A stretch of DNA of 64,000 bases, taken from positions 3,649,001 through 3,713,000 of the forward strand of contig NC_019974.1 in the NCBI RefSeq assembly GCF_000328685.1. Direction: 5' to 3'. The translations under genes were made by a program, and so were the position numbers. The notes beneath the pieces were generated by a model that saw only the letters and a program-made list of their open reading frames with translations, searched no databases and was not told the origin of the DNA. This stretch comes from Natronococcus occultus SP4. Lineage in GTDB: Archaea > Halobacteriota > Halobacteria > Halobacteriales > Natrialbaceae. Below, piece after piece: positions 1 through 64,000 of this stretch (position 1 is the stretch's first letter; each line of letters opens with the position of its first letter).

Positions 1-536
1 TCGAAGTCGTGGTAGTGTTCGCCCTTCTCGGTGCTGAGGATGTCCAGTGCCGCCGCGCCGCCGTCGCCGGCGGCGATGACTGCCTGCCACTCCTCGGCCC
101 GGACCATCGCACCCGTCGCGTAGCAGCCCTCGACGCTCGTCTCCATGCTGAGGTTCACGTCGACAGTATCATCGTCGGCGATCTCACAGCCCAGCTCCTC
201 GGCGATCGATCGATCGGCGCCGGTCGCGAGGACGACGTAGTCCGCCTCGTACTCGTCGTCGTCGGTCTCGATCCGGAACCCGCCGTCTGTCTCCTCGACG
301 GCGGTCACCTCCTCGTCGCCGTGGAGGTCGGCACCTCGGTCCTCGACCTGACCACGGGTAACTGACATGAACTCGCTGCCGCTGATGCTGCGGATCCCCG
401 GATAGTTGAACAGGTGGGCCTTGTGCATCCAGGTCTCGTCGGTGTCGAAGACGACCGTATCCAGGCCGTTCTTCGCGGTGAAAAGTGCCGCACTCAGTCC
501 GGCCGTCCCGCCGCCGACGATGGCTACGTCTGTCAT
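1..536 (-). CDS. NAD(P)/FAD-dependent oxidoreductase (thioredoxin-reductase-like), 3' end outside the window
   Basis: The minus-strand frame starts at ATG 536 and is still open at base 1, so the C-terminus is missing (about 178 residues are visible). The N-terminus MTDVAIVGGGTAGLSAALF is a Rossmann dinucleotide-binding GxGxxG motif. Further on are VVLATGADRS, and ATGAMVRAEEWQAVIAAGDG, which resembles the second FAD-contacting segment of thioredoxin-reductase-like flavoproteins. No CxxC redox pair is visible, so this is the short haloarchaeal TrxB-like class rather than a true thioredoxin reductase. Electron donor and partner are unknown. It is the most downstream visible gene of a minus-strand run. 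Confidence 0.85.
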   Translation of the reverse strand, partial: MTDVAIVGGGTAGLSAALFTAKNGLDTVVFDTDETWMHKAHLFNYPGIRSISGSEFMSVTRGQVEDRGADLHGDEEVTAVEETDGGFRIETDDDEYEADYVVLATGADRSIAEELGCEIADDDTVDVNLSMETSVEGCYATGAMVRAEEWQAVIAAGDGGAAALDILSTEKGEHYHDF

Positions 537-596
537 GGCCTGGCCTACGACGAGCCGCCAGTAAACGGTTGTGTAAGGGGCGGTCAGTTCCGACAC

Positions 597-1331
597 TCAG
601 TCCTCGAGGACGTCGACGCCGATCCGGGCGGGTTCAGGCACGGGGTCGCTTCCGACGGCGACCGCACCGCGGGCCTCCGTCGCGTCCTCGCCGTCGGTCA
701 GGACGATCGGGGCCTCGATTAGCAGCGGCGCGAGGACGCCCGCGATCACGGTTCCGAGCTCCGAAAGCGGCGCGCGGACGACGACCCGATCGTCGGGATC
801 GAGTCCGTGGTCGTCGACGACCCCGCGGGCCGCCTCGAGGGCCTCGCCGTGGGTCAGCGTCCGCTCGCTGTCGGTCACCAGTGCCGTCTCCGGGTCGACC
901 GAAAGCGGCGGGAAGGAGGGGTTTTCGCTCCAGAGGCCGGCCTCGAAGTGATGGATCCCCGGCTGGTCGGGCTGGTCGCCGTAGTAAACCCGCTGGGCTC
1001 CCGGCGGCAGCTCGTAGGCGTCGCCGTCCTCGGTCGGCACGACGAGCGCGCGGAACGCGTCCGTCTCAGCGAGGTCGGTCGGCGGATCGAACCGCGTGGT
1101 CCCCTCGAGCAGGGTCGTCCCGAAAAAGGCGAGCAGGGCGAGGGGCCCCTCGCCGGCGACGCCGACGGTGACGTCCTCGCGGACGCCCGAGTGACGAAGG
1201 AAGTTGCCGGCCTTCCACGAGGAGGTACAGAGCCAGTGGCGGTCGTACTCGCGCCCGGTCGCGTCGACCAGCGCCGTCCGATCGCCGCGTCGCTCGCGAG
1301 CGAGCAGATCGTCGACTGTCGCGGCGTTCAT
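597..1331 (-). CDS. AMP-binding/acyl-CoA synthetase-like short protein
   Basis: A 244-residue acidic protein starting MNAATVDDLLARERRGDRTA. An earlier GTG at 1340 would add three residues. The N-terminus and the segment EDVTVGVAGEGPLALLAFFG resemble the N-terminal subdomain of AMP-forming acyl-CoA synthetases. The protein is less than half the length of a full enzyme (about 550 residues), and I see neither the adenylation signature (SGTTG-like) nor the C-terminal catalytic lysine domain. It is probably a reduced, non-catalytic or regulatory derivative. It lies 48 nt from the downstream stop of the DJ-1-family gene and may be co-transcribed with it. The family call is tentative; the reading frame is secure. 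Confidence 0.7.
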   Translation of the reverse strand: MNAATVDDLLARERRGDRTALVDATGREYDRHWLCTSSWKAGNFLRHSGVREDVTVGVAGEGPLALLAFFGTTLLEGTTRFDPPTDLAETDAFRALVVPTEDGDAYELPPGAQRVYYGDQPDQPGIHHFEAGLWSENPSFPPLSVDPETALVTDSERTLTHGEALEAARGVVDDHGLDPDDRVVVRAPLSELGTVIAGVLAPLLIEAPIVLTDGEDATEARGAVAVGSDPVPEPARIGVDVLED

Positions 1332-1379
1332 ACGAACCACTGGGAACCGATCCCAAAAAAGCGCGCCGACTCGCGAACG

Positions 1380-1967
1380 TCAGTCCTCGGCCGCCTCTGC
1401 TGGCTGCTCGAGGTCGGTTCCCAGTAGGTCGAGAAACGCGGCGAGCCACTCGGGGTGATCGGGCCAGGCCTGGGCGGTGACGAGGTTGCCATCCCGGACG
1501 ACGTCGTCCGCCCACTCCGCGCCGGCCTGGCGCATATCGACCTCGAGCGCGGGATAGGCCGTGCAGGTCCGGCCCTCGAGGACGTCCGCGGCCGCGAGGA
1601 TCTGCAGGCCGTGACACAGCGAGGCGACGGGTTTCTCGTCCTCGAAGAAGTGCCGGACCGTCTCGAGGACCTCGTCGTAGGTCCGCAGGTACTCGGGCGC
1701 GCGGCCGCCGGGGACGACGAGCGCATCGTAGTCGCTCGGCTCGACCGCGTCGAAGTCGTGGGTTAGTTCGAAGTTGTGGCCCGGCTTCTCGGTGTAGGTC
1801 TGGTCGCCCTCGAAGTCGTGGATTGCCGTCGGACACTGGTCGCCGGCCTCCTTCTCGGGACAGACGGCGTGGACGTCGTGGCCCACGGCCTGGAGCGCCT
1901 GATACGGCACCATTACCTCGTAGTCCTCGACGAAGTCGCCCGCAAGCAGGAGTATCTGTTCGGACAT
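1380..1967 (-). CDS. DJ-1/PfpI family protein (class I glutamine-amidotransferase-like)
   Basis: This 195-residue protein has the DJ-1/PfpI flavodoxin-like fold signatures: N-terminal [20 protein letters not shown] with the conserved acidic residue near position 14, [13 protein letters not shown], and the nucleophile elbow [17 protein letters not shown] with the reactive Cys near residue 118. Members act as cysteine peptidases, glyoxalases/deglycases or chaperones; the substrate cannot be read from the sequence. Its length is typical for PfpI. It sits between dnaJ and the AMP-binding-like gene on the same strand, consistent with a protein-quality or stress role. Confidence 0.9.
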
Positions 1968-2059
1968 GGCGTGGTCACGTACACCACAGTTCGTGAAAAC
2001 TCGCGTTGTGAGTCGCTGTGACTGTCAGCAGGGCAGACGGGTCGGTCGCGGGCAGTCGC

Positions 2060-3217
2060 TCAGAACGCCCGCTTGATCTTCTCGAAGAAGCCTTCGTTGA
2101 CCTCGATCTCGTCGCCGCCGGCCTCGGCGAACGCCTCGAGGGCGTCGCGTTGCTCCTCGTTGAGCGAGTCCGGCGTGACGACCTGGACCTTGACGTAGAG
2201 GTCGCCGTGGCCGCGGCCGCGCAGGCGGGGCATCCCTTTCCCCTGCAGACGGAACGTTTCGCCGCTCTGGGTCCCCTCGGGAACGTCGAACTCGACGCTG
2301 CCGTCCAGCGTCGGCACCTGCACCGTATCGCCGAACGTCGCCTGGGGGAACGAGATCGGCAGCCGGTGGCGCAGGTCGTCGCCCTCGCGCTCGAACTCGT
2401 CGTGTTCGGCGACGGCGACGTCGATCAGCAGGTCGCCGCGGGGACCGCCCTCGGGACTCGGCGATCCCTCCCGCTCCATCCGCAGGGTCTGGCCGCTCTG
2501 GATCCCGGCGGGCACCTCGACGGTCAGGCTCGCCTCGCCGCGGACGTACCCCTCGCCGCGACAGTCGCCACAGGTCTCGGAGTAGAGCGTGCCCTCGCCC
2601 TCACAGCGCGGACAGGCGCTGGTCTGCTGGACCCGGCCCAGCGGGGTCTGCTGAACCTGGGTGACCTGGCCACGTCCCTGACACTCGGGGCAGGTCCGGG
2701 ACTCGGCGCTCGGCGGGTGACCCTCGCCGTCACAGCTGTCACACTCTTCGGGTCGCTCGACGGTAAACTGCTTCTCGACGCCCTCGTAGGCCTCCTCGAG
2801 GGTAATTTCGAGATCGGTTCGAAGGTCCCGGCCCTTGCGCGGGCGCTGTCGACCGCGACCGCCACCGCCGCCGAAGACCTGCTCGAAGATATCGCCGAGA
2901 CCGCCGCCACCGCCCATCCCGCCGCCCATTCCGCCGAACGGGTCGCCGCCCATCCCGCCGGCACCGCCGCCGGCGTCGTAGCCGTGCTTTTCGGCCTGCT
3001 CGTAGCGGTCGTGGCCCATCCGATCGTAGGCCTCGCGTTTCTCCTCGTCGGTCAGGACCTGTTTTGCCTTCTGGATCTTCTTGAACTTCTCCTCGGCGTC
3101 TGGGTCGTCGCTGACGTCCGGGTGGTACTCCGTGGCCTTCTCCCGGTAGGCCTGCTTGATCTCGTCGGCGGATGCGTCGCGGCTCACGCCGAGAACGTCG
3201 TAGAAGTCCTCGCTCAT
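2060..3217 (-). CDS. dnaJ: Molecular chaperone DnaJ (Hsp40)
   Basis: The 385-residue protein has the complete type I DnaJ layout. The J domain spans residues 1-70 with the HPD tripeptide in EYHPDVSDD. It is followed by a Gly-rich linker (GGGAGGMGGDPFGGMGGG) and four zinc-binding CxxCxGxG repeats: CDSCDGEG, CPECQGRG, CPRCEGEG and CGDCRGEG. The C-terminal substrate-binding domain includes VPEGTQSGETFRLQGKGMP. DnaJ delivers unfolded clients to DnaK and stimulates its ATPase. The gene lies downstream of dnaK on the same strand after a 309-nt gap, with only a weak AT-rich box upstream, so it may be read both with dnaK and on its own. Confidence 0.98.
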   Translation of the reverse strand: MSEDFYDVLGVSRDASADEIKQAYREKATEYHPDVSDDPDAEEKFKKIQKAKQVLTDEEKREAYDRMGHDRYEQAEKHGYDAGGGAGGMGGDPFGGMGGGMGGGGGLGDIFEQVFGGGGGRGRQRPRKGRDLRTDLEITLEEAYEGVEKQFTVERPEECDSCDGEGHPPSAESRTCPECQGRGQVTQVQQTPLGRVQQTSACPRCEGEGTLYSETCGDCRGEGYVRGEASLTVEVPAGIQSGQTLRMEREGSPSPEGGPRGDLLIDVAVAEHDEFEREGDDLRHRLPISFPQATFGDTVQVPTLDGSVEFDVPEGTQSGETFRLQGKGMPRLRGRGHGDLYVKVQVVTPDSLNEEQRDALEAFAEAGGDEIEVNEGFFEKIKRAF

Positions 3218-3371
3218 TCGTTGTGGGCGTTACTCGGTTGAGACACTTGAAACGACCGTTCCGAACTTTTTCCGTGTCCGGGTTCGTCGCGGGCGAATCA
3301 CTCCCACAAAAACTTCGACGAAAAATACCGGAACACGCAGCGTTTGCGGCCCGACTACAGCGGTTAGTTGA

Positions 3372-3404
3372 CGGCTCGTCCTGTTAGTTCTCGTCGTCCT
3401 CGTC
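3372..3404. repeat. Imperfect direct repeat, copy 1 (dnaK 3'-end-like sequence)
   Basis: These 33 bases match 3454-3486 with about four mismatches. Read on the minus strand, the end of the unit spells a DnaK-tail-like string (GDEDDEN then stop), echoing the true DnaK C-terminus DVDENDED. It looks like a non-coding relic of repeated duplication of the dnaK 3' end. Confidence 0.6.
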
Positions 3405-3453
3405 ACCACATTCGAAAACTCACTACGTTCGTCTTCGAAACTACGGAAGAGAA

Positions 3454-3486
3454 CGACTCGTCCAGTTAGTCCTCGTCGTCCTCTTC
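3454..3486. repeat. Imperfect direct repeat, copy 2 (dnaK 3'-end-like sequence)
   Basis: This is the second 33-base unit, 82 bases from the first. On the minus strand it extends into DDVEEDDED followed by a stop codon, a second DnaK-tail-like relic 40 bases beyond the real dnaK stop. The rest of the 309-nt dnaK-dnaJ gap holds a short repeated ttcgaaaact / ttcgaaacta motif and no gene that I can support. Confidence 0.6.
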
Positions 3487-3526
3487 GACGTCGTCAGACT
3501 ACGTCTGACGGGCTGACGAAAACGAC

Positions 3527-5452
3527 TCAGTCTTCGTCGTTTTCGTCAACGTCCTCGAAGTCGGCGTCGACGTACTCCTCTTCGTCGTCACCGCCGGCAG
3601 CGCCGCCGGGACCGGCAGCGCCACCCATGTCGCCCATCCCGCCGGGGCCGGCACCTGCCGCACCGCCAGCGGCGCCGCCAGCCGCACCGCCGGCGCCCGC
3701 CGCACCGGCCTGCTGCTGGTACATCTGCTTGCCGATCTCCTGGAGCTCGGTGCTGAGCTCCTGGGTCGCGTCCTCGAGGTCCTCGGCGTCGGCCTCGTCG
3801 TCGTCGACCGTCTCCTCGAGGTCCTCGATCGCCGCCTCGATGTCGGCGCGGACGTCGTCGTCGATCTGGTCGTCGTTCTCCTCCAAGAGCTTCTCGGCGC
3901 GCTGGATCGTCGCCTCGGCCTCGTTGCGGGCCTCGATACGCTGGCGCTTCTTTTCGTCTTCCTCCGCGTGTTGCTCGGCCTCCTCCTGCATCTCCTCGAT
4001 CTCGTCGTCGGAGAGGCCGACGCCGCCCTCGATGGTGATCTCCTCGCTCTCGCCCGAGCCCTGGTCCTCGGCGGAGACGTTGACGATCCCGTTCTCGTCG
4101 AGCGAGAAGGTGACCTCGATCTGTGGCGTCCCCGCGGGCGCCGGCGGGATCCCGGTGAGGTGGAACTCGCCGAGCAGTTCGTTCTCCTCGGCGATCTCGC
4201 GTTCACCCTGGAAGACCCGAACCTGCACGGAGGTCTGGTTGTCCGCCGCGGTGGTGAACACCTTCGACTCCTCGGTCGGAATGGTCGTGTTCTTCTCGAT
4301 CAGGCGCTCGAAGAGCCCGCCTTTGACCTCGATCCCCAGCGACAGCGGGGTGACGTCCAGCAGGACGATGTCGTCGACGTCGCCCGAGAGGACGCCGCCC
4401 TGGATCGCCGCGCCCAGCGCGACGGCCTCGTCGGGGTTGACGTTCTTCTGGGGCTCCTGCCCGGTGAGGTCCTCGACCTTCTCGCTGACCTGGGGCATCC
4501 GGGTCGAGCCGCCGACGAGCAGCACCTCGTCGATGTCGCCCTTGTCGTAGCCGGCGTCTTCCAGTGCCTGCTCGGTCGGCTCGACGGTGCGCTCGATGAG
4601 GTCCTCGGTGAGGCTCTCGAACTTCGCGCGGGTCAGGGAGTCCTCGAGGTGGACAGGACCGTCGTCGGTCGCGGTAATAAACGGCAGGTTGATCTCGGTC
4701 TCCTTGCGCGAGGAGAGCTCGATCTTGGCCTCCTCGGCGGCGTCTTTCAGCCGCTGGAGGGCCTGGCGGTCCTCGCGGAGGTCGATCCCGTGTTCGGCCT
4801 CGAACTCCTCGGCGAGGTGGTCGATGATCGCCTCGTCCCAGTCGTCGCCACCGAGGTCGTTGTCCCCGTTGGTCGCGACGACCTCGTAGACGCCGCCGCC
4901 GAGATCGAGGATGGAGACGTCGAACGTGCCGCCGCCGAGGTCGTAGACGAGGACGGTCTGGTCGGATTCGTCGTCGAGCCCGTAGGCCATCGACGCCGCA
5001 GTGGGCTCGTTGACGATGCGCTCGACGTCGAAGCCGGCGATCTCGCCGGCGTCTTTCGTCGCCTGGCGCTGCTTGTCGTTGAAGTAGGCCGGCACCGTGA
5101 TGACGGCCTTCTCGACGTCGTCGCCGAGATACTCCTCGGCGTCGCGTTTGATCTTCTGGAGGATCATCGCCGAGATCTCCTCGGGCGTGTACTCCTCGTC
5201 GTCTACCTCGACGGTGTACTCCTCCTCGCCCATGTGGCGCTTGATCGACTGGATCGTCCGGTCGGGGTTCTGGACGGCCTGGTTCTTGGCCGGCTTGCCG
5301 ACGAGGCGCTCCTCGTCGTTGAACGCGACGACCGACGGCGTCGTCCGCTCGCCCTCCGCGTTGGCGATGATCTCAGGATCGCCCCCTTCCATGACCGCGA
5401 ACGCGCTGTTCGTGGTACCGAGGTCGATACCGAGAATCTTGTTGCTCGTCAT
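3527..5452 (-). CDS. dnaK: Molecular chaperone DnaK (Hsp70)
   Basis: This 641-residue Hsp70 starts at [18 protein letters not shown]. Upstream in-frame codons would place the start inside the promoter, so ATG 5452 is preferred. The nucleotide-binding domain (residues 1-365) carries [26 protein letters not shown] and [11 protein letters not shown]. The linker and substrate-binding domain begin at [16 protein letters not shown]. The C-terminal lid ends in a Gly/Ala/Met-rich, then acidic tail. DnaK is the ATP-dependent chaperone working with DnaJ and GrpE, both encoded within 6 kb. A TATA-like box lies about 29 nt upstream, implying a leaderless mRNA. Confidence 0.98.
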
Positions 5453-5470
5453 TACGAGACGGCTAATGCT

Positions 5471-5520
5471 CACTTTGGTTTAAAGCTTATCACAGCGAGC
5501 GAGCGCACTTTGGATTATAG
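5471..5520. repeat. Direct repeat cactttgg(t/a)tta overlapping the dnaK promoter
   Basis: Two similar 15-base elements begin at 5471 and 5506, 35 bases apart. The first contains the dnaK TATA box and the second lies just upstream of it. They could be a tandem binding site for a heat-shock or basal factor, or a duplicated promoter. Confidence 0.4.
5478..5486 (-). promoter_or_regulatory. Probable TATA box of dnaK
   Basis: The minus-strand sequence gctttaaac is centred about 29 nt upstream of the dnaK ATG. This is the distance expected for a leaderless haloarchaeal transcript starting at or next to the start codon. Confidence 0.6.
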
Positions 5521-5655
5521 CAATCCAGGTGAACGAGCGCTGCTCGGACCGGATATCGACCGCCACCCGGGTACCGTTCGATCTCCGAAGCGAGTACTGG
5601 CACTTCCGCCGTGCTCGCGCAGCTCGCCTCGAGTGCCGCGGCTCGCCGTCCGCGC

Positions 5656-5745
5656 TTTAAGTACTTCTGGATACAAGGTGGTGCTATGACGGGAAGCCGT
5701 CTTGCTGTATTCTCGCGTCGCCCATCGTGCTGTCAGCTGTGCTGA
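5656..5745 (+). promoter_or_regulatory. Strong TATA box (tttaagta) followed by a 19-codon ORF; possible small RNA or micropeptide
   Basis: The box tttaagta at 5656-5663 is a close match to the haloarchaeal TATA consensus. Exactly 27 nt from its centre is an ATG at 5686 that opens MTGSRLAVFSRRPSCCQLC and stops at 5745. The peptide has three cysteines near its end. Whether the peptide or only an RNA is made cannot be decided from the sequence. The rest of the 478-nt dnaK-to-5931 gap shows nothing else that I can support. Confidence 0.35.
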
Positions 5746-5930
5746 CCCGTGGAGACGTCGTTGGCAGCACTCTCCCGATCGGTTCCGTTTGGTCGAGGAT
5801 CCGTCTCCGAACTGCTTGCCCCACTGTACAGAGTAGCAGGCTCGCTCACCGAGGAGAGCAGCGTATTCGATACGGGTTCGTACTCCGAATTCGTGAAAAT
5901 ATACGAGTATTTGTGGGCGCGAGAGAGATC

Positions 5931-6125
5931 ATGGACGAGGCGCTGCTCGATGCCCACCTCCGTGCAATCCGTGCTGCGATAATCGCCGTAGCGCTCGCTC
6001 TGTTGGCTATTTCAGTCAATCTCGGAAGTCTCGGACTCGGTGGAACGTTGCTCGCAGCCACGGCCATCGGTTTCATCATGTACTCTGTAGCGCCCTCCTC
6101 GTTCGCCTCGAAAACCGATGCGTGA
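5931..6125 (+). CDS. Small membrane protein of unknown function (64 aa)
   Basis: ATG 5931 opens MDEALLDAHLRAIRAAIIAV and the frame ends at 6125. Two hydrophobic segments, around residues 13-30 and 34-53, suggest a two-helix membrane protein; the tail is short and charged. An AT-rich box (aaatatac, 5897-5904) lies about 30 nt upstream, fitting a leaderless start. I do not recognise the family. It is convergent with the histidine kinase gene and divergent from dnaK. Confidence 0.65.
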   Translation: MDEALLDAHLRAIRAAIIAVALALLAISVNLGSLGLGGTLLAATAIGFIMYSVAPSSFASKTDA

Positions 6126-6155
6126 GCGGATCTACAGGCGGGGCAGGCCGAGTGT

Positions 6156-6174
6156 CTCGGGACTTGATCCCGAG
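6156..6174. terminator. Perfect 7-bp hairpin between convergent genes
   Basis: The sequence ctcggga-cttga-tcccgag forms a 7-bp stem with a 5-nt loop in the 92-nt gap between the convergent 64-aa gene and the histidine kinase gene. It has no clear T-tract, so a role as a bidirectional terminator is only plausible. Confidence 0.3.
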
Positions 6175-6217
6175 GAGGTCAAGGACGGTACATCTAGCGT
6201 CGGCTCTTGGAACCGGT

Positions 6218-8650
6218 CTATCGGTCGTGACCGTCTGCCGGGGGAAGCGTGAACGAAAACGTCGATCCGTCCTCCGGTTCCGAATCGACCCACATCTCGC
6301 CACCGTGGCGCTCGACGATCCGCTGGCAGAGCGCGAGCCCGAGACCCGTTCCCTCGTACGCCTCACGACTGTGTAACCGATCGAAAATATCGAAGATGCG
6401 GTCCTGATCATCCGGTTCGATACCGATTCCGTCGTCGTGAACCGAGATCACCCAGTCCTGCTTCCGACGTTTCGCATCGATGTGAATACGGGGCGAGGAA
6501 TCGCCGCTATAGACGATGGCGTTTTCGAGCAGGTTTTGCAGTGTTTGGCGGAGTTGGTTACTGTCACCCGTCACTCGAGGGAGTTTCTCGGCCGTGATCT
6601 CGGCGTTGGCGTCCGTGATCTGTCGGTGGAGATCCTCGAGGACGTCGTCGAGGACGGCCTCCAGTTCGACCGGTTCGAACGAACCGCCCTGCGTTTCGAC
6701 CCGCGAGTACGCGAGCAATCCGTCGATCATCTCCCGCATCCGGTCGGCGCCGTCGACGGCGAACTCGAGGAACGCTTCGCCGTCCTCGTCGAACGCATCG
6801 CCGTACTGGTTCTCGATCAGCCGGAGGTAGCTCGAGACCATCCGGAGCGGCTCCTGCAAGTCGTGCGAAGCGGCATAGGCGAACTGTTCGAGCCGCTCGT
6901 TCGACTCCTCGAGCGCTCGTTCGCGGTACCGCCGTTCGATCTCGTAGCTGACCCACTGGCCCATCAGCTCGAGGAACGTCCGCTCGGTGTCCGTGAACTC
7001 GCGGTCGCGCGGCGTCGTACTCCCGACCCATAGCGTTCCGTACGGCGTCGAACCGTTCATCACCTTCGTGCCGAGATAGCACGACAGCCCGTGTTCGCGG
7101 TGGATCTCGTCGTCCTCCCAGTCGGTGCCGCGAACGTCTGCCTTCCCGATCGGTTCGTCGCTCTCGAGGGCCTGCCGACAGTAACAACCCTCACCGGGAT
7201 CGGTCCATATCGTCTCGGCTTCGTCGTCCGCGGCATCCCCGTAGCCGACAGTGAACTCCTGTTGGAATCGGTCCTCCCAAGCGGGCAGATGGGCCAATCC
7301 GGCTGCCTCGAGCCCCATCCACTCGCGGCCAAAATCGAGTAACTGCTCGAGTTTCGCTTCGAACTCGAGGGCAGGGTTGGCAGTAATTCGGTAGCTTTCC
7401 TGCAGGAACGTCTCGCGTTGCCGGCGCTCGAGTTCGGAGCCGAGCCACTGTCCCATCAGATCGAGATACGTTCGCTCGGTATCGGTGTAGGGCTCCTTCC
7501 GAGGCTGTTCGGACGCAAAACACAGGGTTCCGTACTCCGCACCGCTGACGCGGACGGTTGTCGCGAAGTAGGCGTCCAGCCCGAACCGTTCGTACGCGCG
7601 GTCGGTGGCCCACCCGGCTTCGGCTGCGTCAGTCACGGCGATTCGACCGGGAGCTGCGAGGAGCTTCTCGCAATAAGTGCCCCGCAGCGTGTCGGTAACA
7701 CCCGCGGCGATCCGGTCGTGATCGCCGACCGCTTCGACGATCTCGAACGTCTCGCCGTTCTCCGTCCGGGCGAAGTACCCGATCTCGAGACCGAACCGAT
7801 CGCTACCCAACTCGAGCAGACGGCGGATCTTCTCCTCGAACGACTGGCCGGAGTCGGCCGTTACGTCATAGAGCTGTTTCAGGAACCGTTCTCGCTCTTG
7901 CAGTTCTGCCTTCGCCGTCGTCCGCTCGCGGAGCGTCTGGAGCATACGGTCGTTCTCGCGAACGGGCGCGTCGTCGCCGAAGAGCTCTTCGGGTGGCGTG
8001 TAGTAGAAGTTGTGACAGGCCGTGCCGTCGTAGATGAGATGTGGGTGGGTCCGGATGACGTTCTGGATCAGCTCCGGATCGAACAGGTCGCGGTCGTACT
8101 GGCAGATCGCGAGGACGTCCTCCCGGTCGAAGAGATCGTTGATTTTCGACTCGTACTCCATCAGCTGTTCGATCGTCGTCTCGTCCGCCCGGATCCACGA
8201 CATCTCGGCGACGAGGCGGAGCGCCTCGAACTCCTCGGTGGCCGCCGCAGTAGCGTCGGCGTAGAACTGGATCATCTCGGCGGAGTCGAACGACCCGTCC
8301 CGAAGATAGGTCTCGTCGACGGTGTAGAACTTCAGCGCGCCCGACTCGAGCGCGGCGTCGACGTCGATGCCGGCAGTCTGCAGCCTCGTCCGAACCTCGG
8401 CCTCGGTACTCTGATCGACGACGTACGCGATGCGCTCGCCCCGGTCGAGGCCGTGACGGACGAACGGAACGGCGGCCTCGAATTTCCCCTCACGAGTCTC
8501 GTAGATGTGTGCAAAGTGGTCGTTGCAGTCGTGCCCGTCGAGGGCTTCGACCGGGCCGCTGAACTCCGAGCTCGACTGAAACGCCTCGAGTCCGGTCTCG
8601 AGGGTCACCGGCTCGCTCGCTCCCTCGTTCGACGTCGCGTTCTTGCTCAT
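6218..8650 (-). CDS. MEDS-GAF-GAF sensor histidine kinase
   Basis: The 810-residue soluble sensor kinase has an N-terminal MEDS (DcmR-type sensory) domain at about residues 35-215, with HDCNDHFAHIYE and VPFVRHGLDRGERIAYV. Two GAF-like domains follow at about 265-405 and 425-565. Each ends in a related tail, DTERTYLDLMGQWLGSELER and DTERTFLELMGQWVSYEIER, suggesting internal duplication. The HisKA box is FAYAASHDLQEPLRMV, with the phospho-accepting His near 595. The HATPase_c domain has NLLENAIVYS, DDGIGI and GTGLGLALC. No membrane segments and no adjacent response regulator are visible. It lies between dnaK and grpE, so a role in stress signalling is an inference from position only. Confidence 0.93.
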   Translation of the reverse strand: MSKNATSNEGASEPVTLETGLEAFQSSSEFSGPVEALDGHDCNDHFAHIYETREGKFEAAVPFVRHGLDRGERIAYVVDQSTEAEVRTRLQTAGIDVDAALESGALKFYTVDETYLRDGSFDSAEMIQFYADATAAATEEFEALRLVAEMSWIRADETTIEQLMEYESKINDLFDREDVLAICQYDRDLFDPELIQNVIRTHPHLIYDGTACHNFYYTPPEELFGDDAPVRENDRMLQTLRERTTAKAELQERERFLKQLYDVTADSGQSFEEKIRRLLELGSDRFGLEIGYFARTENGETFEIVEAVGDHDRIAAGVTDTLRGTYCEKLLAAPGRIAVTDAAEAGWATDRAYERFGLDAYFATTVRVSGAEYGTLCFASEQPRKEPYTDTERTYLDLMGQWLGSELERRQRETFLQESYRITANPALEFEAKLEQLLDFGREWMGLEAAGLAHLPAWEDRFQQEFTVGYGDAADDEAETIWTDPGEGCYCRQALESDEPIGKADVRGTDWEDDEIHREHGLSCYLGTKVMNGSTPYGTLWVGSTTPRDREFTDTERTFLELMGQWVSYEIERRYRERALEESNERLEQFAYAASHDLQEPLRMVSSYLRLIENQYGDAFDEDGEAFLEFAVDGADRMREMIDGLLAYSRVETQGGSFEPVELEAVLDDVLEDLHRQITDANAEITAEKLPRVTGDSNQLRQTLQNLLENAIVYSGDSSPRIHIDAKRRKQDWVISVHDDGIGIEPDDQDRIFDIFDRLHSREAYEGTGLGLALCQRIVERHGGEMWVDSEPEDGSTFSFTLPPADGHDR

Positions 8651-8680
8651 GTGTCACCGCTGATCGACCGAAAACAGACT

Positions 8681-8690
8681 CGTATATTAG
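8681..8690 (-). promoter_or_regulatory. Probable TATA box of the histidine kinase gene
   Basis: The minus-strand sequence ctaatatacg lies about 35 nt upstream of the kinase ATG. The remaining 8691-8943 gap between the kinase and grpE holds no ORF or repeat that I can support. Confidence 0.4.
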
Positions 8691-8943
8691 GTACAGCGGG
8701 AGAGAAGCGCCGCCGACGGGAGCGAGAGGAGAAGAGCGCCCTCCCACGTCGTTCGCTCGGCTCGGCAGACAGCGATGATGCACCACTCATATAGCAAGTT
8801 CATCAGGGCAACAGGGAAAAGCTCGTCGGGGTCTCTGTCGAGGGACTCGTGGCGACTGCGACGAGATTTCGGCTCCCCTGGGATCCCGTTTCCCTCACGA
8901 GAAGCCTGTTGAATACAACTTCCCTGCCCCGCGCCTCGAAGCG

Positions 8944-9600
8944 CTACTCCGTCGCGTCGTCGGACTCGCCGTCCTCGAGCTCGCCGTTCGAGACCGTTAC
9001 CTGGGCGTTCTGGATGACCTTCTCGCCCATCTCGTAGCCCGGCGTGTAGACGTCGGCGATCGTTCCCTCGGGCTCGTCGCTGTCGACCTGCATCATGACC
9101 TCGTGGCGCTGGGGATCGGTCTCGGTGCCCGGTTCGGGATCGATCTCGGAGACGTCCTCGTCCTCGAGGACGCGGTCGAACTCCCGAAGGGTCATCTCGA
9201 CGCCTTCCCGCAGACTCTCGACGTCGTCGCTGTCCTCCTCGAGGGCGCGTTTCAGGTTGTCCCGAACCCCGACGAGTCGCTCGACCAGATCCTCGGTCGC
9301 GCGATCTTTGATCTGTTGCTGGCGCTTTTTCGCGCGTTTCTTGTAGTTCTGGAAGTCGGCCTGCTTGCGCTTGAGCCGGCTCTCGAGGTCCTCGATCTCG
9401 GCCTCGGCGTCCTCGAGTTCGGCGCGGAGCCGCTCGAGTTCGTCCTCGTCGGTCTCGGCCTCGGAATCCGCGTCCGTCTCCGACTCCGCGCTCGGTTCGT
9501 CCGTCTCCTCGGCGCCGACGTCGGCCGCGTCGGCGTCCTCGGAGTGCTCCTCGGACGAGATACCCCGGGCTGACGCGTTCGTGCCCTCGTCTTCGCTCAT
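8944..9600 (-). CDS. grpE: Nucleotide exchange factor GrpE
   Basis: The start is ATG 9600 (MSEDEGTNASARG), giving 218 residues; a longer upstream extension in this frame runs through the promoter region and is rejected. An acidic low-complexity N-terminus (about residues 20-55) leads into a long coiled coil (ELERLRAELEDAEAEIEDL). The GrpE core follows: FQNYKKRAKKRQQQ, RLVGVRDNLKRALEED and RHEVMMQVDSDEPEGTIADV, ending with a beta domain GYEMGEKVIQNAQVTV. GrpE drives ADP release from DnaK. It is divergent from the XPB helicase gene across a roughly 97-nt intergenic region. Confidence 0.97.
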   Translation of the reverse strand: MSEDEGTNASARGISSEEHSEDADAADVGAEETDEPSAESETDADSEAETDEDELERLRAELEDAEAEIEDLESRLKRKQADFQNYKKRAKKRQQQIKDRATEDLVERLVGVRDNLKRALEEDSDDVESLREGVEMTLREFDRVLEDEDVSEIDPEPGTETDPQRHEVMMQVDSDEPEGTIADVYTPGYEMGEKVIQNAQVTVSNGELEDGESDDATE

Positions 9601-9665
9601 GGTCGGGTCAACGACCAGCGGCGGTAAAAGGATTGAGATCCGGACTCGACGGGGAACGATCCGAC

Positions 9666-9673
9666 GATATATG
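9666..9673 (+). promoter_or_regulatory. TATA box of the XPB helicase gene
   Basis: The plus-strand box gatatatg is centred 29 nt before GTG 9698. An in-frame ATG at 9671 overlaps this box, so translation probably starts at the later GTG rather than at that ATG. Confidence 0.5.
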
Positions 9674-9697
9674 TGCCCGCCGACCGCAGTGTCCGGC

Positions 9698-11131
9698 GTG
9701 ACACCGACGGTCGACGAGGACGCCCCCCTCGAGCTCCGATACGAGGACGGCACCGTCCGCCTCGAGGGCGTGACGTCGGAGCTGGCGTCGACGCTGCGGG
9801 AACGGCTCCCCGAGCTCGAGGCCGACCCCCGGACCAGGGGGCAACGCGTCCCCGCCGCGGCGTACGCTCCGCTTCGCGCGGCGCTTTCCCGAGCGGACGT
9901 CGCGTTTCGGGATCGGGTCCTCGAACTGGACTCCCTCCCGGAGCTGCGCTCGGCCTACGAGCTCCGGGCGTACCAGCGGGAGGCGCTGTCGGCCTGGCTC
10001 GAGACCGATCGCTGGGCGGGTCTCGAGGACGGCGAACTACCCGTCGGTCGCGCTCCCGGGGGCGTCCTCGAGCTCCCGACGGGAAGCGGAAAGACCGTCA
10101 TCGCGCTGAAGGCGATCGAGCGCCTCGCGACGCCGACGCTCGTGGTCGTCCCGACGATCGACCTGCTCGAGCAGTGGCAACGGGAGCTCGAACGCGAGTT
10201 CGACTGCGAGATCGGCCGCTTCGGCGGAGGCGAGCAGCGACTCGGACCGATCACCGTCTCGACGTACGACTCGGCCTACCTCAAGGCCGACTCGGTGGGC
10301 GATCGGTTCGGGCTGGTCGTCTTCGACGAGGTCCACCACCTCGGCGGCGAGGGGTACCGCGAGATCGCCCGCCTGCTCGCCGCGCCCGCGCGACTGGGAC
10401 TGACCGCAACGTTCGAGCGACCCGACGGCGCCCACGAGGTCATCGAGGACGTCGTCGGCCACCTCACGTTCCGGATCTCGCCGGACGAACTGGCGGGCGA
10501 CCACCTGGCGCCGTACGACGTGAAACGGCTCGAGGTGTCGCTCACCCCCGAGGAGCGCGAGGCGTACGACCGCAACCAGGAGGTCTTCTCGAACTACCTC
10601 GCGAGGTCGAACATCGAGTTTTCCAGCGGCTCGGACTACCAGGAGCTCGTCAAGCGCTCGGGCTCGGATCCCGAGGCCCGCGAGGCGCTGCTTGCTCGCC
10701 AGCGCGCCCGCGAGATCACGTACGGCAGTCAGGCGAAGGTCGACGCCCTCGCGGACGTCCTCGCGGCCCACCGTGGCGAGCGAATCATCGTCTTCACGGC
10801 GTTCAACGACCTCGCGTACGACGTCAGCGAGCGGTTCCTGATCCCGACGATCACCCACCAGACAGGCGCCGCCGAGCGCCGGGAGATCTTAGAGCGGTTC
10901 CGCGAGGGGACCTACTCGCGGATCGCGACCTCGAACGTGCTGGACGAGGGCGTCGACGTCCCCGACGCGAACGTCGCGGTCGTGCTCTCGGGCAGCGGCA
11001 GCGAGCGGGAGTTCACACAGCGGCTGGGCCGGATCCTGCGCCCGAAGGAAGACGGCGGCCGCGCGCTGTTGTACGAGGTCGTCGCCAGCGAGACCGCCGA
11101 GGAGCGGACCGCGCGGCGCCGACGGGAGTAG
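9698..11131 (+). CDS. XPB/Rad25-type DNA helicase (SF2)
   Basis: About 477 residues from GTG 9698; in-frame GTG 9689 and ATG 9671 are alternative starts. A damage-recognition-like N-terminal region precedes helicase domain 1, with Walker A LPTGSGKTVIALKAI and the box DEVHHLGG. Helicase domain 2 contains IIVFTAFNDLAYDVSERF, TSNVLDEGVDVP and motif VI FTQRLGRILRPKEDGG. Archaeal XPB unwinds or remodels DNA in repair and transcription and forms a helicase-nuclease with Bax1. Bax1 is encoded 6.8 kb downstream in the same orientation rather than adjacently. The gene is divergent from grpE. Confidence 0.93.
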   Translation: MTPTVDEDAPLELRYEDGTVRLEGVTSELASTLRERLPELEADPRTRGQRVPAAAYAPLRAALSRADVAFRDRVLELDSLPELRSAYELRAYQREALSAWLETDRWAGLEDGELPVGRAPGGVLELPTGSGKTVIALKAIERLATPTLVVVPTIDLLEQWQRELEREFDCEIGRFGGGEQRLGPITVSTYDSAYLKADSVGDRFGLVVFDEVHHLGGEGYREIARLLAAPARLGLTATFERPDGAHEVIEDVVGHLTFRISPDELAGDHLAPYDVKRLEVSLTPEEREAYDRNQEVFSNYLARSNIEFSSGSDYQELVKRSGSDPEAREALLARQRAREITYGSQAKVDALADVLAAHRGERIIVFTAFNDLAYDVSERFLIPTITHQTGAAERREILERFREGTYSRIATSNVLDEGVDVPDANVAVVLSGSGSEREFTQRLGRILRPKEDGGRALLYEVVASETAEERTARRRRE

Positions 11132-11217
11132 TCGTCGCCCACCCGAGTCGCGGGACGACCCCCACGCCGTCATACCAAGCCCCGCGACAGAAAAGCCCGA
11201 GTCGACTCGGGTCGCAC

Positions 11218-12126
11218 ATGGAGGTCCTCGTTCGGCTGCTCGCGTTGCTCGTCGTTCTCCTCGTCGGAACGGGACTTCGGGCGTCCGGCGTCCTCGACGC
11301 CGGACGAACGGACACGCTGAACGCCGTCGCCTACTACGTCGCGCTGCCGGCGCTCATCTTCATCTCCACCTACGACCAGGCGATCGGCGAGCTGCTGTCG
11401 TTCGCGCTGGTCGGCGGCCTGCTTGTCGTGTTGTTCACGACGGCGGGGCTCGCGTGGCTCGTCCACCGGCGTCGGGATACGGCCGGCCGCCGGAGCGTCG
11501 CGATCGTCCAGTCGTATCACTCGAATCTGGGCTACCTGGGGCTCCCGCTCGTCGCGGCGACGTTCGCCGACCCGGTGACCGCCATCGCGAGCGTGATCCT
11601 CGGCGTCGTGACGCTGGTGCAGGTGCCGCTGACGATCCTCGTCCTCTCGACGAGCAACGGTGCCGGCGCGGAGCTCGCCGAGGAGCTGCGCGGGCTGGCG
11701 ACCAACCCCGTGCTCGTGTCGCTTCTCGCCGGCCTCGCGGTCGGCTCGCTCGGCGTCGCGTTTCCGGGGCCCGTCGTGGGCGGGCTGGACGTCCTCGGGT
11801 CGCTCGCGCTCCCGCTGGCGTTGCTCTGCGTCGGCGCCTCGCTTGAGGTCGACCTCCCCTCGGTCGACTACGGCGCGACGGGGTCGGTCGTCGCGCTGAA
11901 GATCGTGGCCATGCCGGTGCTGGCGTGGGCCGTCTTCTCGGCGCTGCCCGTCGACACCGAGACCTTCGTCGCGGCGGTCGTCATGCTCGGGACGCCGACG
12001 GCCGTCTCGACGTACGTCTTCGCCGCCGAGCTCGAGGGTGACCCGGAGTTCGCGTCGCTGAACGTGTTTACCACGACGCTGGTCTCGATCGCAACGCTGT
12101 TCGTCCTGATCACGCTGATCACCTGA
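11218..12126 (+). CDS. AEC (auxin efflux carrier) family transporter
   Basis: The 302-residue membrane protein starts at ATG 11218 (MEVLVRLLALLVVLLVGTGL). About ten hydrophobic segments are arranged as two five-helix halves, typical of the AEC/BART superfamily. Conserved family patterns include YYVALPALIF near residue 42, YHSNLGYLGLPLV near 100, and VMLGTPTAVSTYVFAAEL near 255. Substrates of archaeal members are unknown; organic anions are typical. It follows the XPB gene by 86 nt on the same strand and could be read through from it. Confidence 0.88.
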   Translation: MEVLVRLLALLVVLLVGTGLRASGVLDAGRTDTLNAVAYYVALPALIFISTYDQAIGELLSFALVGGLLVVLFTTAGLAWLVHRRRDTAGRRSVAIVQSYHSNLGYLGLPLVAATFADPVTAIASVILGVVTLVQVPLTILVLSTSNGAGAELAEELRGLATNPVLVSLLAGLAVGSLGVAFPGPVVGGLDVLGSLALPLALLCVGASLEVDLPSVDYGATGSVVALKIVAMPVLAWAVFSALPVDTETFVAAVVMLGTPTAVSTYVFAAELEGDPEFASLNVFTTTLVSIATLFVLITLIT

Positions 12127-12187
12127 CGCCGCGGCCCGTACTGGAGACGTTCGGTGGTGAATCGGGCCGAGCCGGGCTGACCCCGGC

Positions 12188-13678
12188 TTACTGATCACCC
12201 TCGTCGGATTCCTGGTCCTCAGGGACGAGCTCCTCGGGATCGACACCCTCCGGCGCCGGATCCGCCAACACCTCGAAGGGGTCGAAGTGTCCCGCGGGTC
12301 CGCCGCGGTCGTCGCCGCGTGCGGGCTCGGCGTCGATCGAGAACGTGTAGGCGCCGGTCATCGTATCGCTGACGAAGACGAAGTCCCGTTCCTCGTTGTA
12401 CGCCGCGCCCCAGGCGAACGGCGGAGTGAACGGGAAGGCGACCTCGTCGGCGCCGTGTGCCGGTGTCCGGTCTCGTTCCGCGGTCGTCGCGTACCGTTCG
12501 AGAGGTTCGGGTGCCCGCGGATCCGTCACGTTTGCGACCCAGGCGCCGTTTCGGTAGCCGCCGTCGACGAGGAGAACCTCGTCGCCGTCGTGGATCACGT
12601 CGTGGAAGTGCGTGGTCCACCAGAACGGCTGCGAATCGGTCATCGGACGGGCGTCCGGCGAGTTCGTGAACCCGATCGGCCGGGGGTCCTCGAGGCTGCC
12701 CTCGTCCCAGCCGACGTCGATGACGTGTTTTCCGCCCGGGAGCTCGTGGCCCAGGGGCGGCGGCGGGACCTCGTCGCCAACGATCACGAGGTCCCGATCC
12801 GGGTCGGGGTGGGCCTGGTGGCAGAACTCCCAGCCTGGTTCGCCGACAGCCGTGTAATCGGAGTAGTCGTCGTAGTCGATCACGCCGATCGGGTCAGTCG
12901 GGGGTTCGAGCGGATCGCTGACGTCGAAGACGGCGTATCCAACGAACGGACCGAAGATGTACGCCGCGTGGATGACCTCGCGTTCGGGGTCGACCTTGAC
13001 GTCGTGACAGTAGCCGTCGATCCCGAACGCGCTGTGGAGCGCGGGGTCGGCCGGGTCGCTGAAGTCGACGGCGATGATCCCGGGCTCCTCGAACTGTTTG
13101 TCGATCACGTAAAGCACTGGCTCCTCGGGGTGTTCGGTGATCTTGTGGACGCCGGTGTTCGGCGTCTCGACGCTGGCGATCACCGCCGGGTCCTCGGGGG
13201 TTCCCTCCTCCCAGCCGAAGTCGACGACCTCGAACCCCTCCTCGCCCTGGGGATCGGGTTCCGGATCCGTTAGCTCGCCTTCGTCCTCGGCCTCCTGGGA
13301 ACGGACGTAAATCCCCTCGCGGAGGGGGTCGAACTTCACGTCGTTCGTCCGGGTGAGTTCGTTCGCCGTCGGAAGTTCGTGGGCGACGCTGGGGTTCTCG
13401 AGCTCCGAGAGGTCGATTAGCGTACTCGCCACGTCGCTGTCGCTCCGCGGGAAACTGCCCATCACGCCCCACTCGCCGTCCGGGGAGACGTGCCCGAACG
13501 TGTACGCGGGCGCGTCCTCGGGAAGGACGTGACCGATCGGATCGATCCGACCGCGGGCTCGTCGCTCGTCGCCGTCGATCTCGGAACTGGGCTCGGCCGC
13601 TACGGGACCGGAACCGATCGTCGCGGTCGCCGCGCCAGCGACAGCGGCTCGCCGTAGCAGGGTGCGTCTCGTCGGCAT
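12188..13678 (-). CDS. Tat-exported LVIVD repeat protein
   Basis: The start at ATG 13678 gives MPTRRTLLRRAAVAGAAT, a twin-arginine signal followed by a short hydrophobic stretch and an AEPSS region, so export by Tat with cleavage near residue 30 is likely. The 496-residue protein contains repeated beta-propeller-like blades with IIAVDFSDPADP, YAVFDVSDPLEP and WVANVTDPRAP, typical of LVIVD repeats. His-rich segments (YCHDVKVD, FCHQAHPDPDRD, TTHFHDVIHDGD) may bind metal. No catalytic assignment can be made. It is convergent with the AEC transporter. Confidence 0.85.
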   Translation of the reverse strand: MPTRRTLLRRAAVAGAATATIGSGPVAAEPSSEIDGDERRARGRIDPIGHVLPEDAPAYTFGHVSPDGEWGVMGSFPRSDSDVASTLIDLSELENPSVAHELPTANELTRTNDVKFDPLREGIYVRSQEAEDEGELTDPEPDPQGEEGFEVVDFGWEEGTPEDPAVIASVETPNTGVHKITEHPEEPVLYVIDKQFEEPGIIAVDFSDPADPALHSAFGIDGYCHDVKVDPEREVIHAAYIFGPFVGYAVFDVSDPLEPPTDPIGVIDYDDYSDYTAVGEPGWEFCHQAHPDPDRDLVIVGDEVPPPPLGHELPGGKHVIDVGWDEGSLEDPRPIGFTNSPDARPMTDSQPFWWTTHFHDVIHDGDEVLLVDGGYRNGAWVANVTDPRAPEPLERYATTAERDRTPAHGADEVAFPFTPPFAWGAAYNEERDFVFVSDTMTGAYTFSIDAEPARGDDRGGPAGHFDPFEVLADPAPEGVDPEELVPEDQESDEGDQ

Positions 13679-13983
13679 TATCGGTACGAGGACTGTTCGG
13701 CCGCGTTCGGTTCCGTTCGGGTTGGTACGGCGTCGAATCGAACGATATGCATGGTTCTGGGACCTCCGTGAGACGCCCGTCTGCCGTCCGGCTGCCGGGC
13801 AGTCGACGTACGTCATCGTCTCCCAAATAGTTGTCAATAGGAAAACACTACTGAGTGTCAACTGCGACGGCGCGTTCGGCTGTCGATCGGGGTCGGCTCG
13901 CGGCGATCGCGTTTCGACAGCTCGACAGGACCCGTACGAGCGACTCGCGTGGCGGATCGATAGCGGCAGGCTCGAGGACGGAC
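13679..13983. other. 305-nt intergenic region, no gene supported
   Basis: The region lies between the downstream ASRT-family gene and the LVIVD gene, both on the minus strand. Weak AT-rich stretches near 13747 and 13826-13860 may be promoter elements for the LVIVD gene. Open frames crossing it lack any recognisable protein and are rejected. Confidence 0.4.
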
Positions 13984-14373
13984 TCACTCGCCGTAGGCGA
14001 GCGTCGAGAGGCCCGCGTTCTCCGATTGGCGGGTATCCTGGCGGCTCCACTGGACGACGACCGGCACGTTCGACTCGACGACGATTCCGTACTCCTCGCC
14101 CAGCGGCGGCGCGTACGGGTCGATCAGGTCGTTAATCCGGACGTGGCGGACGCGGCGAGCAGCGACGCTCAGCGGGTATGGGCCCGCCTCGTTGCCGTCC
14201 GCGTACTGGAGGGTCACCTCGAGGGTCGCCATCTCGTCGCCGGCGTTGAGCAGACACAGTCGCTCGTGGCTGACCATCTCCGGTTCGGGGCCGGTGCTGT
14301 CGACTGGCACGTGCCCGCCGGGGAGCTCCCAGCGCGTCGCTCCGATCGGATCGGTCGCGTCCTCGTCGGTCAT
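13984..14373 (-). CDS. Sensory rhodopsin transducer (ASRT) family protein, copy 2
   Basis: This 129-residue protein has the family pattern of the Anabaena sensory rhodopsin transducer: an N-terminal W-x-PGGHVP, STGPEPEMVSHERLCLLN, then RRVRHVRINDL and a C-terminal VESNVPVVVQWSRQDTRQ. The fold is a small beta-sandwich proposed to bind small molecules. No rhodopsin gene is visible here. The ATG overlaps the stop of the upstream FAD-oxidase gene by 4 nt, so it is the third gene of a translationally coupled operon. It is a diverged paralogue of the first operon gene (15677-16045). Confidence 0.82.
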   Translation of the reverse strand: MTDEDATDPIGATRWELPGGHVPVDSTGPEPEMVSHERLCLLNAGDEMATLEVTLQYADGNEAGPYPLSVAARRVRHVRINDLIDPYAPPLGEEYGIVVESNVPVVVQWSRQDTRQSENAGLSTLAYGE

Positions 14374-15680
14374 GGTTCACCCTCGACTGGCTCGGCCGTC
14401 GGTGCATCGTCGGTCTGCTCACCGTCGCCAGCCGTCGCTCCCAGCAGCTCCTCCAGGTAGTCCGTCATGAACACGCCCCCGGGATCCAGCTCACGGCGCA
14501 GCGCCTGAAATCGCTCCCACTCGGGGTACAGTTCGCTGAGTTCGGGCGCCCGGAGCGTGTGTTTCTTCCCCCAGTGGGGGCGGCCGTCGTACTCGTGGAA
14601 GATCGGTTCGACGTCCTCGAAGTACGGCCAGTGGTCGAGCTCGGCGTTCTGGATGCACGAGATCGTCATCACGTCGCGGTCGTACTCCGTCGAGAGCATC
14701 GCGTCGTCGGCCGCGACGGTGCGGACGAGCAGCCGCCAGCCGACGTCGGCCCGCCAGTTCTCGCGGACTCGTTCGCGGACCTCCTCGAGACAGTCGAACC
14801 CGTCCTCGATCGGAACGGCGTACTCCATCTCGTCGAACTCGCGGCCGATGTCGTCGTGCTCGGGGATCGTCTCCTGCCACCAGCCGGTCTGGTCCTCGAC
14901 GAGCGTTGCGTAGGACAGGTCCTCGTGGTCGGTCCCCCCGCCGGGCGCGTTGAGCAGGCGCAGCTTCACCTCGTCGGAGCGGGGGTACCAGTAGCAGTCG
15001 AAGTTGCGGTTTTCCTCGATCAGGTCAGGGAGATGGTCCCGACACTCGCGCCAGCTCGTACAGTACTCGCGGCGCTGGAGCTTGTAGGTCGTCTGCAGGT
15101 CGAGCGTCACTTCGGTAAAGATCCCGAGCGTTCCGAGCGATACCCGCGCCGCCCGCAGCAGGTCGGGATCGGAGTCGGCGTCGAACTCGCGGATCTCGCC
15201 GGTCCCGGTGACCATCCGCCCGCCGACGAACGAGCCCGCGAGGTTCTCGAATTCGGGACCCGTTCCGTGCGTACCGGTACCGAACGCTCCAGCGACGGTC
15301 TGCATCGTGACGTCGCCGAGGTTCGGCAGCGCGAGGTTTCGATCGTGCAGTTCGGTCCCTGCCTCCTCGAGCGTCGTCCCGGCGTACAGCGTCGCCGTCT
15401 TCGCCTCGGAGTCATGGGAGACGACTCCGGTCAGGTTCGTCAGCGAGACGACGACGTCGTCGGTCCTCACGACGGGCGTCCAGGAGTGGCCCGCGCCGGC
15501 GACGCGGACGGTTCTGTCCTCCTCGGCGCACCGACGAACGATCTCCTGCAGTTCGGACTCGCTCTCGGGCTCGAGGATCTGTGCCGGCTGAAACGAGACG
15601 CTTCCCGACCAGTTCGTCCACTCCTCGGCGTCGGCGTCTTCGTCCGTGATTTCCTCGTCCGACTCCGGGCCCATCGTCAC
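14370..15680 (-). CDS. FAD-linked oxidase of the sugar-lactone oxidase (ALO/GULO) type
   Basis: About 436 residues from GTG 15680, or 434 from ATG 15674; the GTG overlaps the upstream stop as GTGA. The PCMH-type FAD domain begins at SGSVSFQPAQILEP and contains VRVAGAGHSWTPVV, where the His is the position that carries covalent flavin in VAO-family oxidases, then GTGTHGTG and SLGTLGIFTEVTL. The C-terminal ALO domain carries RPHWGKKHTL and ends in LDPGGVFMTDYLEELLG. Related enzymes oxidise aldonolactones or alditols with O2 or a quinone. It is sandwiched between two ASRT-family proteins, suggesting that a sugar-like ligand is sensed or delivered. Confidence 0.87.
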   Translation of the reverse strand: MTMGPESDEEITDEDADAEEWTNWSGSVSFQPAQILEPESESELQEIVRRCAEEDRTVRVAGAGHSWTPVVRTDDVVVSLTNLTGVVSHDSEAKTATLYAGTTLEEAGTELHDRNLALPNLGDVTMQTVAGAFGTGTHGTGPEFENLAGSFVGGRMVTGTGEIREFDADSDPDLLRAARVSLGTLGIFTEVTLDLQTTYKLQRREYCTSWRECRDHLPDLIEENRNFDCYWYPRSDEVKLRLLNAPGGGTDHEDLSYATLVEDQTGWWQETIPEHDDIGREFDEMEYAVPIEDGFDCLEEVRERVRENWRADVGWRLLVRTVAADDAMLSTEYDRDVMTISCIQNAELDHWPYFEDVEPIFHEYDGRPHWGKKHTLRAPELSELYPEWERFQALRRELDPGGVFMTDYLEELLGATAGDGEQTDDAPTAEPVEGEP

Positions 15681-16045
15681 TCACCCGGATGCGCCATCGT
15701 CGTGAGCAAGGCGTTCTCTGCCTGGCGCGAGTCCAGCCGGGTGTGCTGGCAGACCACCGGCACGTCGGACTCGATCACGCTCGCGAAGTCCTCGCCTTTC
15801 GGGATCGGTTCGGGGTCCTCGAGTTCGTTAAACCGGAAGTGTCGGGTTCGCTCGGCGGGGACGGTCAGCTCGTATGGGCCGACGGGTTCGCGATCGGTGA
15901 AGTAGCAGGTGAGTTCGATCGTCGCGTCCTCGTCGGTCGTGTTCAGGACACAGACGGTCTCATGACTCTCCATCTCCGGCTCGGGGCCGGTGCTCTCTTC
16001 GGGGATATACCCTTCCGGAATCGCCCAGGTGTGTTTTCCGGTCAT
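15677..16045 (-). CDS. Sensory rhodopsin transducer (ASRT) family protein, copy 1
   Basis: The 122-residue protein starts MTGKHTWAIPEGYIPEE and shares with the downstream paralogue the block STGPEPEMESHETVCVLN, the ERTRHFRFNEL segment and the tail ESDVPVVCQHTRLDSRQAE. It is the first gene of the three-gene operon and its stop overlaps the start of the oxidase gene. In the copies the central aromatic residue differs (W after VVQ in copy 2, H after VVCQ here), which may alter ligand choice. The protein is predicted soluble with no signal peptide. Confidence 0.83.
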   Translation of the reverse strand: MTGKHTWAIPEGYIPEESTGPEPEMESHETVCVLNTTDEDATIELTCYFTDREPVGPYELTVPAERTRHFRFNELEDPEPIPKGEDFASVIESDVPVVCQHTRLDSRQAENALLTTMAHPGE

Positions 16046-16205
16046 CGTCCTGTAGTGACGGCGGGCACGTGGATAACGAACCGGCCTGTACCCTCAGGCG
16101 AGGACCCGCGCCTCGCGAGTCCGACGCGGTCGCGGCCCGAGACAAAACCGCCCGACTCCGGGCGAGTCGATAGCTATATACCGTCGCTGTGTGCCAGCTT
16201 CACCC

Positions 16206-16340
16206 ATGGTGCTGGGAGTACCCACGGGAACCGCCGTCGCGCTGTTCGTGATGGTGGCACTCCCGATCGCGACGCTCGTCCTGTACTGGATCGATCGAAC
16301 GACCAACGACGGCTACGTCTCGGTCCTGGGGAGGCGGTAA
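16206..16340 (+). CDS. Symporter small accessory protein (44 aa)
   Basis: ATG 16206 opens a frame that ends at TAA 16340, one base before the ATG of the sodium:solute symporter. The peptide has one membrane helix (residues 7-29, VALFVMVALPIATLVLYWID) and a short polar tail ending VSVLGRR. Single-helix proteins directly upstream of SSS-family transporters are a known accessory class. The tight spacing supports co-translation. It is short and easily missed by gene finders. Confidence 0.75.
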   Translation: MVLGVPTGTAVALFVMVALPIATLVLYWIDRTTNDGYVSVLGRR

Positions 16341-16341
16341 A

Positions 16342-17817
16342 ATGGTGTCGACGATACAGCTCACCTTCGGCGCGTATCTGCTCGTCCTGCTGGCGATCGG
16401 GGCGTACTTCTTCGTGACGACGGAGACGAACCGGCTTTCCGAGTACCTTCTCGCGGATCGGGACGTCGGGGCCTGGCCGGTCGCGATCTCCGAAGTGTCC
16501 TCCGTCGCCAGCGGCTGGACCTTTTTCGCCTGGGTCGGGATGGGCTTTCTGACCGGGATCCACGGCCTGTGGTTCTCGATCACGATGATCTTCATCATCG
16601 TCTTCATGTACCGCTACGTCGGCTCGCGGTTTCGCCGCCAGTCCGAGCAGCTGGGAAGCATCACGATCGCCGACCACCTCTCGCTCGCGGTCGAGGACGC
16701 CAGGCTCAGCACGTACGTTCGGGTGGTCGCGACGGTTTCGATCCTGCTGTTTATGGGCGCCTACGTCGGCGCCCAGATCATCGCCGTCGGCGAGGCGATG
16801 GACACCGGGATCGGTATCGACTACGCGGTCGCGATCGCCGTCGGCGGCGTCATCGTCGGCCTGTACACGATGCTCGGGGGGTTTAACGCCTCCATCTGGA
16901 CCGACGTCTTCCAGGGGGTCCTCATCTTCGTCGCCGCGGTGACGCTGCCGGTGTTGATGATCGCCGAGATCGGCGGCTGGTCGGCGTTCGTCACCGAGGC
17001 GGCAGCCGTCGAGGACGCGGCGCTGCTCGAGATGTCCGCCGGACTGGCCGGACAGGCGTTCCTGCTGTCGGCGCTCGGGCTGGTGACGTTCGCGTTCGGG
17101 ACCATCGGGCAGCCCCACTCGCTGATGCGGCTCCAGGCGATCCGCTCGGAGCGGCTGCTCAGCCCCGCGTCGGTCATCTCGGTCTCCTTCCAGTCGCTCA
17201 GACTGACGGTGCCGCTGCTGATCGGCGCTGCCGGCCGCGTCCTCTACGGCTCCGTCGACAACCCCGAGAACGTCGCGATGATGGCTATCGTCGACTTCTT
17301 CCCGGAGCTGATCGCGGGCGTCCTGCTCGCGGCGATCGTCTCCGCGATCCTCTCGACGTCGGACTCGATGCTGCTGGTCGCGTCCTCCGACTTCACCCGG
17401 TTCTACGAGGAGAAGATCGATCCGAACGCGAGCTCGGCCCGGCTCATCCTGCTCGGGCGGGGGACCGTCGGCGTCCTGGCGCTGGGTGGCGTTGCACTCG
17501 CGTTCGTCCAGCCCGGAACGATCTTCGAGATCATCGAGTTCGCGTACGTCGGTCTCGGCGCCACGTTCGGACTCCCGCTGCTGTTTATGCTGTTCTGGGA
17601 GCGAACGACCGGCGAAGCCGTCCTGACCGGGATCGTCACCGGTCTGGTGGCGACGTTCGGTGCGGGGTGGATCACGCCCGAGCACTACTCGCTGTTCGTC
17701 TGGCCGATCTGTATCGCCGCGATCGTCGGCGTCACGTTCGCCACCTCGGGCACCGGTTCCGACGTCGCCGACGTTCCCGAGCCGGGTGCGGGCGACGCGT
17801 CGCCCGCGGACGACTGA
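16342..17817 (+). CDS. Sodium:solute symporter family protein (SSS, PutP-like)
   Basis: The 491-residue transporter has about 13 hydrophobic segments. Typical SSS sites are YLLADRDVGAWPVAISEVSS with VASGWTFF in helix 1-2, and SAILSTSDSMLLVASSDF in the region that forms the Na+ site of vSGLT/PutP-like carriers. FGTIGQPHSLMRLQAIRS resembles proline and monocarboxylate symporters. The C-terminus is acidic and cytoplasmic. Substrate is uncertain; proline, pantothenate or a carboxylate are possible. It is coupled to the 44-aa accessory gene and lies directly upstream of Bax1. Confidence 0.93.
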   Translation: MVSTIQLTFGAYLLVLLAIGAYFFVTTETNRLSEYLLADRDVGAWPVAISEVSSVASGWTFFAWVGMGFLTGIHGLWFSITMIFIIVFMYRYVGSRFRRQSEQLGSITIADHLSLAVEDARLSTYVRVVATVSILLFMGAYVGAQIIAVGEAMDTGIGIDYAVAIAVGGVIVGLYTMLGGFNASIWTDVFQGVLIFVAAVTLPVLMIAEIGGWSAFVTEAAAVEDAALLEMSAGLAGQAFLLSALGLVTFAFGTIGQPHSLMRLQAIRSERLLSPASVISVSFQSLRLTVPLLIGAAGRVLYGSVDNPENVAMMAIVDFFPELIAGVLLAAIVSAILSTSDSMLLVASSDFTRFYEEKIDPNASSARLILLGRGTVGVLALGGVALAFVQPGTIFEIIEFAYVGLGATFGLPLLFMLFWERTTGEAVLTGIVTGLVATFGAGWITPEHYSLFVWPICIAAIVGVTFATSGTGSDVADVPEPGAGDASPADD

Positions 17818-17953
17818 TACGGACTGCTGTGACGGTTTGCCGGTATGACTGTACTGATCGCGGTCGCACCGGAGACGACCTCCAGCAAAACGTGTAAGCG
17901 CACGATCCCGCGGTCGGTCAACTTTTGCGTTCGCCGCGCCGAGACTCCCTCGA

Positions 17954-19519
17954 ATGCTGACGAAGGACCTGCTTCGCGTCTCACGGGCTGGCGGAGGATA
18001 CCACCCGCAGTTCGCAGGCCGCGAGCACCGTCCCCTCGCCGCCCGCGTCATCGGGACCTACCAGGGACACGTCGGTCACACCCGCGAGGAGCTCGAGGAC
18101 GCCCTGACCGATCTCGAACGCGACGCGGACCACTTCAAGCTCGTTCGGGGCTTTTCGGCCCTGCTCGAGCGCGACGCGACCTTCGAGACCGACGCCGAGA
18201 TCGATCCCGAACGCGCCCGGCGGGCGACCTTCGAGGCGGCCGAGGACGTCGGCGTCGTCACCGACGAGCAACGGGAGGCGGCGCTGGTCCGCGCGGCCGA
18301 CGGGCTCGGGCTGTCGGCCGACGTCCTCGAGCGGGCGCTGTACGCCGACCTCGAGGAACGGCAGGTCCTCGCCGCGGTCGACCCCCGGTGGGAGCCCGAC
18401 GACCTCGTCGCGCAGTACAACCTCTCGCTGGCCCAGACGGCGCTGTTCGACGCGACCGAGCTCCGAGTCAGGTCGAGCGATCCGAAGGCGCTGGTGTCGG
18501 CGATCAAGCGCCTGCGACTGATGTACGAGATCAGGAAGACCGACGCGGAGGGCCCGAGCGACCGCGAGGTCGTCGTCACCGGGCCCACCCACCTCTTTCG
18601 CGCCACGCGCCGCTACGGCACCCGGTTCGCCCGCCTCCTGCGGACGATCGCGAAGGCCGGCGAGTGGCGCCTCGCGGCGACGATCGACGATCGGGGCACC
18701 GAGCGCGTCCTCGAGCTCTCCGAGGACGATCCCGTACGGGTGCCGGACGCCGAGCCGGTCGCGGACGTCTCCTTCGACAGCAGCGTCGAGGCCGACTTCG
18801 CCGGGCGCTTCTCGAGCCTGGATCTCGACTGGGAGCTCGTCCGCGAGCCCGAACCGCTCGAAACCGGGACCCGGGTGATGATCCCCGACTTCGCGTTCGA
18901 CTACCGTCCCGCGGGCTCCGCCCGCAGCGGCTCGTCGGACTCGTCCGACGGTAGCCGCTCCGATTTCCGGGTCTTCTTCGAGATTATGGGCTTCTGGACG
19001 CCCGAGTACGTCGAGAAGAAACTCGCCCAGCTCGCCGATCTCGAGGACGTCGAGCTGATCGTCGCCGTCGACGAGTCGCTTGGCGTCGGCGAGGAGATCG
19101 CAGCGCGGGAGTTTCGGGCGATCCCCTACTCCGGGTCGGTTCGCGTCAAGGACGTCGCCGACGCCCTCCGGGAGTACGAACGCCAGCTCGTCGCCGAGAG
19201 CGCGGCCGCCTTACCCGACGAGCTGCGGCCCGACGCGGACGTCGTCTCGCTCGCCGAGCTGGCCGCAGATCGGGGGGTCGGCGAGGACGCCCTGGCCGAC
19301 GTCGCCGTCCCCGAGCACGAACGGGTCGGGCGGACGCTGGTTCGTCCGTCCGTCCTCGAAGAGCTAGGCGAGGAGATCGAGGCCGGCTCCTCGCTGTCCG
19401 AGGCCGAGACCGTCCTCGAGTCCTACGGGATCGCCGACGCCAGTGCCATCCTCTCGGAGCTGGGCTACCGCGTCGAGTGGGAGGGGCTGGCGGGCGGGAC
19501 GATCGTCGAGCGAGAGTGA
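17954..19519 (+). CDS. DUF790 family nuclease (Bax1-like partner of XPB)
   Basis: The 521-residue protein starting MLTKDLLRVSRAGGGYHPQF matches the DUF790/Bax1 family. Recognisable segments are RPLAARVIGTYQGHVG, DFAFDY near residue 320, and FFEIMGFWTPEYVEKKLAQL near 350, the region with the PD-(D/E)XK-like acidic residues of the nuclease domain. Bax1 binds archaeal XPB and makes a helicase-nuclease that incises bubble DNA. A low-complexity insertion (SARSGSSDSSDGSRSD) precedes the catalytic block. The helicase gene lies 6.8 kb upstream on the same strand instead of next to it. Confidence 0.9.
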   Translation: MLTKDLLRVSRAGGGYHPQFAGREHRPLAARVIGTYQGHVGHTREELEDALTDLERDADHFKLVRGFSALLERDATFETDAEIDPERARRATFEAAEDVGVVTDEQREAALVRAADGLGLSADVLERALYADLEERQVLAAVDPRWEPDDLVAQYNLSLAQTALFDATELRVRSSDPKALVSAIKRLRLMYEIRKTDAEGPSDREVVVTGPTHLFRATRRYGTRFARLLRTIAKAGEWRLAATIDDRGTERVLELSEDDPVRVPDAEPVADVSFDSSVEADFAGRFSSLDLDWELVREPEPLETGTRVMIPDFAFDYRPAGSARSGSSDSSDGSRSDFRVFFEIMGFWTPEYVEKKLAQLADLEDVELIVAVDESLGVGEEIAAREFRAIPYSGSVRVKDVADALREYERQLVAESAAALPDELRPDADVVSLAELAADRGVGEDALADVAVPEHERVGRTLVRPSVLEELGEEIEAGSSLSEAETVLESYGIADASAILSELGYRVEWEGLAGGTIVERE

Positions 19520-19728
19520 GGACCCGCTGGCTCCGGAGCGGTGACGGTCGTCATGCCGTGGCCAGCTTCGGGATCCGTCGGCTCCAGCTGCGGTCGTCGC
19601 AACCCATCGGTCGAATCTCGCTAGTTTTCGGAACCGATGGCGTCCGAGCCGACTCGGGGCCGATACTGTCGTGAGTAGTGTCCGACGACTCGTTTCTATA
19701 TTAAGAAGACGTATTCAAATAGCAATAG

Positions 19729-19737
19729 TTATTAAAT
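19729..19737 (+). promoter_or_regulatory. TATA box upstream of the peptide ABC operon
   Basis: The box ttattaaat is centred 27 nt before ATG 19760 within an unusually AT-rich stretch (19690-19760). A second box, ctatattaag, lies at 19697-19706. The bases 19520-19690 show nothing else that I can support. Confidence 0.5.
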
Positions 19738-19759
19738 AGAGTTTCTACCTTAACATCAA

Positions 19760-19861
19760 ATGGGGCAGGGCGAAGCCTACACAACTGTGGATGAATTAGT
19801 GCAAGTCAGTTTGAGTAGTTTTATGAAGAGGAACCGAGTACCGAACGCTCGCCGCGAATGA
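19760..19861 (+). CDS. Possible 33-codon leader ORF coupled to the ABC binding-protein gene
   Basis: ATG 19760 opens MGQGEAYTTVDELVQVSLSS and ends with TGA 19859-19861, which overlaps the ATG of the binding-protein gene as ATGA. Its start sits at the canonical leaderless distance from the TATA box. Codon use (TTA, AGT, TTT) is unlike neighbouring genes, which argues for a regulatory leader or acquired DNA rather than a conserved protein. I recognise no family. Confidence 0.4.
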   Translation: MGQGEAYTTVDELVQVSLSSFMKRNRVPNARRE

Positions 19862-21405
19862 CAGGACGCATCTCGAGACGGGAGACGCTCGGAGGTATCG
19901 CCGCGGGAACCGTCGCCGGGCTGGCCGGCTGCGCCGAGGGAGCGGCCGACGACGAGGAACAGACGTTTACCATCGTTCCCCACCTGGATCCGACCGGTTC
20001 GGGCGACGACTGGGAGCGGTGGGGCGGGATGACGCCGTACTGGACCCGCGTCGTCGAACCGCTCGTGTGGGGGACCGAGGAGATGCAGCCAGAACCCTGG
20101 CTCGCGACCGGCTGGGAGGCAACGAGCGAGACGACGTGGGTGTTCGAGCTCCGCGAGGACGTGGTCTTCCACAACGGCGAGGAGCTGACCGCCGACGACG
20201 TCGTCCACTCCTTCGAGGACGACATCCTGACGGAGTACGGCGACTTCGTCTACGGCTGGCTCCACCTCGAGCCCGGCAGCGTCGAGAAGGTCGACGACTA
20301 CACCGTCGCGTTCGAGAACACGGAGCCGTTCTCGGGCTTTCCGGGGACGATCGCCCACAACATGATCGACATCCACCCGCCGTCGGCCGACCCGTGGAAC
20401 GGCGACGTGGTCGGGAGCGGCCCCTTCACCCTCGAGTCGGTCGACGGCGGCCAGTCCCTCGAGCTCGGCGTCCACGAGGAGTACTGGGGCGGCGAGCCGA
20501 ACCCGGACGGGCTGACGTTCCGCGCGGCCGAGGACGCGACGACGCGGACGAACCTCCTCGAGTCGGGCGACGCCGACGTCGTCTTCGACCCCGCGAAGAG
20601 CCGGGTCTCGTCGCTTCGGGACGACGAGGACGTCGAGGTCCACACCCAGCAGTCCCCGGGGTCGTACTTCCTCGCGATCAACCTCTACCGGGAGCCGACC
20701 GACGACCCGACGCTGCGCCGGGCGCTCAACTACGCGGTCTCCCAGGCGGAGATCGTCGACTCGGTCCTCGAGGGGATCGGGGTGCCGGCCGACGGCCCGA
20801 TCTCGACGGTGATCGACTGGGCGGGCGACGCCGACGACCTGCCGAGCTACGAGCGGGATCTCGACGCCGCGGCCGAGCTCGTCTCGGAGTCGACCTACGA
20901 CGGCGAGGCGCTGACCTGCCTGGTCTCCAACGAGATGGACGACGGCGAGCTGATCGCCCAGGTCCTCGAAGCGAACGTCGAGGAGATCGGCGTCGAGCTC
21001 GACATCGAGGTCCTCGAGTCGGCCTCCTACCAGGACCGGACCGGTCGCGGCGAGTTCCACCTCGACCTCGCGAGTACCCAGTCGAACAGCCCGGCCGCCG
21101 ACTACATCATGTGGGAGAACTTCCACTCCGAGGGCATCGACAATACCGACCGCTACGAGGCCGAGGGCACCGGCGTCCACAACCTCGGCGGCGAAGTCGA
21201 CGAGCTGATCGAAACCGCGTTTCAGTCGACCGATCCCGACGAGAAGCGGGAGGCCTACATCGAGGCCCAGGTCCGGCTCCTCGAGGAGAGCGTCGTCGTT
21301 CCGCTTTGTTACCTCGAGGACGTCGTCGCCGCCGACGCCGACCTTGAGGGGATCGATCTCCACCCGATCGACCGGTTCGCCGACTGGCGCGAGCTCGAGC
21401 GATAA
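19858..21405 (+). CDS. Peptide/nickel-type ABC transporter substrate-binding lipoprotein
   Basis: This 515-residue family 5 solute-binding protein starts MTGRISRRETLGGIAAGTVA. It has twin arginines and a lipobox LAGC at residues 21-24, so Tat export and lipid anchoring outside the membrane are likely. SBP_bac_5 features include WVFELREDVVFHNGEELTAD, a fold region with GSGPFTLESVDGG, and RRALNYAVSQAEIVD. It captures oligopeptides or related solutes for the permease pair encoded immediately downstream (3-nt gap). The first gene of a four-gene importer. Confidence 0.93.
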   Translation: MTGRISRRETLGGIAAGTVAGLAGCAEGAADDEEQTFTIVPHLDPTGSGDDWERWGGMTPYWTRVVEPLVWGTEEMQPEPWLATGWEATSETTWVFELREDVVFHNGEELTADDVVHSFEDDILTEYGDFVYGWLHLEPGSVEKVDDYTVAFENTEPFSGFPGTIAHNMIDIHPPSADPWNGDVVGSGPFTLESVDGGQSLELGVHEEYWGGEPNPDGLTFRAAEDATTRTNLLESGDADVVFDPAKSRVSSLRDDEDVEVHTQQSPGSYFLAINLYREPTDDPTLRRALNYAVSQAEIVDSVLEGIGVPADGPISTVIDWAGDADDLPSYERDLDAAAELVSESTYDGEALTCLVSNEMDDGELIAQVLEANVEEIGVELDIEVLESASYQDRTGRGEFHLDLASTQSNSPAADYIMWENFHSEGIDNTDRYEAEGTGVHNLGGEVDELIETAFQSTDPDEKREAYIEAQVRLLEESVVVPLCYLEDVVAADADLEGIDLHPIDRFADWRELER

Positions 21406-21408
21406 CCG

Positions 21409-22353
21409 ATGCGCAACTACCTCGCCTACCGGCTGGGGACCTCGCTGCTCGTCATGTTCGGCGTCTCCGTTGTCACCTACGGGTTGATCTACCTGACGCC
21501 GGGCAACCCCGCCGAGATCATCCTGCGCGAGCGCCTCGAGCGCCAGCCCTCCGCCGCGGAGATCGCCGCCTTCGAGGCCGAACAGGGCCTCGACTCGCCG
21601 TTCCCGGTTCAGTACGCCGACTGGCTGACGGACGTCCTCCGGGGCGATCTTGGCACCTCGTACTACAGCGACACCGCGGTCTCGTCGCTGATCGTCGAGG
21701 CGCTACCGGCGACCCTCGAGCTGGCCGCCGCGGCGATGGTCGTCGCGCTTGTCCTTGCGGTTCCCGCGGGCATCGCGAGCGCGGTCCACCCGGGCTCCGG
21801 CGTCGACGTCGCGAGCCAGCTCGGCGCGCTGATCGGCGTGTCGATGCCGAACTTCTGGCTGGGCTACCTGCTCATTCTCGTGTTCGCCCTCGTGCTCGGG
21901 GTGCTCCCGGTGGCCGGCGCCGGCAGCCCCGCACAGCTCGTGTTGCCGGCGATCACGCTCGGCACTGGGATGGCGGCCGTCCTCACTCGGTTGATCAGAA
22001 CCTCGATGCTCGAGGTCCTCGACGAGGCCTACGTCGACACGGCCCGCTCGAAGGGACTTTGCGAGCGAATCGTCGTCTACAAACACGCGCTCCGGAACGC
22101 CCTGCTCCCGGTCGTGACGATCGTCGGCCTCCAGTTCGGCTCGCTGCTGAACGGTGCCGTCGTCGTCGAGATCGTCTTCCAGCGACCGGGGCTGGGGATG
22201 GTCCTCGTCGACGCCGTCTTCGATCGGGACTACCCCGTCGTCCAGGGGATCGCGCTCGTCACGGCCGTCGTCTTCGTGGGATCGAACCTGCTTGTCGACC
22301 TCGCCTACCGCTACCTCGATCCCCGCGTCACACTCGGGGGTGAGACCGCGTGA
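21409..22353 (+). CDS. ABC transporter permease, DppB/OppB type
   Basis: The 314-residue membrane protein starts MRNYLAYRLGTSLLVMFGV, the typical N-terminal helix of DppB permeases, and has six predicted helices. The BPD_transp_1 coupling region is TARSKGLCERIVVYKHALRNALLPV (the EAA loop, near residues 207-230). It forms the heterodimeric channel with the next gene. The stop overlaps the following GTG start by 4 nt, indicating translational coupling. Confidence 0.94.
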   Translation: MRNYLAYRLGTSLLVMFGVSVVTYGLIYLTPGNPAEIILRERLERQPSAAEIAAFEAEQGLDSPFPVQYADWLTDVLRGDLGTSYYSDTAVSSLIVEALPATLELAAAAMVVALVLAVPAGIASAVHPGSGVDVASQLGALIGVSMPNFWLGYLLILVFALVLGVLPVAGAGSPAQLVLPAITLGTGMAAVLTRLIRTSMLEVLDEAYVDTARSKGLCERIVVYKHALRNALLPVVTIVGLQFGSLLNGAVVVEIVFQRPGLGMVLVDAVFDRDYPVVQGIALVTAVVFVGSNLLVDLAYRYLDPRVTLGGETA

Positions 22354-23276
22354 GCGGCGACGCCGCGACCCGCGACGCCGACTCGGCGATTCCAGCGAGC
22401 GTTCGTCGCCGCTACCGCTCGCTCCGTGACTCCCGCGAGCTCCGGGCCTTCCTCGCGAACCCGCTTACCGTCGTCGGGCTCGCACTCGTCGCGGCCGTGG
22501 CGACCGCGGCCGTGATCGGCCCCATTGTCGCCCCCTACGATCCGACCGCCCAGGACCTCGCCAAGCGGCTGCAACCCCCTTCGCGGACCCACCCGTTCGG
22601 GACGGACCAGCTCGGCCGGGACCTGCTCTCGCGGCTGCTGTACGGCGCCCGGATCTCGCTCGGCATCGCCGTCGCGGTCACCGGGATCAGGCTCGTCCTT
22701 GGAACGGCGATCGGGCTGATCGCGGGCTACGCCGGCGGCTGGATCGACGAGCTGTTGATGCGACTGGTCGACGTCCAGCTCGCCTTCCCCGGGCTGGTGC
22801 TCGCGCTGGTGATCGCGGGGATCCTCGACCCCAGCCTCCGCAACGTCATGATCGCGCTCGCGGTCGTCGGCTGGGCCTCCTACGCCCGGGTCGTTCGCGG
22901 CAGCGTCCTCTCGACGAAGGAGCGACCGTTCGTCGACGCGGCCCGGCTGATGGGCGTCTCCCGGACCCGGATCGCCGTTTGCCACCTCCTGCCGAACGTC
23001 GCCAGTCCGGTGATCGTCCTCGCGACGCTGAACATGGGGACGGTCGTGCTCGCGACGACCGGACTCTCCTTTATCGGACTCGGCGCCCAGCCGCCGACCC
23101 CCGAGTGGGGGACGATGCTGTCGGCCGGCCGCCACCACCTCCGGGAGGCCTGGTGGCTGGCGAACGTCCCCGGACTCGCGATCGTATGTACCGTCCTCGG
23201 GTTCAACCTTCTCGGCGACGGGCTGCGGGACCTGCTCGATCCGAAACACGAAGCCAACGTGGAGAAACCGACGTGA
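22350..23276 (+). CDS. ABC transporter permease, DppC/OppC type
   Basis: The 308-residue permease starts at GTG within GTGA. It has the long N-terminal cytoplasmic tail and first helix NPLTVVGLALVAAVATAAVI typical of DppC. PFGTDQLGRDLLSRLLYGAR is a hallmark of the family. The EAA loop is AARLMGVSRTRIAVCHLLPN. The end, GFNLLGDGLRDLLDPK, is conserved in DppC. It pairs with the DppB-type permease and binds the fused ATPase encoded 6 nt downstream. Confidence 0.95.
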   Translation: MSGDAATRDADSAIPASVRRRYRSLRDSRELRAFLANPLTVVGLALVAAVATAAVIGPIVAPYDPTAQDLAKRLQPPSRTHPFGTDQLGRDLLSRLLYGARISLGIAVAVTGIRLVLGTAIGLIAGYAGGWIDELLMRLVDVQLAFPGLVLALVIAGILDPSLRNVMIALAVVGWASYARVVRGSVLSTKERPFVDAARLMGVSRTRIAVCHLLPNVASPVIVLATLNMGTVVLATTGLSFIGLGAQPPTPEWGTMLSAGRHHLREAWWLANVPGLAIVCTVLGFNLLGDGLRDLLDPKHEANVEKPT

Positions 23277-23282
23277 TCATCC

Positions 23283-25412
23283 GTGAGTGAACTCCTCTCA
23301 GTCGAGAACCTGCACACCCAGTTCGATAGCTACGACGGCGCCGTCCGCGCCGTCGACGGCGCCACCTTCACCGTCGACGAGGGCGAGATCGTCGGTATCG
23401 TCGGCGAGAGCGGCTGCGGCAAGTCCGTCACCGCCAGATCGATCGTCGGCCTCGAGGACCCGGGCGAGGTCGTCGCGGGCTCGATCGAGCTGGCCGGCAC
23501 CGAAGTGACGACCGCGAGCGAGCGCCAGCTCCGCCGGCTCCGCGGGGAGACGGTCTCGATGGCGTTCCAGGACCCGACCGAGACGCTGAACCCCGTCTTC
23601 GACGTCGGCGAGCAGATCGCCGAGGCGCTGAAGGTCCACGACGACGACCGCCAGCGTCTGCGCGAGTACCTCCACGCGCCACTGTTCGGCAACCGTTCGG
23701 ACTGGGCGGCAAAGCGCGAGCGCGCGGTCGAACTGATGGAGCAGGTCGGAATCGCGAGTCCCGAGGACCGGGTCGACGCCTACCCCCACGAGCTCTCGGG
23801 CGGGATGCGCCAGCGGGCCGGCCTCGCGATCGCGCTGGCCTCGGAACCCGAACTATTGATCGCCGACGAACCGACGACGGCCCTGGATACGACGACGCAG
23901 GCGGGGATCCTCGACCTGCTCCGTCGGCTCAACCGCGAGCGCGGGCTCGCGGTGCTGTTGATCACCCACGACCTCGGCGTCGTCGCGGAGCTCTGTGATC
24001 GCGTCGTCGTGATGTACGCCGGCGAGGTGATGGAGACGGGGCCGACCGATCGCGTCCTCGCGGACCCGCGCCACCCCTACACCCGCGCGCTACTGTCGTG
24101 TCTGACCCAGACCGCCGAGCCCAAAACCCGCCTGCCGACGATCGAAGGGACGGTCCCCGAACGCCACGGCGAGACGAGCGGCTGTCCGTTCGCGCCCCGC
24201 TGCGAACACGCCACGGACCGCTGTCGACGCGGCGACGTTCCCGTCGTCGACCTCGGTGAGGGGCGAGCCGCCTGTGGCGAACCGATCGCGCTCGAGTCCG
24301 GTTCAACGATCGAACAGGAGCCGACGGAGATCGGCGCCGAGAGCGACCGACGCGATCGATCGACGGACGACGCCACCGCCCAACGCCCGCGGGTCGAACT
24401 CGAGACCGTCTCGAAGCGCTACGCACTCGACGACGGGCTCCTCGATCGCGTCCTCGGCGACACCCGAACCCTCGGCGCCGTCGAGGACGTCTCCCTCGAG
24501 ATCGGCGCGGGCGAAGTCCTCGGGCTCGTCGGCGAGAGCGGCAGCGGCAAATCCACCCTTGCCGGCCTCGTTACCGGGCTCGAGGCGCCGACGGCGGGGA
24601 CGGTCCGGTTCGACGGCGAGGCGGTCGGCCCCGCCGCCGATCGCGACCCGGAGACGCTCGCCGACGTCGGCGTCGTCTTCCAGAACCCCAGATCGAGCCT
24701 CAATCCGCGGCTCACGGCCGCCGAGGCGGTCGCCGAGCCGCTCCGGACCCACGGCTGGCCCGAGCGCGACCGGGCCGATCGCGTCGCGTCGCTGCTCGAG
24801 CGCGTCGGGCTGTCCGAGGACCACACAGAGAAGTATCCCCACGAACTCTCCGGCGGGCAGGTCCAGCGCGTCGCGATCGCCCGGGCGCTCGCGCTCGATC
24901 CCGACCTGCTCGTCCTCGACGAGCCCGTCTCGGCGCTCGACGCCTCCGTGCAGGCCAGGATCCTCAACCTCCTGCTGGAGCTTCGGGCCGACCTCGAGCT
25001 GACGTACCTGCTGATCTCCCACGATCTGGACGTGATCGAGCACGTCGCCGACCGCATCGCGGTGATGTACCTGGGAGAACTCGTCGAGGTCGGCTCCGCG
25101 GCGCAGCTGTTCGATCGTCCGAGCCACCCCTACACACGGGCGCTGCTTGACGCGATTCCGTCGCTCGACCCCACCGACGAGCCGTGCCCGACGCTCGGGG
25201 GGGAGATTCCGAGCCCGGCCGACCCGCCCGGGGGCTGTTCGTTCCACACCCGGTGTCCGGCGGCGGAACCCGAGTGTGAGCGCGACGAGCCGTCGGTCAG
25301 GGCGGTCGGCGACGCCCGTTCAAAATGTCACTTTGCAGAAGCGATCGCGGAGCAAAACGCGAACGCCGACGGCGACGCGGACGACGTCCCGGAAACGCCG
25401 AACCCGCGATGA
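23283..25412 (+). CDS. Fused two-domain peptide ABC transporter ATPase (DppD-DppF)
   Basis: One 709-residue chain carries two complete ABC ATPases. Domain 1 (about 1-320) has Walker A GESGCGKSVT, signature LSGGMRQRAG, Walker B LLIADEPTTALD, and the oligopeptide-type C-terminal Cys-rich motif CPFAPRCEHATDRC. Domain 2 (about 370-690) has GESGSGKSTLAG, LSGGQVQRVAIARAL, LLVLDEPVSALD and a second motif CSFHTRCPAAEPEC. In most peptide importers these are separate DppD and DppF subunits. Start is GTG 23283. The fusion fixes a 1:1 ratio of the two ATPases. Confidence 0.95.
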   Translation: MSELLSVENLHTQFDSYDGAVRAVDGATFTVDEGEIVGIVGESGCGKSVTARSIVGLEDPGEVVAGSIELAGTEVTTASERQLRRLRGETVSMAFQDPTETLNPVFDVGEQIAEALKVHDDDRQRLREYLHAPLFGNRSDWAAKRERAVELMEQVGIASPEDRVDAYPHELSGGMRQRAGLAIALASEPELLIADEPTTALDTTTQAGILDLLRRLNRERGLAVLLITHDLGVVAELCDRVVVMYAGEVMETGPTDRVLADPRHPYTRALLSCLTQTAEPKTRLPTIEGTVPERHGETSGCPFAPRCEHATDRCRRGDVPVVDLGEGRAACGEPIALESGSTIEQEPTEIGAESDRRDRSTDDATAQRPRVELETVSKRYALDDGLLDRVLGDTRTLGAVEDVSLEIGAGEVLGLVGESGSGKSTLAGLVTGLEAPTAGTVRFDGEAVGPAADRDPETLADVGVVFQNPRSSLNPRLTAAEAVAEPLRTHGWPERDRADRVASLLERVGLSEDHTEKYPHELSGGQVQRVAIARALALDPDLLVLDEPVSALDASVQARILNLLLELRADLELTYLLISHDLDVIEHVADRIAVMYLGELVEVGSAAQLFDRPSHPYTRALLDAIPSLDPTDEPCPTLGGEIPSPADPPGGCSFHTRCPAAEPECERDEPSVRAVGDARSKCHFAEAIAEQNANADGDADDVPETPNPR

Positions 25413-25526
25413 CCTAACAGTCGCTGGGACTCCGGTTTCGTCGGTCAGTCTCGAACTGAATCTCAGTCGCACAAACCGTTACGTAGAGAGAGGGCGAACC
25501 GAACGCAGGTTCTTCTTTGATCTCCT

Positions 25527-25544
25527 CCACGACTAAAGTCGTGG
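25527..25544. mobile_element. IS200/IS605-type end hairpin, solitary remnant
   Basis: The sequence ccacgac-taaa-gtcgtgg followed by gctt closely matches the stem-loop found at the ends of haloarchaeal IS200/IS605 (IS1341-type) elements and the copy at 60469-60488. No transposase or TnpB reading frame is present in the 245-nt gap 25413-25657, so only an end or target scar remains. Confidence 0.5.
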
Positions 25545-25657
25545 GCTTCCGGCCACCATCATATCAACCATCAGTGGTTTTAGCAGCGTCGTGGTGGAGA
25601 CAGAGCACATCTCGGTCACGACCAACAGCCAACAAAAAGCCGTACTACGAGTCGTCG

Positions 25658-26206
25658 CTAGAGCTCCCGCTGGCGCCCCTTCGGCACCATCGAGCGCAAC
25701 TCGCCGTGAACGTAGAGCCCGATCCCGATCGGCGCGAGCGCTCCCCCGATCTCGTGGGCGGCGATCAGGTACCCCCAGTCGCCGTCCCAGCGCTCGAGCT
25801 CCTGGTCCTCGCCCGCGGCGAACGCCCGTGCTTCGTCTCGCTCGAGTTCGATCACGCAGTCTTCGGCGTGACGGCCGAACCGCTGGACGAAGTCCGTCGT
25901 CGGCTTCCAGTGCTCCTGACGGGTACGCAGGCAGGTCATCCCGATCGCCTCGATCGTGATCGGACTCGGGGCCGTGCCGCCGTAGATCCAGATCTTGCCC
26001 GCACCCTTCTCCCAGAACGTGTAGTCGTCGAACGTCTCGGGCGCGATTCCGAACCGATCCGCGAAGTACTCGAGGACGTCCTCGCGACTGACTCGGCCCT
26101 CGACGGTTCGCTCGGCCGCGGTCGCGGGAAGGCGGCCGAAGCGCTGGCCGTCGTTGTCGGCGAGCTCCGCGTCGCTCGTCCGGTCGTCCGTAGCGTCGTC
26201 ACCCAT
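25658..26206 (-). CDS. PUA-like RNA-binding domain protein paired with an NSUN methyltransferase
   Basis: The 182-residue protein starts at ATG 26206, which shares one base with the stop of the upstream methyltransferase (TGATG). The C-terminal half resembles the PUA-like tail of bacterial RsmF-type methyltransferases: WGYLIAAHEIGGALAPIGIG and YVHGELRSMVPKG. A central segment FWEKGAGKIWIYGG is also typical. It probably supplies the RNA-binding half of the neighbouring m5C methyltransferase as a separate chain. The N-terminal 30 residues are acidic and disordered. Confidence 0.78.
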   Translation of the reverse strand: MGDDATDDRTSDAELADNDGQRFGRLPATAAERTVEGRVSREDVLEYFADRFGIAPETFDDYTFWEKGAGKIWIYGGTAPSPITIEAIGMTCLRTRQEHWKPTTDFVQRFGRHAEDCVIELERDEARAFAAGEDQELERWDGDWGYLIAAHEIGGALAPIGIGLYVHGELRSMVPKGRQREL

Positions 26207-27114
26207 CAGGCGGTCACCTCCAGCTTCGCGACGAAAAAGCCGCCCGTATCGTTCTGGTGGGGGTAGATCCGGGCCGCTTTCTCGAGACGCTCGTCGTACT
26301 CCTCGCCGTCCCACTCGGTGAGTCCGGGCGAGTGCTCGAGGCCGAGGTCGAAGTCGACGACCCGACAGTCCTCCTCTTCGAGGACGTGCTGGATGACCGC
26401 CTCGTTCTCCTCGGGGGCGAACGTACACGTCGAGTAAACGACGGTGCCGTCCTCGCGAGTGGCCTGGACCGCCCGCCGAAGAATACCTTTCTGGATCCCC
26501 GAGACTTCGTCGAGATAGCCCTCCGACCAGCCGTCGAGCGCGTCGGGGTTCTTCCGGATCGTCCCCTCGCAAGAACAGGGGGCGTCGACGAGGCTGCGAT
26601 CGAACTCCTCGAAGTCGAACCGCTCGAGCGAGTAGTTGCGGGCGTCGTCGTTCGTGACCGCGAGGCTCGTCGCGCCAAGCCGCTCGGCGTTAAAGCGCAG
26701 CGCCGAGATCCGACCGAGGTTGCTGTCGTTGGCGACGACGGTGCCCCGGTCGTCCATCAGCGCAGCGAGCTGGGTCGCCTTCCCGCCGGGAGCCGCACAG
26801 CAGTCCCAGACCCGCTCGCCGGGCTCGGGGTCGAGGACGGTCGCCGGAACTGCCGACACCTCCTCCTGACCGTGGGTATAGCCGTGAAACGACGCCCAGG
26901 TCGAGCCCGGCGAGTCGGTCTCCAGGCGCAACACGCGTGGGTTCCAGTCGGCTCCCTCGTAGCCGACGTCCTCGGCTTCGAGGACGGCCCTCGCCCGATC
27001 GACGGTGGCCTTGATCGTGTTCACCCGGACGGCGTTGCCGAGCGGGCGCTCGCAGGCGGCGAGAAACGCCTCGAAGTCGTCGACGATCGGTCGATACCGC
27101 TCGAGTGGCTCCAT
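26206..27114 (-). CDS. RNA m5C methyltransferase, NOL1/NOP2/Sun (RsmB/Trm4) family
   Basis: The 302-residue enzyme starts MEPLERYRPIVDDFEAFL at ATG 27114; longer extensions run into the divergent promoter. SAM-binding motif I is VWDCCAAPGGKATQLAAL. Motif IV DAPCSCEGTIRKNPD and motif VI VYSTCTFAPEEN carry the two catalytic cysteines of this family. It methylates C5 of cytosine in tRNA or rRNA; which RNA cannot be told here. No PUA domain is fused; the next gene provides it. It is divergent from the PAC2 gene. Confidence 0.93.
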   Translation of the reverse strand: MEPLERYRPIVDDFEAFLAACERPLGNAVRVNTIKATVDRARAVLEAEDVGYEGADWNPRVLRLETDSPGSTWASFHGYTHGQEEVSAVPATVLDPEPGERVWDCCAAPGGKATQLAALMDDRGTVVANDSNLGRISALRFNAERLGATSLAVTNDDARNYSLERFDFEEFDRSLVDAPCSCEGTIRKNPDALDGWSEGYLDEVSGIQKGILRRAVQATREDGTVVYSTCTFAPEENEAVIQHVLEEEDCRVVDFDLGLEHSPGLTEWDGEEYDERLEKAARIYPHQNDTGGFFVAKLEVTA

Positions 27115-27198
27115 TGCCCGCGGGTTCGAGACCCCGTCGCTTGTGGGTTTCGAAGCGCTGGCCGCGGCTTTATGTCGGTTACCGCCGACAGATAACAC

Positions 27199-27938
27199 AT
27201 GGCAGGGATTCAGCGACAGGGATCGGAGGTATCGCTCGAGAACCCGACGCTCGTCGAAGGGTTTCCCGGCGTCGGGCTCGTCGGCAAGATCGCGACGGAC
27301 CACCTGATCAAAGAGCTCGAGATGGAGTACTACGCGAGTCTGGACTGCGAGGGGCTCCCTCGCGTCGTGACCTACCGGGGCGGGAGGGGCGGGCGCGCCC
27401 TCCGGTTCGGATCTACGCCAGCGAGGACCACGAGCTGCTGGCGCTCCAGAGCGACGCGCCGATCCGGGCCGACGCCGTCGACCCGGTTACGAACTGCGTC
27501 TCGGGATGGATCGACCAGCAGGAAGCCCGCCCGATCTACCTCAGCGGGCTGCCCGCCGAGCGCGAGGAGCAACCCTCGCTGTACGGGATCGCCACCGGGA
27601 GCAAGGACGACGTCCTCGCGAACCACGACATCGACGCCCCGCCGGAGGACGGCGTCGTCAGCGGCCCGACGGGCGCTCTGCTCAACCGCGCCGCACAGAA
27701 CGGCGACGACAGCCTCGGGCTGATCGTCGACTCGAGTCCGCAGTTTCCGGATCCCGAGGCCGCGAGCGTGCTGCTCGAGGACGGGGTCGCCCCGATCGCG
27801 GACGTCTCGATCGACGTCGGGGAGCTGGTGAATCGCGCCGAGGAGATCCGGGAGCAACGCGAGCAGTTCGCCCGGCAGATGCAGGAGCTGAGCCAGGACG
27901 AAAGCACGCAGGCCCAGCCGTTGCGAATGTACCAGTGA
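27199..27938 (+). pseudogene. PAC2 (proteasome assembly chaperone) family gene with a frameshift
   Basis: The first frame encodes MAGIQRQGSEVSLENPTLVE, GFPGVGLVGKIATDHL and runs to VVTYRG. The family sequence then continues in another frame as RPPVRIYASEDHELLALQSD to the end QPLRMYQ at 27938. The switch lies in the G-rich tract 27376-27392. The span is 740 nt, so one missing or two extra bases explain it; adding one G would restore a typical length of about 246 residues. PAC2 proteins are ATP-grasp-free chaperone-like proteins linked to proteasome assembly. It could be a sequencing error or a real pseudogene. Confidence 0.8.
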
Positions 27939-28042
27939 GGGGACGTCCGGGCTTTCGGCTGTGAGGGACGTTGACACCCGAAAGCGGCGATCTTGCTCAC
28001 GCAATCCCAACCCCTTTTCGGGTCCTGACGAATCCTTCGGAC

Positions 28043-28876
28043 ATGGCAGACCAAATCGCTCCCGACTTCTGTCCGACGACGTCGAACGGAACCCCGATGC
28101 TCGGGCTCGGCACCTGGGAAAACGACGACCCTGAACAGTGCGCCGAGAGCGTCCGGAACGCCCTCGAGCGAGGGTACCGTCACATCGACACGGCACAGGC
28201 CTACGGCAACGAGGACGCCGTCGGCGAGGGGCTCGCGAACGCCGACGTCGACCGCGAGGAGGTCTTCCTCGCGACGAAGATCTGGATCGACAACCTCGGC
28301 TACGAGGACGTCAAAGAGACGGCCCGAGAGAGCATGGACCGTCTCGGCGTCGATTACCTCGACATGCTGTACGTTCACTGGCCCGCCGGGGAGTACGACC
28401 CCGAGGAGACCCTCTCGGCGTTCGCGGAGCTGTACGACGAGGGGCTGATCGAGAACGTCGGCGTCAGCAACTTCATGGCCGAGGACCTCGAGACGGCGAT
28501 CGACGTCTGTGACGCCCCGATCGCGGCCAACCAGGTCGAGCTTCACCCGCTGCTTCCCCAGGAGGACCTGCGCGAGGCCTGCGAGAGCTACGACGTCGAC
28601 GTCGTCGCCTACTCGCCGCTGGCCCGCGGCCAGGTCTTCAACCACGACGGGCTCGAGGAGGTCGCGTCCCGACACGGCGTCAGCGAGGCCCAGGTCAGCC
28701 TCGCCTGGCTGCGCGAGAAGGGTATCGTCGCGATCCCGAAGGCGACCGGCGAGGACCACATCGAGGACAACTGGGAGTCGCTGCTGGTCGAACTCGACCG
28801 CTCGGATATCGACACGATCGACGCCATCGACGAGGTCAGCCGCGAGGTCGATCCGGACTTCGCCCCCTGGAACTAG
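28043..28876 (+). CDS. Aldo/keto reductase
   Basis: The 277-residue protein starts MADQIAPDFCPTTSNGTPML at ATG 28043. AKR hallmarks are GYRHIDTAQAYGNEDAVGEG (catalytic Asp and Tyr), the Lys in LATKIWIDNLG, the His in YLDMLYVHWPAGE, NVGVSNFMAEDLE, and the NADPH-binding IPKATGEDHIEDN near the C-terminus. It reduces aldehydes or ketones with NAD(P)H. The (beta/alpha)8 barrel length is typical for short AKRs. It stands alone, with 104 nt to the PAC2 gene. Confidence 0.95.
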   Translation: MADQIAPDFCPTTSNGTPMLGLGTWENDDPEQCAESVRNALERGYRHIDTAQAYGNEDAVGEGLANADVDREEVFLATKIWIDNLGYEDVKETARESMDRLGVDYLDMLYVHWPAGEYDPEETLSAFAELYDEGLIENVGVSNFMAEDLETAIDVCDAPIAANQVELHPLLPQEDLREACESYDVDVVAYSPLARGQVFNHDGLEEVASRHGVSEAQVSLAWLREKGIVAIPKATGEDHIEDNWESLLVELDRSDIDTIDAIDEVSREVDPDFAPWN

Positions 28877-28931
28877 TACGGCTGCCTGAATAGCAAGAAA
28901 GCTTACCTTTTCTCGACTCGTCGCGGGTCGC

Positions 28932-29678
28932 ATGGCAACCCGGACACGGAAGGGTGACGCCGGCGTCCTCGAGGAAATCAGGACGGATCTCCGGCGGCTC
29001 CACGACGGCTGGATGGCGCTCGTCTTCCCCAGACAGCGCGGCCGCGGTCACGCCGTCATGGGTCGGTGGACCCCCGAGACGACGCCCCAGCAGGTCGGCT
29101 ACTACGGCTGGGGGATCGTCGGCGCGCTCGGCCTGCTGGCGCTGTACCCGCTTACCGTTCTCGGCTTCGCGACCCGCTACTACGCGGCGACGCTGGACTC
29201 GACCCGAACCCGGCTCGGAATCGCCGGCGTCACCGCCCTCGCCGTCCTCGCGTGGGGCGGGCTGACGGCCCTCGCCCACCTCCGGCTCGAGCCCGAGGCC
29301 GTCCTCGCGGTCGCCGCGGCCGGTGTCGTCGCCACGGGATCGACGGCACTGGCGGCCGCCTGCTCGCGGATCGGGGGTCGGCCCGTCTCGGTGCTGCTCG
29401 CGTACCCGTTCGCGCTGACCGCACTCTTTTTGCCGCCGGTCGTCGCCGCGCTCGTGACCCCGTCGCTCGAGGACGTCGTCCTCGAACCCAGCTACGCGTT
29501 CGCCGTTCAGTTGCTCGAGGGGCCCCTGGCCGTCGGCGGGATAAACGAACTGCTCCGGGCGAACTTCGAACTCGCTGGCACGGCCTACGCAGCGATGTGG
29601 ACCGCGATCGCGTTCCCGCTGGGGTGGCTGCTGGGGGGTGCGGTCGCGCTGGCGAACCTCGTGCGTCCGTCGAGCTAA
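28932..29678 (+). CDS. Haloarchaeal integral membrane protein of unknown function
   Basis: The 248-residue protein has a charged N-terminal segment (MATRTRKGDAGVLEEIRTDL) followed by six hydrophobic stretches, beginning near YYGWGIVGALGLLALYPLTV. I recognise no catalytic or transport motif. An AT-rich box (aagcttacc) lies about 30 nt upstream. It is followed by the E2-like gene after 48 nt on the same strand. Confidence 0.75.
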   Translation: MATRTRKGDAGVLEEIRTDLRRLHDGWMALVFPRQRGRGHAVMGRWTPETTPQQVGYYGWGIVGALGLLALYPLTVLGFATRYYAATLDSTRTRLGIAGVTALAVLAWGGLTALAHLRLEPEAVLAVAAAGVVATGSTALAAACSRIGGRPVSVLLAYPFALTALFLPPVVAALVTPSLEDVVLEPSYAFAVQLLEGPLAVGGINELLRANFELAGTAYAAMWTAIAFPLGWLLGGAVALANLVRPSS

Positions 29679-29726
29679 TCGGCTCGGCGCGCGAAGATGG
29701 ATGGTCGTCCTCGTGGTGGGGCGACT

Positions 29727-30518
29727 ATGGACGAGAGCGACGCGACGATCGAATCCTTCCCCCTGGGGCGACGCGGCACCGTCGACTACATGCGGACGGC
29801 CGGCCGACGGAGCGTCGTCCACGGGCTCGTCGAACTCGACGTCACCGAAGCCCGGCGGCGCATCCGCGACCACGAGGACCGAACGGGAACCCGACGCTCC
29901 TTCACGGCGTTTCTGGTCCTGTGTCTGGCCCGGGCGATCGACGACCATCCGAACGTCCAGACGTACCGCGACTGGCGGGGCCGACTCGTTCGGTTCGAGG
30001 ACGTCGACGTGAACGTCCTGATCGAACGGGAGATCGACGGTGAGCGGATCGTCGTCCCGCACGTCCTCAGGGCAGCGAACCGGCGCTCGCTCGAGTCGAT
30101 CCACGAGGAGATCCGGGCGGCCCAGACGGATCCGAACGCGGGCCGACGGAGTGCCCTGTCGGCCGCGGGACTGCGACTCCCCGGCCCCGTTCGGCGGCTG
30201 TTCTGGCGGCTGCCACGGACCTTCCCCCGGCGCTGGAAGCGCGTCACCGGCACCGTCGCGGTGACCTCGATCGGCATGTTCGGTGCCGGCGGTGGCTGGG
30301 CGGTTGCGCCGACGAACTACGCGCTGCAGCTCACGGTCGGCGGCATCGAGCGCAAGCCGAGGGTCGTCGACGGGGAGGTCGTTCCCCGGGAGCTCCTCGA
30401 TCTCACCGTGACGGTCGATCACGACGTCGTCGACGGCGCGCCCGCGGCCCGGTTCGTGCGACGACTGACGGAGCTCGTCGAGGGGGCCGACGGGCTGGAA
30501 ACGGACCTCGAGACGTAG
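29727..30518 (+). CDS. Stand-alone 2-oxoacid dehydrogenase E2-type acyltransferase domain
   Basis: From ATG 29727 (MDESDATIESFPLGRRGTVD) the 263-residue protein matches only the CAT-like catalytic domain of E2 subunits. Motifs include VHGLVELDVTEARRR, TAFLVLCLARAIDDHPNVQT, VTSIGMFGAGGGWAVAP and the active-site pattern LTVTVDHDVVDGAPAARF, with the catalytic His and Asp of HxxxDG. Lipoyl and E1/E3-binding domains are missing, and no E1/E3 genes are adjacent. It may acylate a different carrier. An earlier in-frame ATG at 29697 is less likely. Confidence 0.85.
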   Translation: MDESDATIESFPLGRRGTVDYMRTAGRRSVVHGLVELDVTEARRRIRDHEDRTGTRRSFTAFLVLCLARAIDDHPNVQTYRDWRGRLVRFEDVDVNVLIEREIDGERIVVPHVLRAANRRSLESIHEEIRAAQTDPNAGRRSALSAAGLRLPGPVRRLFWRLPRTFPRRWKRVTGTVAVTSIGMFGAGGGWAVAPTNYALQLTVGGIERKPRVVDGEVVPRELLDLTVTVDHDVVDGAPAARFVRRLTELVEGADGLETDLET

Positions 30519-30668
30519 AGGCTCCGAAAGCGAGAGAGTTCCATCCGCAGAGCCGTGTAGCTCGGTGGAGCTGTCGAACCCGAATAGGTTCGGTCCAGAC
30601 CAAGCGTCAAGTCGATCGGACTGCCGGTTTCCGATACCCTTTGGGGCTTCGCCGTCCCACGATTACGT

Positions 30669-30860
30669 ATGGAGTTCGATCTACCAACCACGGCGGCGAC
30701 GTTTATCGCGCTGATCACGCTCGGCGCGGTCGGAATGATCGCCTCGGACATGATGGCGACCGACAGTATCCTGATGATGGTCGTGCCGTCGATGGTGGTC
30801 TTCGGCGGTATCATGCTGCTGATCGGGATCAAACACGGCCAGTATCGGGCCACCAAGTAG
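30669..30860 (+). CDS. Small haloarchaeal membrane protein (63 aa, DUF7333-like)
   Basis: The protein starts MEFDLPTTAATFIALITLGA and contains two membrane helices (about residues 8-28 and 32-54) rich in Met, ending KHGQYRATK. It resembles a conserved haloarchaeal family of unknown function. An AT-containing box (gattacgtat) lies directly upstream. It converges on the PPOX pseudogene, with only 14 nt between the stops. Confidence 0.75.
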   Translation: MEFDLPTTAATFIALITLGAVGMIASDMMATDSILMMVVPSMVVFGGIMLLIGIKHGQYRATK

Positions 30861-30874
30861 CCGGAATCGTCGTT

Positions 30875-31209
30875 TCAGGGTTCCTCGTCGAACGTCCAGC
30901 GAGTCGCGTCGGTCGGAAACTCCGACCACGCGAACGCGACGTCCGGACGGACCCGGAAGAACGGCGGTCCGTGCCGAACGCCGTACTTCTCCTCGTAGGC
31001 CGCGTCGGGTCGCTCGACGGTTCCGGACGAGGCTATCTCCTCGTCGATCCGTTCGGCCTGCCCCTCGAGAATGATGACCTCCTCGGCGTCCTCGCGGTGG
31101 ACGACGATATCGGGGTTTCGCTCGAGGTTGCGGACCCGCCGCGTCCGCTCCCCACCGCCACAACGGAAGGTGCCGTCGACCCAGACGCCCCAGGGCGGAG
31201 GCCGATGAA
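30875..31209 (-). pseudogene. 5'-truncated pyridoxamine-5'-phosphate-oxidase (PPOX) family remnant
   Basis: The minus-strand frame ending at 30875 reads PPPWGVWVDGTFRCGGGERT, RRVRNLERNPDIVVHREDAE, VIILEGQAERID and FFRVRPDVAFAWSEFPTDATRW. This is the central and C-terminal part of an FMN split-barrel protein. No ATG, GTG or TTG occurs in frame upstream, and the N-terminal strand and first FMN-contact region (about 40 residues) are absent. Upstream the sequence runs straight into the 3' end of the PAPS-reductase gene. About 112 codons remain without internal stops, so the loss is probably recent. Confidence 0.7.
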
Positions 31210-31283
31210 ACGCGTTGCTGGTCGGTCGAGTTCGGACCGAAAACGGCGGTCGTTCGATCGTCGGTGCGCGAGCGCGGCGTCGC

Positions 31284-32255
31284 CTACATATACCCGAGGT
31301 CGCGCAGGCGCTCCATCAGGTCCTCCTTGTCCTGGGCGCGGCCCGCGCGCTCGGTCGTCCCCTCGAGGTCCTGGAGCCAGGCGGGGTCGTCCTCGGTCTT
31401 CTCCGTGCTGATCTCGCTACCCAGCGAGCGGAACCCTTCCCAGTACTTCGGCGAGACGGGTGTGTCGCGGGGCTCGAGCCCCTCCGGCAGGTCGTCCTTC
31501 CCTTCGGGGACGTAGCCCTCGTCCGGGAACTCGGGGACGGTGTCCGGCACCACGAAGTTCCAGAACGCCTCCCACACTGCGGCCTCCTCGAACTGCAGGA
31601 TGGACTGGATGCGGTCGTGGGGCGGGTAGATGTCGGGGTCGTGGCGCGGCGAGAAGAACGTCTCGTCGGCGCGAGCCTCCTGTTCGTCCCAGCGAACGCC
31701 GGAGATGACGCCGTCGACGTCGTGCTCCTCCAGGGCGTTGTTCAGCGCGACCGTCTTCAGCAGGTGGTTGCCGACGTAGGTGTCCAGCAGGAACGGGAAG
31801 GTGTCGTCCTCGTACTCGAGCAGGTCCCGAACGTGGTGCTGGTTCTGTTCGTTCAGTTCCTCGATCTCGATCTCGTCGCCGGGTTCGAGGTCGTGCTCGT
31901 CGACGTACTCGCCGACGTCCTCGTTGCGCGCGTAGATCACGTCCAGATCCCACTTCTCGGCCCAGTCGTCGACGAAGTCGTGGACCTCGTCGAAATGCTG
32001 GTAGTGGTCGATAAAGATCGCCGGCGGCACCTCGAGGTCGTAGCGGTCGGCGACCTCCTTGACGAAGTACAACACGAGCGTCGAGTCCTTGCCGCCGGTC
32101 CACATGACCGCCGGGTTCTCGTACTGTTCGAGGCCCTGGCGGGTGACCTCGACGGCCTTCTCGATTTTCTCGTTGATATGGGGGTAGTCCTCGGGATCCT
32201 GACCCTCGCCGTCGTCGTAGTTCACGTCGACGTAGTCGGGGAAGCTCTCGGTCAT
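31284..32255 (-). CDS. Phosphoadenosine phosphosulfate reductase family protein
   Basis: The 323-residue protein has the PP-loop ATP-pyrophosphatase motif AVMWTGGKDSTLVLYFVKEV near residue 50, followed by FIDHYQHFDEVHDFV, YARNEDVGEYV and a C-terminal region SPRHDPDIYPPHDR with VVPDTVPEFPDEGY. Family members are PAPS/APS reductases, CysD-type sulfurylases or PP-loop enzymes that activate substrates by adenylation. No CCxxRK or Cys-rich C-terminus is seen, so a true PAPS reductase is not certain. An AT-rich promoter region lies at 32262-32290. Confidence 0.88.
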   Translation of the reverse strand: MTESFPDYVDVNYDDGEGQDPEDYPHINEKIEKAVEVTRQGLEQYENPAVMWTGGKDSTLVLYFVKEVADRYDLEVPPAIFIDHYQHFDEVHDFVDDWAEKWDLDVIYARNEDVGEYVDEHDLEPGDEIEIEELNEQNQHHVRDLLEYEDDTFPFLLDTYVGNHLLKTVALNNALEEHDVDGVISGVRWDEQEARADETFFSPRHDPDIYPPHDRIQSILQFEEAAVWEAFWNFVVPDTVPEFPDEGYVPEGKDDLPEGLEPRDTPVSPKYWEGFRSLGSEISTEKTEDDPAWLQDLEGTTERAGRAQDKEDLMERLRDLGYM

Positions 32256-32370
32256 CGTACTGTAATTAGATATAATTAGGAGGGATAAACCGTTTGTGGG
32301 ACCGGAAACCTCTGTCGGAACTCCGGACGCTCCCCATCGACAGGTCGGCTGTCACCGAGTGAACAAATCG

Positions 32371-32379
32371 TTTATTTAT
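32371..32379 (+). promoter_or_regulatory. TATA box of the 32401 gene
   Basis: The sequence tttatttat is centred 26-27 nt before ATG 32401, matching a leaderless start and rejecting a longer upstream extension of that frame. Confidence 0.5.
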
Positions 32380-32400
32380 CCGGGCGCGAGAACACTCACC

Positions 32401-33033
32401 ATGATCGATGCGGTCGCCGCCGCGTTCGTCCTCGCCGGGATCGCCCTCCTGCTCTCCGGCACTGCGCTCTCGGTGTACGGAATCGTCGCCGTCGGCCTCA
32501 CCGCGGGCGCCGGCGCGGGGTATCTGGTCGGCCCCGCGCTCGGACTCGAGGGTGTCGGCGCGGGCGTCGCCGCCGTTCTCGGCGCGGCCGTCGGCGGCCT
32601 CGGAAGCTACCTGCTCCTGTCGGTCGCCGTCTCGCTGCTGGCGTTCGTCGTCGGGACCGGCCTCGCGGTCTCCACACTCTCCTCGAGCGCCGCCGCAGAC
32701 GGCTGGCTTCCCGAACTGGGTGGTGCCGTCGCCGTCGGCCTCGTCGCCGCCGTCCTCGGGCTGGTGCTCACGCGGTGGGTCACCGCCGCGCTTACAGCCG
32801 TCCTCGGCGCCGCGCTCGCCTCCCGGTCGCTCACCCCCGAGGGGATCCTCGCGGCCCGCGAGTCGCTGACGCTCGACCCGCTGCTGTTCGAGGTTACGTC
32901 GCCCGCGTTTCTACTCCTCGTCGCGGTCGGTCTCCTCTCGCAGTTCGGGCTGTTCTCGCTCCCGCGGCTGGTCCGGGCCGTTCCGCGACTCCTGTTCCCC
33001 CGGCGCCGCGAGGACTCGACGGCGACACGGTAG
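32401..33033 (+). CDS. Glycine/alanine-rich integral membrane protein of unknown function
   Basis: The 210-residue protein (MIDAVAAAFVLAGIALLLSG) has five or six hydrophobic helices with glycine-rich, GxxxG-like packing (GAGAGYLVGPALGLEGVGAG). It ends in a basic tail PRLLFPRRREDS, which suggests a cytoplasmic C-terminus. The pattern resembles small membrane-scaffold families, but I recognise no motif. Start is set by the TATA box. It lies divergent from the PAPS-reductase-family gene. Confidence 0.75.
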   Translation: MIDAVAAAFVLAGIALLLSGTALSVYGIVAVGLTAGAGAGYLVGPALGLEGVGAGVAAVLGAAVGGLGSYLLLSVAVSLLAFVVGTGLAVSTLSSSAAADGWLPELGGAVAVGLVAAVLGLVLTRWVTAALTAVLGAALASRSLTPEGILAARESLTLDPLLFEVTSPAFLLLVAVGLLSQFGLFSLPRLVRAVPRLLFPRRREDSTATR

Positions 33034-33209
33034 CGCTGCGGACTCGTCCGCTCCCGAGGACGCCCGGTAATGCTGTGGTTACCCACCGAGCCCCCGGCAC
33101 GGTCGGGGCTGTGGCGGTCTCGGCTCGTTCGCGCCCGGGCGCTCGCGCTCGCCGTGCGAACGAAGAAGGCAGTGGCTTACTTTGTCCCTCGTCGGCACAG
33201 CGTCGAGCG

Positions 33210-34010
33210 ATGACGTTCCCCGAAGATCGACTCGCGAGACACGTGGGCGAGGACGAGTCGGTTCGAACCCTCGCGAGCGCGACGTTCCTCGGCGAACCCG
33301 CCTCGGGACCGGTGACCGTCGGCCTCACCGACCGACGGCTGCTCTGTCTCGCCGAGGACGGCGCCTTCGCCGACGTACGCTACGAGTACGTCAGCGCGGT
33401 TCGCAGCCGCCCCCGGAGCAGGTGGGAGTACCGGTACCGGACCGAGGACGCCCTGCTGGTCGGTGGCGTCGGTGCCGTGCTCGCGGTGATCGGCGTCCTC
33501 GTCGCGGTCGGCTCTGCCGTCGGCGCGGGACCGCTGGGTGGCGCGCTCACGACGACGGTCGGCCTCGTCGCCGCGACGGCGGTCGCGTCGACCTACCGGG
33601 CTCGCGAAGCGACGGGACTCGACGGAGCCGACCGCCAGCTGGTCGTCGGTGCCGGCGGGTGTGCCGTCCTCTCGCTTGCTATCGTCGCGGCCGTCGTGCC
33701 CGCGCTGTCGGCGTCGCTGTTCGCGTTCGCGACGGTCGGCGGACTGGCGATCCTCGCGGCCGCGCCCCGGGTTGCCGCCGTCCTCGAAGGGATCGAGCTC
33801 GGCCGCAGTCGGAAGACGCAGCTGACGATCGCTACCGTCGACGGGGGGACGGTGCGGCTCGTCCTCGAGGACGACGCCGACCTGGGCCGGGAGCTGGGGG
33901 TCGAACTCGCTCGTGCCGAGCCGACCCCGCCGACCGCCCGCTCACCTGACGGCGACGTCGGGCTGGCGCTGCTCGGACGGGAGCCGGCCGAGGAATCACA
34001 GAGCCAGTAA
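33210..34010 (+). CDS. Membrane protein with N-terminal PH-like domain
   Basis: The 266-residue protein starts MTFPEDRLARHVGEDESVRT. An N-terminal domain with VTVGLTDRRLLCLAED and YEYVSAVRSRPRSRWEYRYR resembles bacterial PH/GRAM-like domains. Four hydrophobic helices follow (about residues 88-195). A second soluble segment, TQLTIATVDGGTVRLVLED, repeats the PH-like beta pattern. The function is unknown, possibly membrane sensing. A 176-nt gap before it contains no other gene. Confidence 0.78.
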   Translation: MTFPEDRLARHVGEDESVRTLASATFLGEPASGPVTVGLTDRRLLCLAEDGAFADVRYEYVSAVRSRPRSRWEYRYRTEDALLVGGVGAVLAVIGVLVAVGSAVGAGPLGGALTTTVGLVAATAVASTYRAREATGLDGADRQLVVGAGGCAVLSLAIVAAVVPALSASLFAFATVGGLAILAAAPRVAAVLEGIELGRSRKTQLTIATVDGGTVRLVLEDDADLGRELGVELARAEPTPPTARSPDGDVGLALLGREPAEESQSQ

Positions 34011-34049
34011 CGCACAACTACTATTCCCGTCCTCCGGAACTACTTGCGT

Positions 34050-35267
34050 ATGCGAGTTATCGACGCCGACGTTCTCGTGACGGGACTGGACGCGGAGCCG
34101 ATCGACGACGGCCGACTGGTGGTCGACGAGGAGGGCGCGATCGACGCCGTCGGCCCCCGCGAGGACGTCGCTGCGCCACCGGACGCTGCCCACGACACCT
34201 ACCCCGCGGTCGCGCCGGGACTGATCGACGCCCACGTCCACCTTCAGGGGACCCGAACGATGAACCCGCTCGTCTGGACCACCGAGTCCTCGGAGCTCGG
34301 TACCGCGCGAGCGACGGCCGACCTGCGCTCGCTGCTAGCGGCGGGCTTTACCGCCGTCAGGGACGTCGGTTCGACGACCGGGCTGGGGCTGCGAGAGGCC
34401 GTCGCCGAGGGGACGATCCCGGGTCCGCGGGTGTTTACGAGCGCACAGAGCATCAGCCAGACCGGGGGCCACGGCGACTCCCACTTTCTGCCCTACGAGT
34501 GGGCCGCGACCGGCGAGGGATCGCTCGCGACGCTCGCCGACGGTGCCGACGAGTGTCGGAAAGAGGCCCGCAAGCGGATCCGTAACGGCGTCGACGTCCT
34601 CAAGATCATGACGACCGGCGGGGTGTTGAGCGAGAAGGACGCCCCCGACCAGAGCCAGTTCACCGACGCCGAGATCCGGGCGTTCGTCGAGGAGGCCCAC
34701 CGGGTAGGGATCCCGGTCGCCTCCCACGCCCAGGGGGCACCGGGGATCAAGGCCGCGCTCCGCAACGGCGTCGACACAATCGAACACGGGTTCTGGGTCG
34801 ACGAGGAGTGTCTCGAGCTGTTCGAAGAGACCGGTGCGACGTTCGTCCCGACGCTGTCGATCATGCACCGGCTGCTCGAGCACGGCGCCGACCACGGCGT
34901 TCCCGACTACGGACTCGAGAAGGCCCGCGAGGCGAGCGAGGCCCACCTCGACTCCGTCCGGCGGGCCTACGAGAACGACGTCCCGATCGCGACTGGGACG
35001 GACTTCCTCGGCCCCGAGCCGGTCCCCCATGGCGAGAACGCCCTCGAACTCGAGCTGCTGGTCGAGGAGATCGGCATGAGCGAACACGAGGCGCTCCAGT
35101 CGGCGACCCGGATCGCCGCGCGAACGATCCCCGACGACGACGTCGGAACCCTCGAGGTCGGTAACCGCGGGGACGTCCTCGCGCTCGTCGGCGATCCCTG
35201 CGAGGACCTCGAGGCGATCCGAACCCCCGAGACGGTGTACGTCGACGGGGAACCGGTCGGTCTGTAG
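34050..35267 (+). CDS. Amidohydrolase family protein (imidazolonepropionase/prolidase-like)
   Basis: About 405 residues from ATG 34050 (MRVIDADVLVTGLDAEPIDD). Metal-dependent amidohydrolase features are the HxH motif in LIDAHVHLQG, a likely carboxylated Lys in VDVLKIMTTGGVLSEKDAP, metal His in SHAQGAPGIKAALRNGVDTI with EHGFW, and the final catalytic Asp in IATGTDFLGPE. This subgroup includes Xaa-Pro dipeptidases and imidazolonepropionase-like enzymes; the substrate is not evident. It stands between the PH-domain membrane protein and the ASCH gene, same strand. Confidence 0.93.
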   Translation: MRVIDADVLVTGLDAEPIDDGRLVVDEEGAIDAVGPREDVAAPPDAAHDTYPAVAPGLIDAHVHLQGTRTMNPLVWTTESSELGTARATADLRSLLAAGFTAVRDVGSTTGLGLREAVAEGTIPGPRVFTSAQSISQTGGHGDSHFLPYEWAATGEGSLATLADGADECRKEARKRIRNGVDVLKIMTTGGVLSEKDAPDQSQFTDAEIRAFVEEAHRVGIPVASHAQGAPGIKAALRNGVDTIEHGFWVDEECLELFEETGATFVPTLSIMHRLLEHGADHGVPDYGLEKAREASEAHLDSVRRAYENDVPIATGTDFLGPEPVPHGENALELELLVEEIGMSEHEALQSATRIAARTIPDDDVGTLEVGNRGDVLALVGDPCEDLEAIRTPETVYVDGEPVGL

Positions 35268-35316
35268 GACCTCGAGTCACCGACAGCATTATTCTTCGCG
35301 GGCCGAAGCTCCGTCC

Positions 35317-35628
35317 ATGGGAACGATCGACGCGAGCGACCTGCTGCCGGCCGAACGGCTCCGAACGAGCGCTCTCGAGGGCGAGGTTACCCAGATCCAT
35401 CGCGGGGATAGACACGCCGCGGAGGGTGACAGCTTCGAGATCGAGGGGACGACCTTCGAACTCGTCGAGGTGACGGAACGACGGCTCGGCGACCTGACCG
35501 ACGAGGACGCCCGCGCCGAGGGGTCGTCGGATCTCGAGGCCTACAAGCGACGGATCGAGCGCACGCACGGCACCGAGTGGGACGATGAGAACACTGCGTT
35601 CCTGCACCGATTCGAGCCCGTCGACTGA
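35317..35628 (+). CDS. ASCH domain protein
   Basis: The 103-residue protein (MGTIDASDLLPAERLRTSAL) has the compact beta-barrel ASCH pattern: VTQIHRGDRHAAEGDSFEIE, TTFELVEVTERRLGDLTDED and RRIERTHGTEWDDENTAFLH. ASCH domains are related to PUA folds and are predicted to bind RNA; some members are amidohydrolases or ribonucleases. It follows the amidohydrolase by 49 nt and may be co-transcribed. Confidence 0.85.
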   Translation: MGTIDASDLLPAERLRTSALEGEVTQIHRGDRHAAEGDSFEIEGTTFELVEVTERRLGDLTDEDARAEGSSDLEAYKRRIERTHGTEWDDENTAFLHRFEPVD

Positions 35629-35683
35629 TCGTCCCCTTCCGTTCTCCGTTCGCAGTTCCTGCAGTCGTCGCTCCGGTCGGCCG

Positions 35684-36241
35684 TCAGTCGAGTTCCCGCA
35701 CGACCTCCGCGGGGTTCCCGGCAACGACGACGTCCGCCGGGACGTCCCGGGTGACGACGGCGCCCGAGGCGACGACCGATCGGTCGCCGACGCTGACGCC
35801 CGGGTTCAACACTGCCTGCCCGCCGATCCAGACGTCGTCCCCGACGCTGACGGGGTCACCGTACTCCACTCCCTCGGCGCGGGCGGCAGCTTCGAGAGGA
35901 TGGGTCGCGGTGTAGACGTGGACGCCAGGGCCGAGCAGACACCGATCGCCGACGGTTACCGAACGCACGTCCAGAACGACACAGCCGAAGTTCGCGAAGA
36001 ACTCGTCCCCGACGGCGATCTGGTCGCCGTAGTCACACCGGAACGGGGGTTCGACCTGCGGGCCCTCGCCGACGGCGCCGAACAGCTCCTGGAGGACGAG
36101 CTCCCGACTCTCACGGTCGCTCGCGGTCGTCCGGTTGTACAGCCGACACAGCGCTCCGGCACGCTCGCGGGCCGCGGCGAGTTCGGGGTCCGAGGGATCG
36201 TACGCCTCGCCGGCGAGCATCTTCTCCCGTTCGCTGGCCAT
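35684..36241 (-). CDS. Sugar O-acetyltransferase (maltose/galactoside acetyltransferase type)
   Basis: The 185-residue protein begins MASEREKMLAGEAYDPSDPE, the Mac-type N-terminal domain, followed by a left-handed beta helix with hexapeptide repeats: DEFFANFGCVVLDVRSVTVG, RCLLGPGVHVYTATHPLEAA (catalytic His in THP), DPVSVGDDVWIGGQAVLNPG and ASGAVVTRDVPADVVVAGNP. It transfers acetyl from acetyl-CoA to a sugar hydroxyl. Length matches LacA/Maa. It converges on the ASCH gene, 55 nt away. Confidence 0.94.
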   Translation of the reverse strand: MASEREKMLAGEAYDPSDPELAAARERAGALCRLYNRTTASDRESRELVLQELFGAVGEGPQVEPPFRCDYGDQIAVGDEFFANFGCVVLDVRSVTVGDRCLLGPGVHVYTATHPLEAAARAEGVEYGDPVSVGDDVWIGGQAVLNPGVSVGDRSVVASGAVVTRDVPADVVVAGNPAEVVRELD

Positions 36242-36308
36242 ACGGTCGATCGGCGCGGGGCGCAGATAGGCGTCCCGATCGACGCGATTCGCGGCGGCGA
36301 CCGCCTCG

Positions 36309-36623
36309 CTAGCCCTCCGCGAGCTGAGCCAGACACTCGCGACAGTACCGCGCGTTCGAGTCGTTTGGGGTCTCGCAGGACGGACACCGGTACTCCGAGC
36401 GGTCGGCGCGGTCGAACTCGAGGCCGTCGGCGAGGACGTCGAGGACGTCGTCGTTCGGTGAGACGTCGACGTCCTCGCGGTGGCGTAACTCGAGCAGCAG
36501 GGCGTCGTCCCGTAGCCGCTCGAGGCCCCGGACCAGTCCGAGAAAGAGCAGCGTCGGCGCGACCGAGACGAACGCCGCGAGCGCGAGTCGCCCGACGATC
36601 CCGTAGCTACCCGGATCGAGCAT
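36309..36623 (-). CDS. Membrane-anchored zinc-ribbon protein
   Basis: The 104-residue protein has a single N-terminal helix (LALAAFVSVAPTLLFLGLVRG), a polar linker, and a C-terminal zinc ribbon YRCPSCETPNDSNARYCREC with two CxxC knuckles. It ends LAQLAEG. Such proteins are common in haloarchaea and their roles are unknown. It lies 67 nt upstream of the O-acetyltransferase gene on the same strand. Confidence 0.8.
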   Translation of the reverse strand: MLDPGSYGIVGRLALAAFVSVAPTLLFLGLVRGLERLRDDALLLELRHREDVDVSPNDDVLDVLADGLEFDRADRSEYRCPSCETPNDSNARYCRECLAQLAEG

Positions 36624-36696
36624 AGTTCGGGTACGGGAACGGACGGAATAGCTCTACTGTCGGTCGGACTTCGTAGAACTCCCGTGTCGGCGACGG

Positions 36697-37278
36697 TCAG
36701 TCGCTGATGAACTTGTTGTCCCGCCAGTTGACGCCGCCCTGGCTCGAGCTGTGGTCCCGCGGACCTTCGACGACCTCGATGTCGGCGGGTCGGGGCTCGC
36801 CCTCGACGATACGGGTCGCCTCGAGCTCGCCGTCGAACTCGGCGATCGCGGTCAGGGTTCCCTTCTCGGCGGCCTCGGCGATCTCACAGAGGACGAGGAA
36901 CATCTCGTACTGCAACAGCGAGTTCTGGAGGACGGTCTCGCGGTCGCCCTTGAACGCGGCGAACTCGACGAGCTCCGATTCGATCTCTTCCTCTTCGTCC
37001 TCGTCCCAGCGGAACGAGTTGTGTCGCTCGTCGGGGTCTTCCTCGTAGACCCGGTTCTCGGTGACGCTGGCCTTGAGCTGGGCCGTCGGAGTGTACTTGC
37101 TGACCGATTCGTCCTTGGCGACGGCCTTCAGGATCAGCGTGTTGTTGCGTCGCGTGATCTCGACATCCGAGACGCCGTCGGGAAACGTCGCCTCGTCGAT
37201 GTGGTCGTGGAGGTCTTCGAGGGGCAGTTCGAGGGTCGAGTGCAGCCGATATACGTGTCTGGATTCCTCTGTGGACAT
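36697..37278 (-). CDS. Haloarchaeal conserved protein (DUF7110-like)
   Basis: The 193-residue acidic soluble protein starts MSTEESRHVYRLHSTLELPL. Segments include VEITRRNNTLILKAVAKDES, TPTAQLKASVTENRVYEEDP, and an alanine-rich helix LQYEMFLVLCEIAEAAEKGT. The disordered C-terminus ends WRDNKFISD. I recognise a conserved haloarchaeal family without a known function; the N-terminal half looks like an alpha/beta regulatory domain. Two TATA-like boxes lie upstream (37308-37316 ttataatac and 37327-37334 cttatatg). Confidence 0.8.
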   Translation of the reverse strand: MSTEESRHVYRLHSTLELPLEDLHDHIDEATFPDGVSDVEITRRNNTLILKAVAKDESVSKYTPTAQLKASVTENRVYEEDPDERHNSFRWDEDEEEEIESELVEFAAFKGDRETVLQNSLLQYEMFLVLCEIAEAAEKGTLTAIAEFDGELEATRIVEGEPRPADIEVVEGPRDHSSSQGGVNWRDNKFISD

Positions 37279-37393
37279 AGTGGGAAGGTGTGGAGCGCTC
37301 GCTGGCTTATAATACGGTCGCGTGGCTTATATGACCTGCTATTAAATTCGAGGCCCTATATAAGGAATAAATTCAACTCGGTTTCGGCGCGAG

Positions 37394-37738
37394 CTATTCG
37401 TCCGCGAGCGTCTCGGCCAGTTCGCCGCGCTCCTCGAGCTCCGCGAGGATGTCCGACCCGCCGACGAACTCACCGTCGACGTACGTCTGGGGAATCGTCT
37501 CCCAGCCGCTCTGTTCTTCGAGGGCCGCCCGGTACTCGTCGAGCGAGTCGAGGACGTCGACGGTCTCGTACTCGTCGCGGTACTGGTCGATCAGCCCGAG
37601 CGCGCGACGGGAGTAGCCACACTGGGGCATCAGTTCGGTTCCCTTCATAAAGAGGACGACCTCGTTGTCCTCGAGGGTCTCGGCGACCTGTTCGTTGACC
37701 TCGTCCTGGTCGAGCCCCTGATTCGGTGGGAAGTCCAT
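37394..37738 (-). CDS. Monothiol-type glutaredoxin
   Basis: The 114-residue protein has a Grx4-like layout. The active site is CGYS in LMPQCGYSRRALGLI. The GSH-contact Lys occurs in VVLFMKGTELMPQ, and TIPQTYVDGEFVGGSDILAE supplies the cis-Pro and the GG(S)D motif. Monothiol glutaredoxins carry Fe-S clusters or reduce mixed disulfides; in haloarchaea the thiol is gamma-glutamylcysteine, whose ligase is encoded in this window. It is next to the YeeE pair on the same strand. Confidence 0.93.
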   Translation of the reverse strand: MDFPPNQGLDQDEVNEQVAETLEDNEVVLFMKGTELMPQCGYSRRALGLIDQYRDEYETVDVLDSLDEYRAALEEQSGWETIPQTYVDGEFVGGSDILAELEERGELAETLADE

Positions 37739-37810
37739 ACCGGGGGTACGAACGTGACGGGGATAGACCTTACGTCCCCGGTGATCGTGCGCCGATTCGA
37801 TCCGGCACCG

Positions 37811-38278
37811 TCAGTCGGCCGTCGAGGCCGGGGTATCGTCCCCGGCGTCGGCCGACCGCAGGTAGCCCTGAACGTACGCGCCGACGAACATACCGGCGAT
37901 CCCGTAGAGGATCGCGACGTTGCCGATCCCGAGGCTGGCGTAGGCCGCGCCGGGACAGATCCCCGACAGCCCCCAGCCGACGCCGAAGATCCCGCCCCCG
38001 AGGACGACGTTTCGGTCGAGCGTCTTCAGCCGACGGCCGTAGGCGGTTCCGGTAAGCGGTGCCGTCCCTCGGACGTGTTTGATTCCGAAGAAGGTGATCC
38101 CCGTCACGACCGCGGCACCGAACATGACAAAGAGCAGTCCGAAGTCCTCGAACTGCAGGAAGTTCAGGACGATCTCGGGCTGGGCCATGTGGCTGAAGCC
38201 GAGTCCGAAGCCGAAGATCAGTCCGCCGACGAACACCAGCGGCATGAACAGCGGATGTTGCTCGTGGTCGGCGCTCAT
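37811..38278 (-). CDS. YeeE/YedE family sulfur-compound transporter, second half (DUF6691)
   Basis: The 155-residue membrane protein has four helices and the family motifs FGLGFSHMAQPEIVLNFLQF and GWGLSGICPGAAYASLGIGN, with a conserved Cys in GICPG. YeeE/YedE proteins move thiosulfate or persulfide sulfur through the membrane using conserved cysteines. In bacteria the domain is often duplicated in one chain; here the halves are separate genes. It is the downstream partner of the 38364-38921 gene. Confidence 0.9.
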   Translation of the reverse strand: MSADHEQHPLFMPLVFVGGLIFGFGLGFSHMAQPEIVLNFLQFEDFGLLFVMFGAAVVTGITFFGIKHVRGTAPLTGTAYGRRLKTLDRNVVLGGGIFGVGWGLSGICPGAAYASLGIGNVAILYGIAGMFVGAYVQGYLRSADAGDDTPASTAD

Positions 38279-38363
38279 CGCTCACACCTCCGTTCGTAGC
38301 TCGCGGTTCGTTTCGCTCGCCGCTGGCGTCTCCGGGATTCTCGCGCGGCTCGAATCCCGTTCA

Positions 38364-38921
38364 TCAGGGACTCACCCCCAGCGCCTGCACCAACTGGGCG
38401 ACGCCGATCGCAACGAGCAGGAAGGTCGCGACGCCGACGAGAGAGGCGCTCGAGGCCGAGCCGACGCCACAGACGCCGTGGCCCGAGGTACACCCCTTGC
38501 CGACGCGGGTTCCGATCCCGATGAGGATTCCCCCGAGGAACAGCCGCCAGGGCTGGACGTCGGTCAGCCACAGCGTCAGTCCGCCGACGTCGTAGAGCTG
38601 TCCGGTCGTCGCGGGCTGGTGGAGCGAACTCGAGACCAGACCGGACTGGAACGTGACCGCGTAGACGGCCGCGCCGGCGACGATTCCCAGCGTGAACACG
38701 ACCCGCCAGTCCCGCGAAGCGCGGTACCGCTGGAACCGCGAGAGGTTCGAGACGTACGACAGGGTCGACTCGAGGAACGTGCTCGCGCCGGCGGCGATGC
38801 CGGTGCCCAGATAGATGACGACGGTACCGAGACCGACGAGGAGACCGCCGATCGCGTAGTGGCTGATCCCGTTCGGGAACAGCTCCCCGAACGCGACCGC
38901 GAGGAGTGGTGTTACTGCCAT
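38364..38921 (-). CDS. YeeE/YedE family sulfur-compound transporter, first half
   Basis: The 185-residue membrane protein carries the hallmark GTRVGKGCTSGHGVCGVGSA near residue 145, with the two conserved cysteines thought to relay sulfur. Five hydrophobic segments surround it, starting YAIGGLLVGLGTVVIYLGTG. It is separated by 85 nt from its partner on the same strand. A TATA-like element upstream is not obvious. Sulfide, thiosulfate or sulfane-sulfur import is inferred from the family. Confidence 0.9.
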   Translation of the reverse strand: MAVTPLLAVAFGELFPNGISHYAIGGLLVGLGTVVIYLGTGIAAGASTFLESTLSYVSNLSRFQRYRASRDWRVVFTLGIVAGAAVYAVTFQSGLVSSSLHQPATTGQLYDVGGLTLWLTDVQPWRLFLGGILIGIGTRVGKGCTSGHGVCGVGSASSASLVGVATFLLVAIGVAQLVQALGVSP

Positions 38922-39024
38922 ATACGACCGCTAGGGACGCCGAGGCATCAATCCTCCTCACTCGGGGAAACTTGTGCGTATCTCGGAGCCGTTCCCGAGC
39001 CGTCCCGGGGCGACTGCCGCGCGA

Positions 39025-39822
39025 TCAGTCGGCTGCACTCGACGTCGTCACAACGTCGAGCTTCTCGGCGGCGTAGCCGAAGACGTCGCGGTAGCCGTAC
39101 GAGGACATGAGCACGGGGTAGAAGGATTCGGTGGCGACCTGCATGTCGCCGTCGGCCGCAGCAAAGGGATCGCCCGGCTCGATCTCGGTGAAGTTGTCGA
39201 CGAAGACCTCGTAGCTGTCGGCCTCGCCTTTCGGAATGGCGTCGACGAGCCGGTACACCGGCAGGTCGCGACCGACCGTGTCGCCGGGCAGAGCGCCAAC
39301 GGCGGTCAGAAACGCCCGGGTGAGCCGGTGGGCGTTCTGGGCTGCCGTCTCGGAACCCTGCAGTCCGCACTCGACCTCGACGGTGTCGATCTCGGAGAAC
39401 AGCCGTCCCTCGGCAAACTCGCTGGTCTCGACCATCGCCTGCACGGGCAGCTGCGGACAGATCGACTTCGCCCGTTCGCCGATCTCGTTGACGATGGCGA
39501 ACGGTTCGGCGTGGCTCTGCGTGGAGTGCATCGAGAACGTGAAACAGCCCGACAGCTCCTCGACGAGCTCGTTGGCGAGCCGTCCCTCGTGGGTCTTGGC
39601 GTCCGGATCGCCCGGAAACGCCCGGTTGAGGTCCTCGTCGACGAACCGTACCCGTCGCTCGAGCGCCTCCTCGTTGGCGATCACGAGCTTGACGGGACGC
39701 TCGACGGACGGGTTCTCGTCGAGCAACCGCTCGACGGCGCGAACCCCGCAGGGCTCGTCGCCGTGAATTCCTCCGACAACCGCTATCTCGGGCGTTCCGG
39801 ACCCGAGCTGTGCAACTTTCAT
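39025..39822 (-). CDS. Succinylglutamate desuccinylase/aspartoacylase family zinc hydrolase
   Basis: The start MKVAQLGSGTPEIAVVGGIH at ATG 39822 gives 265 residues; the longer upstream frame is rejected. Zinc ligands are His and Glu in VVGGIHGDEPCG and His in FTFSMHSTQSHAEPF; the catalytic Glu lies in VEVECGLQGS. RVRFVDEDLNRAFPGDPDAK is the substrate-contact segment typical of M14-like AstE/AspA. It removes acyl groups from N-acyl amino acids; the exact substrate is unknown. Confidence 0.93.
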   Translation of the reverse strand: MKVAQLGSGTPEIAVVGGIHGDEPCGVRAVERLLDENPSVERPVKLVIANEEALERRVRFVDEDLNRAFPGDPDAKTHEGRLANELVEELSGCFTFSMHSTQSHAEPFAIVNEIGERAKSICPQLPVQAMVETSEFAEGRLFSEIDTVEVECGLQGSETAAQNAHRLTRAFLTAVGALPGDTVGRDLPVYRLVDAIPKGEADSYEVFVDNFTEIEPGDPFAAADGDMQVATESFYPVLMSSYGYRDVFGYAAEKLDVVTTSSAAD

Positions 39823-39902
39823 TATCAGTCGTACGAACTTCGACCTCAAATGCAGTTCGGTCCAGCATGGGCGCGGCCGCAAGCGACGGCGAACCCCCAC
39901 TC

Positions 39903-40406
39903 TCAGGGACCGGTCTCGACGTCGGCCGCGTACTCTCGATCGATCGGTCGGGCGGTCGGTCGCTCGCCGTCCAGCGGAATTAGCCAGCCGTCGATCGCAG
40001 CCGGCTCCTCGAGGGCCGTCTCCAGGGTTTGACGGACCTCACGAACGTCGACGCCGTAGTAGTCGTCGGGGATCCCCTGTAGGTACTGCAGGGCCGTCCG
40101 GAACAGGCTTCGCATCCCGTCGTCGTCCTCGAAGTCGGCTCGCTTGTAGGCACCGGCGGCGACCTGAACCATCCCGTGCAGGAAGGAGCTCTCCGTCGTC
40201 CCGTGGCCGTAGTTGTACCACTCGTGTTCGAAACAGTCGTGGGACTCGTGGAACGCGCGGTCGTTGAACAGCCGCACGCCGTGGACGACAGCCCGCCGGA
40301 GCGTGCCGTGTTCCCAGCCGTTCGACTCCCCACGGTCGGGATCCCAGCCCGTCGGCTCCCCCGAGATCGGCGGCGCGACGGAGTAGTCTCGCGTGTGGTC
40401 GGTCAT
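39903..40406 (-). CDS. DUF309 domain protein
   Basis: The 167-residue protein from ATG 40406 ([20 protein letters not shown]) is helical and has the DUF309 hallmark [20 protein letters not shown], then [20 protein letters not shown] and [10 protein letters not shown]. The conserved His/Glu residues suggest a metal site, but no activity is known. It is upstream of the aspartoacylase-like gene (80 nt) on the same strand. Confidence 0.88.
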
Positions 40407-40611
40407 CGGACTCGAAACGACGTTCGGAGCGACTCGGCGAACGGTGCGGTTCCCATCACTCACCCCTTCGGGCTCGAGGACCCCGTTCGTTTCGCTCGTT
40501 GCGCCGCTTGCCGGCGTCGGACCGTCTCGACACCGAACCGTACGACAGCGATCCGATCCGTTCCGGCCGCACCCGGAATACTTATTTCGAGCGACGAGCG
40601 ATCCACGGTCG

Positions 40612-40773
40612 ATGAAACATCCGGACGGTCGCTGTCTGCGCTGTGGCGGACGGCTCTTCGGACACGTTGAGGGGGGCTACGCGTGTCACAACTGTAACGC
40701 CCGTCACCTGCTCGAGCCTATCGACGGGACGTCCTCGGTCGAGGACGTCCCCGGGTGCGGACTACGGGCGTAG
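40612..40773 (+). CDS. Zinc-finger mini-protein (53 aa)
   Basis: ATG 40612 opens [20 protein letters not shown], followed by [12 protein letters not shown] and a tail with one more Cys (GCGLRA). Two CxxC pairs form a zinc ribbon. A TATA-like box (acttatttc, 40579-40587) lies about 28 nt upstream, supporting a leaderless start. Such small zinc proteins are frequent in haloarchaea; the function is unknown. Confidence 0.72.
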
Positions 40774-40787
40774 CGAGAACCGCAGGG

Positions 40788-40795
40788 TATTCATA
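40788..40795 (+). promoter_or_regulatory. TATA box of tRNA-Leu
   Basis: The box tattcata lies about 30 nt upstream of the first base of the mature tRNA, the usual spacing for an archaeal tRNA promoter. Confidence 0.5.
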
Positions 40796-40821
40796 CGATA
40801 GTCACCAACCGTCGACCGCGT

Positions 40822-40904
40822 GCGAGGGTAGCCAAGCGGTCAACGGCGGCGGACTCAAGATCCGCTCGTGTAGACGTTCGTGGGTTCGATTCCCTCCCCT
40901 CGCA
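40822..40904 (+). tRNA. tRNA-Leu (anticodon CAA)
   Basis: The acceptor stem pairs gcgaggg (40822-40828) with ccctcgc (40897-40903), with discriminator A at 40904. The D arm contains tagccaagcggtcaacgg, typical of leucine tRNAs. The anticodon stem gcgga/tccgc encloses ctcaaga, giving anticodon CAA. A variable arm follows (cgtgtagacgttc). The T arm is gtggg-ttcgatt-ccctc with one T-T mismatch. No intron is present and CCA is not encoded. It reads UUG codons. Confidence 0.93.
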
Positions 40905-40917
40905 CTCACCAGAGTGC

Positions 40918-40938
40918 GGCAAGAGCGAGCCTCTTGCC
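40918..40938 (+). terminator. Hairpin downstream of tRNA-Leu
   Basis: ggcaagag-cgagc-ctcttgcc is a perfect 8-bp stem with a 5-nt loop, 14 nt after the tRNA. It may mark the end of the tRNA transcript. No T-tract follows directly. Confidence 0.4.
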
Positions 40939-41035
40939 CTCGCAAAGCTTCTCGCGACCGACGATCCGCCAGCGACTGCGCCGCGTCGATCCGAAACGTG
41001 ATCCCTTTTTGACGGCGGCCCACCGAAACCGAACA

Positions 41036-41839
41036 ATGAGCGACTCCGACGAGCTCGATCGACGCGCCGACACCGCCGTACGGGCGGCCCGAGCGGGCGC
41101 CGCTGTCGCCGGCGAGGCGTTTCGCACGACCCTGGAGGTCGAGACGAAAAACGGCAAGACCGACGTCGTCACGCGGGCCGACCGCGAGGCCCAGGTCGCG
41201 GTGATCGAGGCGATCCGCGAGACCTACCCCGACGACCCCGTCGTCGGCGAGGAAGAGGACGAACTGAAGGAGGTTCCCGAATCGGGGCCGGCCTGGATCG
41301 TCGACCCCATCGACGGGACGAACAACTTCGTCCGGGGGATCCGATCGTTCGGTACCGCCGTCGCCGCGGTCGTCGACGGCGAACCCGTCGGCGCCGCGAC
41401 GGTGTGTCCGGCCCTGGACGACGAGTACCGGAGCGGTCCCGAGGGGGCGTTCCGGAACGACGAGCCGATCGCGGTCAGCGATTGCGCCGACCCCGAGGCC
41501 GCGACGGTCTCGCCGACGTTCTGGTGGGACTTCGACCACCGCGATCAGTACGCCGCCGCGAACCGCGAGATCGTGACCCGTTTCGGCGACATGCGACGGT
41601 TCGGCTGCGCTCAGCTCGGGCTCGCGATGGTCGCTTCGGGTGCCCTCGAGGGGATCACCACGAACCTGCGGGCGAACCCCTGGGACACCGTCGCCGGCGT
41701 CCACCTGATCCGGCAGGCTGGGGGCCAAGTGACCGACCTCGAGGGTGAGCGCTGGCGCCACGACAGCGAGGGGTTGGTCGCCTCGAACGGCGCGGTTCAC
41801 GAGGAGCTGCTCGAGGCTGCGCGAGGGATCGACCCGTAG
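41036..41839 (+). CDS. Inositol monophosphatase family protein (IMPase/archaeal FBPase type)
   Basis: From ATG 41036 (MSDSDELDRRADTAVRAARA) the 267-residue enzyme carries the metal-binding motifs VVGEEEDEL, WIVDPIDGTNNFVRGIRSFG (motif 1) and ANPWDTVAGVHLIRQAGGQV (motif 2). It hydrolyses sugar phosphates such as inositol-1-phosphate or fructose-1,6-bisphosphate with Mg2+; archaeal members often do both. It lies downstream of tRNA-Leu on the same strand with its own upstream region. Confidence 0.93.
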   Translation: MSDSDELDRRADTAVRAARAGAAVAGEAFRTTLEVETKNGKTDVVTRADREAQVAVIEAIRETYPDDPVVGEEEDELKEVPESGPAWIVDPIDGTNNFVRGIRSFGTAVAAVVDGEPVGAATVCPALDDEYRSGPEGAFRNDEPIAVSDCADPEAATVSPTFWWDFDHRDQYAAANREIVTRFGDMRRFGCAQLGLAMVASGALEGITTNLRANPWDTVAGVHLIRQAGGQVTDLEGERWRHDSEGLVASNGAVHEELLEAARGIDP

Positions 41840-41905
41840 GCGGGCGGGTTTTTTCTCGGAGTGTAAACCGGAAACGGTAAGCGGTCGCTCCCACGGGTAT
41901 CGAGT

Positions 41906-43024
41906 ATGGACGAGTACATCGAACGGTTCGGGGCCGTGCGGATCTGGGCCGCGACCGTCCTCGTGCTCGCTGCCGCCATCGTCGCCCTCGCGGTGGCGTT
42001 TCCACAGCGAGTGTACGTCGATCTCATCTGGCAGTACTACTGGGGGCCAGTCGTCGCCGACGCCCACGGCTGGAACTGCGTCGCGTGGGCCGGCGGCGCC
42101 GAGATCCCCTGCAACGAGGCCGGTACCGGCGCCGGCCCGACCGCCGAGCCCGGCTACACGGCGGTCTCCTACGCCGGCTACATCCCGACGCTCCTGTTGT
42201 TGCTGATCGGGATCTACTTCATCATCGACTGGCTCGACATCGAGCGCTACCGAGCGGGCTTTTTCGCGCTGTTCCCGTTCATGCTGTTCGGCGGCGCCCT
42301 GCGAACCGTCGAGGACGCGAACGTCGCGGCCTACCGCGACACGGGTGAGCTGGCGATCGAGCTGCCGTGGTCGGGCTTTCTGATCAGCCCGCTGATCTAC
42401 GTCACCGTCTTCCTGGTCGCGCTGGTCGCGATCGTCGCCGGCGTCTGGCTCGAGCGAAAGGAGTACGTCTCGGGCTACGAGTATCCGCTGTTCGGAGTCG
42501 GCGCCGTCGCGCTCGCGGCGACGCTGGGCTTTCTCGGATACACGGCCGCGACCGAGACGTACTCGACGTTCTACTGGACGATTCCGGCGATCGTGCTCAC
42601 GGCTGCGACCGTCTCGACGGCCGTCGTCTGGCTCGCGATCGAGCGGTTCGCACCCGGGCTGAACGCGGGTACCCGGTACATGGGAATCGTGATCATCTGG
42701 GCCCACGCCGTCGACGGCTTCGCGAACCAGCTGATGCTCGACTGGTCACACGTCTGGGGGATGACCTACACGCCGAAACACCCCGTCAACGACGCGATCG
42801 TCACGTACACGAGTGCGCTTCTGCCTCAGAGCGCGGAGGTCATCGGCAGCGCGTGGCCCTTTGCCCTCCTGAAACTCGCCGCACCTGTGGCCATCATCTG
42901 GCTGTTCAACGAGGAGATCTTCGAGGAGAGTCCGCAGTTCGCGTATCTCCTGTTGGTCGCCGTCGTCGCCGTCGGACTCGGGCCCGGCACCCGCGACATG
43001 CTCCGGGCGACGTTCGGCGTCTAA
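41906..43024 (+). CDS. DUF63 family integral membrane protein
   Basis: The 372-residue protein has about nine helices. Family landmarks are [31 protein letters not shown] near residue 120, and [20 protein letters not shown] near 250, with conserved His/Asp residues in the membrane. DUF63 is conserved across archaea and its function is unknown; the buried polar residues suggest a transporter or enzyme. It is followed by the DUF2391 gene after 57 nt. Confidence 0.93.
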
Positions 43025-43081
43025 CTTCGCGCGAGCTCGAGTCGACGCGCTTTTCTCCTCTCTCTCGGACGTGGCTGCTGA

Positions 43082-43759
43082 ATGAGCGAGCGAGAGCCAC
43101 CGGTCGACGACGAGCGCGAACCCGACCGCTCGTCGAACCCGAGCGACGACGTCGATCGGCTCCTCGAGCATCTGGAGGAGCTCGAGGAACTCGTCGACCA
43201 CCCCGACGAGCGCGAACAGGTCCGGAAGGCAATGCGAACGGCCCACCGCATCCCCGGGCTGGACGCGGTCGAGCAGGGGATCCGGAAGTACACGGCCCGC
43301 GACATGGCCGAGGCGTTCGTCGGCAGCATCCTGCTTGCGCTGCCGCTGCTCGTCGAGGACGGCGTCTTCGAGATCGCTGACCACTTCGTCACCACGACGG
43401 TGTCGGGGATCCCGGTCTTTCTCATCGCGAACGTCCTGTTCGTCGGCGTCCTCACGACCGGGTTGCTCTACTGGACCGACATTCGGGACGTCGACGTGAC
43501 GAGCCCGCTGTTCGGCGTCGTTCCGCGGCGCCTCGTGGGTGTGTTGGCGATCTCCTTTCTCACCGCGGCAGGACTGATGGTCATGTGGGGCCGGATCTAC
43601 GAGGAGGATCCGACGACCCTCGAGGCGTTCGCCCGGATCACGGTCATCTGGGCGGCCGGCGCGTTCGGCGCCGCGCTGGGCGACATCCTGCCTGGCGAAA
43701 GCGAGGGCCACGATGTCAGGCTCGACACGATCGACGACATCGTCGCGAGAGACCGGTAG
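43082..43759 (+). CDS. DUF2391 (TIGR02587-like) integral membrane protein
   Basis: The 225-residue protein has an acidic N-terminal coiled region (DDVDRLLEHLEELEELVDHP), then KYTARDMAEAFVGSILLALP, FEIADHFVTTTVSGIPVFLI and three further helices. It matches the DUF2391 family of predicted membrane proteins with unknown role. Same strand as DUF63; possibly one transcription unit. Confidence 0.85.
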   Translation: MSEREPPVDDEREPDRSSNPSDDVDRLLEHLEELEELVDHPDEREQVRKAMRTAHRIPGLDAVEQGIRKYTARDMAEAFVGSILLALPLLVEDGVFEIADHFVTTTVSGIPVFLIANVLFVGVLTTGLLYWTDIRDVDVTSPLFGVVPRRLVGVLAISFLTAAGLMVMWGRIYEEDPTTLEAFARITVIWAAGAFGAALGDILPGESEGHDVRLDTIDDIVARDR

Positions 43760-43828
43760 CGGTAGCCGAGGGTTCGCGCCCGTGGCGGATCGGGAACGAC
43801 TTACCGCCCCGAGATACAAGGGACGGGT

Positions 43829-44692
43829 ATGACAGCAGATTCGCCCGCGGAAGCGGGCTGGTTCGCCGATCTCGAGCCCGGTGACCGCGAGGACGCGGCC
43901 GCCGCGATCGCGGATGGAACGACACCGGAGCCCCGGGACTGGCCGAACCTGGCCGTCGAGGCGGGCTTCGCGAGCGACACGGCGGAGTACTACGACCGAC
44001 TCAAGGAGGCGACGACGACGGCGACCCGCGAGGCCGTCAAACGGGCCGAGCGGGCCGACGACCGACAGCTCGTCCACGCGGTGCGGACGATGGACGACTG
44101 TACGCGCACGGCCAACGAGCTCGCCGAACGGCTCGCCGAGTGGGCCGGCACGATCGATCCCGACGCGGGAACGGGCGTCGACTACGCCCGCGAACTCGCG
44201 GGCGACGAGGACGCCGTCGACCACCCCCGAGTTCGCTCGCTCGCCGAGCGGATCGCCGGACTGGCCGACGAGGCCGAGGCCCTGCGGGAGTACGTCGAGC
44301 GGGAGACCCCAACCGTCGCGCCGAACCTCGCGGCGCTGGCCGGCCCCGTGCTCGCGGCCCGGCTGATCTCGCTGGCCGGCGGGCTCGAACCGCTCGCGAA
44401 GCAACCCAGCGGAACCGTGCAGGTGCTGGGCGCCGAGGACGCCCTCTTCGCCCACCTCCGGGGGCACGCGTCCTCGCCGAAACACGGGATCATCTACACC
44501 CACGACGCGGTGCGGGGCACCCACCCCGACGAACGGGGCTCCGCGGCGCGGGCGGTCGCGGGCAAACTGGCTATCGCGGCCCGCGTCGACCACTACTCGG
44601 GCGAGCGCAAGCCAGAGCTCGAGGCCGAACTCGAGGAGCGCATCGAGACGATCCAGGCTCGAACCGACGACGACGGGGGTGACGGCGAGTGA
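43829..44692 (+). CDS. Nop5 (NOP56/NOP58 family) C/D box RNP protein
   Basis: The 287-residue protein has an N-terminal interaction domain, a coiled coil, and the Nop domain with PNLAALAGPVLAARLISLAG, LAKQPSGTVQVLGAEDALFA, and HGIIYTHDAVRGTHPDERGS. Nop5 bridges L7Ae-bound guide RNA and fibrillarin in the archaeal 2'-O-methylation complex. The next gene is fibrillarin, overlapping by 4 nt (GTGA), a conserved archaeal arrangement. Confidence 0.95.
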   Translation: MTADSPAEAGWFADLEPGDREDAAAAIADGTTPEPRDWPNLAVEAGFASDTAEYYDRLKEATTTATREAVKRAERADDRQLVHAVRTMDDCTRTANELAERLAEWAGTIDPDAGTGVDYARELAGDEDAVDHPRVRSLAERIAGLADEAEALREYVERETPTVAPNLAALAGPVLAARLISLAGGLEPLAKQPSGTVQVLGAEDALFAHLRGHASSPKHGIIYTHDAVRGTHPDERGSAARAVAGKLAIAARVDHYSGERKPELEAELEERIETIQARTDDDGGDGE

Positions 44693-45327
44693 GCGACCTT
44701 CCCGCGGGCGTCGAGCGCCGTCAGTTCGACGGTGACGAACAGCTCGCGACGCGGGGCGAGCCCGTCTACGGCGAGCCCACCGACGGCAAGTGGCGCGCCT
44801 GGAACCCGAACCGATCGAAGCTCGGCGCGATGCTCGCCCTCGGGATGGACACCGGTCTCGTCGGCGGGGACGACGAGACGGTGCTGTATCTCGGCGCCGC
44901 CAGCGGCACGACCGTCAGCCACGTCGCCGACGTCGCGGGTCCGACCTACGCCGTCGAGTTCGCCCCGCGTCCGGTCCGGGACCTCCTCGAGGCGGCCGAC
45001 TCCCGACCCCGCCTCTTCCCGCTGCTCGCGGACGCCCGGAAACCCGAGACCTACGCCCACGTCGTCGAGCGCGACGTTGACGTTCTCGTCCAGGACGTCG
45101 CGACCCGAGGGCAGGCCCGTGTCGCCCTCGAGAACGCACGCTTTCTCGCCGAGGACGGCCGACTGGTGCTCGCGGTCAAGGCCAGAAGCGAGGACGTCAC
45201 CCGCGAGCCCGGCGCCGTCTTCGCCGACGTCCGCGAGGAGCTGGCCGAGGGGTACGACGTCCTCGAGACGCAACGGCTCGACGACTACCACGCAGACCAC
45301 CTCGGGGTCGTCGCGCGCCCGCGGTAG
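44689..45327 (+). CDS. flpA: Fibrillarin-like rRNA/tRNA 2'-O-methyltransferase
   Basis: The 212-residue enzyme starts at GTG 44689 inside the Nop5 stop overlap. It has RAWNPNRSKLGAMLA, the SAM-binding motif VLYLGAASGTTVSHVADVAG, YAVEFAPRPVRDLL, DVLVQDVATRGQA and KARSEDVTREPGAVF. Together with Nop5, L7Ae and C/D guide RNAs it methylates ribose 2'-OH groups in rRNA and tRNA. Length and motif order are typical. Confidence 0.96.
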   Translation: MSDLPAGVERRQFDGDEQLATRGEPVYGEPTDGKWRAWNPNRSKLGAMLALGMDTGLVGGDDETVLYLGAASGTTVSHVADVAGPTYAVEFAPRPVRDLLEAADSRPRLFPLLADARKPETYAHVVERDVDVLVQDVATRGQARVALENARFLAEDGRLVLAVKARSEDVTREPGAVFADVREELAEGYDVLETQRLDDYHADHLGVVARPR

Positions 45328-45418
45328 TCGGCCGAGGACGCGTCGCGTGAACGGTATCCGCGCCAGACTGGTCAGTCGAACGGACCGTCATAGCAGAGGT
45401 AGATAAACCCCAGCCCGA

Positions 45419-45459
45419 ACCCGTTTTGCGGGTATTGCGAGCCTGCGGGAATTGCGCTC
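45419..45459. promoter_or_regulatory. Inverted repeats in the hcp upstream region
   Basis: The sequence acccg-ttttg-cgggt (45419-45433) forms a short hairpin, and cgagc/gctcg arms occur at about 45438-45459 between two attgcg-like repeats. They lie in the 166-nt gap between fibrillarin and hcp and could be a terminator plus an operator for a redox regulator. Confidence 0.3.
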
Positions 45460-45493
45460 GGCTGTTATGTGGTCGCCGTTCCGTGAGTCGAGT

Positions 45494-46825
45494 ATGGATT
45501 GCAACCAGTGCGAGCAAACGCCCGAGGGGGGCTGTACGGTTCGGGGCGTCTGTGGCAAGGAACCCGACATCAACGGGCTACAGGAGCTCGTCATCTACGG
45601 ACTCAAGGGGATCTCGGCGTACGCGACCCACGCCCGCGACATGGGCTACCGTGACCCCGACGTCGACGCCCTCGTCCACGAGGCGCTGTACTCGACGCTG
45701 ACCAACGTCAACTTCGACAGGGACGACCACGTCGACCTGGCGATGCGGGCCGGGAAGGCGGCCGTCGACGTGATGGAGCTGCTCGACGAGGCCCACACGA
45801 CCGAGCTCGGGGTGCCCGAGCCGACGGAGGTCCCCCAGAACACCGTCGAGGGCCACTCGATCCTCGTGACGGGCCACGACCTCTACGGACTCAAGCAGCT
45901 GCTCGAACAGACCGCCGAGGAACCGATCAACGTCTACACCCACTCGGAGATGCTGCCGGCTCACGGCTACCCCGAGCTCGCGACGTTCGACCACCTGAAG
46001 GGCAACGTCGGCGGTGCCTGGCACGATCAGCGGCTGCTCTTCGCCGAGTTCCCGGGCGCGATCATCGGCACGACGAACTGCGTCCAGCCGCCCACGGAGG
46101 AGTACCGCGATCGGTTCTTCACGACCGGGCTGACCGGTCTCGAGGACGTCGGGGCGCTCGAGGAGTACGACTTCGAGCCCGTGATCGAGAAGGCGAAATC
46201 GCTGCCGGCGGTCGACTGGGAGAGCGACGAGACCGTCACGACCGGGTTCCACCACGAGCCCGTCCTCGATCAGGTCGACGAGATCGTCGAGGCCGTCGAG
46301 TCGGGCAAGCTCCGGCGCTTCTTCGTCGTCGCGGGCTGTGACGGCCCGACGCCCGGGCGGGACTACTACCGCGAACTCGTCAAACAGATCCCCGACGACT
46401 GCGTCGTGCTGACGACCTCGTGCGGGAAGTTCCGGTTCAACGACCTCGAGATGGGGACCGTGCCCGGCACCGAGATTCCCCGCTACGTCGACCTCGGGCA
46501 GTGTAACAACTCGATCTCGACGGTGAAGATCGCGGGTGCGCTCGCGGAGGCGTTCGACTGCGGCGTCAACGACCTCCCGCTGTCGGTGGTGCTATCGTGG
46601 TTCGAGCAGAAGGCGATCGCCGTCCTGCTGGGCCTGCTCCACCTCGGCGTTGAGGACGTCCGGCTGGGGCCGACGGTGCCGGAGTTTCTCACCGAGTCGA
46701 ACGTCGAGCTGCTCCACGAGGAGTTCGGCCTGCAGCCGATCGGCGAGCCCGAGGCGGACCTCCGGGAGATGCTCGGCGAACCGGTGCCCGGCGCGGCGAC
46801 CGGGCCCTCGCCCGCGGACGATTAA
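45494..46825 (+). CDS. hcp: Hybrid-cluster protein (hydroxylamine/NO reductase), short class
   Basis: The start [20 protein letters not shown] at ATG 45494 places the four N-terminal Fe-S cysteines at residues 3, 6, 14 and 20. Hybrid-cluster ligands follow in the segments [47 protein letters not shown] and [10 protein letters not shown]. At 443 residues it is about 100 shorter than the roughly 540-residue E. coli type, matching the archaeal class that lacks a helical insertion. Hcp reduces NO or hydroxylamine and S-nitrosylation-related species. No hcr reductase gene is adjacent. Confidence 0.93.
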
Positions 46826-46922
46826 CCCGCGTCGAACAGTCGGGAACCGGCCGAAACGTCGAGCGCGCGTTCGCGATCCCGAGCCAAACGGTATTTATCG
46901 GCGCGGCCGAAACGTGGCACCG

Positions 46923-48005
46923 ATGGAACGCGGGTCGCCGGAATCGTTCACGCGCATGGGCACGCTCGGGATCGAGGAGGAGTTCTACGTCGTCGACGAG
47001 GGGGGCCGCCCGACCAGCGGCACCGACGAACTCGTCTACGAACACGATCCCCCCGAGATCCTCGAGGGGCGACTCGACCACGAGCTGTTCAAGTTCGTTA
47101 TCGAGACCCAGACCCCGCTGATCGAGGAGCCAAGCGACGCCCGCGAATCGCTGCTCGAGGTCCGGGAGGCGCTGACCGACCATGCCGAGGCCCACGGCTA
47201 CCGGATCGCCGCGGCGGGACTCCACCCGCTCGCGAAGTGGCGCGAACTCGAACACGCAGAGAAACCCCGGTATCGCTCCCAACTCGAGCGTATCCAGTAC
47301 CCCCAGCACCGTAACACGACCGCGGGGCTGCACGTCCACGTCGGCGTCGACGACGCCGACAAGGCGGTCTGGATCGCAAACGAGTTGCGCTGGTATATGC
47401 CCGTGATGCTCGCGCTCTCCGCCAATTCGCCGTACTGGAACGGGTTCGACACCGGGCTCCAGTCGGCCCGCGCGAAGATCTTCGAGGCCCTGCCTAACAC
47501 CGGGATGCCGACCGCCTTCGAGGACTACGCGGCGTTCGATCGGTTCGAGCGCCGAATGCTCGAGACCGACGCGATCGAGGACCGGGGCGAGCTCTGGTAC
47601 GACGTCCGTCCCCACACCGCCCACGGCACCGTCGAGCTGCGAACGCCCGACGGGCAGGCCGACCCCGACGTCGTGCTGGCGTTCGTCGAGTACGCCCACG
47701 CCCTGGTCGACGTCCTCGCCGAGGAGTACGAGGACGGAACCCCAGGCCACGACCACCGACGGGAGCTGCTCGACGAGAACAAGTGGCGCGCGATCCGCCA
47801 CGGACAGGACGTCTCGCTCATCGATCGGGATCTCGATGGGACCGTCGACCTGGGCGAACTCGTCGACCGGGAGTGCGAACGGCTGGGGATCGACGGGATC
47901 CGGGAGGTCTACGAGCGCGAGAGCGGTGCCGAACGCCAGCGACGCCTGCGCGAGAAGGAAGGATCCGACGCACTCTGCGAGTCGCTGCTGCTCGAGACGC
48001 ACTGA
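46923..48005 (+). CDS. gshA: Glutamate-cysteine ligase (haloarchaeal GshA)
   Basis: The 360-residue enzyme starts [23 protein letters not shown]2-type signatures are [50 protein letters not shown] and [20 protein letters not shown]. It makes gamma-glutamylcysteine, the main low-molecular-weight thiol of haloarchaea; no glutathione synthetase is present. A TATA-like box (gtatttatc, 46891-46899) lies about 28 nt upstream. It follows hcp by 97 nt. Confidence 0.94.
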
Positions 48006-48111
48006 CCGAATTTTTCGTTCGTCCGTTCGCGGACAGCGATCAGCGCAGCGTCCGCGGCGCCCCGCGTGCAGCGTCCGAATCACTATGTGATCCCGTCGGA
48101 TACGACGAGCC

Positions 48112-49305
48112 ATGAACGTCTACCGGACCCGAGCGGGACTCCGCCACCAGTTCCGCGACGTCCTGAACTTCTACTATCCGGCCTGTATCGACACGACGGT
48201 CGGCGGGTACGTCGCCCAGCTCGACGAACGCGACGGCCACATCTACGACTCGCGGACGAGACACCTCGTCGCGACGGCGCGGGGCGTCCACAACTTCAGC
48301 CTGGGCGTCCTCGCCGACGGCCCCGACTGGTGTCGGTACGCCGCCGAACACGGCCTGCGATTCCTCTCGACGGCCCACTGGGACGCCGACCGCGAGGGGT
48401 ACGACTGGCTGCTCGACAGCCGGGAGTCGACCGACCGCACCCGCTACTGTTACGGCCACGCCTTCGTCCTGCTGGCCGGGGCGCGAGCTCTGCAGGCCGG
48501 AATTCCCGGCGCCCGGGCAGAGCTCGAACGGGTGTTCGACGTCCTCGAGGAGCGGTTCTGGGAGCCCGAGCACGGCCTGTACGCGGACCGGGCCTCGCCT
48601 GACTGGGCGCTCGCGAGCTACCGCGGTCAGAACGCGAACATGCACGCCTGCGAGGCGCTGCTCGCGGCCTACGAGGCCACCGGCGAGGACCGCTTCCTCG
48701 AGCGTGCGACCACGGTCGCCGACCGCTTTACCCGTGAGGTGACGAGCGCGACCGACGGCCTGCTGTGGGAACACTACACCGAGGACTGGGAGCCCGATCT
48801 CTCGTACAACGAGGACGAGCCCCGCCACCAGTTTCGTCCGCCGGGCTACCAGCCGGGCCACCACGCGGAGTGGGCGAAGCTGCTCGCCCTGCTCGACGAC
48901 CACGGGTCGGCGTCGTGGCCCCTCGAGCGCGCTATCGAGCTGTTCGACACCGCGATCGAGCTCGGCTGGGACGAGGAGTACGGCGGGCTCTACTACACGG
49001 TCGCGGCCGACGGCGAGCCGATCGTCCCCGACAAGTACGGCTGGGTCCACACGGAGGCCATCGGCGCCAGCGCCTTGCTCGCCCCGCACGACGAGGCGTA
49101 CGCCGACTGGTACGACCGCCTCTGGGAGCACTCGGTCGAGCACCTCCGGAATCCCAAGTACGGCAACTGGTACGAGCGCCTGACCCGCAGCCACGAGCGC
49201 GACGATCCGAACCGCGGGACGGCCGTCGAACCGGGCTACCACCCGCTGACGAACTGCTGGCTCGCGATGGACGTCCTCGAGGACGAGCCAGCCGCCTTCG
49301 AGTGA
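48112..49305 (+). CDS. AGE family epimerase/isomerase
   Basis: The 397-residue protein starts MNVYRTRAGLRHQFRDVLNF and shows the (alpha/alpha)6 barrel patterns of N-acylglucosamine 2-epimerase and cellobiose/mannose epimerases: GGYVAQLDERDGHIYDSRTR, RYCYGHAFVLLAGARAL, YRGQNANMHACEALLAAYEA, FRPPGYQPGHHAEWAKLLAL and KYGWVHTEAIGASALL. Conserved His residues in NMHACEA and GHHAEW are the general acid/base candidates. The sugar substrate is unknown. Confidence 0.92.
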   Translation: MNVYRTRAGLRHQFRDVLNFYYPACIDTTVGGYVAQLDERDGHIYDSRTRHLVATARGVHNFSLGVLADGPDWCRYAAEHGLRFLSTAHWDADREGYDWLLDSRESTDRTRYCYGHAFVLLAGARALQAGIPGARAELERVFDVLEERFWEPEHGLYADRASPDWALASYRGQNANMHACEALLAAYEATGEDRFLERATTVADRFTREVTSATDGLLWEHYTEDWEPDLSYNEDEPRHQFRPPGYQPGHHAEWAKLLALLDDHGSASWPLERAIELFDTAIELGWDEEYGGLYYTVAADGEPIVPDKYGWVHTEAIGASALLAPHDEAYADWYDRLWEHSVEHLRNPKYGNWYERLTRSHERDDPNRGTAVEPGYHPLTNCWLAMDVLEDEPAAFE

Positions 49306-49636
49306 CGGCGGTTTCGATCGATCGAGCGGGCGGGCGCTGCACAACCGACGGATCGAGGACGAAGCGGAGCTGCTCGAACCGCGGATCTGAGCCGTCCGCT
49401 CGAGAGCTACTGGCCTCCGATCGCCGGACCCACGATTTCAGTAATACGCTCGCACAGCGAGAGTTGACGATCGAGGTTCTCCGTTCCCCCACTGTTTCCA
49501 GTGAGGCTGTTGTCGAGAGTAGTCTGAGCGATAGTGAAAGAATGGGAAGAGAGTGTCTTGGAATTCTGTTACGTGCTCGCTCGAGGGTCCCGCAAAGGTT
49601 TATCCATACACGCGGTCTCGTGAACACGAGAGGGAC
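49306..49636. other. 331-nt intergenic region, no gene supported
   Basis: The region between the AGE epimerase and the regulator gene is richer in A+T than its surroundings toward its 3' end. A TATA-like box (gtttatcca, 49598-49606) lies about 35 nt before the regulator ATG. No conserved ORF, repeat or RNA structure could be supported. Confidence 0.4.
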
Positions 49637-50230
49637 ATGGCTTTAGACGACACTGACGACCGTTCGGGCGAGGACGTGATCGGGGACGACGAACGACCCG
49701 CGGTCGACGGGATGGATCGAGCGGCGACCGTCGAGGAGGTCGACCAGCGCATCGTCGATCTGCTCTCGTGGATTCTCGATACGGAGACCCGCGCGAAGAT
49801 CTACGTCCACCTGCTGGCAAGCCCCGGCAGCACCTCCGAGGAGGTCGCGAAGGGGACCGGGCTCTACCCGAGCACCGTCCGGGAGGCGCTGGCGGAGCTC
49901 CACGAGGAAGAGCGCGTCAGCCGGGAGAAACGCGAGAGTCAGGGAGCGGGGAACAACCCGTACGAGTACACGGCGATCCAGCCCAGCGAGCTCGTCGGCG
50001 GCGTCGTCGATCAGGTCCAGCGCGAGCTCAACACCATCTTCACGCTCGATCGCGTCCTCGACCGGAACGACGCGCTCGAGGAGGCCGAACTCGAACCGGT
50101 GACGATCACGGTCGACGACGGCGACGCGACGGACGACACCGATCCGATGGCTCTCGAAGACGACATGGACATCGATCCGAGCGACGAGACGGAGAGCGAC
50201 GACGGCGATTCCGCGGAGACGGACCGGTAG
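49637..50230 (+). CDS. Winged-helix transcriptional regulator (TrmB/ArsR-like HTH)
   Basis: The 197-residue protein starts at ATG 49637 (MALDDTDDRSGEDVIGDDER). A winged helix spans about residues 38-120: RIVDLLSWILDTETRAKIYV, GSTSEEVAKGTGLYPSTVRE (recognition helix), and a wing with VSREKRESQGAGNNPYEYTA. A helical dimer segment (VVDQVQRELNTIFTLDRVLD) and a very acidic C-terminal tail follow. Its target is unknown; the flanking genes are candidates. The stop is 3 nt from the convergent M24 gene. Confidence 0.87.
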   Translation: MALDDTDDRSGEDVIGDDERPAVDGMDRAATVEEVDQRIVDLLSWILDTETRAKIYVHLLASPGSTSEEVAKGTGLYPSTVREALAELHEEERVSREKRESQGAGNNPYEYTAIQPSELVGGVVDQVQRELNTIFTLDRVLDRNDALEEAELEPVTITVDDGDATDDTDPMALEDDMDIDPSDETESDDGDSAETDR

Positions 50231-50233
50231 CCC

Positions 50234-51328
50234 TCAGTTTTCTTCGAGTCCGAGCACGGCGGGTCGCTCGAGTTCGAGTTCGTACTCGCCGACGGCGGTC
50301 GTCGACAGGGTCGGCCACTCTCCGGTACTCGTGAGCGGCTCGATCTCGTCGTCGACCAGCACGGTATCCTCGCTTTTCGCGCCCTGGACCGTTGGGTTCC
50401 AGGCGTAGGCCATCGGCGTCCGGACCGTCGCGTCGTGGTCGGGGGTCGCGATCCACTCCCGCCCGGCGAAGCCGGCGGCGCCGCCCTGGTGGTGGTGCTC
50501 CCACTCGCCGTCGTACCCGACGCCGTCGTAGGCCTCCCGGATCGCGTCGAAGACCGCACCCGCAGTTCCGTCCGTCCTCGCGGCCTCGTGTGTCGCTGCA
50601 AGCGCCGTCGTCTCGACGCGAGTCGCAGCGCGGTGGCGCTGCTCGAGCCAGCTCGGCGGATCGAAGGCGACGGCGCGGGTACAGCTCGCGTGCAGGCCGT
50701 GGCGCTCGGCGGTCACCGAGACGAGAACGTAGTCGTCCAGCTCCGCCTCGGTCGGGGTGTAGTGGCGGTACTGGCGTGCGCGCTCGCCGCCGCCGACGAG
50801 GACGACGGGCGTCTCGATCTCCCGCGCCGAGAGCGCGACCCGCAGCGCCGTCGCGACCTCCCGTTCGGTGTCGTCGGGCTCGAGCTCCCGGCAGACTGAC
50901 TCGAGCGCACCTGCAGTTTCCCGCCCGAGATCGCGGTAGCGCTCGCGGTCGCGCTCGGTTAGGGGCTGGCGCAGCGCCGTCGGGTCGACAGGTTCGAGCC
51001 CCGGGACGTCGATATCGGCTGCGGCGCGTTCGTCCTCCATGCGGTCGGCGATCGCCTCCACGAGCGAGGCGTCGTACCAGGGGAACCGTTCGACGGCGAC
51101 GTCCTCGAGGTCGGGCAGCTCCTCGGCCGCGATGCGGTCGGCCTCGATGGTGTCGGTCAGCACACGGAACTCCTCGTCGAAGCCGACGGCCGCGACGCCG
51201 GCGTCGCCCTCCCGGTCGACGACGTTGTCGCCTCCGGTGAGCCAGGCGAAGGAGTTCGGTCGAGCGAACCAGATCGAGTCGAGCTCGCGGCGGTCGAGCG
51301 CGCGCTCGAGTCGGGTGCGTTTGTCCAT
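50234..51328 (-). CDS. M24 (creatinase/aminopeptidase P fold) protein, probable non-metal member
   Basis: From ATG 51328 the 364-residue protein starts MDKRTRLERALDRRELDSIW with an N-terminal creatinase-like domain (FARPNSFAWLTGGDNVVDR). The C-terminal pita-bread domain includes RERYRDLGRETAGALESVC and HHHQGGAAGFAGREWIATPD. The usual two metal-ligand Asp positions (DxGxxxxGYxSDxTR in peptidases) read VSVTAERHGLHASCTRAVAF, with no Asp. This suggests a metal-free, possibly non-peptidase member. A GAKSEDTVLV segment keeps the terminal Glu region. Confidence 0.85.
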   Translation of the reverse strand: MDKRTRLERALDRRELDSIWFARPNSFAWLTGGDNVVDREGDAGVAAVGFDEEFRVLTDTIEADRIAAEELPDLEDVAVERFPWYDASLVEAIADRMEDERAAADIDVPGLEPVDPTALRQPLTERDRERYRDLGRETAGALESVCRELEPDDTEREVATALRVALSAREIETPVVLVGGGERARQYRHYTPTEAELDDYVLVSVTAERHGLHASCTRAVAFDPPSWLEQRHRAATRVETTALAATHEAARTDGTAGAVFDAIREAYDGVGYDGEWEHHHQGGAAGFAGREWIATPDHDATVRTPMAYAWNPTVQGAKSEDTVLVDDEIEPLTSTGEWPTLSTTAVGEYELELERPAVLGLEEN

Positions 51329-51468
51329 GACAAGCGCTATCGGGGGACGAGCCTTGAATCCGACGAACCAGTTCGGTCCGTGCGCAGCGAACCGGACGAA
51401 TCCGCGACGGCTCGGGCTCGACTCGGGAAATCTAAATACGGGTGGTCCTAACCCCCGCCAGAACGCCC

Positions 51469-52341
51469 GTGTCGACCCACAGCCACACCTCCGGTCTCGG
51501 ACTGCGCCCGCTGATCGCTCGCGTTGGCTTCCCGCATCTGCTCGCGGCGACGCTGACGCTGGTCGCAGCGACGATCCTGCTCGGCGTCGCGGCGAAAGCA
51601 ACCGGTGCGGGACTGGCCTGCGAGGCGAACTGGCCCCAGTGTGACGCCGGCCCGTACAACCTGTTGCCCGCGAACCTGCCGAGTTTCTACGAGTGGTTCC
51701 ACCGCTTCGTCGCGATGTTCGCCGGTTTCGCCATCATCGGCTCCGCGGTCGCGGCCTGGCGCTCGCCGTCGATCGACAAGCGCGTCACGGCGCTGGTCGT
51801 CGGCGGGATGATCCTGACGCCGATCCAGGTCGTTCTGGGTCGCGAGACGGTTACCCAGTACACGATGGACATCCTCTCACTGCACTTCTGGACTGCAGTG
51901 GTGATCTTCACGATGTTCGTCGTCGCGACCGTGCTGGTCTGGGCGGCCTCGCTGCGAGCGAGCCACGTCACCGCGGCGCTTGGCGTCGGCGTCCTCGCCC
52001 TGCCGGCCCACGTCGCGCTCAGCCCGACCGATCTGAGCCTCGTCTCGAGCTACTCGCCGACGGTCCAGCTGCTCCAGTACGGCGTGACCCTCGCCCTGCT
52101 TGCGGCGGTGATCGTTGCCGTGATGGGCGGTCGCTGGCGCTTCGACGACGGCCCGCTGCTGGGGCTGCTTTCGGTGTCGGCGGTTCTGGCGCTCGTGGTC
52201 ACCTACCTCGGTCGCCAGGCGGTGATGACCTACAGTCCGCTGCTTGACGATCTCTATCTGGTCGCCGCGCTGGCGCTGCTGGTCGCCTTCGTCGTCGGGA
52301 TCTGGAGGAGCCGATCCGCGACTGGCGCTCGAGACGCCTGA
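51469..52341 (+). CDS. ctaA: COX15/CtaA heme A synthase family protein
   Basis: The 290-residue membrane protein probably starts at GTG 51469 (MSTHSHTSGLGLRPLIARVG), since a TATA-like box (ctaaatacg, 51432-51440) lies about 33 nt upstream. It has eight hydrophobic helices, the Cys pair region GAGLACEANWPQCDAGPYNL, the heme-ligand His motifs EWFHRFVAMFAGF and LSLHFWTAVVIF. It oxidises the C8 methyl of heme O to heme A for aa3-type oxidases. In this family later helices usually carry two more histidines; they are not seen clearly here. Confidence 0.9.
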   Translation: MSTHSHTSGLGLRPLIARVGFPHLLAATLTLVAATILLGVAAKATGAGLACEANWPQCDAGPYNLLPANLPSFYEWFHRFVAMFAGFAIIGSAVAAWRSPSIDKRVTALVVGGMILTPIQVVLGRETVTQYTMDILSLHFWTAVVIFTMFVVATVLVWAASLRASHVTAALGVGVLALPAHVALSPTDLSLVSSYSPTVQLLQYGVTLALLAAVIVAVMGGRWRFDDGPLLGLLSVSAVLALVVTYLGRQAVMTYSPLLDDLYLVAALALLVAFVVGIWRSRSATGARDA

Positions 52342-52490
52342 TCGCTCTCCTCTCGCTTCTCGGTCGTTGAGAAGACGGGTTCGTTTTTGATCTGTTTCGT
52401 GACTCTTGATCGGTCGATTCGGTACACGGAGAGTGCGTATGGAGCGGAGCGGGTCGGAGAAGCGTACGCCGAGCGAAGCGAGGCGTTTCA

Positions 52491-52527
52491 CCGACGGCGA
52501 GCCGGATGGGCGAGCCGTCGGCTTTTT
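52491..52527 (+). terminator. Hairpin followed by T-run downstream of ctaA
   Basis: Arms ccgacggc (52491-52498) and gccgtcgg (52514-52521) pair perfectly and are followed by cttttt. This is the most terminator-like structure in the 318-nt gap after ctaA, although it lies 150 nt past the stop. Confidence 0.4.
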
Positions 52528-52552
52528 CATCGAAGTTTTTGCCGGGGGTTGA

Positions 52553-52575
52553 GGCTGACGCCTTCGGCGTCAGCC
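52553..52575. repeat. Strong palindromic hairpin in the ctaA downstream gap
   Basis: ggctgacgcc-ttc-ggcgtcagcc is a 10-bp perfect stem with a tiny loop. It lies between ctaA and the convergent membrane hydrolase gene. It may stabilise or terminate transcripts or be a dispersed repetitive element. Confidence 0.4.
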
Positions 52576-52659
52576 GATGCCCTCGGTAAAAAAGTTCGCT
52601 ATGCGTAACCCAATCTTCACCAGAGTATCAAATAGAGAAATTAGTACGATCGTTTGCTG

Positions 52660-53151
52660 CTATCCGGCCGTGACCACGATCCCCGCGGCCGCGGCCGTCG
52701 CCGCGACGCCGACGAGAAGCAACGCGTAGTTCGCCACCGGGCTCTTGGCGGGCGTCACGTTCAGCGTGTACCGTCGCCTCGAGAGGGGCCAGAACGGCCT
52801 GATTCCCATCGGTGTCAGCGCGTCGGCCAGCAGGTGCGAACCGATCGAGAGCGTCCCGACGAGAAAGGCAAAGCCGACGAACACGACGTCGATCAGCGGC
52901 GACGCAGCCTCGACGAGGACGGAGGCGGCCGCGGCGAGGGCGGCGCCGACCAGCGCCGCGAAGGCGAGAGTGTGGGTCGGCCCGCGGTGTGCGATCAGCG
53001 GGAGCCGATGATCGACGTCGGGTAGCGTCGACAGCGAGACACAGACGAGCCCGCCGACGATCGCCGCGGCCTCGAAGCCGGCGAGTCCGACGGCGGCGCC
53101 GAGCGGTGCGTACGCGAGCAACGCGGCGCCGTAGTGGCCGTGCTGGTACAT
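52660..53151 (-). CDS. YdjM/DUF457-type membrane-bound metal-dependent hydrolase
   Basis: From ATG 53151 (MYQHGHYGAALLAYAPLGAA) the 163-residue protein has four helices. Conserved polar residues for a metal site are VSLSTLPDVDHRLPLIAHRG, PTHTLAFAALVG, and GSHLLADALTPMGIRPFWPL. These match the YdjM/DUF457 family (membrane-bound hydrolases such as LexA-regulated YdjM). The longer upstream frame overlaps the UDG gene and is rejected. Confidence 0.9.
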   Translation of the reverse strand: MYQHGHYGAALLAYAPLGAAVGLAGFEAAAIVGGLVCVSLSTLPDVDHRLPLIAHRGPTHTLAFAALVGAALAAAASVLVEAASPLIDVVFVGFAFLVGTLSIGSHLLADALTPMGIRPFWPLSRRRYTLNVTPAKSPVANYALLLVGVAATAAAAGIVVTAG

Positions 53152-53256
53152 CCTTCCTACCTGGATCCCGATCGCTGATAAGTTTCCCGTCGTCGAGGAT
53201 CGAACGGCTCGGACCCAACCGCGGTCGTTATGGGCCCCGATCCCCTCACTCCGGCC

Positions 53257-53886
53257 GTGCAAAACGTCACCGACAGGACGAGCAACCCGTTCGGCATGCG
53301 ACCGCCCTTCGACCGGAGCCCTCCCGGCGACCGACCCGCCGTCTTCGGCTACGGTGACGCCAACGCGGACTTCCACCTGATCGGCGACCACCCCGGCGTC
53401 CACGGCGGCGCCGACGACGGTGTCCCATTCAGTGCCCCTGAAGTCGAACCGCTGCGGGCGGTCCTCCGCGAGGTCGGGTTCGAGGACGGCACGCGGGACG
53501 AGCCCGTCTTCGAGGACCTGTTCGCCAGCTACGTCCACATGTGTACGCTGCCGCCCGGCGAGACCCCGAGCGAGGAGTCCTACGCCGACCTCGAGCGGTA
53601 CTTCGACGCCGAGCTGCGGGCGATCAACGCCCACATCCTCATGCCCGTCGGCGAGCAAGCGACCGACCGCGTCCTCGAGGGGTACACCACCCAGCGCGGC
53701 CGGCTCGATCTCGAGATGGCGTCGTTACACGCCACCGAGATCCGCGGCCGGGGGTTCCTGATCGTCCCGATTAGAGAGCCCGCCGAGTGGGAGGATACGG
53801 AGCAGGAAGCGCTTCGCGCGCGTCTCGAGGCGATCCTCGGACGGGACTACCGCCAGACGAAAGGCGTCGCGACGACGGTCGGCTAG
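53257..53886 (+). CDS. Uracil-DNA glycosylase superfamily protein
   Basis: The GTG 53257 start gives 209 residues beginning MQNVTDRTSNPFGMRPPFDR; ATG 53230 would add nine. Sequence FGYGDANADFHLIGDHPGVH is a nucleotide-flipping-type motif 1 of UDG-like enzymes, and SYVHMCTLPPGETPSEESYA and NAHILMPVGEQATDRVLEGY follow. Such proteins excise uracil or related bases from DNA. The stop is interleaved with that of dinB on the opposite strand. Confidence 0.82.
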   Translation: MQNVTDRTSNPFGMRPPFDRSPPGDRPAVFGYGDANADFHLIGDHPGVHGGADDGVPFSAPEVEPLRAVLREVGFEDGTRDEPVFEDLFASYVHMCTLPPGETPSEESYADLERYFDAELRAINAHILMPVGEQATDRVLEGYTTQRGRLDLEMASLHATEIRGRGFLIVPIREPAEWEDTEQEALRARLEAILGRDYRQTKGVATTVG

Positions 53887-55208
53887 AAGTCCGCGAGCGA
53901 CGACTGTCCGCCGTCGGTGTTGGTGTCCCGCTCGGTGTCGGCGTCGGCGTCGGTGTCCCGGTCCCGTTCGTCGGCGTCGGGGGTCCCCGCCCAGCCGTCG
54001 AGGCTGGCCTGGTCAGCTGCGGCGAACTCGAGGTTCGCGACCCTGACACCGAGCTTTCTGACCGGTTCGTCCTCGAACTCCGCGAACAGCTCCCGGGCGA
54101 TCTCCTCGACCAGCGCCGGCTCGTCGACCGGGCCGGGCAGCGAGCGCGCGCGGGTGTTGACGTCGAACGGGGGCAACACGGCCTTGACGCCGACGGTCCG
54201 GTACAACGCACCCTCCCGGCGAGCGCGGTCGGCGACCGCGGCCGCCAGCGTCTCGATCTGTTCGTACTTCGGACCGGGCTCGGAAACGGGGTCGGCGAAC
54301 GCAGATTCCCGCGAGAAGCTCTTGGGGTCGCCCTTCGGTTCGACCCGTCGGTCGTCCTCGCCGCGGGCGCGATCGTACAGCTCCCGGCCCCGTTCGCCGA
54401 ACCGTTCGACCAGCGGCTTGGGGTCGGCCGCGGCGACGTCGCCGGCCGTCTCGAGGCCCATCTCCCGCAGTTCGCGAGCGGTGACGGGTCCGACGCCGTG
54501 GAGCAGGTCGACCTCGAGCGGTGCGAGAAACTCCCGGATCTCGCCCGGACGGACGACGGTCAGCCCGTCGGGCTTGTCGAAGTCGCTGGCGATCTTGGCC
54601 GCGCTCATCGTCGGCGCCGCGCCGACGCTGACAACGATGCCGACCTCCCGGCGGATGCGGTCTTTGACGTGGCGGGCAAAGCCGTCGGCGACCTCCCAGG
54701 CGGTGCGGTCGGTAACCTCGAGGTAGGCCTCGTCGATACTCACCTCGCGGACGACGTCGGCGCAGTCGTGGAGGATCTCCTGGACGTCGCTCGCGACGGA
54801 TTCGTAGTAGTCCATGTCGACGGGGCGGTAGTGGCCCGTCTCCGATTCGGCGAGTTCGGGGTCGTGGTCGTCCGCGTCCGGGTCTCGCGGTGATCCGCTC
54901 GAATGTTCCGAGGCGCGTGGCGCCTCGCTCTCCAGAGCCGCACGGCGGGGGAGTCGCTCGAGGGCCGTCGAGATCGCCTGCGCGCTCTCGACGCCGAACT
55001 CGCGGGCCTCGTAGCTGGCGGTGGCGACGGCCCCGTTCGTTTCACCGGGCTCGTACCCCATCCCGACGACGACGGGCTCGCCCCGCAGTTCGGGCTCGCG
55101 TAACCGCTCGCAGGACGCGTAGAAGCAGTCCGCGTCGACGTGGAGGACGATCGGCTCCTCCTCGTCCTCGTCGTCCTCGATCCCTGGAAGTCGCGGCCCG
55201 TCTGCCAT
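53883..55208 (-). CDS. dinB: DNA polymerase IV (DinB/Dpo4, Y-family)
   Basis: The 441-residue translesion polymerase has the catalytic motifs VLHVDADCFYASCERL and VREVSIDEAYLEVTDR. The thumb HhH segment is LHGVGPVTARELREMGLETA, and the little-finger domain includes DPKSFSRESAFADPV. The C-terminus QSSLADF resembles a PCNA-interacting peptide, following an Asp/Thr-rich repeat tail. It carries an acidic insertion around residues 90-125. It bypasses lesions in DNA and is adjacent to the UDG gene. Confidence 0.95.
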   Translation of the reverse strand: MADGPRLPGIEDDEDEEEPIVLHVDADCFYASCERLREPELRGEPVVVGMGYEPGETNGAVATASYEAREFGVESAQAISTALERLPRRAALESEAPRASEHSSGSPRDPDADDHDPELAESETGHYRPVDMDYYESVASDVQEILHDCADVVREVSIDEAYLEVTDRTAWEVADGFARHVKDRIRREVGIVVSVGAAPTMSAAKIASDFDKPDGLTVVRPGEIREFLAPLEVDLLHGVGPVTARELREMGLETAGDVAAADPKPLVERFGERGRELYDRARGEDDRRVEPKGDPKSFSRESAFADPVSEPGPKYEQIETLAAAVADRARREGALYRTVGVKAVLPPFDVNTRARSLPGPVDEPALVEEIARELFAEFEDEPVRKLGVRVANLEFAAADQASLDGWAGTPDADERDRDTDADADTERDTNTDGGQSSLADF

Positions 55209-55299
55209 TCATCCGAGAGTTCGGGCGGACGGTTGTGAACGTTGCGCCCGTCGCCGATCGCGGATCGACCTCCGCGGGCAGGGGTTACGCTCGAGGACG

Positions 55300-56643
55300 T
55301 CAGTCGCCCGTCGGTGCGGGCGTCTCCGTCGGCACGGTCGTCGGCTCCGAGCGATACAGCGCGACGGCGATCCCGAGCGCGACGAGACCGAGGACCAGGT
55401 AGACGACGAACCCGGTCGCGTACCCGCTCACGCCCCGGAGGTCGACGAACAGTCCCAGAAGCGGGGGGACGACGAACCCGCCGAATCCGCCGAGGCCGCC
55501 GACGAGCCCCGAGGCGCCCCCGACCGCTTCGGGGACGTATCGCGGGAGGAGCTGGTAGATCGCCGCGCTGGCGATTCCCAATCCGGCCCCGAGGACGACC
55601 GTCGCGGCGACAGCGACGTACAGGTTCGCGGTTCCCACCAGCGCGAGCGTCGAGAGCACGACCAGGCCGAAGCTCGCAATGGTCGTCACCTCGCCGCCGA
55701 CCCGGTCGCTGATCGCGCCGCCGGAGGCCCGAAAGAGCGCCGACAGTAGCGTGAAGGTGAGCGCGGTGACGACGCCGGCCGTGCGGACGTCTAATCCGTG
55801 GAAATTGCTCCAGTAGGAGGGAAACCAGGTGGTAAGCGCGAGGTAGCCGCCGAAGGAGACGAAAAACATCGCGGTGAGCAGCCACGAGCGGGGGATGGTC
55901 GCGGCCGTGCGGATCGACGCCAGCGCGTCGCCGCCCGGAAACAGCTCCTGGCCCGCTCCGCGAGCGCGGTCCCTGGCCTCCTGCTCGTCGAGGCCGCGCT
56001 TGCGGTACTGGAAGTACGGCGAGTCGACGGCGAAGACGACAAAGAGGATCGTCCCGACGAGGAGGAACGCGAACCACGCGGCGTACGTGCCCGTGAGGCC
56101 GAACGCCAGCAGGGCGAACGGCGAGACGATCGTGAACAGCCCCGGCGAGGTGGTTCCGAGGCCGGCGAACAGCGCGAGCATCGTCCCGCGGCGCTCGGAT
56201 GTGTACCAGTAGGCGGTGTCGGTGATCCCCACCGAGAAGGCGGCGATCCCGCAGCCGCTCAGCGAGCCGAACAGAAAGATCAGCGGGTAGTGCGCGAGCG
56301 TGAGTCCGTCGGGGTAGGCCGCTACCAGGATCGCCAGCAGTCCCCCCATCCCAACTACCGAGAGCCCGAGGAGGACGCTGAAGGGCTTTTTGGCGCCGAC
56401 GCTGTCGGCCCACGCGCTGAAAGGAATCCGGAGCAGCGATCCGGTCAGCTGTGGCGCCGCGACGAGCAGTCCGAGCAACACGCCCGATAGCCCGAGGACG
56501 TCCTCGAACTCCGAGGCGACCGGGCCGTAGACGACGACGCCGGCGAACCCGACGAAGTAGCCGAACGTCAGCACCGAGAGAGCTCGTTTCGGACCGCCGC
56601 GGACGCCGGCCGAGGACGGGTCGGACGGCTCCCCGCTGGACAT
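55300..56643 (-). CDS. NarK-like major facilitator transporter (nitrate/nitrite)
   Basis: The 447-residue protein has twelve helices. RIPFSAWADSVGAKKPFSVL matches the loop 2-3 MFS signature, GITDTAYWYTSERRGTMLAL resembles the NNP family helix 4-5 region, and GYLALTTWFPSYWSN is typical of NarK-type proteins. It likely moves nitrate and/or nitrite; no nitrate reductase gene is in the window. The start is 1 nt after the stop of a 46-aa gene, so both are likely co-translated. Confidence 0.83.
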   Translation of the reverse strand: MSSGEPSDPSSAGVRGGPKRALSVLTFGYFVGFAGVVVYGPVASEFEDVLGLSGVLLGLLVAAPQLTGSLLRIPFSAWADSVGAKKPFSVLLGLSVVGMGGLLAILVAAYPDGLTLAHYPLIFLFGSLSGCGIAAFSVGITDTAYWYTSERRGTMLALFAGLGTTSPGLFTIVSPFALLAFGLTGTYAAWFAFLLVGTILFVVFAVDSPYFQYRKRGLDEQEARDRARGAGQELFPGGDALASIRTAATIPRSWLLTAMFFVSFGGYLALTTWFPSYWSNFHGLDVRTAGVVTALTFTLLSALFRASGGAISDRVGGEVTTIASFGLVVLSTLALVGTANLYVAVAATVVLGAGLGIASAAIYQLLPRYVPEAVGGASGLVGGLGGFGGFVVPPLLGLFVDLRGVSGYATGFVVYLVLGLVALGIAVALYRSEPTTVPTETPAPTGD

Positions 56644-56644
56644 C

Positions 56645-56785
56645 TCAGACGCTCACCTCGAGGGTCGAATCGTCGGTGCGCTCGGACTCGGCGTCCGCCG
56701 TCTCCCGGTCGTTCGTCCGATCCGACTCGAGCAACAGACCGTTGTGAAATCCGCGCGGAGCGCAACCGAACGTCTCGTGATACAT
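56645..56785 (-). CDS. 46-aa protein upstream of the NarK-like gene
   Basis: ATG 56785 opens MYHETFGCAPRGFHNGLLLE and ends at TGA 56645-56647, one base before the transporter ATG. The C-terminal half is acidic and polar. A TATA-like box (attataata, 56808-56816) lies about 27 nt upstream, matching a leaderless start and making this the true first gene of the transcript. I recognise no family. One cysteine and an RGFHNG motif stand out. Confidence 0.55.
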   Translation of the reverse strand: MYHETFGCAPRGFHNGLLLESDRTNDRETADAESERTDDSTLEVSV

Positions 56786-56807
56786 GTTCTATCCACAGTA
56801 GTCTAAA

Positions 56808-56816
56808 TATTATAAT
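56808..56816 (-). promoter_or_regulatory. TATA box of the NarK-like operon
   Basis: The minus-strand AT-rich box is placed at the leaderless distance from ATG 56785. It lies in a 215-nt divergent region whose right part (56817-57000) holds only weak AT stretches upstream of the MaoC remnant. Confidence 0.5.
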
Positions 56817-57000
56817 GGTATCTGTTTACAAACATCCAGTATTGTGGGGTACCGTGATTCGAACGTGGCGTCTTCAATCGAATGGAGTCTGTATTAGGAT
56901 CTTTATTCGAATTGCTCGGACGGCGACTGGACGAGCATCCGTCCTCGAGTCGCGACCGAAAGGTCGAGGTGCTTCCCACGGGAGTGGGAACCGAGACCGT

Positions 57001-57380
57001 ATGCAGCGACCGACTGAAGGGGAGACCCACACGTTCGAGCGCGCGTTCACCACCGAGGACGTCCGACAGTTCGCCGAGCTTTCCCGAGACACCCAGGATC
57101 GTCACACCGAGCCCGATCCGCAGGGCGGCTGCTGGTCCACGGCTTGCTGACGGCGACGTTACCGACCAAGATCGGCGGCGACCAGGAGGTGCTGGCCACC
57201 TCGATGGCCTTCGAGTTCCGCCAGCCCGTCTACACCGGGGAACGGATCACCTGCAGGTGGACCTACGAGGACGTTCTCGAGCGCGAGGATCGTTACGAGC
57301 TGGTGGTCGACGTCGGTTGTGAGAACGAGACCGGCGAGACGGTGCTGACGGCGACCGCCGAGGGGCTGATCTGGAAGTAG
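57001..57380 (+). pseudogene. MaoC-like (hot-dog fold) dehydratase gene with a frameshift
   Basis: The first frame encodes MQRPTEGETHTFERAFTTED and FAELSRDTQDRHTEPDPQGG, including the Asp/His catalytic pair of MaoC hydratases. The family sequence continues in another frame as RLLVHGLLTATLPTKIGGDQ to the end EGLIWK. The switch is at 57124-57128, where one base seems missing in cagggcgg. The span is 380 nt; one added base restores 126 residues. Hydratases of this type act on enoyl-CoA. Sequencing error or recent pseudogene. Confidence 0.8.
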
Positions 57381-57384
57381 CCGC

Positions 57385-57708
57385 TCAGTTGTAGCCGCGC
57401 CAGCGGTGGCCACACTCCGTGCATTTAAAGAACCTGGTCGGGGGCTCGTCGGCCGAGGCGGTCTGTTTGAGCGTGTACCACGCCTCCTGGGTGCCACACT
57501 CGTCACAGACGACGTCGGTCGCCTTGGGCTTGCCCTCGAAGTTCGCGTCCTCGCTGGACTCGATCACCTCGTTGTCCGTCTGAGACTCGGTCGTGACGAA
57601 CTCGCTTTCGGCCTCGCGGTCGCGCTCGTTCGAGGCGCCGCAGTTCGAACAGACCATGCGGTCGCCGTCGGCTTTCATCATCGAACCGCAGTCGTCGCAG
57701 AACTGCAT
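57385..57708 (-). CDS. tfs: Transcription factor S (TFS, TFIIS/RPB9-like)
   Basis: From ATG 57708 (MQFCDDCGSMMKADGDRMVC) the 107-residue protein has an N-terminal zinc ribbon (FCDDCG and CSNCG), an acidic linker, and a C-terminal ribbon CDECGTQEAWYTLKQTASAD with the DE acidic tip that enters the polymerase active site, then FFKCTECGHRW. TFS stimulates RNA cleavage by stalled archaeal RNA polymerase. It converges on the MaoC remnant with 4 nt between. The 256-nt gap upstream (57709-57964) holds an AT-rich stretch near 57893-57910 and no gene that I can support. Confidence 0.94.
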   Translation of the reverse strand: MQFCDDCGSMMKADGDRMVCSNCGASNERDREAESEFVTTESQTDNEVIESSEDANFEGKPKATDVVCDECGTQEAWYTLKQTASADEPPTRFFKCTECGHRWRGYN

Positions 57709-57964
57709 GTCCGCACGTACGCACGCACAGCGACAAAACTCCCTCGCTCGGACACTGTGTCCCACCCAACAGCAGCAAGCTGGAGTTTCTCGCTCTCGAT
57801 CCCGTCGCGTGCCGCTGTCCTGTTACGGCGACCGCCCGCGTAGCGTCCGCCGCTCGGCCCACTCGTGGACGCTCGTTCAGCAGGGGGGACCACGTTTAAT
57901 TCCTTTAAGAAGCCAATGAGGGTGGTAGACAGAACTATCCATCCTCTCGGTCTCCTCTCACGGG

Positions 57965-58303
57965 ATGGCACCTCCCCGTCCGGACGACGACAGCAGTACC
58001 GACCCGATTCGTCGGAAATCGATGCTGTTCTGCTGGGAGTGCGACCACGCGAGTCCGATCGAGGACGACTGGGTAGTCCACACGTGCGGCGACTACCTCC
58101 AGCATGCGTGTCCACGCTGTGGCACGGTCCTCACCGAACGTCCACGCTCGGAAACCGTTCCCGCAGTTCGCAGACGCCCGGCAGAACGCGTCGCGGCTTC
58201 GTGGGGGGACGTACTCCGATCGTCCGCCGAACTCTGGCGCGTGTCGTTTGCTATCGGAACCTGGGACACCACCCCGAACGCTGACCGCTGTGACTGTCGG
58301 TAA
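57965..58303 (+). CDS. Zinc-ribbon protein, haloarchaeal family (DUF8106-like)
   Basis: The 112-residue protein (MAPPRPDDDSSTDPIRRKSM) has a zinc-ribbon core MLFCWECDHASPIEDDWVVH and HACPRCGTVLTERP, followed by an arginine-rich region and a C-terminus with two more cysteines (DRCDCR). An internal ATG at 58022 directly before LFCWEC is an alternative start giving the core only. A pair of TATA-like boxes lies near 57893-57907. Its function is unknown. Confidence 0.65.
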   Translation: MAPPRPDDDSSTDPIRRKSMLFCWECDHASPIEDDWVVHTCGDYLQHACPRCGTVLTERPRSETVPAVRRRPAERVAASWGDVLRSSAELWRVSFAIGTWDTTPNADRCDCR

Positions 58304-58416
58304 ACGCGTGGGCTTTCGCGCTGTTGCCGTTGCTGGAGGAGTCGAACCCCGTCGGCGAGACGACTCTCATGGGCGTTCTGAAGGGGTTGCGTCCGATCGA
58401 CCAGCCGAGGGTCGAC

Positions 58417-59400
58417 TCACCGCTCCGTCTCCACCGCGACCGTCGCTCCCCCGGTCGCCGCGGCCGAGAGGACGACCTCCCCGCCGAACCCGCCGTCCGC
58501 GAGGGCGTCCTCGGCCGCGGCTCTGGCCTCGTCGGCGTGGGCGGCGTCGGTCAGCCCGTAGACGACCGGGCCCCACGAGGACTGGCCCACTCCAGTCAGG
58601 ACGGGACAGTTCTCGAGGGTGGCGACGAGCTTGCCCGCGGGCGGTCGAAAGACCCCACCCTGGGCGTCGGCGTACCAGGAGCCGTTCTTGCGCCCGATCT
58701 CGGCGACCGCCTCGCCGAACGCCTCGAGGCGACCCTCGGCCGCGGCGGGCAAGAGCTTGCGGGTGACCACGCCCGCGAGCTCGTCGGCGACCGCGGGGTC
58801 GGCTCGCTCGACGACCGCGCGCATACTGGCGTCCTCGTTTTCGCCGCTGCGTCCGGGGTCGGCGTCGGGGACGACGATCAGAAAGCGCCAGTCCTCGGGC
58901 AGGTCGTGGCGGGCGACCACCGGAGGGACCGTCCAGTCGCCCTCCGCGGGCGGCTCGGTCGTGAACCGGCTGGTCGGATGGCCGGCGTCGACGACGAACC
59001 CGCCGTCCTCGAAGGTCGCGACGCCGATCCCGCTGCGCCCGCCTCGGCCCATCTCGGGCGCGCGCTCTCGAACGCGGGGCTCGAGACCGTGAGCCCGGGC
59101 CGTCGCCGCGAGGACGGCCAGCGCGAGCTGGGTGCCGCTCCCCAGCCCGACGTGGCGGGGCAGGCGCTCCTCGAGCGAGAGGTCGACGCCCGACACGTTC
59201 AGCGCGTCGACGGCCCGTCGGGCGTACTCGGCGATCAGTGAGTCGGGAGCCGTGACCGTCCTCGCGGGTTCGGCGACGACAGTCACGCGTGGCTGCTCGA
59301 GGCCGACGCCGATGCCGCCGTAGAGGCGGCGACGGGCCAGTGAGAGGTTCTGGAAGCCGACGTGGAGGCGTGCACCCGTGCTGACGGTCGCCGTCGTCAT
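58417..59400 (-). CDS. GHMP-kinase-fold beta-RFAP synthase family protein
   Basis: The start MTTATVSTGARLHVGFQNLS at ATG 59400 gives 327 residues. The GHMP loop is LPRHVGLGSGTQLALAVLAA; GRGGRSGIGVATFEDGGFVV, and LTGVGQSSWGPVVYGLTDA follow. Family members include beta-ribofuranosylaminobenzene-5'-phosphate synthase of methanopterin synthesis. Haloarchaea carry homologues although they use folate-type cofactors, so the actual product here is uncertain. The region 58304-58416 shows nothing else. Confidence 0.88.
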   Translation of the reverse strand: MTTATVSTGARLHVGFQNLSLARRRLYGGIGVGLEQPRVTVVAEPARTVTAPDSLIAEYARRAVDALNVSGVDLSLEERLPRHVGLGSGTQLALAVLAATARAHGLEPRVRERAPEMGRGGRSGIGVATFEDGGFVVDAGHPTSRFTTEPPAEGDWTVPPVVARHDLPEDWRFLIVVPDADPGRSGENEDASMRAVVERADPAVADELAGVVTRKLLPAAAEGRLEAFGEAVAEIGRKNGSWYADAQGGVFRPPAGKLVATLENCPVLTGVGQSSWGPVVYGLTDAAHADEARAAAEDALADGGFGGEVVLSAAATGGATVAVETER

Positions 59401-59477
59401 CGTGTTCTCGCCGTAGGAATCCGGTCGGGAAGGGGGTTTCGACGCTGACAACGACTGACTCCGCAGCGGACGTCCGG

Positions 59478-59950
59478 TCAGGGGCGCGGTGGGGCCTTCT
59501 GCAGGGCCGACTCGGCAACGTTCCCGCCGTAGTCCGCGCTGCGGGACAGCGAGTCGAGGACGAGTCCAAGCGATTGGGCCTGCACGGGATCGAGATCCCA
59601 AGCAGCTCGTCGACGCGACGAGTGTGTTCATCGATCTCGGGAACGGCTTCGAGCGCGCGGTACCGTCCCCGTTGGTGTCGTCGCTCTCCTCGGCGAACAG
59701 CGCGTCCATCGACTGCTCGATAATCGCCGCCGCGTCCTCGTGGAGGGCCAACAGCGCGTCCGCGACTGGCTCGGGGACGTCCTCGAGTTTGAGCGCCAGC
59801 CGGACGATCTTGACGGCGTGGTCGGCGATCCGTTCGAGCTGGCGGGCACTGGAGTGGTAGTCGACACAGTCCTCCCGGGAGACGCCGAGCCCTTCCGCGG
59901 TCCCGGGCGATCGAAGCGTCACACGAAAGATCCGCGAGACGACGGCAGTT
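59478..59950 (-). pseudogene. Decayed AbrB-PhoU-type phosphate regulator (C-terminal part only)
   Basis: Three minus-strand frames together spell the C-terminal half of a haloarchaeal PhoU-type protein. They are VVSRIFRVTLRSPGTAE with DYHSSARQLERIADHAVKIV and VADALLALHEDAAAIIE; then AVPEIDEHTRRVDELLG; then QSLGLVLDSLSRSADYGGNV with AESALQKAPPRP and stop 59478. At least two frameshifts (near 59590 and 59660) separate them. The N-terminal AbrB-like half is absent; the homology stops at about 59945-59950, where a pstS fragment begins on the other strand. Confidence 0.8.
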
Positions 59951-59954
59951 CGAG

Positions 59955-60413
59955 TCCGACGTCGAGCAGTGGAGCGACGTCCGCGACGACTGGCCCACGA
60001 GGACATCGCGCTGCACAGCCGGGACTCCGCGTCGGGCACGTTCGACTACTTCACCGAACACATCAACGGCGAGATGAGCAACATCCGCGACGAGCCAGAC
60101 CGACGAGATCCGGGACGCCGTCGCCGACAACGAGTACGCGCTGGGCCGAGGTAGCGTCGGCCACCTCCGCAGTCTGCAAGAACAGGACGGGATCTCAGAG
60201 CCGTCGAGGTCGAAAGCGACCAGGACGGCGAGTTCTACCCGCCCGAGGAGGAGTACATCGAGGGCGGGGAGTACTCCCCGCTCGCTCGGCCGCTCTTTTT
60301 CTACTTCAACCGCGCCGCGCTCGAGGAGAAGCCAGATCTGATCGGCTCGTTCGCTCGCTTCCACATCAACAACCAGCACGAGTTCGCCGAAGAGGTTGGC
60401 TTTTCAGATTGTG
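59955..60413 (+). pseudogene. Decayed pstS (phosphate-binding protein) fragment
   Basis: Plus-strand frames join into a PstS C-terminal region: VEQWSDVRDDWP, HEDIALHSRDSASGTFDYF with TEHINGEMSNIRDE, QTDEIRDAVADNEYALG and VGHLRSLQEQDGIS, then AVEVESDQDGEFYPPEEEY and SPLARPLFFYFNRAALEEKP to EFAEEVGFS. Three frameshifts lie near 59995, 60095 and 60198. The signal peptide and first half are missing. The 3' end is cut at about 60413 by IS-like sequence. It abuts the phoU remnant head-to-head. Confidence 0.8.
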
Positions 60414-60520
60414 TTGGTGATGCGGGCAAGCTGAGACGCGTGGTTCGTGCCAGCAGTGACGGCTTCATCCCACGACCGAAGTCGTGGGCTTTTGCCTGTA
60501 TCTCGTGTAACCCGAACGAC
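60414..60520. mobile_element. IS200/IS605 (IS1341-type) end remnant
   Basis: Immediately after the pstS homology ends, the sequence contains cccacgac-cgaa-gtcgtggg (60469-60488), an 8-bp stem with a 4-nt loop, followed by cttttgcctgtatctcgtgt. This is the typical terminal structure of haloarchaeal TnpB-bearing elements. No transposase frame survives. Together with 25527-25544 it shows two solitary ends in the window. Confidence 0.55.
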
Positions 60521-60562
60521 CCGCGCCGTTTAGTAGTCGGCTTCCGTGGTAAGCGGTAGGAC

Positions 60563-61693
60563 ATGACAGGAACGGACGCCGATCGGATCCCGGTGACGAT
60601 CGTCAGCGGCTACCTCGGTGCGGGCAAAACGACGCTCGTCAACCACCTGCTCACGAACGAGGCGGGGTACGAGATCGCGGTGATCGTCAACGACATGGGC
60701 GAGATCAACGTCGACGCCGACCTGATCGCCCGCGAGAACGAGGACGAGGGCGTGATCGACCTCTCGAACGGCTGTATCTGCTGTCGACTGCAGGGCGACC
60801 TGCTCGAAGAGGCCCGTCGGCTCGCCGAGACCCGCGAGTTCGACTACCTGCTCGTCGAATCGTCGGGGATCAGCGAGCCGATCCCGGTCGCACGGGTGTT
60901 TCTCGAGGGCACCGAGGAAAGCGAGATCGATCCGACCGAGCTGTTCGAACTCGATACGATGGTGACCGTTCTCGACACCTACGGCTTCTGGAAGGAGTTC
61001 GACGCCGGCGCGACGCTGCCCGAAAGCGCCCAGCCCGACGCGGAACGGCCTCTGAGCGAGGTGCTGGTCGAGGGAGTTGAGTTCTGTGACGTCCTTCTGT
61101 TGAACAAGACCGACATGGTTCCCGACGACGTCCTTGGGGAGATCGAGGACGTCGTCGATCGCCTCCAGCCCAGGGCTGAACGGGTACGAACGACGTACTC
61201 CGAGGTCGAGCCCGACCGCGTACTCGGGACCGGTAGCTTCGACTTCGAGGACGCGAAGCGCTCCCAGGGGTGGAAACGCGAGCTGCGCGGCGGGGACCAC
61301 GAACACGGCCACGAGGACGACGGCCACCACCACGGTCCGGGGCAGTCCGCCGCCGCCATCCACGGCGTCTCCTCGTTCGTCTTCCGGGCCGACGACCCGT
61401 TCCGGCCCGACGAGCTGGGCGAGTGGCTCGAGGAGTGGGACGGGTCGATCGTCCGCGCGAAGGGCGTCTGTTACGTCGCCGGCCGCGAGGAGGTGATCGG
61501 TCTCAGTCAGGCCGGTCCCGCGGTGCAGGCGGGACCGATCGGGGAGTGGCGACCCGACGACGACCGACGGACCCAGCTCGTGTTCATCGGGCGCGAGATG
61601 GACGAGGATCGAATTCGGAGGGAACTCGAGTCGCTGCTGGTCGAGGCCGAGCGGGCGGACGAGACGGAGTGGGCGGATCCGTTTCCGCTATGA
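60563..61693 (+). CDS. CobW/ZNG1-type GTPase, putative metal chaperone
   Basis: The 376-residue GTPase has Walker A VSGYLGAGKTTLVNHLL, the metal-binding GCICC motif in DLSNGCICCRLQGDLLEEAR, LLVESSGISEPIPVARVFLE, and the guanine specificity motif LLLNKTDMVPDDVL. A His-rich loop (DHEHGHEDDGHHHG) lies between the GTPase domain and the C-terminal CobW_C domain (FVFRADDPFRPDELGEWLEE). COG0523 proteins deliver Zn, Co or Ni to client enzymes. It is the first intact gene after the phoU/pstS scar. Confidence 0.95.
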   Translation: MTGTDADRIPVTIVSGYLGAGKTTLVNHLLTNEAGYEIAVIVNDMGEINVDADLIARENEDEGVIDLSNGCICCRLQGDLLEEARRLAETREFDYLLVESSGISEPIPVARVFLEGTEESEIDPTELFELDTMVTVLDTYGFWKEFDAGATLPESAQPDAERPLSEVLVEGVEFCDVLLLNKTDMVPDDVLGEIEDVVDRLQPRAERVRTTYSEVEPDRVLGTGSFDFEDAKRSQGWKRELRGGDHEHGHEDDGHHHGPGQSAAAIHGVSSFVFRADDPFRPDELGEWLEEWDGSIVRAKGVCYVAGREEVIGLSQAGPAVQAGPIGEWRPDDDRRTQLVFIGREMDEDRIRRELESLLVEAERADETEWADPFPL

Positions 61694-61846
61694 CTCGAGT
61701 TCCTCGCTGAGTTCGTCCCAGGACTCGTGAAAGCCGTGCGTCGACTGCGTCGTCACCGACTCGGGGAGGGCGCTCTGGTAGACGTCGTCGTACTCGAGGA
61801 GCTGTCCCCAGCCGTCGGTAAACGAGTAGTTGCAGTACTTGCACAT
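61688..61846 (-). CDS. Small zinc-finger-like protein (52 aa)
   Basis: ATG 61846 opens MCKYCNYSFTDGWGQLLEYD with a CxxC at the very N-terminus; an in-frame upstream ATG at 61873 is possible. The remainder is polar and acidic. Its stop codon overlaps the end of the CobW gene, tail to tail. I see only one CxxC pair, so it may dimerise around zinc. Unknown function. Confidence 0.55.
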   Translation of the reverse strand: MCKYCNYSFTDGWGQLLEYDDVYQSALPESVTTQSTHGFHESWDELSEELES

Positions 61847-61972
61847 GGAACGGGATAGCACCGACGCCGACATACGTTTTGCCGTCGCCCCGGCGATCTC
61901 GAGACTGCGGTTCGGCGATCGGTCCGAAGAGCCATACCGCTTCGTCCCCGAGGGCGCTTACCCGACGAGCAC

Positions 61973-62140
61973 ATGACTCCGAAACGAAACGGGGCGTACG
62001 TCGACAGTCGGACCGACGTCGTCGAACGGTCCTGCGATCACTGCGGCTGGCACGCGGTCGACGACACGTACCCCGATCTGATCGAGCGGTACCAGTGCCA
62101 CCTCCGGGAAGCGCATCCGAAGATCTGGCTTCGACGGTAG
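61973..62140 (+). CDS. C2H2-like zinc mini-protein (55 aa)
   Basis: ATG 61973 opens MTPKRNGAYVDSRTDVVERS, then CDHCGWHAVDD and YQCHLREAHPKIWLRR. The pattern CxxC-x(n)-C/H-x(4)-H resembles a C2H2 zinc finger. The frame ends at TAG 62140. It is divergent from the 52-aa gene, with a 126-nt spacer. It is short and easily missed; unknown function. Confidence 0.6.
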   Translation: MTPKRNGAYVDSRTDVVERSCDHCGWHAVDDTYPDLIERYQCHLREAHPKIWLRR

Positions 62141-62184
62141 CCACGCGGGCGAGTCGTTGCCAACGGTGTGGTCGGGGGCCGCCG

Positions 62185-62531
62185 TTAGCCGATCGTCAGC
62201 ACCCGATTCGCCGTCGTAACGGCCTCGAGGAGGTCGCTCATCGTCGAGATCGGACACACCTCGCTCTCGTCGCTGTTGCGAATCTCGAGGCAGGTGCCAC
62301 ACGCCAGCAGCTCCCCACCCGCCTCGTCGAACGCTTCCATGCGCTGTCTGACGTCGAACTGGTCGTCGGTGATCTCCGCTGCCTCGACGCCCTCGCCGAC
62401 AGGAACGCCGAGACGTCGTGGCCGTCCTCGAGCGCCGTGATCCCCAGTCGGAACGCGTTCCAGGCCCGTTCGGGGTCGCTGGTCTCCAGCACGATACCGG
62501 TGTGTTCGACGTCGTCGGTCACTTCCACCAT
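62185..62531 (-). pseudogene. DsrE-family sulfur-relay gene with a frameshift
   Basis: ATG 62531 opens MVEVTDDVEHTGIVLETSDP and AWNAFRLGITALEDGHDVSA. The family then continues in another frame as GEGVEAAEITDDQFDVRQRM, GGELLACGTCLEIRNSDESE and ends EAVTTANRVLTIG at TAA 62185. The switch is at 62393-62404, where one base is missing; the 347-nt span plus one base gives 115 residues. The CGTC motif holds the conserved sulfur-carrying Cys. DsrE proteins shuttle persulfide sulfur. Confidence 0.8.
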
Positions 62532-62535
62532 TTTA

Positions 62536-62550
62536 GTGTATAATTCACAC
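62536..62550. promoter_or_regulatory. Palindrome in the DsrE promoter
   Basis: gtgtataattcacac is an imperfect palindrome centred on aatt, located just upstream of the DsrE ATG and overlapping its AT-rich promoter (a TATA-like box lies at 62552-62562). It may be an operator. The rest of 62551-62751 contains a second AT-rich stretch but no gene that I can support. Confidence 0.35.
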
Positions 62551-62751
62551 AATACTATTTCCCACCTGGTTGCCCGTTTTGGAAATATATGCCAGATGTC
62601 GGCGTTACCAGGCAGCAATACGGAACAGAAGGTGACACGCCGATACAGCAGTTGTGCAATAACAGATAACAAATGAGGTCGAATATCGATCGGGGATTCC
62701 GAACCCACGACCTGTCCCCGGTTTCGCCGTCGGGAACGATCGGTCGCCCTT

Positions 62752-63918
62752 TCAGGGCTCGAGCAGGACCTTGACGACGCCCTCTTCGCGGTCGTCGAAG
62801 CGCTCGTACATCTCGGGGGCCTCCTCGAGGTCGACCCGGTGGGAGACGACCCAGCTGGGGTCGGCCCGCCCCTCGATGATCATATCCCGGAGCTGGCGGT
62901 TGTACTCCTTGACGTTACACTGGCCGGTGCCGAACCGGTGGCCTTTCTCGAAGAGCTTCCCGAAGTCGATCCCGAGCCGGCCCTGAGCGGCCATCTCGTC
63001 CGGCGCGCCGGGGTCGGATGGGACGTACAGCCCCGGGACGCCGATCGCGCCGGTCGGCCGGACCGTCTGGATCAGCTGGTTGAGCACGACCGCGGGGTTC
63101 TCGCGAGCCGGATCGTAGGCGTCGTCGCCCGGATCCGTCTCGGGGTCGATCGCCTGGTAGCCGACGGCGTCGACGCCCTTGTCGACCTCGTCGCCGTGGG
63201 CCTCGACGATCTGTTCGACCGGGTCACCCTCCTCGAAGTTGATCGCGTGGGCGTCGCAGTGGTCCTCGGCCATCTCGAGGCGGCTCGGAACCCGATCGAC
63301 GACGTAGATTTCGGCGGCACCCTGTAGCTTCGCGCTGTAGGCGGCCATCAGCCCCACCGGCCCCGCCCCGTAGATCGCGATCGACTCACCCGGTTTGAGA
63401 TCCGCGAGCCGGGTGCCGTGCCACCCTGTCGGGAAGATGTCGGCCAGCAGTGCGAAGGCGTCCTCGTGTGCGTCGCCCTCGGGGAGTTTCAGTGCGTTGA
63501 AGTCGGCGTAGGGAACGCGGAGTTTCTCGGCCTGTCCACCCTTGTATGGACCCATCGCCACGTAGCCGTAGGCGCCGCCCGCGAACCCGGGGTTGACGTT
63601 CGTACAGAACCCCGTATACCCCTCCTCGCAGTTCTGACAGAACCCGCAGGCAACGTTGAACGGCATGACGACTCGGTCTCCCTCCTCAAGGCTCGTGACC
63701 GCCTCGCCGACCTCGCTGACGACCCCCATGTTCTCGTGGCCGAAGACGATCCCCTCCTCGGCGGCGGTTCGGCCCTCGTACATGTGGAGGTCTGACCCAC
63801 AGATTGCGGTCGTCGTGATGTCGACGACGACGTCGTTCGGGTGTTCGATCTCCGGCTCGTCTACCTCTTCGACGGCGACCTCGTGTGGCCCCTGGTATAC
63901 GACAGCGTCCATTGACAT
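62752..63918 (-). CDS. Zinc-dependent alcohol/formaldehyde dehydrogenase (glutathione-independent type)
   Basis: The protein from ATG 63918 has 388 residues (MSMDAVVYQGPHEVAVEEVD); ATG 63912 and 63933 are alternatives. Catalytic zinc ligands are in AICGSDLHMYEGR and VFGHENMGVV; the structural zinc site is CGFCQNCEEGYTGFC. The Rossmann motif is AIYGAGPVGLMAAYSAKLQG. A long insert with DVDAVGYQAI-like features (GVDAVGYQAIDPETDPGDDA) matches Pseudomonas-type glutathione-independent formaldehyde dehydrogenase. NAD is the likely cofactor. Start of the transcript lies near the window edge. Confidence 0.93.
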   Translation of the reverse strand: MSMDAVVYQGPHEVAVEEVDEPEIEHPNDVVVDITTTAICGSDLHMYEGRTAAEEGIVFGHENMGVVSEVGEAVTSLEEGDRVVMPFNVACGFCQNCEEGYTGFCTNVNPGFAGGAYGYVAMGPYKGGQAEKLRVPYADFNALKLPEGDAHEDAFALLADIFPTGWHGTRLADLKPGESIAIYGAGPVGLMAAYSAKLQGAAEIYVVDRVPSRLEMAEDHCDAHAINFEEGDPVEQIVEAHGDEVDKGVDAVGYQAIDPETDPGDDAYDPARENPAVVLNQLIQTVRPTGAIGVPGLYVPSDPGAPDEMAAQGRLGIDFGKLFEKGHRFGTGQCNVKEYNRQLRDMIIEGRADPSWVVSHRVDLEEAPEMYERFDDREEGVVKVLLEP

Positions 63919-64000
63919 TTGGTATCTCTCCACGGTACGGTGGTACGATGCCGACGGTAAATCTTGCTGTGATCGGTCCCTGAAGAATTGTGTGCTCTTG

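Follow-up and report, generated by a model that had tools for sequence, protein, structure and literature searches.

An FAD-dependent oxidase gene and a diverged ASRT paralogue form a conserved pair beside an ordinary ASRT gene in Natronococcus occultus SP4, in other haloarchaea and in bacteria

The conserved unit of a three-gene array of Natronococcus occultus SP4, in which an FAD oxidase gene (OX) lies between two genes of the Anabaena sensory rhodopsin transducer family (ASRT1 and ASRT2), is the OX-ASRT2 pair and not a symmetric sandwich; ASRT1 is an ordinary ASRT, encoded by a separate gene and far more widespread than ASRT2. The window analysed is a stretch of 64,000 nt (NC_019974.1, positions 3,649,001 to 3,713,000) of the 4.3 Mb genome of this member of the Natrialbaceae, which encodes exactly two ASRTs, both in the array. 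The ASRT-oxidase-ASRT order given in the initial annotation was confirmed, all three genes being on the minus strand. In profile searches both ASRTs match PF07100 over their whole length (ASRT1 194.4 bits, ASRT2 154.4 bits; cut-off 25), and OX matches PF01565 (FAD_binding_4) and PF04030 (ALO) and scores 351 bits against TIGR01679 (cut-off 292). Transcription runs from ASRT1 through OX to ASRT2. Public records name the ASRTs 'sensory rhodopsin transducer' and OX 'D-arabinono-1,4-lactone oxidase'. The features are as follows (positions in the window):

15677..16045, minus strand: ASRT1, 122 aa, canonical stand-alone ASRT (PF07100, 194 bits), placed in the tree among ordinary ASRTs
14370..15674, minus strand: OX, FAD oxidase of 434 aa (start ATG 15674) or 436 aa (start GTG 15680)
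13984..14373, minus strand: ASRT2, 129 aa, a diverged paralogue restricted to the OX cassette and bearing a RINDLI signature (PF07100, 154 bits)
14370..14373, minus strand: ATGA overlap of ASRT2 start and OX stop, read from the sequence; -4 in 25/25 loci
15486..15488, minus strand: codon for His65 of OX (in GAGHS), where FAD is expected to be covalently attached
15315..15317, minus strand: codon for Gly122 of OX, which occupies the position of the oxygen gatekeeper Ala113 in GalDH
14979..14993, minus strand: OX YWYPR signature, ASRT-linked clade only
14727..14729, minus strand: OX Leu318 codon, Glu of E-x-R in unlinked relatives and alditol oxidases
16046-16341: intergenic DNA upstream of ASRT1

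All three genes had been described as overlapping by 4 nt, which is true for OX and ASRT2 with their ATGA overlap. The ASRT1/OX junction is ambiguous, the GTG at 15680 giving a 4-nt overlap and the ATG at 15674 lying 2 nt past the ASRT1 stop; the +2 start is the commoner one among relatives (10 loci, versus six with a GTG at -4), and across loci this junction ranges from -4 to +55. The OX stop and ASRT2 start overlap by exactly 4 nt in all 25 distinct archaeal and bacterial loci, a set that excludes Sinorhizobium meliloti, and this recurrence is more than chance. Within the genus, a gene for a PutP-like sodium:solute symporter (16342-17817), absent at this place from other genera, is divergent from ASRT1 and shares the intergenic region with it, while directly downstream of ASRT2 lies a gene (12188-13678) for a protein with a Tat-type signal that weakly resembles the choice-of-anchor B family and for which a Pfam search returned no match. 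As neither neighbour is conserved outside the genus, both were treated as background synteny, and a functional link of the array to the SSS symporter or the secreted protein was rejected.

Among the Natrialbaceae, 36 of 125 genomes carry an ASRT, and these loci were examined over up to 19 kb around. Thirteen relatives share the contiguous array ASRT1-OX-ASRT2 with the window genome, three loci (L046, L048 and L050) possess OX-ASRT2 with ASRT1 located elsewhere, and most of the remaining ASRT-bearing genomes have a solo ASRT1. Searching the family with OX as the query returned 17 orthologues with at least 60% identity, every one adjoined by ASRT2 and in a genome that also encodes ASRT1; this search and a similar one in the Vulcaniibacterium order constitute the part of the comparison that is free of ASRT-query bias. 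Scores against an ASRT2 profile across 392 genomes of the haloarchaeal order split cleanly into about 200 bits or more and about 151 bits or less. The array is also present in two genomes of another family of this order, and a plasmid search located an OX-ASRT2 pair, with ASRT1 elsewhere, on the Natrialba magadii plasmid pNMAG01. Decaying copies were seen at other Natrialbaceae loci: at L057 ASRT1 is followed by short OX and ASRT2 remnants, and at L067, L068 and L069 the ASRT1 or OX gene is broken. One metagenome-assembled genome labelled Thermoplasmata carries an array (L116) with haloarchaeal relatives, and its bin name is probably wrong.

An ASRT alignment, run against named genomes of bacteria and archaea, yielded 80 loci from 385 relatives. 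Complete arrays were found in Salinimicrobium nanhaiense (L149) and Vulcaniibacterium thermophilum (L179), and two Nitrosomonas (L134, L148) have OX-ASRT2 with a divergent ASRT1. The Vulcaniibacterium order contains a second array-bearing member (G572, locus L254), and among its 299 genomes the OX subfamily occurs in these two only, both with ASRT2 (620 and 546 bits; other homologues at most 201 bits). The bacterial array is rare, since in two other orders (326 and 330 genomes) only the seed genome was positive in each. On pSymB of the root-nodule symbiont S. meliloti, a plasmid search revealed a run of genes for pyruvate oxidase, ASRT1, OX, ASRT2, TreS and a TIGR03885 oxidoreductase, of which the stretch from ASRT1 to TIGR03885 is located at L283:5989-10753, with both ASRT genes and OX lying inside 105080-109747 of NC_003078; this OX is 48% identical to the window OX, and about 120 nt separate it from ASRT2, so that translational coupling of the two genes would not be universal. 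Judged by its position, the TreS gene is presumably SMb20099. A gene of that number has been named treS (PMC4960864).

Loci of three Salinimicrobium species (L153, L154, L164) have ASRT1 at the same place and are missing OX-ASRT2; together with the remnants at L057, this indicates that OX-ASRT2 is gained or lost next to a standing ASRT1. The Salinimicrobium loci are colinear (LLM-GH13-GH13-ASRT1), L149 with the pair and the other three without it, and provide a natural presence/absence comparison. An array private to one genome or lineage, a possibility that would have refuted the initial annotation, was ruled out by the occurrences in other haloarchaea, in bacteria and in S. meliloti.

In the ASRT2 tree the haloarchaeal and bacterial sequences form one clade (support 99; 100/99 with S. 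meliloti), whereas the ASRT1 sequences from cassette genomes are placed among their own kin. Linked OX are likewise a single clade, set apart from their unlinked homologues (100/100), and the OX and ASRT2 trees group the bacteria alike; a tree including the S. meliloti OX was used solely for placing that protein among the linked OX. The partial distance correlation is 0.75 for OX and ASRT2 given ASRT1, and 0.42 for OX and ASRT1 given ASRT2, although distances in OX and in ASRT2 follow the species tree as well, and the bacterial branches are long. ASRT1 is encoded in all examined genomes carrying OX-ASRT2, a co-occurrence count that is affected by shared ancestry and by the fact that most bacterial loci were found via ASRT itself. 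No natural OX-ASRT2 fusion was found among the gene calls of the loci.

The two ASRT copies are not equivalent, and their predicted ligand pockets differ. De Souza et al. proposed, in the main text of their 2009 study, the His and Cys of an SHExxC motif as ligand contacts (PMC2739507). ASRT1 of the window, which is 68% identical to Anabaena ASRT (2II7) by alignment, keeps this motif as SHETVC (H28, C32), and in a de-duplicated set the predicted ligand His is conserved in 104/104 and the Cys in 103/104 ASRT1 sequences. For ASRT2 these numbers drop to 14/25 and 18/25. The window ASRT2 is unlike such relaxed relatives, as SHExxCxxN with both His and Cys is kept in both window proteins. An AF2 monomer model of ASRT2 (pLDDT 76) has 2II7 and 1NC7 as its nearest structures.

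The assignment of the oxidase to the TIGR01679 family stands. His65 of OX, which is invariant in the 26 linked OX, aligns with the His of alditol oxidase and with a Leu of GalDH, and Gly122, equally invariant, aligns with the Gly of the GalDH A113G variant (8QNC). In aldonolactone oxidases such a His is the site of 8-alpha-histidyl FAD attachment and a gatekeeper Gly is associated with oxygen use (PMC11099136). OX carries both residues of an oxygen-using, covalently flavinylated aldonolactone oxidase, and from this pair covalent FAD and oxygen use are expected. The substrate site differs: the Glu of the E-x-R motif, which we take to be the substrate-holding residue in AldO and GalDH, is present in 7/7 unlinked relatives and in 2/2 solved alditol oxidases, but it is replaced by Leu (Leu318 in the window) in 26/26 linked OX. 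This makes a standard alditol or aldonolactone substrate, as initially suggested, doubtful, and the substrate of OX is probably not bound in the usual way. In its fold, covalent-FAD His, oxidase Gly and HWGK motif OX resembles the GULO/ALO/GalDH/AldO enzymes, and its AF2 monomer model (pLDDT 79) has GalDH and alditol oxidases as equally near matches (Z 43-45); it differs from them by the Leu, by a YWYPR motif present in all 26 linked OX and exclusive to the ASRT-linked clade, by a WRxLxR motif that is also typical of it, and by the linked ASRT2.

Genes for a TIGR03885 FMN oxidoreductase, a TreS-like GH13 or a trehalase-like GH15 protein are found near 12 of the 25 cassette loci and near 20 of 84 other ASRT loci, as well as at the S. 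meliloti locus, and a further 16 loci display a pyruvate-oxidase/enolase-family/GlcD-like context. The earlier view of a conserved module, and of ASRT as a protein of sugar metabolism, is supported. The trehalose-type neighbours point to glucose or alpha-glucoside chemistry, weakly so for the window itself, as 13/25 cassette loci, the window included, have no trehalose-type gene nearby. In several genomes and in S. meliloti the cassette lies in or beside TIGR03885-TreS clusters; the window genome, in contrast, has its TIGR03885 gene far from the array, with no GH15 or TreS relative in the vicinity of that gene. The probable substrate, we infer, is glucose itself or a sugar that is set free from an alpha-glucoside.

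The explanation we prefer, for which we consider the chances about even, is that ASRT2 is the dedicated partner of a remodelled oxidase, made by coupled translation, and that ASRT1 is the sugar-binding member. On this view the locus is a two-gene OX-ASRT2 cassette immediately behind an ordinary, resident ASRT1. The oxidase would belong to the aldonolactone/alditol branch, work in the cytosol with covalently bound flavin and with oxygen, and have a remodelled substrate site; translation of ASRT2 would be coupled to the OX stop codon. ASRT2 is most likely bound to OX as a dedicated small beta-sandwich partner, either a subunit or an activator. ASRT1, whose predicted ligand pocket is intact, most likely binds the sugar for the pathway, and it may assemble into mixed tetramers with ASRT2 or deliver the substrate. 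A TIGR03885 flavin oxidoreductase and trehalose/alpha-glucoside enzymes would also belong to this pathway in many genomes. The adjacency of OX and ASRT2 may, however, reflect one shared pathway without contact between the proteins.

Both ASRTs could instead be free-standing soluble sugar sensors, which tune OX and other enzymes allosterically and are not subunits, a reading that seems unlikely to us. It is the proposal De Souza et al. made for ASRT in general, with 1,2-ethanediol bound in the TM1070 pocket as described in their main text (PMC2739507), and it agrees with the very different sugar enzymes that ASRT1 adjoins. ASRT2 is nevertheless confined to one enzyme and its predicted ligand residues are relaxed, so that a partner fits better than a sensor. 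The same relaxation of His and Cys weighs against a small catalyst, e.g. a sugar mutarotase or a lactone-opening enzyme, preparing the substrate or removing the product for OX and other sugar enzymes. This role, which we regard as improbable, would account for the many invariant polar ASRT residues besides His28 and Cys32 (H69, R71, Q100, R103 and D105), and it is in line with a lactonase-family gene near the Salinimicrobium array and with ASRT operons containing an isomerase, an aldolase and a kinase (PMC2739507, main text); no catalytic ASRT is known, however.

That both ASRTs are DNA-binding regulators of operon transcription is very improbable. Haloarchaeal ASRT1 proteins are strongly negative (mean net charge -14.5, pI 4.4) and reside in a cytosol of molar salt. 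Anabaena ASRT reportedly binds and loops promoter DNA through contacts R109, Q110 and N113, and this looping is abolished already at 300 mM NaCl (PMC8660804). The matching DSRQxEN stretch is retained in ASRT1 but degraded in bacterial ASRT2.

The absence of a rhodopsin gene, initially noted for the window, extends to the whole genome, in which PF01036 (Bac_rhodopsin) had no match, while the same model does match in haloarchaeal relatives; to the reach of such a profile search, neither the operon nor the genome holds the rhodopsin of a rhodopsin transducer system. PF01036 likewise had no match in the four bacterial cassette genomes tested and is absent from 35/46 ASRT genomes. ASRTs are not mostly associated with opsins: an opsin was found beside an ASRT at one locus only, L168 of the Oscillatoriaceae cyanobacterium Prado104, where (L168:6458-7635) the rhodopsin match ends about 140 nt before the start of a same-strand ASRT. 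This is apparently a second ASR-ASRT pair, outside Anabaena, to which such pairing was thought to be specific in 2011 (PMC3198991). The window array shares with the Anabaena system the close similarity of its ASRT1, but it is without a rhodopsin and has an oxidase as the partner gene. Light signalling, with the array left over from or working with a rhodopsin system whose genes lie elsewhere, is suggested by the family name and by the pairs in Anabaena and apparently L168; it is scarcely credible given these absences and was rejected for the window genome. As the OX-ASRT2 pair occurs in distant bacteria without rhodopsin, ASRT2 is most likely an enzyme partner and not a carrier of light signals.

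The module is less novel than the label 'undescribed' implied. The main text of De Souza, Iyer and Aravind (2009) already linked ASRT genes to amylases (in Sinorhizobium) and to an FAD-dependent oxidoreductase in rhodopsin-free operons (PMC2739507). The array shares with their ASRT/ASRAH sugar operons the PF07100 fold, the predicted sugar pocket and the lack of a rhodopsin; that main text does not contain the paired ASRT array around an ALO-type oxidase, the oxidase-specific paralogue or its pocket change. Publications dealing with lactone oxidase of haloarchaea, TIGR03885, TM1070 or the ASRT of S. meliloti contained nothing on an OX-ASRT2 module beyond it. In the literature searched, no description was found of the obligate pairing of OX with ASRT2 and its spread across domains, or of how the paralogues have split and the oxidase site has changed.

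ASRT has been known mainly as the soluble partner of one cyanobacterial rhodopsin, yet most ASRT genomes analysed here are without an opsin. With one ASRT paralogue tied to one enzyme in archaea and bacteria, including the tractable S. meliloti, the function of ASRT becomes open to a direct enzyme or interaction test. Going beyond the dedicated partner, it is possible, if doubtful, that OX-ASRT2 represents a two-component flavo-oxidase of an undescribed kind, i.e. a VAO-type sugar oxidase that no longer has a Glu of its own to anchor the substrate and relies on ASRT2 as a subunit translated together with it, while ASRT1 would load the sugar as an exchangeable subunit. If true, ASRTs in general would hand sugars to partner oxidoreductases, and their use with rhodopsin would be late and local.
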